Shown here: positions 1-35,020 of the stretch, piece after piece | Layout: each line of letters starts with the position of its first letter | Position numbering within the stretch: the first letter of the stretch is position 1 | Source of the DNA: Halobacteriales archaeon QS_5_70_17 | GTDB lineage: Archaea > Halobacteriota > Halobacteria > Halobacteriales > Haloarculaceae | Assembly (NCBI GenBank): GCA_003021975.1 | Contig: PXRR01000053.1 | Location: forward strand, 34,381-69,400 | Length of the DNA: 35,020 bases | Reading direction: 5' to 3' | Program-made: the position numbers and the translations under genes | The notes under the pieces: generated by a model | Told to the model about the DNA's origin: nothing | What the model saw: only the letters and a program-made list of their open reading frames with translations | Database searches by the model: none

Positions 1-2
1 CG

Positions 3-452
3 GAGTTCGACGACGAGTGGCTCTACCGGATGCAGTAGGTCGAGCAGATCGACCTGGTGGCGCACGCGCTCCTCGAACACGACGCGACCGTCTTCGAGGC
101 CATCGCCACCCACGACGACTGGTACCTCCGGCTGTTCTTCCCCGACCGGGAGGGGCTCTCGACGACCAGCGACTTCGCCGACGCCCGCTCGCTGTCGATG
201 GACGTCGAGAGGATGTACGAACTCTTCCGGGGCGAGCGCGACCACTACGGCCTCACCGACGAGCAACACGAGACCCTGGTGGCCGCCTTCGAGGACGGCT
301 ACTACGAGTTCCCCCACAGCGCCACAACCGAGGAACTCGGCGAGCGGTTCGGCATCTCCGCGCAGGCCGTCGCCGACCGCTTCCGCCGGGGCCACGGCAG
401 CCTCGTCGAGGAGACCGTCGTCGTCGGCCGGTCGGCGGACGCGGACACGTAG
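3..452 (+). pseudogene. Bacterio-opsin-activator-type HTH (HTH_10) regulator, C-terminal part, interrupted by in-frame TAG at 36-38; 5' end outside window
   Basis: Frame reads EFDDEWLYRMQ*VEQIDLVAHALLEHDATVF...DEQHETLVAAFEDGYYEFPHSATTEELGERFGISAQAVADRFRRGH; homologous-looking sequence continues on both sides of the TAG. The C-terminal HTH motif resembles haloarchaeal Bat/HTH_10 proteins. Confidence 0.7.
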
Positions 453-502
453 CCCGGAGCGCTTCCGACATCCACAAGCGGCCGGTCCGCCTACCCGCGG
501 CC

Positions 503-1081
503 ATGATAACGAACCTGGCCGCGGGCGTGCAGGCGTTCACGAGCAACGTCTTCCTGGTCGCCGGCGATCGGACCGTCGTCGTCGATCCCGGCAGCGAGTT
601 CGACGCGGTCGCCGCGATCCGCGACCGCGTCGACGACCTCGACGCGGTCGTGCTCACCCACACCCATCCCGACCACGTCGGCAACCTCCCCGCGGTGAAA
701 GACGCCTTCGGCGTCGACGCCTGGGGGTTCGACGCCGGGGAACCGGGCGTGGACCGCGAGATCGGGGACGGCGACGCCCTGGGACTGGGCGACCACGAGT
801 ACGTCGCCCTCCACACGCCCGGCCACAAGGACGACCACCTCTGTTTCTACGCCGACGGGCCGGAGGTCCTCTTCGCGGGCGACCTGATCTTCGCCAACGG
901 GAGCTTCGGCCGGACGGACCTCGAGGAGGGCGACCGCCCGACGCTGATCGAGAGCATCGACTACGTGCGCGAGACCGTGAGCGAGGGCCTCGCGGAGATG
1001 CACACCGGACACGGCCCGAGCGTCACGACCGACCCCTACCACGACGTCGAACTCGCGGCGCAGGCCGCCCGGATGGGCTAG
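503..1081 (+). CDS. MBL-fold metallo-hydrolase
   Basis: MITNLAAGVQAFTSNVFLVAG...LTHTHPDHVGNL...HTPGHKDDHLCFY...FAGDLIF; metallo-beta-lactamase HxHxDH motif. Confidence 0.9.
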   Translation: MITNLAAGVQAFTSNVFLVAGDRTVVVDPGSEFDAVAAIRDRVDDLDAVVLTHTHPDHVGNLPAVKDAFGVDAWGFDAGEPGVDREIGDGDALGLGDHEYVALHTPGHKDDHLCFYADGPEVLFAGDLIFANGSFGRTDLEEGDRPTLIESIDYVRETVSEGLAEMHTGHGPSVTTDPYHDVELAAQAARMG

Positions 1082-1255
1082 GTTCAAGTACTGACGCGGG
1101 ACCACCGGGCCCGGGTGACCCCGACCGTGCTCTGAGGACCGTCCCGGGACGTCTCGCGGGGGCGCCGGTCCGGCCCAGCGGTGAGGGCCGTCCGGCCGGC
1201 GTCTCCGGCCCGCGAGCGACGCTGCGCCGACCCGAGCGACGCCTCTCCGCTCGTC

Positions 1256-1292
1256 ACGGCGCGCCCCGTCGCCGCGGAGCGCGGCGCGCCGT
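1256..1292. terminator. 10-bp perfect inverted repeat (ACGGCGCGCC / GGCGCGCCGT, 17-nt spacer) between convergent genes
   Basis: Arms 1256-1265 and 1283-1292 read directly; lies between the stops at 1081 (+) and 1329 (-). Confidence 0.35.
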
Positions 1293-1328
1293 CCCGGGTC
1301 CCGGATTCGTCGAAGCGCCGCCCGTTCG

Positions 1329-2144
1329 CTACTCGAGCGCCGTCGCGATCAGCGCTTCGTAGGCCGGTTCGTAGGCGTCGGCGACCGCCGCCGGGTCGCC
1401 CCGTCGCTCGCCGGCCAGCGGGGGCAGCGACACGCGGGCGCGGGGTTCGACGAGTTCGAGCACCGCCTCGACGCGCTCCTCGAGGCGGCCCTCGCGGGCG
1501 CTCCCGCTGGCGACCGAACAGGCGTTGGCGTACCGCTCGCCGTCGTAGAGCCGCGCCCGTCCCGGTTCGACGACCGCGACGCCGTCCGGCTCGAACCCCG
1601 CGATCGGTCGCGCGATGTCGGCGTAGGACTCTACGACCGCCCGGTCGAGGGCCCCGATCCGGTCGGCGGCCTCGTCGAGCGCCCGGCGGTGGAGCCGCCC
1701 CATCACGTCGTTGAACTCGGGGAGGGACTCGACGACCGTCGCGTCCGACAGCGGCAGCGCCGCCTCGACCGGCCGGGGGAGCTCTCGGCGGCCGTTGACG
1801 ACGTACCGTTCGTCCCCGCCGACGGTCACCCGATCGACGAGGAACGCGCGGTCCCGGCGGCCGAGCACCCCCGTCCCGCTCCCCGGCGCCGGCGTCCACA
1901 GCCGGTGGATCGGGTTGAGCGCCTCCGGGCGCGCGCCGGTCGCTCCCGCCGCCGCCAGCCGGCGGGCGTCCTTTCCGTAGAGGCGGCCCTCGCCGGCGGC
2001 CGCGAGGTAGTCGTCGTGGTCGAACCAGTAGTCGTTGCCCGCCCGAGGCTTGGCGACCCCGGCCTCGGCGTGTTCGAGGAGGCCGACCGCGAACGTCGTC
2101 TTCCCGGCGTCGACGCGGTCGCTCCCGGCGACGAGCAGCCTCAT
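1329..2144 (-). CDS. P-loop ATPase, dethiobiotin-synthetase/GTPase-like (AGSDRVDAGKTTF)
   Basis: Internal ATG of the 563-aa ORF gives MRLLVAGSDRVDAGKTTFAVGLLEHAEAGVAKPRAGNDYWFD; Walker A-like GxxxxGKT. Confidence 0.8.
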   Translation of the reverse strand: MRLLVAGSDRVDAGKTTFAVGLLEHAEAGVAKPRAGNDYWFDHDDYLAAAGEGRLYGKDARRLAAAGATGARPEALNPIHRLWTPAPGSGTGVLGRRDRAFLVDRVTVGGDERYVVNGRRELPRPVEAALPLSDATVVESLPEFNDVMGRLHRRALDEAADRIGALDRAVVESYADIARPIAGFEPDGVAVVEPGRARLYDGERYANACSVASGSAREGRLEERVEAVLELVEPRARVSLPPLAGERRGDPAAVADAYEPAYEALIATALE

Positions 2145-2413
2145 TCGGGGTCCGCCAGCCCGTAGTAGCCCGGCTCGTCGTCGGCGTCCGGTTCCGCGAA
2201 GACGAACGACTCGGCGTTGAGCAGCATCCAGGGGATCGCCCAGTCGAGCAGGACGTTCTCGGTGGCCGGATCGAGTTCCCGGTCGGGTTCCAGCCCCTGA
2301 AGCAGGCGGGCGATCTCGGAGACGGTGTACATCCGCTCGCCGTCGAGGACCTCCTCGGGGTCCCGGAAGTCGAGCGGCCGGAGGCGATCGAACTCGGATC
2401 TGGGACGCGGCAT
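2141..2413 (-). CDS. Conserved haloarchaeal small protein (possibly DUF5827-like)
   Basis: 90 aa, acidic, overlaps the next gene's start by 4 nt (ATGA). Confidence 0.75.
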   Translation of the reverse strand: MPRPRSEFDRLRPLDFRDPEEVLDGERMYTVSEIARLLQGLEPDRELDPATENVLLDWAIPWMLLNAESFVFAEPDADDEPGYYGLADPE

Positions 2414-2494
2414 ACGCGGCCCTAGTCCCGAGGGGGTCGTAAGTACCTCGACACGTGCTCCGCGCTCGCCAAAAAAACGGAAGGTGGACTGACT

Positions 2495-3106
2495 CTACTC
2501 GTAGGTGGAGACGACGTTGTCGTACTCCTGGGCCGTCTTCTCCCAGTCGACGACCTCGAAGAACGCGTCGATGAAGTCGCCCCGCGCCGGCCCGTAGTCG
2601 TAGTAGTAGGAGTGCTCCCACACGTCCAGCGCGAGGACGGGGTGGCTGCCCCAGAGCGCGCCCTGGTCGTGCTTGTCGACCACGAGGTTGCGCAGTTGCT
2701 TGGCGACGGGGTCGTAGACCAGCAGCGCCCAGCCGCTGGCGTCCTTCGCGGCGGCCTCGAACTCGCCCTTCCAGCCCTCGTAGGAGCCGAAGTCCTCCTC
2801 GATGCGGTCGGCGAGTTCGCCGGACGGCTCGCCGCCGCCGTCGGGGGACATGTTCTCCCAGAACAGCGTGTGAAGGTAGTGGCCACAGCCGTTGTGGGTG
2901 ACGTTCCGGATGGCGGCGCCGGACGAGCCGAAGTCGCCGGACTCGCGGTTCTCCGCGAGCGTCTCCTCGGCGTCCCCGAGACCGTTTACGTACCCCTGGT
3001 GGTGGGTGTCGTGGTGCCACGTCAGCACCTGCTCGGAGATGTGTGGTTCCAGAGCGTCGTAGTCATACGGGAGCGGCGGGAGTTCGGGATTGGAGTGTTC
3101 AGACAT
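2495..3106 (-). CDS. sod: Superoxide dismutase (Mn/Fe family)
   Basis: MSEHSNPELPPLPYDYDALEPHISEQVLTWHHDTHHQGYVNGL...DVWEHSYYYDYGPARGDFIDAFFEVVDW; classic SOD DVWEHxYY signature. Confidence 0.96.
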   Translation of the reverse strand: MSEHSNPELPPLPYDYDALEPHISEQVLTWHHDTHHQGYVNGLGDAEETLAENRESGDFGSSGAAIRNVTHNGCGHYLHTLFWENMSPDGGGEPSGELADRIEEDFGSYEGWKGEFEAAAKDASGWALLVYDPVAKQLRNLVVDKHDQGALWGSHPVLALDVWEHSYYYDYGPARGDFIDAFFEVVDWEKTAQEYDNVVSTYE

Positions 3107-3217
3107 GGCTTGGCACCTCAAAGGAAATCTGGCCCGCGAAGCTGTTAAAGGTTGAGGAGATGGGTGCGGATCCCCGCTACTCGATTTAGGGAGGATTGCC
3201 GATATACCTCCCGCCGG

Positions 3218-4651
3218 TCAGCCGTCCCCGCTCGCGCCCTCGCCCTCGCCGCGTGCGCGCTCGAACGTCGCGAGCGCTCGCTCGCGGCGCTCGCCGTGGT
3301 CGACGATCGGCGCGGGGTACTCCGGGGCGGCCTCCGTCCGTGCAGCCGGGTCCAGTTCGTGCCACGAGTGGATCGTCTCGGGATCGACGCCCGCGAGTTC
3401 CGGCACGTGCTCCCGGATGTACGCCGCCTCCGGGTCGTACTCCTCGCCCTGGCGCATCGGGTTGAAGATCCGGAAGTACGGCTGGGCGTCGGTGCCCGTC
3501 GAGGCCGCCCACTGCCAGCCGCCGGCGTCGCTCGCGGCGTCGTGGTCGGCGAGATGCCGCCGGAAGTGGGCGTATCCCTCGCGCCAGTCGAGCAGGAGGT
3601 CCTTCGTCAGGAAGGACGCGACGATCATCCGGACCCGGTTGTGCACGTACGCCTCCGCGCGGAGCTGTCGCATCCCCGCGTCGACGATCGGATACCCCGT
3701 CTCGCCGGCCTTCCACGCCCGGAGTTCCTCGTCGTCCTCGCGCCACTCGATGGGCCGCTCGTACTCGTCGAAGTTCTCCGCGACGAACTCGGGGTTGAAG
3801 CGCAGCACGTGGGCGTAGAACTCCCGCCAGGCGAGCTGCGACCGGAACTCCTCGACGGACTCGCGGTCGCTGTCGCCGTCGCTCGCGGCCATCGCCTCCT
3901 CGGTGGCGGCGTAGACCTCCCGGACGCCGACGGTCCCCCACTTGAGGTGCGCCGAGAGCCGCGAGGTGCAGCCGTCGGCCGGGTAGTCCCGGCGGTCCTC
4001 GTAGTCGTAGATGTCGCCCGCGCAGAAGGACTCGAGGCGCTCGCGGCCCGCCTCGCGCCCGCCCGGTTCGACGGTCGCCTCGGGGGCGTCGAACCCTAGC
4101 GCGGCGAGGTCCGGGACCGCGTCGAACTCCCCGGGCCCGGCGTCTTCGAGCGCGCCGGCGGGCGGCGGGTCGTGGGGATCGGCCTTCTCTCGGTCGCGCC
4201 ACTTCCGCCAGAAGTAGGTGAACACGGAGTAGTGCTCGCCCTCGTTGGTGGTGATCGACCCCGGTTCGTGGTGGAGCGCGTCGCCGTGGTCGCGGTGGTC
4301 GATCCCCGCGTCGTCGAGGGCCGCCCGCACCGCCTCGTCGCGCTCGCGGGCCAGCCCCGAGTAGCCGCGGTTCCAGACGACGCCCTCGGCCCCGAGTCGC
4401 TCACAGAGGTCCGGCAGGACGGCGCTCGGGTCGCCGGCCGCGAGGTAGAGGTCGCCGCCCCGCTCGCGGTACCACGACCGGAGCGACCGGAGGGCGTCGA
4501 GCATGAACGCCACGCGGGGCGGGGAGCCGTACGACAGCACCTCCTCGTCGAAGACAAAGAGGGGGACCACGCCGTCGGCGCGCTCGGCGGCCCGGCGGAG
4601 CCCCTCGTTGTCCGGCGCCCGGAGGTCCGACCGGTGCCAGTGGACCAGCAT
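3218..4651 (-). CDS. phr: Deoxyribodipyrimidine photolyase / cryptochrome family
   Basis: MLVHWHRSDLRAPDNEGL...FNPMRQGEEYDPEAAYIREHVPEL; WxxxTGxPxVDAxMRQL-like segment AGETGYPIVDAGMRQL. Confidence 0.95.
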   Translation of the reverse strand: MLVHWHRSDLRAPDNEGLRRAAERADGVVPLFVFDEEVLSYGSPPRVAFMLDALRSLRSWYRERGGDLYLAAGDPSAVLPDLCERLGAEGVVWNRGYSGLARERDEAVRAALDDAGIDHRDHGDALHHEPGSITTNEGEHYSVFTYFWRKWRDREKADPHDPPPAGALEDAGPGEFDAVPDLAALGFDAPEATVEPGGREAGRERLESFCAGDIYDYEDRRDYPADGCTSRLSAHLKWGTVGVREVYAATEEAMAASDGDSDRESVEEFRSQLAWREFYAHVLRFNPEFVAENFDEYERPIEWREDDEELRAWKAGETGYPIVDAGMRQLRAEAYVHNRVRMIVASFLTKDLLLDWREGYAHFRRHLADHDAASDAGGWQWAASTGTDAQPYFRIFNPMRQGEEYDPEAAYIREHVPELAGVDPETIHSWHELDPAARTEAAPEYPAPIVDHGERRERALATFERARGEGEGASGDG

Positions 4652-4675
4652 ACCGGGCGGAAGGACTGGACCGCC

Positions 4676-4681
4676 GTATAG
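4676..4681 (-). promoter_or_regulatory. TATA box for photolyase gene (leaderless spacing)
   Basis: Minus strand GGCTATACGG about 26 nt upstream of the start at 4651. Confidence 0.5.
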
Positions 4682-4721
4682 CCCGGGGTACGCTTACGAC
4701 GCCGGCCGCCCTACGGGGCGT

Positions 4722-5126
4722 ATGTTCGAAGCCTGCGAGCGGGAGGCGCGGGAGTTCCACGAGTTCCTCGAGGGGTGGCTCTCGGGTGCGGCCCCGGAGA
4801 CCGACGCGGCGTTCGATCGGACGGACGCCCTCGCGGCCCCCTTCGAGATCGTCGGCCCGGACGGCGACCGCCGCGACCGGGCGGCACTGCTGGCGGACCT
4901 GCGGGCCGCCCACGGGAGTCGGCCCTCGCTGACCGTCGAGGTCCGGGACGTGCGCCGCCGGGTCGCGGAGGGCGACCTGGCGCTCGTGACCTACCGCGAG
5001 CGCCAGGCCGACGACGAGGGGACGGCGGTCCGCCTCGCGAGCGCACTGTTCGGAAACGACCCGGGCGCGCCCAACGGCGTGTCGTGGCTCCACGTCCACG
5101 AGACGTGGCTCGACGGCGGGGGGTGA
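4722..5126 (+). CDS. NTF2-like / SnoaL-like small protein
   Basis: MFEACEREAREFHEFLEGWLSG...VEVRDVRRRVAEGDLALVTYRERQ...SWLHVHETWLDGGG; overall NTF2-like pattern. Confidence 0.65.
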   Translation: MFEACEREAREFHEFLEGWLSGAAPETDAAFDRTDALAAPFEIVGPDGDRRDRAALLADLRAAHGSRPSLTVEVRDVRRRVAEGDLALVTYRERQADDEGTAVRLASALFGNDPGAPNGVSWLHVHETWLDGGG

Positions 5127-5837
5127 GCCGGTCCCCGTCGGCGTCCCCCGATCGGCCTCGCGGAGGCCGGCGCGACGGTCGTCCCGACCGCGCGCACCGC
5201 CAAGGACGTCGAGGCCACCGTCGAGACCATCGAGGCCGCGGGCGGCGACGCGGTCGCCGAGACCGTCGACGTGGCCGAACCGGACGACGTCGAAGCGCTG
5301 TTCGAGCGCGTCGCCGCCGACTGCGGGGGCGTCGACGTCGTCGTGAACAACGCCGGCATCAACCCCGGCGCGGCGCTGGGATCGCCCGAGCGGGTCGATC
5401 CCGAGGGGTTCGACGCCGTCGCCGACGTGAACCTGCGCGGGGCCTTCCTCTGTGCCCGCGCGGCCGCCGAACACCTCCACGAGTCCGGCGGGTCGGTGAT
5501 CAACGTCGCCAGCGTCGGCGGGCTCGTCGGCCTCCCCCGCCAGCATCCCTACGTCGCTTCGAAGCACGGGCTGGTCGGCCTCACCAAGAGCATGGCGCTG
5601 GACTGGGCGCCCGACGTCCGGGTGAACTGCCTGGCGCCCGGCTACGTCGCCACCGACCTGACCGAGGACCTGCGCGACGACGAGGACCTCCGGGAGTCGA
5701 TCGTCGACCGGACGCCCCTCGACCGGTTCGCCGACCCCGAGGAGGTCGCCGGGCCGGCCGTCTTCCTCGCCAGCGACGCCGCGACCTACGTCACGGGCGC
5801 CACGCTGGCCGTCGACGGCGGCTGGACGGCCCGCTGA
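5127..5837 (+). pseudogene. SDR-family oxidoreductase lacking its N-terminal cofactor-binding segment
   Basis: Frame IGLAEAGATVVPTARTAKDVEATVETIEAAGGD...VVVNNAGINPG...INVASVGGLVG...YVASKHGLVGL...VTGATLAVDGGW is SDR, but the TGxxxGIG motif and start codon are missing; readable sequence begins directly after the preceding TGA in the same frame. Confidence 0.75.
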
Positions 5838-5870
5838 CGCGTCACGGACACGCCGTGTGGCGTTTCCTCA

Positions 5871-5880
5871 AGATTTATAC
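5871..5880 (+). promoter_or_regulatory. TATA box (agatttatac) upstream of LIV-type transporter operon
   Basis: AT-rich TTTATA about 30 nt upstream of ATG 5907, haloarchaeal leaderless promoter spacing. Confidence 0.6.
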
Positions 5881-5906
5881 CGATCCTGCGGAAACTCCAC
5901 TCCGTA

Positions 5907-7237
5907 ATGGTTAACGATGGTAGTGGCGGGAAGAGTGACGCGAATCGTGGTAGTGATGGTAGCGATACCGGAAACGATGGAAGGGCGGTCCGTCGCCGCT
6001 CCCTCCTGAAGACCTCGGGTGCCGGCGTCGTCGGCCTGTACGTCGAGACAACGAGACCGACTCCGACGGCGGTTCCGGGGGAGACTTCCCGGACACGATC
6101 TCCGTCGGCGTGCTCGCGCCCGAGCCCTCGGACAACCCGATCGGCGCCTCCATCGCCAACGGGGCGCAACTCGCCGTCGACGAACTCAACGCCGACGGCG
6201 GCATCGGCGGCGCCGATGTCGAGATCAGCGTCAAGGACACCAAGGAGGACCCGGCGACCGGCCGCTCGCGGTACCAGGAGCTGACGGTCAACGAGGGGGT
6301 CGACGTCACGACCGGCGTGTTCACCAGCGAGGTCCTGTTGAACATCATGGACGACATCGCCCAGCAGCAGACCCTCCACATGACCGCGGGGGCGGCGACG
6401 CCCGAGGCGAGCGCCCGCGTCGCCGAGAACTACGAGCAGTACAAGTACCACTTCCGGACCGGACCGACCAACGCCAGGCACCTCGGACAGAACATGGTCG
6501 ACTTCGTCGAGGCCAAGTCTGGCGACCTCGGCTGGGAGTCGGTGGCAGTCCTCGTGGAGGACTACGCCTGGACTGAACCGGTCTCGGCGGTCCTCGACGA
6601 GAAGCTCGGGGACACCGGCGTCGAGGTGGCGATGAGCCAGCGCTACGCCTCCGGCACCGAGAACTTCGGGCCGGTCTACGACGAGGTCGAGAACTCCGGG
6701 GCCGACGCGGCGTTCGTCGCGATGGCCCACACGGGGACGCCGGCGGTCGTCCAGTGGGCCAGCCAGCAGCGGCCCTTCGAGTTCGGGGGCATCCACGTCC
6801 CCATGCAGCTGCCCTCCTACTACGAGGCGACCGACGGCGCGGTCAACTACGGCGTCACCCAGAACTCCGCGACCCCCCAGAGCGAAGTGACCGACAAGAC
6901 GGTCCCGTTCGCGGAGAACTACAACGAGGAGTTCGGCAGCTATCCGGTCTACACGGGCTACATCGCCTACGACGCCGTCCACCAGTTCGCCTCCGTCGCC
7001 GAGGAGGTCGGGAGCGTGGCCAGCGACGACCTCGTCTCCGGACTCGAGGAGAGTTCCTACACCGGTACCGCCGGCACCATCGAGTACTACGGCCCCGACG
7101 ACCAGTTCGCCCACGACGTGGTCTACGAGGAGGGGAAGGTCTGGCCGATCTTCATGCAGTGGCAGGACGGCAACCAGGAGGTCATCTACCCCGACGACCT
7201 CGCGACCGCCGACTACCAGACGCCCCCATGGGTCTGA
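5907..7237 (+). pseudogene. Branched-chain amino-acid-type (LIV) ABC transporter substrate-binding protein, frameshifted after its Tat/lipoprotein leader
   Basis: 5907 frame: MVNDGSGG...RRRSLLKTSGAGVVGL (Tat-like). Mature protein continues in the 6110 frame: RDNETDSDGGSGGDFPDTISVGVLAPEPSDNPIGASIANGAQLAVDELNADGGIGG... Confidence 0.8.
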
Positions 7238-8157
7238 ACCTCCTGGCGGTCGCCGCCGTCGGAGGGGCGGGCGCGCCCGCCGCGATCCTCCAGTCGGGAG
7301 TCTCGAACATCGTCGTCAACGGGCTGATCATCAGCGCGCTGTACGCCGTCGTCGCGATCGGGTTCACGCTGATCTTCGGCGTCGGGGGCGTGTTGAACCT
7401 CGCCCACGGCGCCTCGATCACCGTCGGCGCCTTCGGGGCGTACTACGTCGCCCGCGTGTTCGGAATGGGCGCCTGGGCCGGCCTCGTCGCGGGCGTACTC
7501 GTCGCGGCAGCCTTCGGCGCCGCGCTGTACCTGGCGATGATCCGGCGCATGGAAGACGAGCCGATCATGGTGATGATCCTGACGCTGGTGACCGCCGTCG
7601 CCGTCGAGCAGTTCGTGCTCACCGTCGAGGGCTCCCAGCCGAAGGCGATCCCGGCGCTCGTCGGAGGAGTCACACGGGTGGCGGGGACGAACCTCCAGCA
7701 CAACCTGGTGGTAGTGTTCGCCGTCTCCTGGGCGATCATCCTCGCACTGTTCCTGTTCGTCAACTACACCGACGCGGGGAAGGCGCTGATCGCAACGAGC
7801 ATGAGCCGGAAGGGGGCCGCGCTCGTCGGCATCGAGTCCGACCGGGTCAACCTCGCGACGTGGGTCATCGCCGGCGCGCTGGCCGGACTCGCTGGCGTGT
7901 TCCTCGGCTCGTTCCAGACCGCCCACTGGGCGATGGGGCGCGCGCCGCTCGTCCTCTCGTTCACCATCGTCGTCCTCGGCGGCGTCGGGTCGATCAAGGG
8001 GAGCGTCGTCGGCGCGTACCTCATCGGCTTCTTGGAGGTGATCACGACGCGCGTGTTCGACCCCCGGCTCCAGACGCTCGTCCCGCTGGTGGTGTTGCTG
8101 CTCGTGTTGCTCGTCAAGCCCGAGGGGCTGTTCGGCCGCGAACTGGCGGAGGCCTGA
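7228..8157 (+). CDS. livH: LIV-type ABC transporter permease (LivH)
   Basis: MGLNLLAVAAVGGAGAPAAILQSGVSNIVVNGLIISALYAVVAIGFTLIFGVGGVLNLAHG...; overlaps SBP 3' end. Confidence 0.92.
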   Translation: MGLNLLAVAAVGGAGAPAAILQSGVSNIVVNGLIISALYAVVAIGFTLIFGVGGVLNLAHGASITVGAFGAYYVARVFGMGAWAGLVAGVLVAAAFGAALYLAMIRRMEDEPIMVMILTLVTAVAVEQFVLTVEGSQPKAIPALVGGVTRVAGTNLQHNLVVVFAVSWAIILALFLFVNYTDAGKALIATSMSRKGAALVGIESDRVNLATWVIAGALAGLAGVFLGSFQTAHWAMGRAPLVLSFTIVVLGGVGSIKGSVVGAYLIGFLEVITTRVFDPRLQTLVPLVVLLLVLLVKPEGLFGRELAEA

Positions 8158-8160
8158 CCC

Positions 8161-9468
8161 GTGAGCGACGACACGCTCGGCGAGGACGCCGCGGTCGAGC
8201 AGTCCTCGCCCGCGACCGGTCGGTCGCTCCCGGCCCGGTACGTCGCGGGGCTGATCGGGCTCGCGCTGCTCGCGGTCCTGCCCGTGCCGAGCCTGCTCGG
8301 CGTCGAGTCGGTGACGCTGTTCGGGACCGTGACGATCACCTTCGGCCTCAGCAGCTACCAGCTACTGCAGGTCGCCGGGGCGTTCTACTTCGCGATGTTC
8401 GCGATGAGCTGGGACGTCGTCTCGGGGTACACCGGTCAGATCAGCTTCGGTCACGGGTTCTTCTTCGCGCTCGGGGGGTACACCTCGGCGCTGTTGAACC
8501 TCACCTACGGCGTCGCCCCGCTCGCGGCCATCCCGGCGGGCGTCGCCGTGGCCGCGCTCGGCGGCGTCGTCATCGGGGTCCCCGCGCTCCGCCTTCGGGG
8601 ACCGTATCTCTCGCTCGTGACGCTGGTCGCGCCGCAGGTGCTGCTCAGCGTCTTCATCCTGTTCAGCGGGACCTTCGGGGGCGAACTCGGGCTGTCGAGT
8701 CCCGACAACCTGCTGGGTGTCGGGCTCGGTAACCCCGTGCTGGTCTACTACATCGCCTTCGCGCTGTTCGTGGCCATCCTGGCGGTGCTGCTGGCCGTGA
8801 CCCGATCGAGCGCCGGCGCGGTGTTCACCGCGATCCGCGAGGACGAGGACGCGGTGGCCGCCGCGGGGCTGAACCCGGCGAAGTTCAAGACCTTCGCGTT
8901 CGTCCTCAGCGCGGCCGTCGGCGGGCTGGCGGGCGCGGTGCTCGTCCACACCCCCGTCGGCAACCCCCAGCCCAGCCAGCTACTGGCCACGCAGGTGAGC
9001 ATCGAGGTCATCATCGCCGCCATCCTCGGCGGCATGGGGACCATCGTCGGGGCGGCCATCGGGGGGCTGATCGTCTACCTCCTCCCGGAGTACCTCAACA
9101 CGGTCGAGTACGTCGTCCCGGTGCTCGATGCGCCGGTCTCGGAGATCGACTTCCTGCTGTTCGCGGTGATCGCGCTCGTCCTGCTGTTCGTCATGCCCGG
9201 GGGAGTCCTCCGGGCGGCGCTCCGGATCGCCCGGGACCGGCTCTCGGATCGCCGCGGGGAGGGCGTGGCCGCCGACGGCGGTCGCCGTGCGCGCACCCCG
9301 GTCGAACAGGTCCGCGAGCGGTGGCGCTCGGCCGTCGAGCGAACGCTCGGGCGAGGTCCGGACCGGGAGCGACGAACGACAGACGGCCGCCGATCCGACG
9401 GCCGCCGAGCGGACGACCGAGACGCGAACCGCGGTCACGAGAACGGAGGCGACACGGATGAGCACTGA
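8161..9468 (+). CDS. livM: LIV-type ABC transporter permease (LivM) with long charged C-terminal tail
   Basis: GTG start; GYTGQISFGHGFFFALGGYTSALLNLTYG...VGNPQPSQLLATQVSIEVIIAAILGGMGTIVGAAIGG. Confidence 0.92.
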   Translation: MSDDTLGEDAAVEQSSPATGRSLPARYVAGLIGLALLAVLPVPSLLGVESVTLFGTVTITFGLSSYQLLQVAGAFYFAMFAMSWDVVSGYTGQISFGHGFFFALGGYTSALLNLTYGVAPLAAIPAGVAVAALGGVVIGVPALRLRGPYLSLVTLVAPQVLLSVFILFSGTFGGELGLSSPDNLLGVGLGNPVLVYYIAFALFVAILAVLLAVTRSSAGAVFTAIREDEDAVAAAGLNPAKFKTFAFVLSAAVGGLAGAVLVHTPVGNPQPSQLLATQVSIEVIIAAILGGMGTIVGAAIGGLIVYLLPEYLNTVEYVVPVLDAPVSEIDFLLFAVIALVLLFVMPGGVLRAALRIARDRLSDRRGEGVAADGGRRARTPVEQVRERWRSAVERTLGRGPDRERRTTDGRRSDGRRADDRDANRGHENGGDTDEH

Positions 9469-10252
9469 ACCAGACGCGGCGGGCGCGACCGGCGAGGGGA
9501 CTGTGGGGTACGGCCCCGACGACGGCGTGCTCGTCATCGAGAACCTGACGAAGCGCTTCGGGGGACTGACCGCCGTCGACGACCTCTCCTTCGCGGTCCG
9601 GGAGCGGGAGATCCTGGGGTTCATCGGACCGAACGGAGCGGGCAAGTCGACGACGTTCAACTGCGTCACCGGCCGGTACCCGCCGACCTCGGGGACGGTC
9701 TGGTACCGCGGGGAGGACGTCACCGGCGAGTCGGCCCACGAGATGGTCAACAGTGGGCTCGCGCGGACCTTCCAGGAGTTCCGCCCGCTGCACGACCGCA
9801 CCGTCGTCGAGAACGTCGCCATCGGGCTGGTGCCCGACCGGCTGTTCTCGCTGGCGGGGCTGCGCGGCGAGACCGGACAGCGCGCGGCGTCGATCTGCCG
9901 GCGGGTCGGGCTGGGCGACCGGCTCGAACTCACCCCGGACGAACTCCCCCACGCCGGCCTGCTGCGCCTCGAACTGGGCCGGGCGCTGGCGACCGATCCG
10001 GACATGCTGCTGGTCGACGAGCCCTTCGCGGGCCTCTCGGGGCCGGAGGTCGAGAGCGTCTCCGGGCTGCTCCGGGAACTGCGCGACGAGGGGCTCACCC
10101 TCGCGGTCGTCGATCACAACATGCGGGGCCTGCTCTCGCTGATCGACCGCGCCGTCGTCATCAACTTCGGCGCGAAGATCGCCGAGGGCGCTCCCGAGGA
10201 GATCCGGCAGGACCCGGAGGTCCAGCGCGCCTACCTCGGAGGTGACCTCTGA
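9458..10252 (+). CDS. livG: LIV-type ABC transporter ATP-binding protein (LivG)
   Basis: MSTEPDAAG...ENLTKRFGGLTAVDDLSF...GPNGAGKSTTFNCVTG...LLVDEPFAGL. Confidence 0.93.
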   Translation: MSTEPDAAGATGEGTVGYGPDDGVLVIENLTKRFGGLTAVDDLSFAVREREILGFIGPNGAGKSTTFNCVTGRYPPTSGTVWYRGEDVTGESAHEMVNSGLARTFQEFRPLHDRTVVENVAIGLVPDRLFSLAGLRGETGQRAASICRRVGLGDRLELTPDELPHAGLLRLELGRALATDPDMLLVDEPFAGLSGPEVESVSGLLRELRDEGLTLAVVDHNMRGLLSLIDRAVVINFGAKIAEGAPEEIRQDPEVQRAYLGGDL

Positions 10253-10989
10253 TGGCGACGACCGACGCCGCCGCCCCCGAGTCCGCCCCGGACGTGCTCT
10301 CGACGGACGACCTGCGGGTGACCTACGGGAAGGTCCTCGCGCTGCGCGAGATCGACCTCACAGTCCGCGAGGGCGAGGTCGTCTCGGTCATCGGGCCGAA
10401 CGGCGCGGGCAAGACGACGCTCGCGAACACGGTCTCGGGCTTTCTCGACTACGAGGGCAGCGCCGAGTACCGCGGCCGAGAGGTCGCCGACCGGTCGGTC
10501 AGCGACCTCGTCTCGGAGGGGCTGATCCACTGTACCGAGAAGCGGGACCTCTTCGGGTACATGACCGTCGACGACAACCTCAGGCTCGGGGCCTACCGCC
10601 ACGGCGAGGACGCCGACGAGCGCCTCGAGTACGTCTACGACCTCTTCCCCGCGCTGGCCGAGCGCACCGAGCAGAACGCCCGGACGATGAGCGGCGGCGA
10701 GCAGCAGATGCTCGCCATCGGCCGGGCGCTGATGGGCGCCCCCGACCTGCTCGTGCTCGACGAACCGACGCTCGGCCTCGCGCCGGTCATATTAGAGGAC
10801 ATCAGCGACGCCATCGAGGAGATCAACGACGAGGGCGTCACCGTCCTGCTCTTCGAGCAGAACGTCACGTTCGCGATGAACCACGCCGACCGGATCTACC
10901 TGCTGGAGAACGGCGAGGTCGTCCGAGAGGGTTCCCCCGGGGAGCTCCGCGGGGACGACTACATCCGGGAGTCGTACCTCGGCGGGTGA
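10252..10989 (+). CDS. livF: LIV-type ABC transporter ATP-binding protein (LivF)
   Basis: TDDLRVTYGKVLALREIDL...GPNGAGKTTLANTVSG...MSGGEQQMLAIGRALM...LDEPTLGLAP. Confidence 0.95.
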   Translation: MATTDAAAPESAPDVLSTDDLRVTYGKVLALREIDLTVREGEVVSVIGPNGAGKTTLANTVSGFLDYEGSAEYRGREVADRSVSDLVSEGLIHCTEKRDLFGYMTVDDNLRLGAYRHGEDADERLEYVYDLFPALAERTEQNARTMSGGEQQMLAIGRALMGAPDLLVLDEPTLGLAPVILEDISDAIEEINDEGVTVLLFEQNVTFAMNHADRIYLLENGEVVREGSPGELRGDDYIRESYLGG

Positions 10990-11084
10990 CGCCCGCCTCG
11001 CGGTAAACGGGGAGGCTCCCCCGCGTGGAGAGTAGGTCGCCGGACCCCGCGCTTCCCGGCGGTTCCGGGGATCCCAAACAGCTA

Positions 11085-11102
11085 AACCACTCCGGAGTGG
11101 TT
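11085..11102. promoter_or_regulatory. Perfect 18-bp palindrome AACCACTCCGGAGTGGTT, candidate operator
   Basis: Read directly; 13 nt upstream of ATG 11116, overlapping/adjacent to TATA-like GCTAAAC. Confidence 0.6.
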
Positions 11103-11115
11103 GTTTCCCTCAGGC

Positions 11116-12684
11116 ATGGCGAATCTGGTAGTAGACGTCGGCGAGACTGCGGAGCGACGCCCCGACGCGACGGCCATCGGGTTCCGGGACCGCGAGATCA
11201 CCTACGGCGCGTTCTGGTCACGGGTCGGGCGGTTCGCGGCCGCCCTCCGGGAGCGCGGCGCGGGGGCCGGCGACCGGGTGGGGATCTACCTCCCGAACCT
11301 GCCGCAGTTCGTGACCGCCTTCCACGGGACGCTCCGGGCCGGCGGGATCGTCGTCCCGATGAACCCCCAGTACAAGAGCCGCGAGGTCGGCCACCTACTG
11401 GCTGACAGCGGGGCGACGGCCGTCGTCACGCTCGCGGACCTCGTTCCCGTCGTCCAGCAGGCCCGCGAGGAGAGCGGGACGGACGTCGAGACGGTCGTCG
11501 CCGTCGGCGAGGGCGCGGCCGACGCCGAGGGGGCGACCGACTTCGAGGCGTTCCTCGCCGACGAGGAACTCGACGTCGTCGAGCGCGACCCCGACGACGT
11601 CGCCTGTCAGCCGTACACCTCCGGGACCACCGGCAAGCCCAAGGGCGTGTTGCTCACCCACGAGAACCTCGGGTCGAACGCCCGCGCGACGGGCGACCTG
11701 ATGCCCGGCGGGTTCCGCGAGGACGACAAGATGCTGGGGGTCCTCCCGCTCTTCCACATCTACGGGATGACCGTCACGATGCTCGGCACGCTGTTCAACG
11801 GCGCGGCCTACTACCCGATGCCCGCGTGGGACGCCCGGGAAGCCGTCGACCTCATCGAGTCCGAGGGCATCACTATCATGCACGGCGTGCCCGCAATGTA
11901 CAACGATCTGATCAACCAGCCCGACGCCGAGGAGTTCGACCCCTCCTCGGTTCGATTCGCCAACTCCGGGGGGAGCAGCCTGCCGATCGAGGTGATGCGG
12001 CGCTTCGAGGAGCTGTACGACGTCGAACTCTACGAGGGCTACGGGCTGACCGAGACCAGCCCCGTCACCCACGCCAACCGCCCCGGGGAGCGCCGTCCCG
12101 GATCTATCGGCAAGCCCATCGACGGCGTCGAGGCGACGATCGTCGACAGGGACTTCGAGCCGGTCGCCCCGGTCGAGGAAGGCCCCGTCGACGAGGAGGA
12201 GGTGGACCTCGACGAGATCACGGGCGAACTCGTCGTCGCCGGTCCGAACGTGATGAAGGGGTACTACGAACTCCCCGAGGCCAACGAGGCGGCGTTCACC
12301 GAGCGCGACGGGACGCGGTGGTTCCAGACCGGGGACGTCGGCTACCGCGACGAGGACGGCTACTACTACGTCGTCGACCGCGAGAAGCACATGATCAACA
12401 CCGCGGGGTACAACGTCTACCCCCGGGAAATCGAGGAGCTGCTCTTCGAGCACCCCGCGGTCGCCGACGCCGCCGTCGTCGGCGTCCCCGACGAGCGCCG
12501 GGGGGAGACCGTCAAGGCGTTCGTGGTGCCGGCGCCCGACGCCGACGTGACCGCCGACGGGATCCGGGAGTACTGCCTGGAGAACCTCGCGGAGTACAAA
12601 CACCCCCGCGAGGTCGAGTTCGTCGAGGAACTCCCGCGGACGACGACGGGGAAGGTCCAGAAGTTCGAACTGCGCGGGGAGTGA
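11116..12684 (+). CDS. Long-chain fatty acid / carboxylate-CoA ligase (AMP-dependent synthetase)
   Basis: YTSGTTGKPKGVLLTHENL, GYGLTETSPV, NVMKGYYELPEANEAAF, PRTTTGKVQK motifs. Confidence 0.95.
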   Translation: MANLVVDVGETAERRPDATAIGFRDREITYGAFWSRVGRFAAALRERGAGAGDRVGIYLPNLPQFVTAFHGTLRAGGIVVPMNPQYKSREVGHLLADSGATAVVTLADLVPVVQQAREESGTDVETVVAVGEGAADAEGATDFEAFLADEELDVVERDPDDVACQPYTSGTTGKPKGVLLTHENLGSNARATGDLMPGGFREDDKMLGVLPLFHIYGMTVTMLGTLFNGAAYYPMPAWDAREAVDLIESEGITIMHGVPAMYNDLINQPDAEEFDPSSVRFANSGGSSLPIEVMRRFEELYDVELYEGYGLTETSPVTHANRPGERRPGSIGKPIDGVEATIVDRDFEPVAPVEEGPVDEEEVDLDEITGELVVAGPNVMKGYYELPEANEAAFTERDGTRWFQTGDVGYRDEDGYYYVVDREKHMINTAGYNVYPREIEELLFEHPAVADAAVVGVPDERRGETVKAFVVPAPDADVTADGIREYCLENLAEYKHPREVEFVEELPRTTTGKVQKFELRGE

Positions 12685-12818
12685 CGACCGCGGCTACCGC
12701 CCCCGGATCACTGCTCCGTGACCTCCTCGGCCCGGACGTCGAGATCGTTCAGCCCGATAGTGATCACAGCGAATAGTTTCACCGGCGGTGCCGAAAGACG
12801 CCAGGAGAGCGGCTCTCA

Positions 12819-13328
12819 TCACCGGCACGGATCGTCACGGCGGTAAAGACTCGCAGTAATCACCATGAGGATCGCCCGCTGGAGCGCGATAAGACCGACC
12901 ACGGCGACGATCATCAGAACGCCGTCGGAGAGCCGCGGCAACAGCCCCAGCGCGACGATCAGCGTCGTCGCGCACGCCGGCGGGTGGCGGATATCGAAGT
13001 GGAGCATCCCCGAGACCGTCAGGACGATCGCCAGGACGCTGCTGACCGTCAGCCGGAGCCCCGGCAGGGATAGGGGGGCGATCTGCTCGGTGACGATGAT
13101 CCCCGGCGCGACGAGGTAGTACGCGAGGAGGCCGGCGGCGACCCCCAGGGCGTGACTGCCGATCACCCGCCGGGGGTTGCTCGCCTCGCTGGTGGGAAAC
13201 ATGGCGAGGACGAACGCCGACGGCCCGAGGCTGGGAAACAGCGCGGGCAGCCCCGTCGCCCACGCGAACAGGCCGACGGCGGCGATATGCAGGCCCGTGT
13301 GGAGACTCGTCGCGATCCGGGTGTCCAT
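12819..13328 (-). CDS. HPP family membrane protein
   Basis: MDTRIATSLHTGLHIAAVGLFAWATG...DIRHPPACATTLIVALG; HPPA motif and multiple TM segments. Confidence 0.85.
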   Translation of the reverse strand: MDTRIATSLHTGLHIAAVGLFAWATGLPALFPSLGPSAFVLAMFPTSEASNPRRVIGSHALGVAAGLLAYYLVAPGIIVTEQIAPLSLPGLRLTVSSVLAIVLTVSGMLHFDIRHPPACATTLIVALGLLPRLSDGVLMIVAVVGLIALQRAILMVITASLYRRDDPCR

Positions 13329-13330
13329 CG

Positions 13331-13350
13331 CGGATGGAGTTCGCCATCCG
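13331..13350. promoter_or_regulatory. Inverted repeat CGGATGG-N6-CCATCCG just upstream of HPP gene start
   Basis: Read directly; 7-bp perfect arms, 3 nt from start codon 13328 (minus). Confidence 0.35.
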
Positions 13351-13406
13351 TCCTCAAAACGCCCCCGTTTCGGGGTCGAAAGCCGGGTCCGGACGCTGGC
13401 GGCCGG

Positions 13407-13796
13407 TCAGGGGACGACTGTGACCGGGACCGGGGAGTTCTGGACCACTGTCCCCGCGACGCTCCCGAGGACGACCCGGGAGACGCCCGTCCGGCCGCGG
13501 CTCCCCATGACGATGGTGTCGGCGCCGCGCTCCTCGGCGACCTCGACGATTGCGTCGGCCGGCCGGCCCTCGACGACCGCCGCGTCGAACTCGCGGCCGC
13601 CGGCGCGCTCGCGGGCGGCGTCGAACAGTTCCTCCGCGCGCCGGTCGGCCTCGGTTCGCTCCCCGTAGCCCGACCCGGCCGGGTCGACGACGTTGACCAG
13701 CGTGATCTCGGCCTCCGGGAAGTACTCGAGGGCGTACTCCAGCCCGGGCCAGGAGTGCTCGTCGTCGGTCATCGGCACCAGTAGGTGCGGGGCCAT
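13407..13796 (-). CDS. Universal stress protein (UspA family)
   Basis: MAPHLLVPMTDDEHSWPGLEYALEYFPEAEITLVNVVDP...ADTIVMGSRGRTGVSRVVLGSVAGTVVQNSPVPVTVV. Confidence 0.95.
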   Translation of the reverse strand: MAPHLLVPMTDDEHSWPGLEYALEYFPEAEITLVNVVDPAGSGYGERTEADRRAEELFDAARERAGGREFDAAVVEGRPADAIVEVAEERGADTIVMGSRGRTGVSRVVLGSVAGTVVQNSPVPVTVVP

Positions 13797-13820
13797 GGAG
13801 GCGGTACCGCCGGCCGGCAG

Positions 13821-14900
13821 TTAAGGGTGCTTCCGGTCCGCGGTCGCCGCCTCCTCGCGCCGATCCGTGCCCGTGTCCGTGTCGTCGTCCCGGGATTCAG
13901 GCCCCTCGCCCGGCCACTCCCGCTCGTCGTTTCTGACGCCCGCCAGGAGCTTCCGGCGGACCTCCCGGCGGTCGGCCGCGGCGTCGCCGAACTCGTCGCC
14001 GCGGACCGTCGGCACGCCCGCCTCGCGGAGGCGGTCGAGGTCCGGCGGCGGGGGCGCCCGGTCGGCCGGTTCGATGAACGCCGCGTCGAGCGTCCGCGCG
14101 TAGCTGGCGACACTCGCGTGGAGGCTCTCCAGCAGCGCCTCGTTGGGACGGTGGGCCTCGGGCACCCCGAACCGGAGGATCGTCACCGCCTCCTCGAGGA
14201 CGGCGACGGCCACCGGCGACGCGTCGTCGATCCCCTCGCTGTGGTAGTAGTGGAGGATGGGATAGGAGAGGTGCTGTTCGGCCAGCGCGTCGAGCTGGTC
14301 GCCGAGCGGGTTCAGCGGGAGGTCGAGGTCGTGGAAGTCCCCGCGGCGCTCGTCCCAGCCGCTCCGGACCAGCGCCTCGCCGCGCTTCCCGAGGCCGGTG
14401 ACGCCGCTGGCGAACGACCGCTTCTCCGAGACCGCCCCCAGGACCGTCAGCAGGTAGGTGACGGACATCGTGGCGATGAGCATCCCCGTCGCGGTCGTGA
14501 ACGCGGTGGCGATCTGCCAGGGCTCGCCGGCGGGCGCGAAGTCGCCGTTGCCCATCGTGAACATCGAGTAGGCGACGTAGTAGAACCGGCCGGACCACGT
14601 CACGGGCTCGGCGTTCCGGGTGTCGATCAGCCCCGGGTCGCCGGCGGCGAACAGCACCGTCCACCCCAGCCACAGCAGGCCGATCCACAGCGAGAGGCTG
14701 AGCGCGGTGATGACCGGACCGGAGAGGCTGAGCGCGCGCGGGTGATCCCCGGAGAGCCGCCTGATCCCCGCCCAGGTACCACTCATCAGCGGGGCCGACA
14801 GCGGCCCGGCGCCGCCGTCGATCCAGAGGGCGGTCCAGAGAATATCGACGACAGCGGCGAGAAGCAGCGCCGCGCCCACGAGGAGGTAGAGTTCGTTCAC
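13821..14900 (-). CDS. Ion-channel-like (2-TM pore) membrane protein with non-canonical filter TMGNGD
   Basis: TM segments flanking FYYVAYSMFTMGNGDFAPAGEPWQIATAFTTATGMLIATMSVTYLLTVL, plus a long cytoplasmic C-terminal domain. Confidence 0.8.
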   Translation of the reverse strand: MNELYLLVGAALLLAAVVDILWTALWIDGGAGPLSAPLMSGTWAGIRRLSGDHPRALSLSGPVITALSLSLWIGLLWLGWTVLFAAGDPGLIDTRNAEPVTWSGRFYYVAYSMFTMGNGDFAPAGEPWQIATAFTTATGMLIATMSVTYLLTVLGAVSEKRSFASGVTGLGKRGEALVRSGWDERRGDFHDLDLPLNPLGDQLDALAEQHLSYPILHYYHSEGIDDASPVAVAVLEEAVTILRFGVPEAHRPNEALLESLHASVASYARTLDAAFIEPADRAPPPPDLDRLREAGVPTVRGDEFGDAAADRREVRRKLLAGVRNDEREWPGEGPESRDDDTDTGTDRREEAATADRKHP

Positions 14901-15125
14901 GGCGGCGTGCCGGCGGTGCGGTCGCCGGCCGCCCTGGGGATTGCGGTTGCGGCCGACCGCCGACGGGCGCGCCCGGCAGCGGTCGGCGTTCCTCGGTCGA
15001 TCATACGAACGGTACTCATGGCTGCCGGTTCAGTTCCCGCCTTTCGTGCGAAGCCCGGGGTCGGCACCGACGCCGAATCGACTCGGATCGGTGTCGGCCC
15101 GCGGCCGCCGCGTCGCACCGGGCGC

Positions 15126-15139
15126 GTTCGCGTGCGAAC
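15126..15139. promoter_or_regulatory. Inverted repeat GTTCGC-GT-GCGAAC upstream of the TATA-like CCTATTTG of the enoyl-CoA hydratase gene
   Basis: Read directly; 32 nt upstream of ATG 15171. Confidence 0.4.
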
Positions 15140-15170
15140 CTATTTGCTCTCCGGCCCTCGTGTGCCTCTC

Positions 15171-15968
15171 ATGAGCGAACCCGACGACGCGGTCGACCTC
15201 GCCGTCGAGGACGGCGTCGCGACGGTGACGCTGAACCGGCCGGACGTGCGCAACGCCCTGACCGACGAGGTCTCGGCGGGAATCCTCGACGCGCTCGACG
15301 AGATCGAGGACAGCGACGCCCGCGCGGTGGTGCTCACCGGTACCGAGGGGAGCTTCTCGGCGGGCGGGGACATCAGCGCGATGACCGAGCGGCTCTCGGG
15401 GGACGTGCCCCTGGCGGAGTCCGTCCGTCACATCCACCGCGACACGAGCCGCGCCATCGAGCGGGTCGCGAAGTTCTACCTGCCGACGGTCGCCAGGATC
15501 GACGGCGCGGCCTTCGGCGCCGGGGCGAACCTCGCGCTGGCCTGTGACGTCCAGCTGGCGGGCGCCGACGCGCGGATCGGGTTCGGCTTCCGGCAGGTCG
15601 GCCTCGCGGTCGACACCGGTACCTCCTACTTCCTGCCCCGGATCGTCGGTCTCAACAAGGCCAAGGAGCTCGTGTTCACCGGCGAGTTGCTCGACGCCGA
15701 CGAGGCCGCCGACCTCGGGCTGTTCAACCACGTCTTCGAGGAGGACTTCGAGGCCGAGGTCGAGGCGTTCGTCGAGCGGATCGCACAGGGCCCGACGGTC
15801 GCCCTCGAGACGTCCAAGCGCGCGCTCAACCAGGGCTTCGAGCAGTCCCTCGATCAGGCGATGACCCGCGAGGCGGCCCACCAGGCGGCGGTCTTCGAGA
15901 GCCGCGACCACGAGGAGGGGGCGACGGCGTTTCTGGAGGGCCGCGATCCCGACTTCGAGGGGCGCTGA
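15171..15968 (+). CDS. Enoyl-CoA hydratase/isomerase family protein
   Basis: VATVTLNRPDVRNALTDEV...GSFSAGGDISAM...GAAFGAGANLALACDVQLAG. Confidence 0.95.
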   Translation: MSEPDDAVDLAVEDGVATVTLNRPDVRNALTDEVSAGILDALDEIEDSDARAVVLTGTEGSFSAGGDISAMTERLSGDVPLAESVRHIHRDTSRAIERVAKFYLPTVARIDGAAFGAGANLALACDVQLAGADARIGFGFRQVGLAVDTGTSYFLPRIVGLNKAKELVFTGELLDADEAADLGLFNHVFEEDFEAEVEAFVERIAQGPTVALETSKRALNQGFEQSLDQAMTREAAHQAAVFESRDHEEGATAFLEGRDPDFEGR

Positions 15969-16077
15969 CGCCCGCGATTCCGGCCGATCGGCGCACTGCA
16001 CGCCGGCCCGTCCCGTCGAGTTACGGTCGTTCGTGATATTCCGGAGGCTACTTTTCGGTGGAAACCGAGAGGCCGGT

Positions 16078-17217
16078 ATGTCGTTCCAGCTGACGTCAGA
16101 GCAGGAAGCCATCCGCGAGGCCGTCCGCGAGTTCGGCGAGAACGAGATCGAACCGGTCGCGCGCGAGCACGACGAGAACAAGGAGTACCCCGAGGGGATC
16201 CGCCGAGAGGCCGCGAAGTACGACCTCGTCGCGCCGACCATCGACCAGGAGTACGGCGGCGCGGGGATGGACCTGCTCGACAGCGTTATCGTCACGGAGG
16301 AGCTCTGGCGGGCCGACCCCGGAATCGGGTCGGCCGTCGGCAGCGCCGGGTTCGGGACCTCCATGATCCAGCGGTTCGGCGCCGAGTGGATGAAAGAGGA
16401 GTGGCTGCCGCCCATCGCCGCCGGCGACGCCGTCTCCTGTTCGTGCATCTCGGAGCCGGCCCACGGGTCGAACGTCGCGGGCATGGAGACCCGCGCCGAG
16501 CGCGACGGCGACGAGTGGGTCATCGACGGCACCAAGATGTGGATCACCAACGGCACCGTCGCCGACGTGGCCGTCGTGATGGCCAAGACCACGCCCGACG
16601 CCGGCCGGAAGGGGATCTCGGCGATCCTCGTCCCAACCGACACCGAGGGGTTCGAGCCGACCAAGATCGACAACAAACTCGGCATCCGCGCCTCCGACCT
16701 CGCGGAGATCAACCTCGACGGCGTGCGCGTGCCCGACGAGAACCTCATCGGCGAGGAGGACGAGGGGTTCTACCAGCTGATGAACTTCTTCGCCGGCGGG
16801 CGCGCCGGCGTCGCGGCCCAGGCGGTCGGCGCGGCCCAGGGGGCGCTCGACGCCGCCGTCGAGTACGCCGGCGAGCGCGAGCAGTTCGACCAGCCCATCA
16901 GCGAGTTCCAGGCCATCCAGCACAAGATCGCCGAAATGGCGACGAGCGTCGAGGCGGCCCGGTCGCTGACCTACCGGGCGGCCGGCTACGCCGAGGAGGG
17001 CGACCGCGAACTCGGGATGAAGTACGCCAGCATGGCGAAGCTGTTCGCCTCCGAGCGGGCCGTCGAGGTCGCCGACGAGGCGATCCAGGTGTTCGGCGGT
17101 GCCGGCTACGTCACCGACCACCCCGTCGAGCGCTACTACCGCGACGCCCGGATCACGAAGATCTACGAGGGGACCAGCGAGATCCAGAAGAACATCATCG
17201 CCGACCGCCTGTTATGA
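16078..17217 (+). CDS. Acyl-CoA dehydrogenase
   Basis: MSFQLTSEQEAIREAVREFGENEI...CISEPAHGSNVAGMET...QVFGGAGYVTDHPVERYYRDARITKIYEGTSEIQKNIIA. Confidence 0.97.
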   Translation: MSFQLTSEQEAIREAVREFGENEIEPVAREHDENKEYPEGIRREAAKYDLVAPTIDQEYGGAGMDLLDSVIVTEELWRADPGIGSAVGSAGFGTSMIQRFGAEWMKEEWLPPIAAGDAVSCSCISEPAHGSNVAGMETRAERDGDEWVIDGTKMWITNGTVADVAVVMAKTTPDAGRKGISAILVPTDTEGFEPTKIDNKLGIRASDLAEINLDGVRVPDENLIGEEDEGFYQLMNFFAGGRAGVAAQAVGAAQGALDAAVEYAGEREQFDQPISEFQAIQHKIAEMATSVEAARSLTYRAAGYAEEGDRELGMKYASMAKLFASERAVEVADEAIQVFGGAGYVTDHPVERYYRDARITKIYEGTSEIQKNIIADRLL

Positions 17218-18068
17218 GCGGCGCGGACGTCGACCACGAGACCTGGAGCGACCAGCAGGAGACCGCCGTCGTCGAGGTCGACGGTCACGCCCTCGAGATG
17301 GCCTACCGCGACAGCGCGGCGCTGGGCGGCCAGGGCGAGGCGCCCGTGGTCTTCCTGCACGGCATCCCGACGTGGTCGTACCTCTGGCGGCGGATCGCGC
17401 CGCCCCTGGCGTCGGAGGTGCGGACCATCGTCCCCGACCTCGTGGGCTACGGCGGGAGTTCCCGCGGCGAGGGGTTCGACCGGTCGATCCGCGCCCAGGA
17501 GCAGGCGCTCGCGGGCCTGCTCGACGAACTCGATCTCGACTCGGTCTCGCTGGTCGCCCACGACATCGGCGGCGGCGTCGCCCTGCGCTACGCGGCGCAC
17601 AACCCCGACGCCGTCGAGAAACTGGTCGTCTCGAACGCCGTCTGCTACGACTCCTGGCCCGTGGAGTTCATCTCCGGGCTGGGGCTCCCGGGCACGGAGG
17701 ACCTCGACGAGGAGTTCGAGGGGAAACTCGACTACGCCTTCGCCGAGGGGACCTACGGCGACGCCGACCCCGCGTTCGTCGAGGGGATGAAAGCACCCTG
17801 GCTCGTCCCGGAGGGCAAGCGGGCGCTGGCCCGCGCGGCGGTCGCGACCAACACCAACCACACCACCGAGATCGACTACGGCGCGATCGACGCCGACCTC
17901 CTGTGTCTCTGGGGGGAAGACGACGTCCTCCAGCCCATCGAGTACGGCGAGCGCCTCGCCGAGGAGGTCGGCGGCGACCTCCACCCGCTGGCGGACTCCT
18001 ATCACTGGGTCGTCGAGGACCGCCCGGAGGCCTACCGGACGGCCTGCCGGGAGTTCCTCGTGGACTGA
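17214..18068 (+). CDS. Alpha/beta hydrolase, haloalkane-dehalogenase/epoxide-hydrolase-like (Asp nucleophile)
   Basis: VVFLHGIPTWSYLWRRIAPPL...LVAHDIGGGVALRYA...; 4-nt ATGA overlap with the acyl-CoA dehydrogenase. Confidence 0.85.
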   Translation: MSGADVDHETWSDQQETAVVEVDGHALEMAYRDSAALGGQGEAPVVFLHGIPTWSYLWRRIAPPLASEVRTIVPDLVGYGGSSRGEGFDRSIRAQEQALAGLLDELDLDSVSLVAHDIGGGVALRYAAHNPDAVEKLVVSNAVCYDSWPVEFISGLGLPGTEDLDEEFEGKLDYAFAEGTYGDADPAFVEGMKAPWLVPEGKRALARAAVATNTNHTTEIDYGAIDADLLCLWGEDDVLQPIEYGERLAEEVGGDLHPLADSYHWVVEDRPEAYRTACREFLVD

Positions 18069-18122
18069 CAGGACCTCCGGACGATCGAAACAGGAAGGAG
18101 GGCCGGGCCGCATGGCCTGCCT

Positions 18123-18674
18123 ATGAGTTCCCCCGAGAACGGCGACCGCGAGGACGGCCAGACGCCGCCCGACTGGGAGTTCAAGCAACGCGACGTCTAC
18201 ATCCTCCAGGAGCTGTCCAACGACCCACAGCTGTCGCTGCGCGACCTCGCGGACATCCTCGAGGAGAAGTACGACATCGACGTCTCCCACGTCACCGTCA
18301 GCGAGTCGATCCGGGGGATGCGCGAGGAGGGAGTCTTCCGGGAGGCGATCGTCCCCAACGAGGAGTACTTCATCTTCGGGATGTTCGAGTTCAAGCTCAA
18401 CCCGGAGCACTTCGACGAGACGTGGCGCGAGGCCCTGAAGGCGATCCGGAGTTCGCCGAACACGCTGTTCATGTTCCTCTCGGACGGGGAGTACCAGTGG
18501 AAGTCGATCATGATGTTCCCCGACCGGCGCTCCGAGTCGAAGTGGATCCACGACTTCTACAAAGAACACGGCGACTCGGTCCAGAACATCCGCAACAGCG
18601 TCGTCCACAACGTCCTCAAGTTCCGGACCGACCCCGAGATCCTCGGATCGCTCTACGAGGGGCCCCCGGACTGA
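18123..18674 (+). CDS. Winged-HTH transcriptional regulator (Lrp/AsnC-like)
   Basis: FKQRDVYILQELSNDPQLSLRDLADILEEKYDIDVSHVTVSESIRGMREEGVFREAIV. Confidence 0.85.
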   Translation: MSSPENGDREDGQTPPDWEFKQRDVYILQELSNDPQLSLRDLADILEEKYDIDVSHVTVSESIRGMREEGVFREAIVPNEEYFIFGMFEFKLNPEHFDETWREALKAIRSSPNTLFMFLSDGEYQWKSIMMFPDRRSESKWIHDFYKEHGDSVQNIRNSVVHNVLKFRTDPEILGSLYEGPPD

Positions 18675-18744
18675 GGCAGCCGTCCTCGCGGCTCGCTGCC
18701 GCCGTCACGGGAAGCTTTTGCGGGCGCCGGCCGAACTGGTCGGT

Positions 18745-19524
18745 ATGGCAACCGCCTCGCGGTTCGACCGGTTCAGCGACCGGCTGGTGACAGTCGTCGC
18801 CATGGCGCTGCTCGGGTTCGGCGGGCTCGCCGTCGGCATCGTCTCGCTGACGGCCGCCGCCGTTGGACTCCAGTCCGCCGGCGTCGAACTGACGCCCCTC
18901 CGGCAGATCGTCCTCTCGCTGACGTTCATTCAGGGTGTCGGTCTCGCCGTCGTCGGCCTGGCCTACGTCGCCGTCCGGGACCGGGCGGGACTGATCGGGG
19001 TCCGGGTCCCGACCGGGAGGGACCTGCTGTGGGTCGCTGCCGGCGTCGTCGCCCTGTTCGTGCTCGTGTTCGCCGCCGGCCTCCTGCTGCAGGCGCTCGG
19101 CCTCGAGTCCAACCAGAACGCCGTCGTCGACCTGGCCCGGCAGGACCCCTCGATCCTGCTGGTGATGATCCCCGCGGCCTTCCTCGTGATCGGCCCCGCC
19201 GAGGAACTGCTCTTCCGCGGGATCATCCAGGGGCGGCTCCGGACGGTGTTCGGACCGGCCCCGGCCATCCTCGTCGCCAGCGTCATCTTCGGACTCGCCC
19301 ACCTCCCCGCCTACGCCGGCGGGTCGGGCGACGTCTCGGCCGTCGCCGTTCCGGTGGGACTGCTGTCGGTGCTCTCGGTGATCTTCGGAGTCGCCTACGA
19401 GCGGACCGGCAACCTCGTCGTCCCGGCGCTGATCCACGGCGCCTACGACGCCATCCTGTTCAGCCTGCTGTACTTCGTCCTCCGGTACGGCGGCGGAGCG
19501 ACCGCGGGCGCGCTGGCGGTCTGA
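18745..19524 (+). CDS. CPBP-family intramembrane glutamic protease (CAAX/Abi)
   Basis: PAEELLFRGIIQGRLRTVFGPAPAILVASVIFGLAHLPAY...VPALIHGAYDA; EExxxR and FxxxH motifs. Confidence 0.9.
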   Translation: MATASRFDRFSDRLVTVVAMALLGFGGLAVGIVSLTAAAVGLQSAGVELTPLRQIVLSLTFIQGVGLAVVGLAYVAVRDRAGLIGVRVPTGRDLLWVAAGVVALFVLVFAAGLLLQALGLESNQNAVVDLARQDPSILLVMIPAAFLVIGPAEELLFRGIIQGRLRTVFGPAPAILVASVIFGLAHLPAYAGGSGDVSAVAVPVGLLSVLSVIFGVAYERTGNLVVPALIHGAYDAILFSLLYFVLRYGGGATAGALAV

Positions 19525-19638
19525 GCGCCGGACCGAGACCGCGTGGCCATCGAGCGGCGGGAGACAGGAGACGGGGCCGCCGATCCGAAACCACGGGCGT
19601 GTGTATCCTTATCACAGTCCCGTCCTAACCGGCCACTC

Positions 19639-20136
19639 ATGCACGACGTGATCGTGGTCGGCGGCGGCCCCGCCGGCCTGAGCGCGGCGCTGTTCACCGC
19701 GAAGAACGGCCTCGACACGGTCGTCTTCGACACCGACGACACCTGGATGCACAAGGCCCACCTGTTCAACTACCTGGGGATCGGCTCGGTCGGCGGCGAC
19801 GCCTTCCTGGACGCGACCGGCGGCGGCGACCACGGGGCGTCGTACCTCGTGCTGGCGACCGGCACCGACCGCGGCCTCGCCGAGGACCTGGGCTGTGCGT
19901 TCACGGATCAAAGTGTCGTCGACGTGGACGTGACCATGGAGACGAGCGTCGAGGACGCGTACGCGACCGGCGCGATGGTCCGCGCCGAGGAGTGGCAGGC
20001 GATCATCTCGGCGGGCGACGGGGCGGCCGCGGCGCTGAACGTCCTCACGAAGGAGCGCGGCGAGCACTTCCACGACTTCGACACGCCCGGCGACGCCGAC
20101 GAACTGTTCGGCGACCTCGCCGCGGGCGGCGAGTAG
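19639..20136 (+). CDS. FAD/NAD(P)-dependent oxidoreductase (thioredoxin-reductase-like), apparently internally shortened
   Basis: MHDVIVVGGGPAGLSAALFTAKNGLDTVVFDTDD...SYLVLATGTDRG...METSVEDAYATGAMVRAEEWQAIISAGDGAAAALN. Confidence 0.75.
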   Translation: MHDVIVVGGGPAGLSAALFTAKNGLDTVVFDTDDTWMHKAHLFNYLGIGSVGGDAFLDATGGGDHGASYLVLATGTDRGLAEDLGCAFTDQSVVDVDVTMETSVEDAYATGAMVRAEEWQAIISAGDGAAAALNVLTKERGEHFHDFDTPGDADELFGDLAAGGE

Positions 20137-20178
20137 CGTCCGGGGGTGCGACCCCGGAGCGGTCGGACCGCTCGGCGC

Positions 20179-20637
20179 TCAGACGAGCAGCGACTTGAGC
20201 TGACAGGAGAGGACGACCTCGCCGTCCTGGGTGGCCACCTCGGCGTCGTAGGTGACGACGCCGTTGCCCACGGGGTGGTCGCGGGGCTCCTTGTCGGCGA
20301 CCTCCAGTTCCGCGTGAACGGTGTCCCCGATGAACGTCGGCGCGCGGAACCGCAGGCGATCGACCCCGTAGAAGGCGACGACGGCCTCCTGCTCGCGGTC
20401 GCTGCGGTTCTGCCAGAGCAGCCCTGTCATGATCGAGAACACCAGCGCGCCGTGGACGATCCGCTCGCCGTACTCCGAGTCGGCCATCGCCTCCGCGTCG
20501 GTGTGGAGGTGGTTGAAGTCGCCGCTGACGCCGGCGAAGTTCGTCACGTCGGCCTCCGTGATCGTGCGCCCGCGGGTGACCGTCCGGTCGCCGACCTCGG
20601 TGGTCGCGAAGACGCCGTCCGCTTCGGAGTCGCTCAC
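20179..20637 (-). CDS. MaoC family dehydratase
   Basis: RTITEADVTNFAGVSGDFNHLHTDAEAMADSEYGERIVHGALVFSIMTGLL. Confidence 0.93.
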   Translation of the reverse strand: MSDSEADGVFATTEVGDRTVTRGRTITEADVTNFAGVSGDFNHLHTDAEAMADSEYGERIVHGALVFSIMTGLLWQNRSDREQEAVVAFYGVDRLRFRAPTFIGDTVHAELEVADKEPRDHPVGNGVVTYDAEVATQDGEVVLSCQLKSLLV

Positions 20638-21122
20638 GCGTCGTCACCTCCGTCGGCGTCGTCGCCGTCGCCCTCGCTGTCGTCGCTCCGGAACAGCCGG
20701 TACGTGGTCCCGCCGGTCGCGACGGTCACCTCGTCGCCGTGGGGGTCGACCCCGGTCACCGTCGACTCGGTGACGCCCATCGTTCCGCCGGCCCGGACCA
20801 CGCGCGCCTCGGCGTGCAGGTCGCCGGTCGCCGGCCGGACGTACCGCACGTTGAGGTCCGTCGTCGAGAGGCGCGCGTCGGCGCCCAGTTGCGACCGGAG
20901 CGCGAACCCGCTGGCCGTGTCGATCAGCGTCGCCGCGATGCCGCCGTGCATCGACTCGTTGGCGACGTTCGTGAACTCCTCGTCGAACGGGATCCGGACC
21001 GTCGCCCTGCCGTCCCCGACGGACACGAGTTCGAGGTCGAGCAGTCGGAAGAGCCCGTGGTCCGCGGCCTCCGCCCGGAGGTCCGCGGCCAGGGGTCCGT
21101 CGTCGGCGTCGGCCACGCTCAC
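20634..21122 (-). CDS. PaaI-family hotdog thioesterase
   Basis: FTNVANESMHGGIAATLIDTASGFALRSQL...STTDLNVRYVRPATG; hotdog-fold HGG..TLxDxA signature. Confidence 0.9.
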   Translation of the reverse strand: MSVADADDGPLAADLRAEAADHGLFRLLDLELVSVGDGRATVRIPFDEEFTNVANESMHGGIAATLIDTASGFALRSQLGADARLSTTDLNVRYVRPATGDLHAEARVVRAGGTMGVTESTVTGVDPHGDEVTVATGGTTYRLFRSDDSEGDGDDADGGDDA

Positions 21123-23068
21123 TTCCCCTCGAAGTCGGGGTCGCGGTCCTCGGCGAACGCCGCGGCGCCCTCCTCGTGGTCCTCGGTGCCCAGGAGCAGC
21201 CCGAACGCCTGAGCCTCCATCTCCAGGCCCGACCGGAGGTCGGCCTCGCGGCCGGCGTCCATGACCCGCTTTGCCTTCCGGAGCGCGACCGGCGGCCCCG
21301 CCAGCAGGTCCTCAAGGAACTCCTCGACGGTCGCATCGAACTCGTCGTCCGGGACCGCGCGGTTGATCAGCCCCCAGTCCTCGGCGGTCGCGGCGTCGAT
21401 GCGCTCGCCCCGGAAGACGAGTTCCTTCGCGCGGGCGTCGGTGAGCATCCGCATCGCGCGCTGGGTGCCGCCGCCGCCGGGGATCAGGCCGAGGTCGATC
21501 TCCGGGAAGCCGAACTCCGACCCCTCGGTGGCGATCCGCAGGTCGCAGGCCAGCGCGAGTTCGTGGCCGCCGCCCAGGCAGTAGCCGTCGATCTTCGCCA
21601 GCGTCGGCCGCGGGTAGTTCGCGACGGCCTCGAACAGCTCCGTGACCTCCTTCTCGTGGGGCTCGATCCCCGAGAACCCGGAGATGTCCGCGCCCGCCGA
21701 GAACGCCCGGTCGCCGGCCCCCTCGAAGGTGACCGCGCGGACCTCCTCCTCGGGGGTCGTCTCCAGCAGGTGGACGACCTCGTCCATCAGGTCCCGGTTG
21801 AGCGCGTTGAGCCGCTCGGGACGGTCGAGGACGACCGCGAGGTGCCCGTCTTCCAGTTCGTAGTCGATCGCGTGGTAGCTGCGATCGCCGCCGTCGCCGT
21901 ACTCGTAGAACCCCTTCCCGGCGTCCTCGCCGGTCTCGCCCGACTCGACGAGGCCGACGAGGTAGCCGGCTGGCTCGTAGCGGTCCTCGCCGGTCTCCTC
22001 GTGGAGCGCCCGGAGCTTCTCGAGGATCGCGTCGAGGCCCTCCCTGTCGGCCCGCCGGCAGGGTCCCTCGGGGAAGCCGGCGCCGAGGCGCATCCCCGTG
22101 TCGACGGCCTCGGCGGTGGCGACGTCGTCGCCGATGAGCTTCGCCGCCTCGTTGACCATCCGGGCCTCGATACGCAGCGTGTCGAAGCCCTCGCCGTCGC
22201 CTTTCTCGTAGTCGGGGCCGTCGCCGTCCTCGTAGTCGTAGTAGCCGCTCCCGGTCTTCCGGCCGAGTTCGTCGGCCTCGACTTTCCCCTCGACGATCGG
22301 CGGGATCGGCCGACCGGCCTCCTTGCGGACGTTGTAGCCGATGTCGATGCCGGTGAGGTCGCTCAGTTCGAACGGTCCCATCGGGTAGCCCCGCCGGTGG
22401 ACCATCGCGGCGTCTGCCTCCCGGACCGTCGCCTCGTCGGCCGAGACCATCCAGGCGGCCTCGTCCATGAACGGGCCGAGCACGGAGTTGACGACGAAAC
22501 CGTTGACGTCCTTCCGGACGTAGATCGGCGTCTTGCCCAGCGACTCGACGAACTCGTAGGCCGTCTCGGCGGTCTCGTCGCTGGTCTCCTCGCCGTAGAT
22601 CACCTCGACGAGGTCCATCTTCACCGGCGGATTGAAGTAGTGAGTGCCGACGACCTTCTCGGGGCGGGAGGTGACGCTCGCGATCTCCGTGATCGACAGC
22701 GAGGAGGTGTTGGTCGCCAGGATCGCCCCCTCGGACGCCAGTTCGTCGAGGTCGTCGAAGACGTCCTTCTTGAGGTCCATCTGCTCGGGGGCGGCCTCGA
22801 CGACGAAGTCGGCGTCCTCGACGGCCGCCTCGAGGTCAACCGCCGTCGAGACCCGGGCCAGCACGTCCTCGGGGGACTCCTCGAGGACGCCGTTGTCCTC
22901 GAGCTTCTCGAGGCTCCACTCGATCTCCTCGTAGCCCTCCTCGACGATCTCCTCCTCGATGTCGCGCATCACCACGTCGTAGCCCGCCAGGGCGACGACC
23001 TCGGTGATTCCGTGACCCATGTTACCGGACCCCAATACGGCGACGCGCTCGATGTCGTCAACCTCCAT
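21119..23068 (-). CDS. 3-hydroxyacyl-CoA dehydrogenase / enoyl-CoA hydratase fusion protein
   Basis: N-term VAVLGSGNMGHGITEVVALAGYDVVMRD...GTHYFNPPVKMDLVEVI; C-term LAVVLDRPERLNALNRDLMDEV...FSAGADISGF...YCLGGGHELALACDLRIA. Confidence 0.96.
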   Translation of the reverse strand: MEVDDIERVAVLGSGNMGHGITEVVALAGYDVVMRDIEEEIVEEGYEEIEWSLEKLEDNGVLEESPEDVLARVSTAVDLEAAVEDADFVVEAAPEQMDLKKDVFDDLDELASEGAILATNTSSLSITEIASVTSRPEKVVGTHYFNPPVKMDLVEVIYGEETSDETAETAYEFVESLGKTPIYVRKDVNGFVVNSVLGPFMDEAAWMVSADEATVREADAAMVHRRGYPMGPFELSDLTGIDIGYNVRKEAGRPIPPIVEGKVEADELGRKTGSGYYDYEDGDGPDYEKGDGEGFDTLRIEARMVNEAAKLIGDDVATAEAVDTGMRLGAGFPEGPCRRADREGLDAILEKLRALHEETGEDRYEPAGYLVGLVESGETGEDAGKGFYEYGDGGDRSYHAIDYELEDGHLAVVLDRPERLNALNRDLMDEVVHLLETTPEEEVRAVTFEGAGDRAFSAGADISGFSGIEPHEKEVTELFEAVANYPRPTLAKIDGYCLGGGHELALACDLRIATEGSEFGFPEIDLGLIPGGGGTQRAMRMLTDARAKELVFRGERIDAATAEDWGLINRAVPDDEFDATVEEFLEDLLAGPPVALRKAKRVMDAGREADLRSGLEMEAQAFGLLLGTEDHEEGAAAFAEDRDPDFEGK

Positions 23069-23313
23069 AGAGCGAGGGGGCGCCGCGGGCGGCTTAATAC
23101 CACCGGGGACGCTTTCAGGTGACAGCCCGACGTCCCCCTGCGGTAACGCTGGCAGGCGACGGACCGGAGAGCCGAACGACGGAAGGACCGGACCAGGCGG
23201 GTCGGCGATCGGCCGGCGCTCGCGCGGACCCGGGCTCGGATCGCGTCCTCCGGGACGCGGGCCGCGGGGCGCCCTTCGAAACGTTGAAACCCGCTTTCCG
23301 ACTCTATTCGTCC

Positions 23314-23598
23314 ATGGAACTCCGGGTCATCGACAACGAGCCGACGGAGCTCTCGATCGAGATCACCGACGAGGACCACACGTTCATGAACGTCCTGAAG
23401 GGGGCGCTCCTCGAGACCGAGGGCGTCGACGCCGCGACCTACGACGTCAACCCCGAGCAGTCGGGCGGTCAGACCGAGCCCATCCTCACGATCAAGACCG
23501 AGGAGGGGACGGACCCGCTCGACGCGCTGGGCGACGCCGCGAACAACGTGAAGGAGAAGGCCTCGTCGTTCCGCGAGAGCTTCGAGGCGGCGGCCTGA
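23314..23598 (+). CDS. rpoL: DNA-directed RNA polymerase subunit L
   Basis: [48 protein letters not shown]; RpoL/Rpb11 HTxxNxL motif. Confidence 0.95.
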
Positions 23599-23655
23599 CC
23601 GACCGCTCGCGCCCGGTATCGTTGTAGCTGTTCTGCCGGTCCGCGCGACCCGCGC

Positions 23656-23841
23656 TTACCCGGACGCCGACACGGTCCACGCCCCGTGGTTGGGGCACCA
23701 GAAGGTGGCCTTCCGGACGCGCGGCGAGTCGTCCCCGCAGTCCGGACAGTCGAGCGTGTCGGCCTCGTAGTCGGTGGACGCGCCCATCTCGCCGTAGACG
23801 GTCCGCCAGCCGGCGCTGGGGGAGGTGCGCTCGTCAGGCAT
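23656..23841 (-). CDS. Small haloarchaeal zinc-ribbon-like protein
   Basis: 60+ aa with CPDCGDDSPRVRKATFWCPNH. Confidence 0.6.
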   Translation of the reverse strand: MPDERTSPSAGWRTVYGEMGASTDYEADTLDCPDCGDDSPRVRKATFWCPNHGAWTVSASG

Positions 23842-24019
23842 CCGCTCGCCCGCAGCGCCAGCACCCCTCGCGGAGGGCGCTGTCGGTCGATTCGAGGCCG
23901 CACCGCTCGCAGCGGTAGTAGTAGTGATCCAGGCGGCCGTGGCGGTCGTACCCGGGATGCGGGCCGCTGATCCGGGGGGAACCTGTCGGCTCGTGGCCGT
24001 GTGCGGTGTCTGCGTGCAT
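23834..24019 (-). CDS. Small haloarchaeal zinc-ribbon protein
   Basis: MHADTAHGHEPTGSPRISGPHPGYDRHGRLDHYYYRCERCGLESTDSALREGCWRCGRADA; paired CxxC; 8-nt overlap with the next gene. Confidence 0.6.
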   Translation of the reverse strand: MHADTAHGHEPTGSPRISGPHPGYDRHGRLDHYYYRCERCGLESTDSALREGCWRCGRADA

Positions 24020-24647
24020 GGTGAAAGTCGGGTGCTGGTGACACCCGGATGCGGACTCGTGATCTCCCGTCCCCCGGCGGAGGCGCGACGCCACCACCGT
24101 CCAGTTCGGCCCCTCCGGGCGTCGGGGAGACAGGCGAAGGGAGGGGTCTGACGTGTAAAAGGGGGCGGCTAGCTCGGTGAAAGTGAAACGTGGGAAGGCG
24201 TCAGAAGCGTCCCAGAGCGCGGCCTGGACTTCGTACGGTCAGTTCCACCGGGAGGAGAGAGACCGGTGGAGCGCGCCGCGGGGTCGTCCGACCGGGAGAT
24301 CCGCCCGCTCGTTCGGCCCCTCACTCCCGGACGACCCGACAGGTGTCGCCCCCTCGCGGGCGATGTCCCGGACTCGCGATCGGTGCTCTCGCCGGGCGCC
24401 CGGGTCGAACTGCGGGCGGACGCGGTCTCGGTCTCGGCCTCGGCCTCGGTCGCCTCGCCGACGTCGATCCCGAGGTCGTCGGTCGCCCGCTCTAAGTCGG
24501 CCGCGTCGGGCGGGACGTCCTCGTCGGTCCGTCTCGGCCGCCGGTTCCTTCTCCAAGACGCGAGCGCCGCGGAATACGTCCGCGTGCGAACACCGGCGGA
24601 GCCCGCCGGAACGAACAGGATCCTTCGAGAAAGCCCCCGCGCCCCCG

Positions 24648-25463
24648 CTACAGCCGGATCGGGAGTCCTCGGTCGGCGAGGTATTCCTTGGTCTCGCGGA
24701 TCGAGTACTCGCCGAAGTGGAAGATGGAGGCGGCGAGGCCGGCGTCCGCACCGGCCTCGGTGAACACCTCGTACATGTCCTCCGGACCGCCACACCCCGA
24801 TGAGGCGATGACCGGCGTGGAGACGGACTCGCAGACCGACCGGGTCAGCGGGATGTCGTAGCCGTCCTTGGTCCCGTCGGCGTCGATGGAGTTGACGAAC
24901 AGTTCGCCCGCGCCGCGCCTCTCGGCCTCGCGGGCCCACTCGACGACGTCGACGCCGGTGCCCTCGCGGCCCCCCTTGACGGTGCACTCGAACCAGCACG
25001 ACTCCCCGTCGACGGTCGCGTAGTGCTCGCCGCCCTCGTCGTAGCGTCGGCGCGCGTCGACGCTGATGACGATACACTGGCTGCCGAAGGCGCCCGCGCC
25101 CTCCGTGATCAGCTCCGGGCGCTCCAGCGCGCCGGTGTTGATCGACACCTTGTCCGCGCCCGCCCGCAGCGTCTCCTTGACGTCGGCCCGGGTCCGGATC
25201 CCGCCCCCGACGGTCAGCGGGATGAACACCTCGTCGGCGACCCCTTCGACGACGCCGAGCATCGTCTCGCGGCCCTCGGCGCTCGCGGTGATGTCGAGGA
25301 GGACGAACTCGTCGGCGCCGGCCTCGTTGTACCGGCGGGCCATCTCGACCGGATCGCCGGTGTACTGGAGATCCTCGAAGTTGACGCCCGTGTAGACGGC
25401 GGCGTTCCCGTCCTCGTCGAGGTCGACGTCGATACACGGGATGATCCGCTTGGTCAGGGTCAT
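24648..25463 (-). CDS. hisF: Imidazole glycerol phosphate synthase subunit HisF
   Basis: [20 protein letters not shown]...[12 protein letters not shown]...[32 protein letters not shown]. Confidence 0.97.
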
Positions 25464-25667
25464 CTGATGGGACCGGGTACGCGGTCTGCCCTCAAATGGG
25501 GTCCGATCGGGCGCGAACTCCCGTCGCGGCCTCGAACCGCCGCGGCGACCGCCTCGACGGACGCGCGAGCCCCGATCCCGTCTCGTACCGGATTATTTCT
25601 ATCGTAATTACGCACGATCGGTCCTTGCTTGTGCATAACTAACACCGTGTCGGGAGAGCGCGGGTGC

Positions 25668-26627
25668 ATGCGGACTGACTACTCACGATTCGCCGCCGTA
25701 CTGATCGCCGCCCTCGTCGTCGCCTCGTTCGGCGTGGCCACGGCGAGCGGACTCCCGCAGGCCGGGCCCGGTCAGAGTACGGGCGCGAGCGCCGAGGCTG
25801 CGGGCGCCGTCCAGGACGACGATAGCGATAACGACCCGCTGCGCGTCGTCGGTATCGACCTCGACCAGCGGACGGTAGCGCAGGGCGAGACCGTGACGGG
25901 CGAGGTGACGATATCGAACCGGGGCAGCGAGGCCGACACCAGCGACGTCGAGGTAACCTTCGGACAGTTCCTGGGAGAAGAGGGAGAGTTCGCGGGCAGA
26001 GCGGAGCACACGGCCACCCGCGAGGTGTCGCTCGACCCCGGCGAGGAGACGACTTTCGAGTTCGAACTCTCGACCGAGAACCTCCCGCCTTCCGACGCTC
26101 CCGCGGAGTACGGGGTCTTCGCCATGGTCGAGGAGGGCGGCCACATGGAGTTCACGGCCCTCGACGTCGTGCCCGGCGGTGACGGGACGGTCCACTACCA
26201 GGTCGACTTCATCCAGGGCACCAACCAGAACTACCTCGGGCCGGCGGGTGCGAACCAGTTGACGAACGCCTTCTACGGCGATCAGGACCGGCTGATCCGC
26301 TACCTCCACGGCTCGACCGACGAGGCCGTCACCCGCGGCGGGTCGCCGGGGCCGGACGCCCTCGCCGACGAGTACGACGACTGCGTCGACAGCGGTTACA
26401 TCTCCGTGAACAACGGCACCGCGTCGGTCACCTTTACGGTCGAGGAGGGCTGCGAACTGCGGCTGACGCTGGTGGCCTACGTCAAGCCGGGACCGGGGTT
26501 CGACGAGGCGTATCTCCAGCGGTCCTTCGACCGCGGCACGGAGGTCTTCGGACCGGGGACGCACACGCTGACGGCCCAGCTCCCGACGGAGGACAACTAC
26601 TCGGAGCTACGCCTGAGAGACTCGTAG
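25668..26627 (+). CDS. Secreted haloarchaeal protein with CARDB-like domain and uncharacterised C-terminal domain
   Basis: Signal peptide MRTDYSRFAAVLIAALVVASFGVATASG; VVGIDLDQRTVAQGETVTGEVTISNRGSEADTSDVEVTF is CARDB-like. Confidence 0.75.
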   Translation: MRTDYSRFAAVLIAALVVASFGVATASGLPQAGPGQSTGASAEAAGAVQDDDSDNDPLRVVGIDLDQRTVAQGETVTGEVTISNRGSEADTSDVEVTFGQFLGEEGEFAGRAEHTATREVSLDPGEETTFEFELSTENLPPSDAPAEYGVFAMVEEGGHMEFTALDVVPGGDGTVHYQVDFIQGTNQNYLGPAGANQLTNAFYGDQDRLIRYLHGSTDEAVTRGGSPGPDALADEYDDCVDSGYISVNNGTASVTFTVEEGCELRLTLVAYVKPGPGFDEAYLQRSFDRGTEVFGPGTHTLTAQLPTEDNYSELRLRDS

Positions 26628-26749
26628 CTGAGTCTCCGCGCCGTCGCTCCGACTCGTACCGGACGCGTCCTCCCGGCGGTCCGGTCCGGGACGGCCGCGG
26701 GCGCGGGCACTCCGACAGGGCAAAGTAGCCGCCCCCGCGAGAGGTTCGT

Positions 26750-27001
26750 ATGGCCGAAGACAGCGCGGCGAGCGACCCGCGGACGAGCGAGGAGGGCGGC
26801 GCCGACGCGCCCGGCGAGAGCGAAGCGCTCGAGACCGACGACCACTCCGATCCCCACGAGCAGACGCCCGAACCCCGTCCGGACCACCGCCAGACCGCCC
26901 CGCAGGGACCGTACACGTCCCGACAGACCGGGATCGGCTCCCTCATCGTGGTCCTCGGGATGGTGCTCGTCTTCGTCGTCCCCGTCGTCCTGACGCTGTG
27001 A
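26750..27001 (+). CDS. Small tail-anchored membrane protein
   Basis: Acidic N-terminus followed by single C-terminal TM GIGSLIVVLGMVLVFVVPVVLTL. Confidence 0.65.
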   Translation: MAEDSAASDPRTSEEGGADAPGESEALETDDHSDPHEQTPEPRPDHRQTAPQGPYTSRQTGIGSLIVVLGMVLVFVVPVVLTL

Positions 27002-27192
27002 GCCGAGCAGTGAGCGGGGGTCTCGCTCGCGCCCGCGGACGGGACTGCCGCTTCTACCGCCGCTGCCACTGACGGGCCGGCCGGCGCGTCCGCCAGTCGC
27101 TGGCCGCCCGCGCCCGCTCGACGCCGGAGCCGTCGCTCGATCCCCGGGCGGCCCGCAGGTATTTGTTCGGGGGTCGCCAACCCGGAGTGAAG

Positions 27193-28434
27193 ATGGCCGA
27201 GGGACCGGAGTGGTTCGCGGTGGGGTTGCTCGTCGCCGCCTTTCTCCTCGTCGCGGGGACGGTCGGCGGGGTCACGTCGCCCTCGCCCGGGGAGACGTCC
27301 CCGCCGAGTTCTCACGCGGTGTCCGACGACCCGCTGCTCGTCGAACTGCGCGACGACGGGGAGCCCGCCCACCACCTCTGGCCGTACACCAGCAGGCGGA
27401 AGACCTTCGACAGCAGGACGCTGGGGATCAACGTCGTCGTCTACGAGGACCCCGTCATCGTCCGGCGGGCGATGGCCGGGGGGACCGCCATCGAGTGGAT
27501 CCCGGCCAACAACACGACGACCGACGCCGACGCCGAGACCCACTCTATCGAGATCGACGGGCGGGGGATCGCGTGGAGCGACGCCGAGGGCGCGGTGCGG
27601 TACACCTACGTCGAGACGAGCGACGGCGAGAAGCGGTGGCTGCGCGAACGCTTCCAGGTCCGGGACGGCCCCTACCTCGGCTCGCGGGACCACATCCGCG
27701 CCTACGGGGTCCGCGACGGCGGCTGGACGGCCATGCAGGCCCACACCGAACACTGGGACTGGTTCCGCCTGCGCCACAGCGTCTCGGGAGTGACGGACGC
27801 ACAGCAGCGCGTCGAGATGGACTTCATGGAGGCGCGGTTCGTCGACGACGTCGCCCGGAGCTACTACGGCAACGGCGACACCGCCGACGACGACGGCTGG
27901 GTGACGGTCGTCTCGCTGGACGGGCGGCTGGCGGTCCTGGGGGCGGTCCTGGGGGCCGTCGCCCTCCCCTCGCGGCGGGAACTCCGCGAGCGGTTCGACG
28001 TCACCGACCTCCGAGAGGTCGCCGACGCGCTCGCGCCGCTGCTCGTTCCCGGGGCCCTGTATCTCGGCGTCCGCCTCGGCGGAATCGCGCTGGAGACGAC
28101 CACCGGCGCGCCGCCGAAACTCATCGCCGCCACGCTCTACCCGGTGATCGCCGTCGGCGTCCCGGGGTTCGCGTTCGTCCTCCCGCGACGGCGGGCCCGG
28201 ATCACTGCCTTCGTGCTGGTCGCCGCCGGCCTCAGCGCCGCGTTCTTCGCGGACTACCTCCTGTTGGGCATCGACGTGCTCTCGCTGCGGTCGATCCACT
28301 ACCGCGGCGCCGTGGTGCTCTCGGCGGGGCTGGTCGCCGCCGGCGGCGCGGACGGACGCGACCGCGAGATCGCCGCCACGGGCGTCGTCTGCTGGTTAGC
28401 GACCCTCGTCGCCCCGCTGGTCGGCGCGGTCTGA
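27193..28434 (+). CDS. Polytopic membrane protein with large N-terminal extracytoplasmic domain (tentatively LssY_C-like)
   Basis: N-term TM, soluble domain with GSRDHIRAYGVRDGGWTAMQAHTEHWDWFRLRHSVSGVTDAQQRVEMDF, then several TM segments. Confidence 0.7.
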   Translation: MAEGPEWFAVGLLVAAFLLVAGTVGGVTSPSPGETSPPSSHAVSDDPLLVELRDDGEPAHHLWPYTSRRKTFDSRTLGINVVVYEDPVIVRRAMAGGTAIEWIPANNTTTDADAETHSIEIDGRGIAWSDAEGAVRYTYVETSDGEKRWLRERFQVRDGPYLGSRDHIRAYGVRDGGWTAMQAHTEHWDWFRLRHSVSGVTDAQQRVEMDFMEARFVDDVARSYYGNGDTADDDGWVTVVSLDGRLAVLGAVLGAVALPSRRELRERFDVTDLREVADALAPLLVPGALYLGVRLGGIALETTTGAPPKLIAATLYPVIAVGVPGFAFVLPRRRARITAFVLVAAGLSAAFFADYLLLGIDVLSLRSIHYRGAVVLSAGLVAAGGADGRDREIAATGVVCWLATLVAPLVGAV

Positions 28435-28453
28435 GACCGCACGACCACACGAG

Positions 28454-28460
28454 TTATATT
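28454..28460 (+). promoter_or_regulatory. TATA box upstream of lipoprotein SBP
   Basis: gagTTATATTtcc, AT-rich in a GC-rich context. Confidence 0.55.
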
Positions 28461-28521
28461 TCCAGGTGATCTCGTTTCGTGACGGTCGACGATTCGGAGT
28501 CCATCTGTGGGTACTGTACAC

Positions 28522-30312
28522 ATGGAATTGAAGACGCAGACGACGACGCGCCGAGCCCTCCTTCGCGGCGCCGCGAGCCTCTCGCTCGCAGCGACGGCCG
28601 GGTGCGTGGGCGACCTCCGGAACGTGGTCGGTCGCGACCAGTCCGACCGCGTCTCGCTGCGCGTCAAGACGCTCCCGACTGACTCGGACCCCCACGCGAT
28701 CCACGTGGCCCGCCGGCTCACGAACGCGCTCGAGGCGGTGGGCGCGGAGGTGGAACTGCTCCCGATGGTCGAGGAGGAACTCTACCGCGACGTGCTGATC
28801 AACCACCAGTTCGACCTCTACGTCGCGCCGTTTCACGGCGAGCGGGACCCGGACTTCCTCCGGCCGCTGTTTCACTCCCGGTACGCCAGCGAGCGCGGCT
28901 GGCAGAACCCTTTCGGCTACTCCGATCTCGAACTCGACGACCTCCTGGAGCGCCAGCGCCGGACCGCCGGCGACACGCGCCGGTCGATCGTCGCAGACGC
29001 CCAGACGGCCGTCGCGGAGGCCCAGCCTTGCACCGTCGTCGCGTTCGCCGACGAGATCCTCGCGGCCCGCGACGACCGGTTCGCCGGCTGGCGGCACGTG
29101 CGCCCGACGCGTTCGCTGGCCTACCTGGCGGTCCGATCCGTCGACGGGGCCGGTGAGGCCGGCGAGGCCGACGGGCAGTCGACTCTGACCGCGCTGTTGC
29201 GCGACAAGCGGCCGACGCGCAACCTCAATCCGATCGCCGTCGAGCACCGCCGCCGGGGGACCGTCACTGGACTGCTCTACGACGCCCTCGGGACGTGGTA
29301 CGGCGGCGACGTCGAACCGTGGCTGGCCGCCGACTGGCGCTGGGACGTGCACGACGACGGCGGCCAGCACGCCACTATCCCGCTGCGGGAGGCGCGGTGG
29401 CACGACGGCGAACCGGTGACGGCCGGCGACGTCGCGTTCACCTACCGGTTCCTCTCCGACACCTCTCTCGGCCGGGCGGACTCTCCGGTCCCGACCGAGC
29501 GCTTCCGCGGGGAGGCCTCGCTCGTCGAGGGGGTCTCGGCGATCGACGAGCGGACCGTCGGGATCGCCTTCGGGGAGACCACCAAGGCGGTCGCCCGGCG
29601 GGCGCTGACGGTGCCGATCCTCCCCGAACACGTCTGGAGCGAGCGGACGGGGTCGGCGTCGGTCGCCGGCGTCGAGGTCGACGAGGGGACGACGACCGCC
29701 CTCGTCACCGACAACCTCGAGGCCGTCGGCAGCGGCCCCTTCGAGGTCCGAGAGGTCGAGACCGACCGCAGGGTCGTCCTGACGGCCGCCGCCGAGCACT
29801 TCTCGGAATCGATCGGCGGTTCACTCGGGACGGTCGTCGGCGCCGTCCCCTACGATCGACTGGTCTTCCGGCCGCTGCCCTCCGACGAGGTCGCCGTCGA
29901 GACGCTCGCGGCCGGCGACGCCGACGTCGTCGCGAGTTCGCTCGGTCCGGGCGCCGTCCCCCAGGTGGGCTACGCCGACGCCGTGAACCTGATCGTCAAG
30001 CCCTCCCGGACGTTCTACCACGTCGGGTACAACACGCGGCGGGCGCCGCTGTCGAACCCCCGATTCCGGCGTGCGGTCGCGCGCCTGATCGACAAGGGGG
30101 CCGTCGTCGACGACGTCTTCGACGGCTACTCCCGCCCCACCGCCAGCCCCGTCGCGGACCGGGACTGGATCGCGCCCGCCCTCGAGTGGTCGGGGGAGGA
30201 CCCGGTGCTCCCGTTCGCGGGCGAGAACGGGGAACTCGACGTCGAGAGCGCCCGCCAGGAGTTCGTCGACGCGGGCTACAGCTACCACGACGGCGGGCTC
30301 TACGCCCGGTGA
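28522..30312 (+). CDS. Tat-exported lipoprotein, SBP_bac_5 (peptide/nickel type) substrate-binding protein with apparently permuted lobe order
   Basis: TTRRALLRGAASLSLAATAGC leader. C-lobe-like VSLRVKTLPTDSDPHAIHVARRLTNALEAVGAEVELLPM...FDLYVAPF...GYSDLELDDLLERQRR comes first, then N-lobe-like TVTGLLYDALGTW...PWLAADWRWDVHDDG...LREARWHDGEPVTAGDVAFTYRF. Confidence 0.85.
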   Translation: MELKTQTTTRRALLRGAASLSLAATAGCVGDLRNVVGRDQSDRVSLRVKTLPTDSDPHAIHVARRLTNALEAVGAEVELLPMVEEELYRDVLINHQFDLYVAPFHGERDPDFLRPLFHSRYASERGWQNPFGYSDLELDDLLERQRRTAGDTRRSIVADAQTAVAEAQPCTVVAFADEILAARDDRFAGWRHVRPTRSLAYLAVRSVDGAGEAGEADGQSTLTALLRDKRPTRNLNPIAVEHRRRGTVTGLLYDALGTWYGGDVEPWLAADWRWDVHDDGGQHATIPLREARWHDGEPVTAGDVAFTYRFLSDTSLGRADSPVPTERFRGEASLVEGVSAIDERTVGIAFGETTKAVARRALTVPILPEHVWSERTGSASVAGVEVDEGTTTALVTDNLEAVGSGPFEVREVETDRRVVLTAAAEHFSESIGGSLGTVVGAVPYDRLVFRPLPSDEVAVETLAAGDADVVASSLGPGAVPQVGYADAVNLIVKPSRTFYHVGYNTRRAPLSNPRFRRAVARLIDKGAVVDDVFDGYSRPTASPVADRDWIAPALEWSGEDPVLPFAGENGELDVESARQEFVDAGYSYHDGGLYAR

Positions 30313-31181
30313 TCCCCGTGCAGTTGGGCGACGTCCCCGTCGGACTGCTCGCCGTCCTCCTGCAGGTCGTCGCCATCTGCGGGGCGATGCTGGCGGCGGC
30401 GGCGCTGCTCGTCGTCGGACCCCGCCGACTCGTCCGGACTGGCCGGGAGGTCCCCGATCGACTGCGGGCGGTCGCACCCAGCCTCGTCCTGCTCGGCGCC
30501 GTCCTGCTGGTGAACAAGGTCGCCCGCGACTACGGGCCGGGGGTCTCCTGGACCATCGGCTGGAACGTCACCGGGATCATCTTCGGGATCGAGGGGACCT
30601 TCGTCGCGTGGGTCCAGTCGCTTGCGACGCCGCCGCTGACGGCGTACTTCTCGTTCGCGTACGTCTACGGCTACGTGTTCCTGCTGGTCTTCCCGCTGAT
30701 CGCGTACCTCTCGCTGTCGGACCCGGACCCGCTGCGCCGGACGGCGGTGGCCTACGCGCTCAACTACGCCATCGGACTGGCCTGTTACGTCGTCTTCGTC
30801 TCCTACGGGCCGCGCAACCTGATCCCGGACCTCGTCGATCCGTTGCTGTACAGCAACTACCCGACCTCGCGGCTGCTCACGCAGGAGGTGAACCGGAACA
30901 CGAACGTCTTCCCCTCGCTGCACACCTCGCTGTCGGTGACCGTCGCCCTGCTGGCCCGGGAGACCCGCGATCGCTACCCGCTGTGGACGCCGATCGCGGT
31001 CGCGCTGGCCGCGAGCATCGTGATCGCGACCGTCTACCTGGGCATCCACTGGGGGATCGACGTGCTCGCCGGGATCGCGCTCGCAGTCGGCAGCGTCAGG
31101 GGCGCGCGCGCCCTCGTCGACCAGAACGCCCCCGGCGAGCGCCCGGCGTGGCTGGACGCGCTCGTCGCCCGCTTCGGGTAG
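30309..31181 (+). CDS. PAP2 superfamily membrane phosphatase / inositol phosphorylceramide synthase-like protein
   Basis: NTNVFPSLHTSLSVTVALL and YLGIHWGIDVLAGIALA PAP2 motifs; GTG start overlaps SBP stop (GTGA). Confidence 0.85.
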   Translation: MIPVQLGDVPVGLLAVLLQVVAICGAMLAAAALLVVGPRRLVRTGREVPDRLRAVAPSLVLLGAVLLVNKVARDYGPGVSWTIGWNVTGIIFGIEGTFVAWVQSLATPPLTAYFSFAYVYGYVFLLVFPLIAYLSLSDPDPLRRTAVAYALNYAIGLACYVVFVSYGPRNLIPDLVDPLLYSNYPTSRLLTQEVNRNTNVFPSLHTSLSVTVALLARETRDRYPLWTPIAVALAASIVIATVYLGIHWGIDVLAGIALAVGSVRGARALVDQNAPGERPAWLDALVARFG

Positions 31182-31199
31182 TCCGGCCGGCGGCCCGCG

Positions 31200-33340
31200 C
31201 TAGTCGAGTTCCCGTTCGAGGACCCTCCGCAGGTCGCGGATCTCCGCGGCGTCGTAGGAGAGGTGCTCCCCGCCGACCGTCAGTGCGAGCCGTCCGGACC
31301 TGTCGGCCTTGCCGACGGCGGCCACCGGCGCGATTCCCCCGAAGGCCGCCCGGACCGCCCCGGGGTCGGTCGTCTCGATCACCGCGCGTCCCGGGCGCTC
31401 GTTGAAGAGTAGCTCCGCCGGGGAGGCGGCGCCCGCCAGTTCGACCGCCGCGCCCGCCTCGCCGACCATCTCGGCGAGGGTCACCGCGAGGCCGCCGTGG
31501 CTGACGTCGTGGACGGCGAGGGTCCCCTCGTCGGTCGCCGCGTCGGCGAGCGCGTCGACGAGCGCCGGGGGGCGTCGGGCCGATCGGTCCCGTCCTCGGC
31601 CGCGTCGGCCAGCGCCGGGTCGCCGACGACCAGCACCGTCCCGCTGCCGTCGAATGCCGCCGACGGGGCGTCGTAGCCCGGCCGCGTCCCGACCATCGCC
31701 ACCGTCGGGGTCGGCGGGATCGGGCCGCTGGCGGAGTCGTTGTACAGCGAGACGTTACCGCCGACGACCGGCACGTCGAGGTCGGCGCACATCTCGGCGA
31801 GGCCGTCGACGACCGCCCGGAAGCCGCCGTAGACCTCCGGCTTCTCGGGGTTACCGCCGTTGAGGCAGTCGACTGCCGCGAGCGGCCGCGCCCCGACCGA
31901 CGCGAGGTTCGTCGCGTTCTCCAGGGCGACGGCGCGCGCGCCGTCGTAGGGGGCGGCGGTCGTCCAGTTCGGGTCCGCGCCGGCCGACAGCGCCAGGCCC
32001 ACGCCGGTTCCCTCGACCGCCCCGGGGACGGCCTCCCGGAGCGCGAGCAGGGCCGCGTCGTCGCCGGGGGGAACGGCCGTCCGCATGCCGACCTCGTGGT
32101 CGTACTGGCGGTAGACCCAGCGCTTGCTCGCGGGGGAGGGGCTGGCGACGACGGCCTCGAAGGCCGTCGCGACGGCCGGCGCGGGGTCGGGCAGGGCCCG
32201 GTCGGGCCGGGTCGGCTCCTCGCTCGCGAGGTCGTTGGTCGGCGCACCGTCGGCGAGGAACTCGGCGGGCGCGTCGACGACCGTCTCGCGCTCGCCCTCC
32301 CCGCCGGCGAACGTGCAGACGTAGTTGCCCTCGGTCACCTCGCCGATGACCGAACAGCCGAGGTCGAACCGCTCGGCCAGTTCCCGCACGCGGTCGACGT
32401 CCCCCGGGCGGACCTCGTAGCACATCCGCTCCTGGGACTCCGCGAGCAGGATCTCGAGGGCGTTCATGTTCGGTTCGCGCTGATGGACCCGGTCGAGATC
32501 GATCCGCGCGCCCAGTCCGCCCTTCGCGACGAGTTCCGAGGAGGCGCCCCCGAGGCCGGCCGCGCCGAGGTCGCGGGCCGACTCGACGAGCGACTCGTCG
32601 ATCAGCGCCTCGTTGCACTCGATCAGGCGCTTCTCGGCGTAGGGGTCGCCGACCTGCACCGCCGGGCGGTCCTCGGTCTCGGCGTCCTCGCCGAGGTCCT
32701 CGCTGGCGAAACTCGCCCCGCCGAGGCCGTCCCGGCCGGTCGCGTTGCCGACGAGCACCAGCTCGTTCCCCGGGCGCTTCGCCTCGGCGGTGACCAGCCG
32801 GTCCGGCGAGAGCAGGCCGACGCAGGCGACGTTCACCAGCGGGTTTCCCTCGTAGCGCTCGTGGAAGGCGACGCTGCCCGCGACGGTGGGGACGCCGATG
32901 GAGTTGCCGTAGTCCGCGATGCCCTCGACGACCCCCTCGAAGAGGTACCGGGAGTGCTCGCGGTCGAACTCGCCGAAGTACAGCGAGTCCGCCAGCGCGA
33001 TCGGGTACGCGCCCATGCTCATGGTGTCCCGGACGATGCCGCCGACGCCGGTCGCCGCGCCGTCGTAGGGGTCGACGTACGAGGGGTGGTTATGGCTCTC
33101 GACGCCGAGAGTCACGTAGACGTCGTCGTCGCGACAGGGGACGGCGACGACGGCGGCGTCGTCGCCCGGTCCGACGACGACCCGCTCGCTCTCGCTCTCG
33201 AAGGCGGTCAGCAGGGGCCGCGAGGAACGGTACGCGCAGTGCTCGCTCCAGAGGTTCTCGAAGAGCGCCGCCTCGGCCGGGGTCGGCTCCCGTCCGAGCT
33301 CCTCGTCGACGAGCGCGCGGTCGTCCGGTGAGAGGCTCAT
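31200..33340 (-). CDS. purL: Phosphoribosylformylglycinamidine synthase subunit PurL, broken by a -1 frameshift at a G6 run (about 31567-31572)
   Basis: 33340-31481 frame: [44 protein letters not shown]...; continues in the 31200-31484 frame after one added base ([45 protein letters not shown]...). Confidence 0.93.
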
Positions 33341-33518
33341 TCACTTCCCTGGTGGTGGACCCCGGATTTGTGCGTTTCTATGTGCACGTTCGTGTATGGA
33401 TACTCGTCGGGCACCGGCCGACGCCGGTCGGCCCTCGACGGGCGATCCGTCGGGCGCGTCGTGCCCCCGAAGCGCCGATACCGGACCGCTTTTTTCGGTG
33501 GTTGCCGAAGGGTCACGC

Positions 33519-34205
33519 GTGCTATCGGTCGAGCTCCACTCCCACTCGGACCTGTCCTACGACGGCCGCGACCCGATAGAACTCCTCCTCGAACAGGCCG
33601 CGGCCGTCGGCCTCGACGCGCTGGCGGTCACCGATCACGACGAGATCGACGCTAGCCTCCGGGCCGCCGAGATCGCCCCGGAGCACGGGCTGGTCGGAAT
33701 CCCGGGCATGGAGATCACCTCCGAGGCCGGTCACGTCCTCGGGTTCGGCCTCTCGGAGCGGGTCCCCGCGGGGCTGCCCTTCTCGGAGACGCTCGACCGG
33801 ATCCGCGACCAGGGGGGCATCGCCGTCGTCCCGCACCCCTTCCAGCGCTCCCGGCACGGCGTCGCCCCGAACGTGAGCTACGCGGAACTGGCCGACGCCG
33901 ACGCCATCGAGGTGTACAACTCGCGGCTGTTCACGGGCCGATCGAACCGCCGTGCCGAGCGCTTCGCCGAGCGGCGCGACCTCCCGAAAACGGCCGGCAG
34001 CGACGCCCACATCGCGGAGATGGTCGGGCAGGCGGTCACGCAGGTCGGCACCGACAACCGCAGCGTCGAGGGGATCCTGGAGGCCGTCGCCGCCGGCGAC
34101 ACCTCCGCGATCGGGAACCGGACGCCCTGGCGGATCAGCGTCCGGCAGTTCGGGGGCGGCATCAAGCGCCGCGTGAAGATGGCGGCGGCGGGCGTCCTGC
34201 CGTGA
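33519..34205 (+). CDS. PHP-domain metal-dependent phosphoesterase
   Basis: VLSVELHSHSDLSYDGRDPIELLLEQAAAVGLDALAVTDHDEID...HPFQRSRHG...SDAHIAEMVGQ; GTG start about 25 nt after CGCTTTTTTCGG. Upstream ATG at 33396 is possible. Confidence 0.9.
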   Translation: MLSVELHSHSDLSYDGRDPIELLLEQAAAVGLDALAVTDHDEIDASLRAAEIAPEHGLVGIPGMEITSEAGHVLGFGLSERVPAGLPFSETLDRIRDQGGIAVVPHPFQRSRHGVAPNVSYAELADADAIEVYNSRLFTGRSNRRAERFAERRDLPKTAGSDAHIAEMVGQAVTQVGTDNRSVEGILEAVAAGDTSAIGNRTPWRISVRQFGGGIKRRVKMAAAGVLP

Positions 34206-34212
34206 CGGCGCT

Positions 34213-34461
34213 CTAGACCTCCGACGGCGAGACGACGCCCTCCCGGAGGGCGACGAGGAGGCGGTCGCGGACCGACCGCTCGTCCCAGTCGTCGGGGCGG
34301 TCGGCCTCGGGGACGTCGCCGACGGCCGCCAGCAGGTCCTCGCGGACGTGGTGGTCGAACTCGCAGCCCCGGTCGCAGGTGCGCATCACGGACGCGGTGT
34401 GAAACGGTCGATCGACGGTGGCGCCGCAGGCCGGACAGACGTACGTGTAGGATCGGACCAT
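34213..34461 (-). CDS. Small zinc-finger-like protein
   Basis: MVRSYTYVCPACGATVDRPFHTASVMRTCDRGCEFDHHVREDLL. Confidence 0.7.
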   Translation of the reverse strand: MVRSYTYVCPACGATVDRPFHTASVMRTCDRGCEFDHHVREDLLAAVGDVPEADRPDDWDERSVRDRLLVALREGVVSPSEV

Positions 34462-35020
34462 CAGAGCGTGGTCGCGTTCTCCTCGGCCTCGAGGAGTTCG
34501 TGGTACCGGTTGCGGATCGTGACCTCGGAGATGTTGGCGACCTCGCTGACCTCGTTCTGGGTGACCTTCTCGTTGGTCAGCAGGGCGGCGGCGTAGATGG
34601 CCGCGGCCGCCAGCCCCACCGGCGACTTGCCCGAGTGGATGCCCGCGTTCTTGGCGCCCTGGAGCAGTTCCCGGGCGCGGCGCTCGACCTCGTCGCTCAT
34701 CTCGAGGTCGCTGGCGAACCGCGGGACGTAGCTCTCGGGGTCGGCCGGCTCGATCTCGAGGTTGAGCTGTCGAACGACGTAGCGGTAGGTGCGGGCGATC
34801 TCGCTCTTCTCGACGCGGCTCACGCCCGTGATCTCGTCGAGGCTGCGGGGGGTTCCGGCCTGCCGGGCGGCGGCGTAGAGGGCGGCGGTGGCGACGCCCT
34901 CGATGGAGCGGCCGGGCAGGAGGTTCTCGTCGAGCGCCCGGCGGTAGATGACGCTGGCGGTCTCCCGGACGTTTTCGGGGAGGCCCAGCGCGGAGGCCAT
35001 GCGGTCGATCTCGCCGAGCG
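34461..35020 (-). CDS. tfb: Transcription initiation factor IIB (TFB), partial; 5' end outside window
   Basis: LGEIDRMASALGLPENVRETASVIYRRALDENLLPGRSIEGVATAALYAAARQAGTPRSLDEI...KSPVGLAAAAIYAAALLTNEKVTQNEVSEVANISEVTIRNRY cyclin repeats. Confidence 0.96.
   Translation of the reverse strand, partial: LGEIDRMASALGLPENVRETASVIYRRALDENLLPGRSIEGVATAALYAAARQAGTPRSLDEITGVSRVEKSEIARTYRYVVRQLNLEIEPADPESYVPRFASDLEMSDEVERRARELLQGAKNAGIHSGKSPVGLAAAAIYAAALLTNEKVTQNEVSEVANISEVTIRNRYHELLEAEENATTL

Follow-up and report, generated by a model that had tools for sequence, protein, structure and literature searches.

A natural circular permutant in the SBP_bac_5 family of substrate-binding proteins and its conserved pairing with a PAP2_3 gene in haloarchaea

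A lipoprotein gene at positions 28522-30312 (+) of the window (the whole 35,020-nucleotide stretch of Halobacteriales archaeon QS_5_70_17 DNA analyzed here) raises the question of whether a DppA/OppA-type substrate-binding protein (SBP) of the SBP_bac_5 family has been circularly permuted in nature: the initial annotation proposed that the C-terminal segment of this protein comes first and the N-lobe second. The ORF runs from ATG 28522 (an alternative in-frame GTG lies at 28507) to TGA 30310-30312 and encodes 596 amino acid residues. It opens with a Tat signal peptide and lipobox (28522-28605, +) in which the twin arginines are residues 10 and 11 and the lipidation cysteine is Cys28; R10, R11, G27, and C28 are invariant in a 38-sequence alignment, meeting the criterion for an export signal and lipid anchor. 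In canonical SBP_bac_5 proteins, both termini lie in lobe I.

Comparisons with canonical proteins show that the segments are swapped. Specifically, i) PF00496 is the sole Pfam family found, matching in two stretches at 155.5 bits (cut-off 32.4; E 2.8e-45), and the best stretch (residues 264-592) spans profile positions 2-284 of 368 and ends near the protein C-terminus; ii) a profile derived from 13 canonical haloarchaeal SBPs matches in two segments of swapped order, H381-527 at residues 45-192 (28654-29097, +; 41 bits, i-E 4e-12) and H46-377 at residues 208-587 (29143-30282, +; 151 bits, i-E 3e-45), which together cover nearly the whole mature model once and without overlap, and a search with this profile found neither a second C-lobe nor a second N-lobe in the protein; iii) when the mature sequence is rotated in 5-residue steps and the best single-domain score recorded, the score rises from 151 bits in the native order to a maximum of 198.5 bits at a cut near residue 204, and drops to 90 bits at unfavorable cuts, a pattern that chance does not explain; iv) phmmer places query residues 211-545 on residues 9-307 of PDB chain 5isu and query residues 66-195 on 360-486, again swapped; and v) the C-segment maps to residues 348-498 of AppA, directly adjoining 29-348, while the natural ends of the protein map between mature residues 344 and 345 of E. 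coli DppA, just before the strand beginning SIDLWAM. We conclude that the protein is a natural circular permutant of SBP_bac_5 in which nothing has been duplicated, a conclusion shown by sequence and model, without experiment; it meets the PF00496 homology criterion for family membership but fails the criterion that the segments be in canonical order and both termini in lobe I.

Homology leads us to infer that residues 208-587 represent lobe I and the first half of lobe II, and homology together with an AlphaFold2 model that residues 45-192 make up the rest of lobe II (its second half) and then lead back into lobe I. The joint, where the old C-terminus runs into the old N-terminus (residues 193-207; 29098-29142, +), is the gap between the two profile segments, and a low-confidence loop (residues 210-217, pLDDT below 50) lies just past it in the model. 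The new C-terminus and stop codon (30283-30312, +) directly follow the AGY helix, and the model places terminal strands at residues 587-589 and 592-595.

The model itself, predicted from 38 permuted homologs, has a pLDDT of 87.9 and a pTM of 0.85, against 77.3 and 0.78 for a control model of a canonical paralog from the same genome (L181). Once the permutant is rotated, the secondary structure elements of the two pair one-to-one: the first elements of the permutant (strand 45-50, helix 57-72, strand 76-81, helix 84-93, and strand 99-105) correspond to 402-407, 411-426, 430-435, 438-447, and 455-461 of the paralog; helices 110-117, 136-147, and 150-167 and strand 170-183 correspond to 466-474, 490-501, 505-522, and 525-538; and the last helices (513-520, 525-532, and 574-583) correspond to 330-337, 342-350, and 385-394. 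With Foldseek, whose alignments keep to the sequence order, the best matches of the permutant are cluster-C SBPs; in these PDB proteins only about 260-420 columns are aligned (TM, by target length, 0.31-0.54; best E about 1e-14), compared with about 474-523 columns for the canonical paralog (TM up to 0.87, best E about 1e-40); this poorer coverage despite a better model is the pattern that a permutation predicts. The model is thus predicted to meet the criterion of a bilobed cluster-C fold with all elements present, the element map and Foldseek standing in for an order-independent superposition. Among the PDB chains retrieved by sequence searches, only canonical segments were matched and none through the joint, and we found no solved structure with the permuted order among them.

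The central claim of the initial annotation therefore held by profile, rotation scan, and model. The motifs it quoted are present, although its placement of the N-lobe from about 29178 was slightly off, LNPI being residues 235-238 (about 29224-29235). It named two findings that would refute the claim, and neither was borne out: the N-terminal 180 or so residues are not an unrelated domain but are homologous to the canonical C-terminal segment, and no second C-lobe was found at the C-terminus. The check it suggested for swapped blocks in a family HMM was run and gave, with the canonical profile, the two segments in swapped order. Three matters go beyond it and are taken up below: a probably ancient permutation shared with bacteria, a PAP2 partner in the place of an importer, and a second, independent permutation in the same genome.

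A homolog survey, also suggested there, shows that the permutation is widespread. Mapping with the canonical profile found the same order at the same break in 39 homologs, and when GTDB genomes were scanned with divergent haloarchaeal members, 79 of the 80 loci found independently in this way had the C-segment ahead of the N-segment and shared the breakpoint, the sole exception (L165) being truncated by a contig edge. These 80 loci span Halobacteria, Alpha- and Gammaproteobacteria, Spirochaetota, Trueperaceae, Clostridia, Chloroflexota, Actinomycetota, and others. More than half of 60 relatives contain a full-length match with the segments in that order; 234 of 244 genomes of the class match at E ≤ 1e-20, about 150 of them (counted from the table) at E ≤ 1e-150, and the listed best matches run from about 5 to 592 of the model in one piece. 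We refer to the proteins sharing this breakpoint as CP1, comprising the group of the window protein (CP1-A) and its sister group (CP1-B), whose hosts are haloarchaea, one other archaeon, and scattered bacteria; a further CP1 member (L232) was found beyond the taxonomic order of the window, in an archaeon belonging to its phylum. Each of six bacterial genomes checked carries one or two permuted copies beside several canonical ones. The possibility that CP1-B is general in proteobacteria was rejected, since only the centre genome was positive (E ≤ 1e-90) when 200 Pseudomonadota genomes were sampled; its bacterial occurrence is patchy, and rare in Pseudomonadota at large. Many of the bacterial CP1-B loci in the scan (L100-L179) come from halophiles and soda-lake sediment assemblies, and these source habitats suggest horizontal spread in saline or alkaline settings.

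Because the cores were rearranged to canonical order before alignment, segment order does not by itself shape the tree. The CP1 rows all group together in a single clade both in a 98-row tree (SH-aLRT 98) and in a more careful 61-row tree (94/94), in which CP1-A and CP1-B each have a bootstrap of 100 and CP1-A is a separate, long-stemmed clade. We wish to stress that the latter support for a single origin is 94 and not above 95, and that there are long branches among the outgroups; the CP1 permutation is likely, but not proven, to be one ancient event common to archaea and bacteria.

The gene neighborhoods of the two groups differ. DppB lies beside CP1-B in 76 of the 80 scan loci and in all 7 loci of the haloarchaeal set, and the four CP1-B loci with neither DppB nor DppC span only 4-8 kb; this gene order indicates that permutation does not preclude use with an importer. 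On plasmid 2 of Ketogulonicigenium vulgare (L217), the CP1-B operon also includes M20/M28 peptidase and hydantoinase/oxoprolinase genes, a gene content that hints at an amino-acid or peptide ligand in cyclic or modified form. By the test for a DppABCDF-type importer subunit, namely that cognate permeases and ATPases adjoin, CP1-B passes and CP1-A does not: DppB and DppC are absent from 19 CP1-A loci of 16 kb and from the 35-kb window. DppD-like matches near some CP1-A loci and in the window were set aside as distant (25-32%) generic ABC ATPases, those in the window falling on branched-chain amino-acid-type ATPases. The window has a branched-chain amino-acid-type ABC permease and two ATPase genes at 6754-10989 (+), followed by an AMP-binding acyl-CoA ligase gene at 11101-12684; all are ordinary by Pfam.

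What does follow the CP1-A SBP gene, in 57 of 59 loci, is a PAP2_3 gene, at a spacing of -4 to +8 nt in 41 of 47 loci (computed with the start codon nearest the SBP stop). In the window this partner, predicted to be an integral membrane enzyme of the AUR1/lipid phosphatase superfamily, occupies 30309-31181 (+), its GTG start overlapping the SBP stop by 4 nt (GTGA); it meets PAP2_3 membership with PF14378 at 72 bits (cut-off 27) and PF01569 at 38 bits. The PAP2 motifs (Y)GPRN, FPSLH, and HWxxD are conserved in 46-47 of 47 loci, FPSLH together with HW..D in all 47, and the partner shares both the membrane-enzyme type and these last two motifs with PF14378 AUR1-type lipid phosphatase-phosphotransferases. 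NCBI labels such pairs 'ABC transporter substrate-binding protein' and 'phosphatase PAP2 family protein'. From gene order and conservation, we conclude that the CP1-A SBP and PAP2_3 form a conserved two-gene unit in haloarchaea. In two related genomes (L043:6956-11528, - strand; L044:7151-11763, - strand), two CP1-A SBP genes flank one PAP2 gene in a tandem SBP-PAP2-SBP array. Directly upstream of the SBP gene in the window lies a predicted ORF of 423 amino acid residues (27163-28434, +) with no Pfam match and a counterpart at only a few other loci; it is doubtful that it belongs to the unit.

In DppA, mature Arg355 and Asp408 hold the ends of the dipeptide; these are the positions mutated in PDB 8z1z (383 and 436 in precursor numbering). 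CP1-A has T or A at the first and a gap at the second, failing the test for a DppA-like dipeptide binder. Because these ligand residues are not conserved, a dipeptide ligand is unlikely for CP1-A, an inference from sequence alone without binding data.

How does the window protein compare with known systems? Once rotated, it has full-length homology to canonical cluster-C SBPs (PF00496; AppA 1xoc, DppA 1dpp, CcNikZ-II 8efz, and NikZ), with which it shares the predicted bilobed fold, export (as a lipoprotein in archaea), and WHDGEP, GSGP, and DPD-type motifs; it differs in its swapped segments, its termini in lobe II, and the loss of R355/D408, and CP1-A differs further in having no adjoining importer permease genes. 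CP1-B (for example KVU_RS15710 of Ketogulonicigenium vulgare and DEJ54_RS20240 of Nitratireductor) has the same permutation at the same breakpoint and is sister to CP1-A, but DppB/C/D/F genes adjoin it, PAP2 does not, and it is annotated only as 'ABC transporter substrate-binding protein'. The closest parallel in kind is TpMglB-2 (Tp0684) of Treponema pallidum, described as a 'Cluster Bc' circularly permuted glucose-binding protein, whose authors proposed a link between permutation and membrane tethering (PMC4990184): it too is a naturally permuted, bilobed, lipid-anchored ABC SBP with relatives in other species, but it belongs to an unrelated subfamily, the type I/cluster B sugar binders, and its gene clusters with those of its own permease and ATPase. 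The window protein is not TpMglB-2-like, all of its listed family and fold matches being cluster C. In the open-access full-text literature we found no natural cluster-C permutant, only TpMglB-2 and engineered sensors, although a subscription paper could have been missed; the initial annotation likewise knew of no described permuted member of the family. Nor did the open-access literature searched contain any description of a PAP2 enzyme with a substrate-binding lipoprotein as its partner. As a separate matter of annotation, a canonical SBP_bac_5 gene of Rhizobium sp. CC-CFT758 (L222:2405-4008) is annotated as two overlapping ORFs, probably reflecting a frameshift or sequencing error.

The second permutation, CP2, was found in the same genome but outside the window, in a 580-residue SBP_bac_5 protein (L183:976-2718, +; G000 contig C54). 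Here the relocated piece is no more than the canonical tail (model 485-523), which now precedes model 62-486. Fifteen haloarchaeal loci (L185-L199) have this order, while close orthologs (L200-L214), 55-73% identical across the shared core, have the canonical order with that tail motif at their C-terminus, and CP2 nests inside the canonical orthologs in the 98-row tree. The old C-terminus, 'ARRDERIEAYA', is followed within about 10 residues by the old mature N-terminus, 'VRITQSQ', an end-to-start junction that is what a duplication-trimming model predicts. Most CP2 genes keep DppB/C neighbors. We conclude that CP2 is independent of CP1, younger, and at another site; with its canonical orthologs it provides a rare before/after pair for studying how permutation happens.

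For the origin of the CP1 protein and its present role we propose the following account, which on balance we favor, if by no wide margin, and in which the ligand, the PAP2 interaction, and the mechanism are all inferred. A tandem SBP gene duplication would have been followed by in-frame fusion and by loss of the front of the first copy and the back of the second. The old lobe I termini would now be joined by a short linker, and the chain would open in a lobe II loop, which would therefore place the lipid anchor on lobe II rather than lobe I. The permutation would have occurred in an ABC-importer SBP; CP1-B members may, judging from gene order, still serve Dpp-type importers, and the CP1-A SBP would have left the importer and joined a PAP2_3 membrane enzyme in a two-gene unit. 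As a Tat-exported lipoprotein, it may sit on the outer face of the membrane as a receptor of the Venus-flytrap type, capturing a small polar ligand that may be presented to the PAP2_3 enzyme as headgroup or acceptor; alternatively, the ligand-bound SBP may gate the enzyme, whose active site would be expected on the same side of the membrane as the SBP. The bolder reading, that an importer-born permutant was recruited as an extracytoplasmic receptor or substrate-presenting subunit of a PAP2_3 enzyme, is offered only tentatively, as we think it slightly more apt to fail than to hold. We wish to stress that the evidence for the PAP2 link is gene order and conservation, that co-transcription need not mean physical coupling, and that the lack of a neighboring permease does not exclude an importer encoded elsewhere, the assembly being 73% complete.

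Indeed, the alternative that survives best is that the permuted SBP is an ordinary importer subunit feeding a DppBCDF-type transporter encoded elsewhere, and that PAP2 is merely co-transcribed. This remains possible and cannot be excluded: permuted CP1-B relatives are encoded with DppB/C/D/F, there are four other SBP_bac_5 genes in the assembly, and orphan SBPs sharing a permease are common. Against it stand the PAP2 pairing itself, kept in nearly all loci with genes mostly overlapping or nearly abutting, the absence of an adjoining importer permease gene from every one of the 19 CP1-A loci, and the separate, long-stemmed position of CP1-A. A second alternative, that the CP1 order arose repeatedly by convergent permutation at the same loop, is unlikely. 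Permutation does recur in SBP_bac_5, CP2 being independent of CP1, and the single-clade support in the careful tree is no higher than stated above, but CP1-A and both bacterial and archaeal CP1-B share one breakpoint position in the HMM (about 377-396), and the larger tree supports CP1 more strongly. A third, that an unrelated domain was added as the N-terminal 180 or so residues, or that the gene is a fusion or duplication without true permutation, could appeal to the weaker score of the C-segment match than of the N-segment match, but is all but excluded: the C-segment is significant in the window protein (P0001) and mostly reaches 50-80 bits in CP1-B, it maps on AppA beside the N-segment with no second copy, and the model elements agree after rotation; all three variants were rejected on the 5isu, canonical-profile, and AppA mappings. 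Finally, an assembly artefact or a rearrangement confined to this assembly, which has 78 contigs and is incomplete, is refuted by the same order in dozens of other genomes, including one-contig assemblies (G008, G010, and G057) and annotated plasmid records of Haloferax, Haladaptatus, and Halostagnicola.

To return to the permutant itself, few binding proteins have been studied as thoroughly as those of the DppA/OppA type, yet a widespread and probably ancient permuted clade has only generic annotation. The cluster-C fold tolerates natural permutation at least twice, and the permuted SBPs allow a direct test of whether the lipid-anchoring side matters for docking. That the SBP-PAP2 unit is conserved across haloarchaea points to an envelope-lipid function that has gone unrecognized; if the bolder reading were true, the unit would be a hitherto undescribed two-protein system of the envelope, and the shift of the anchor to lobe II would in part have enabled the new docking.
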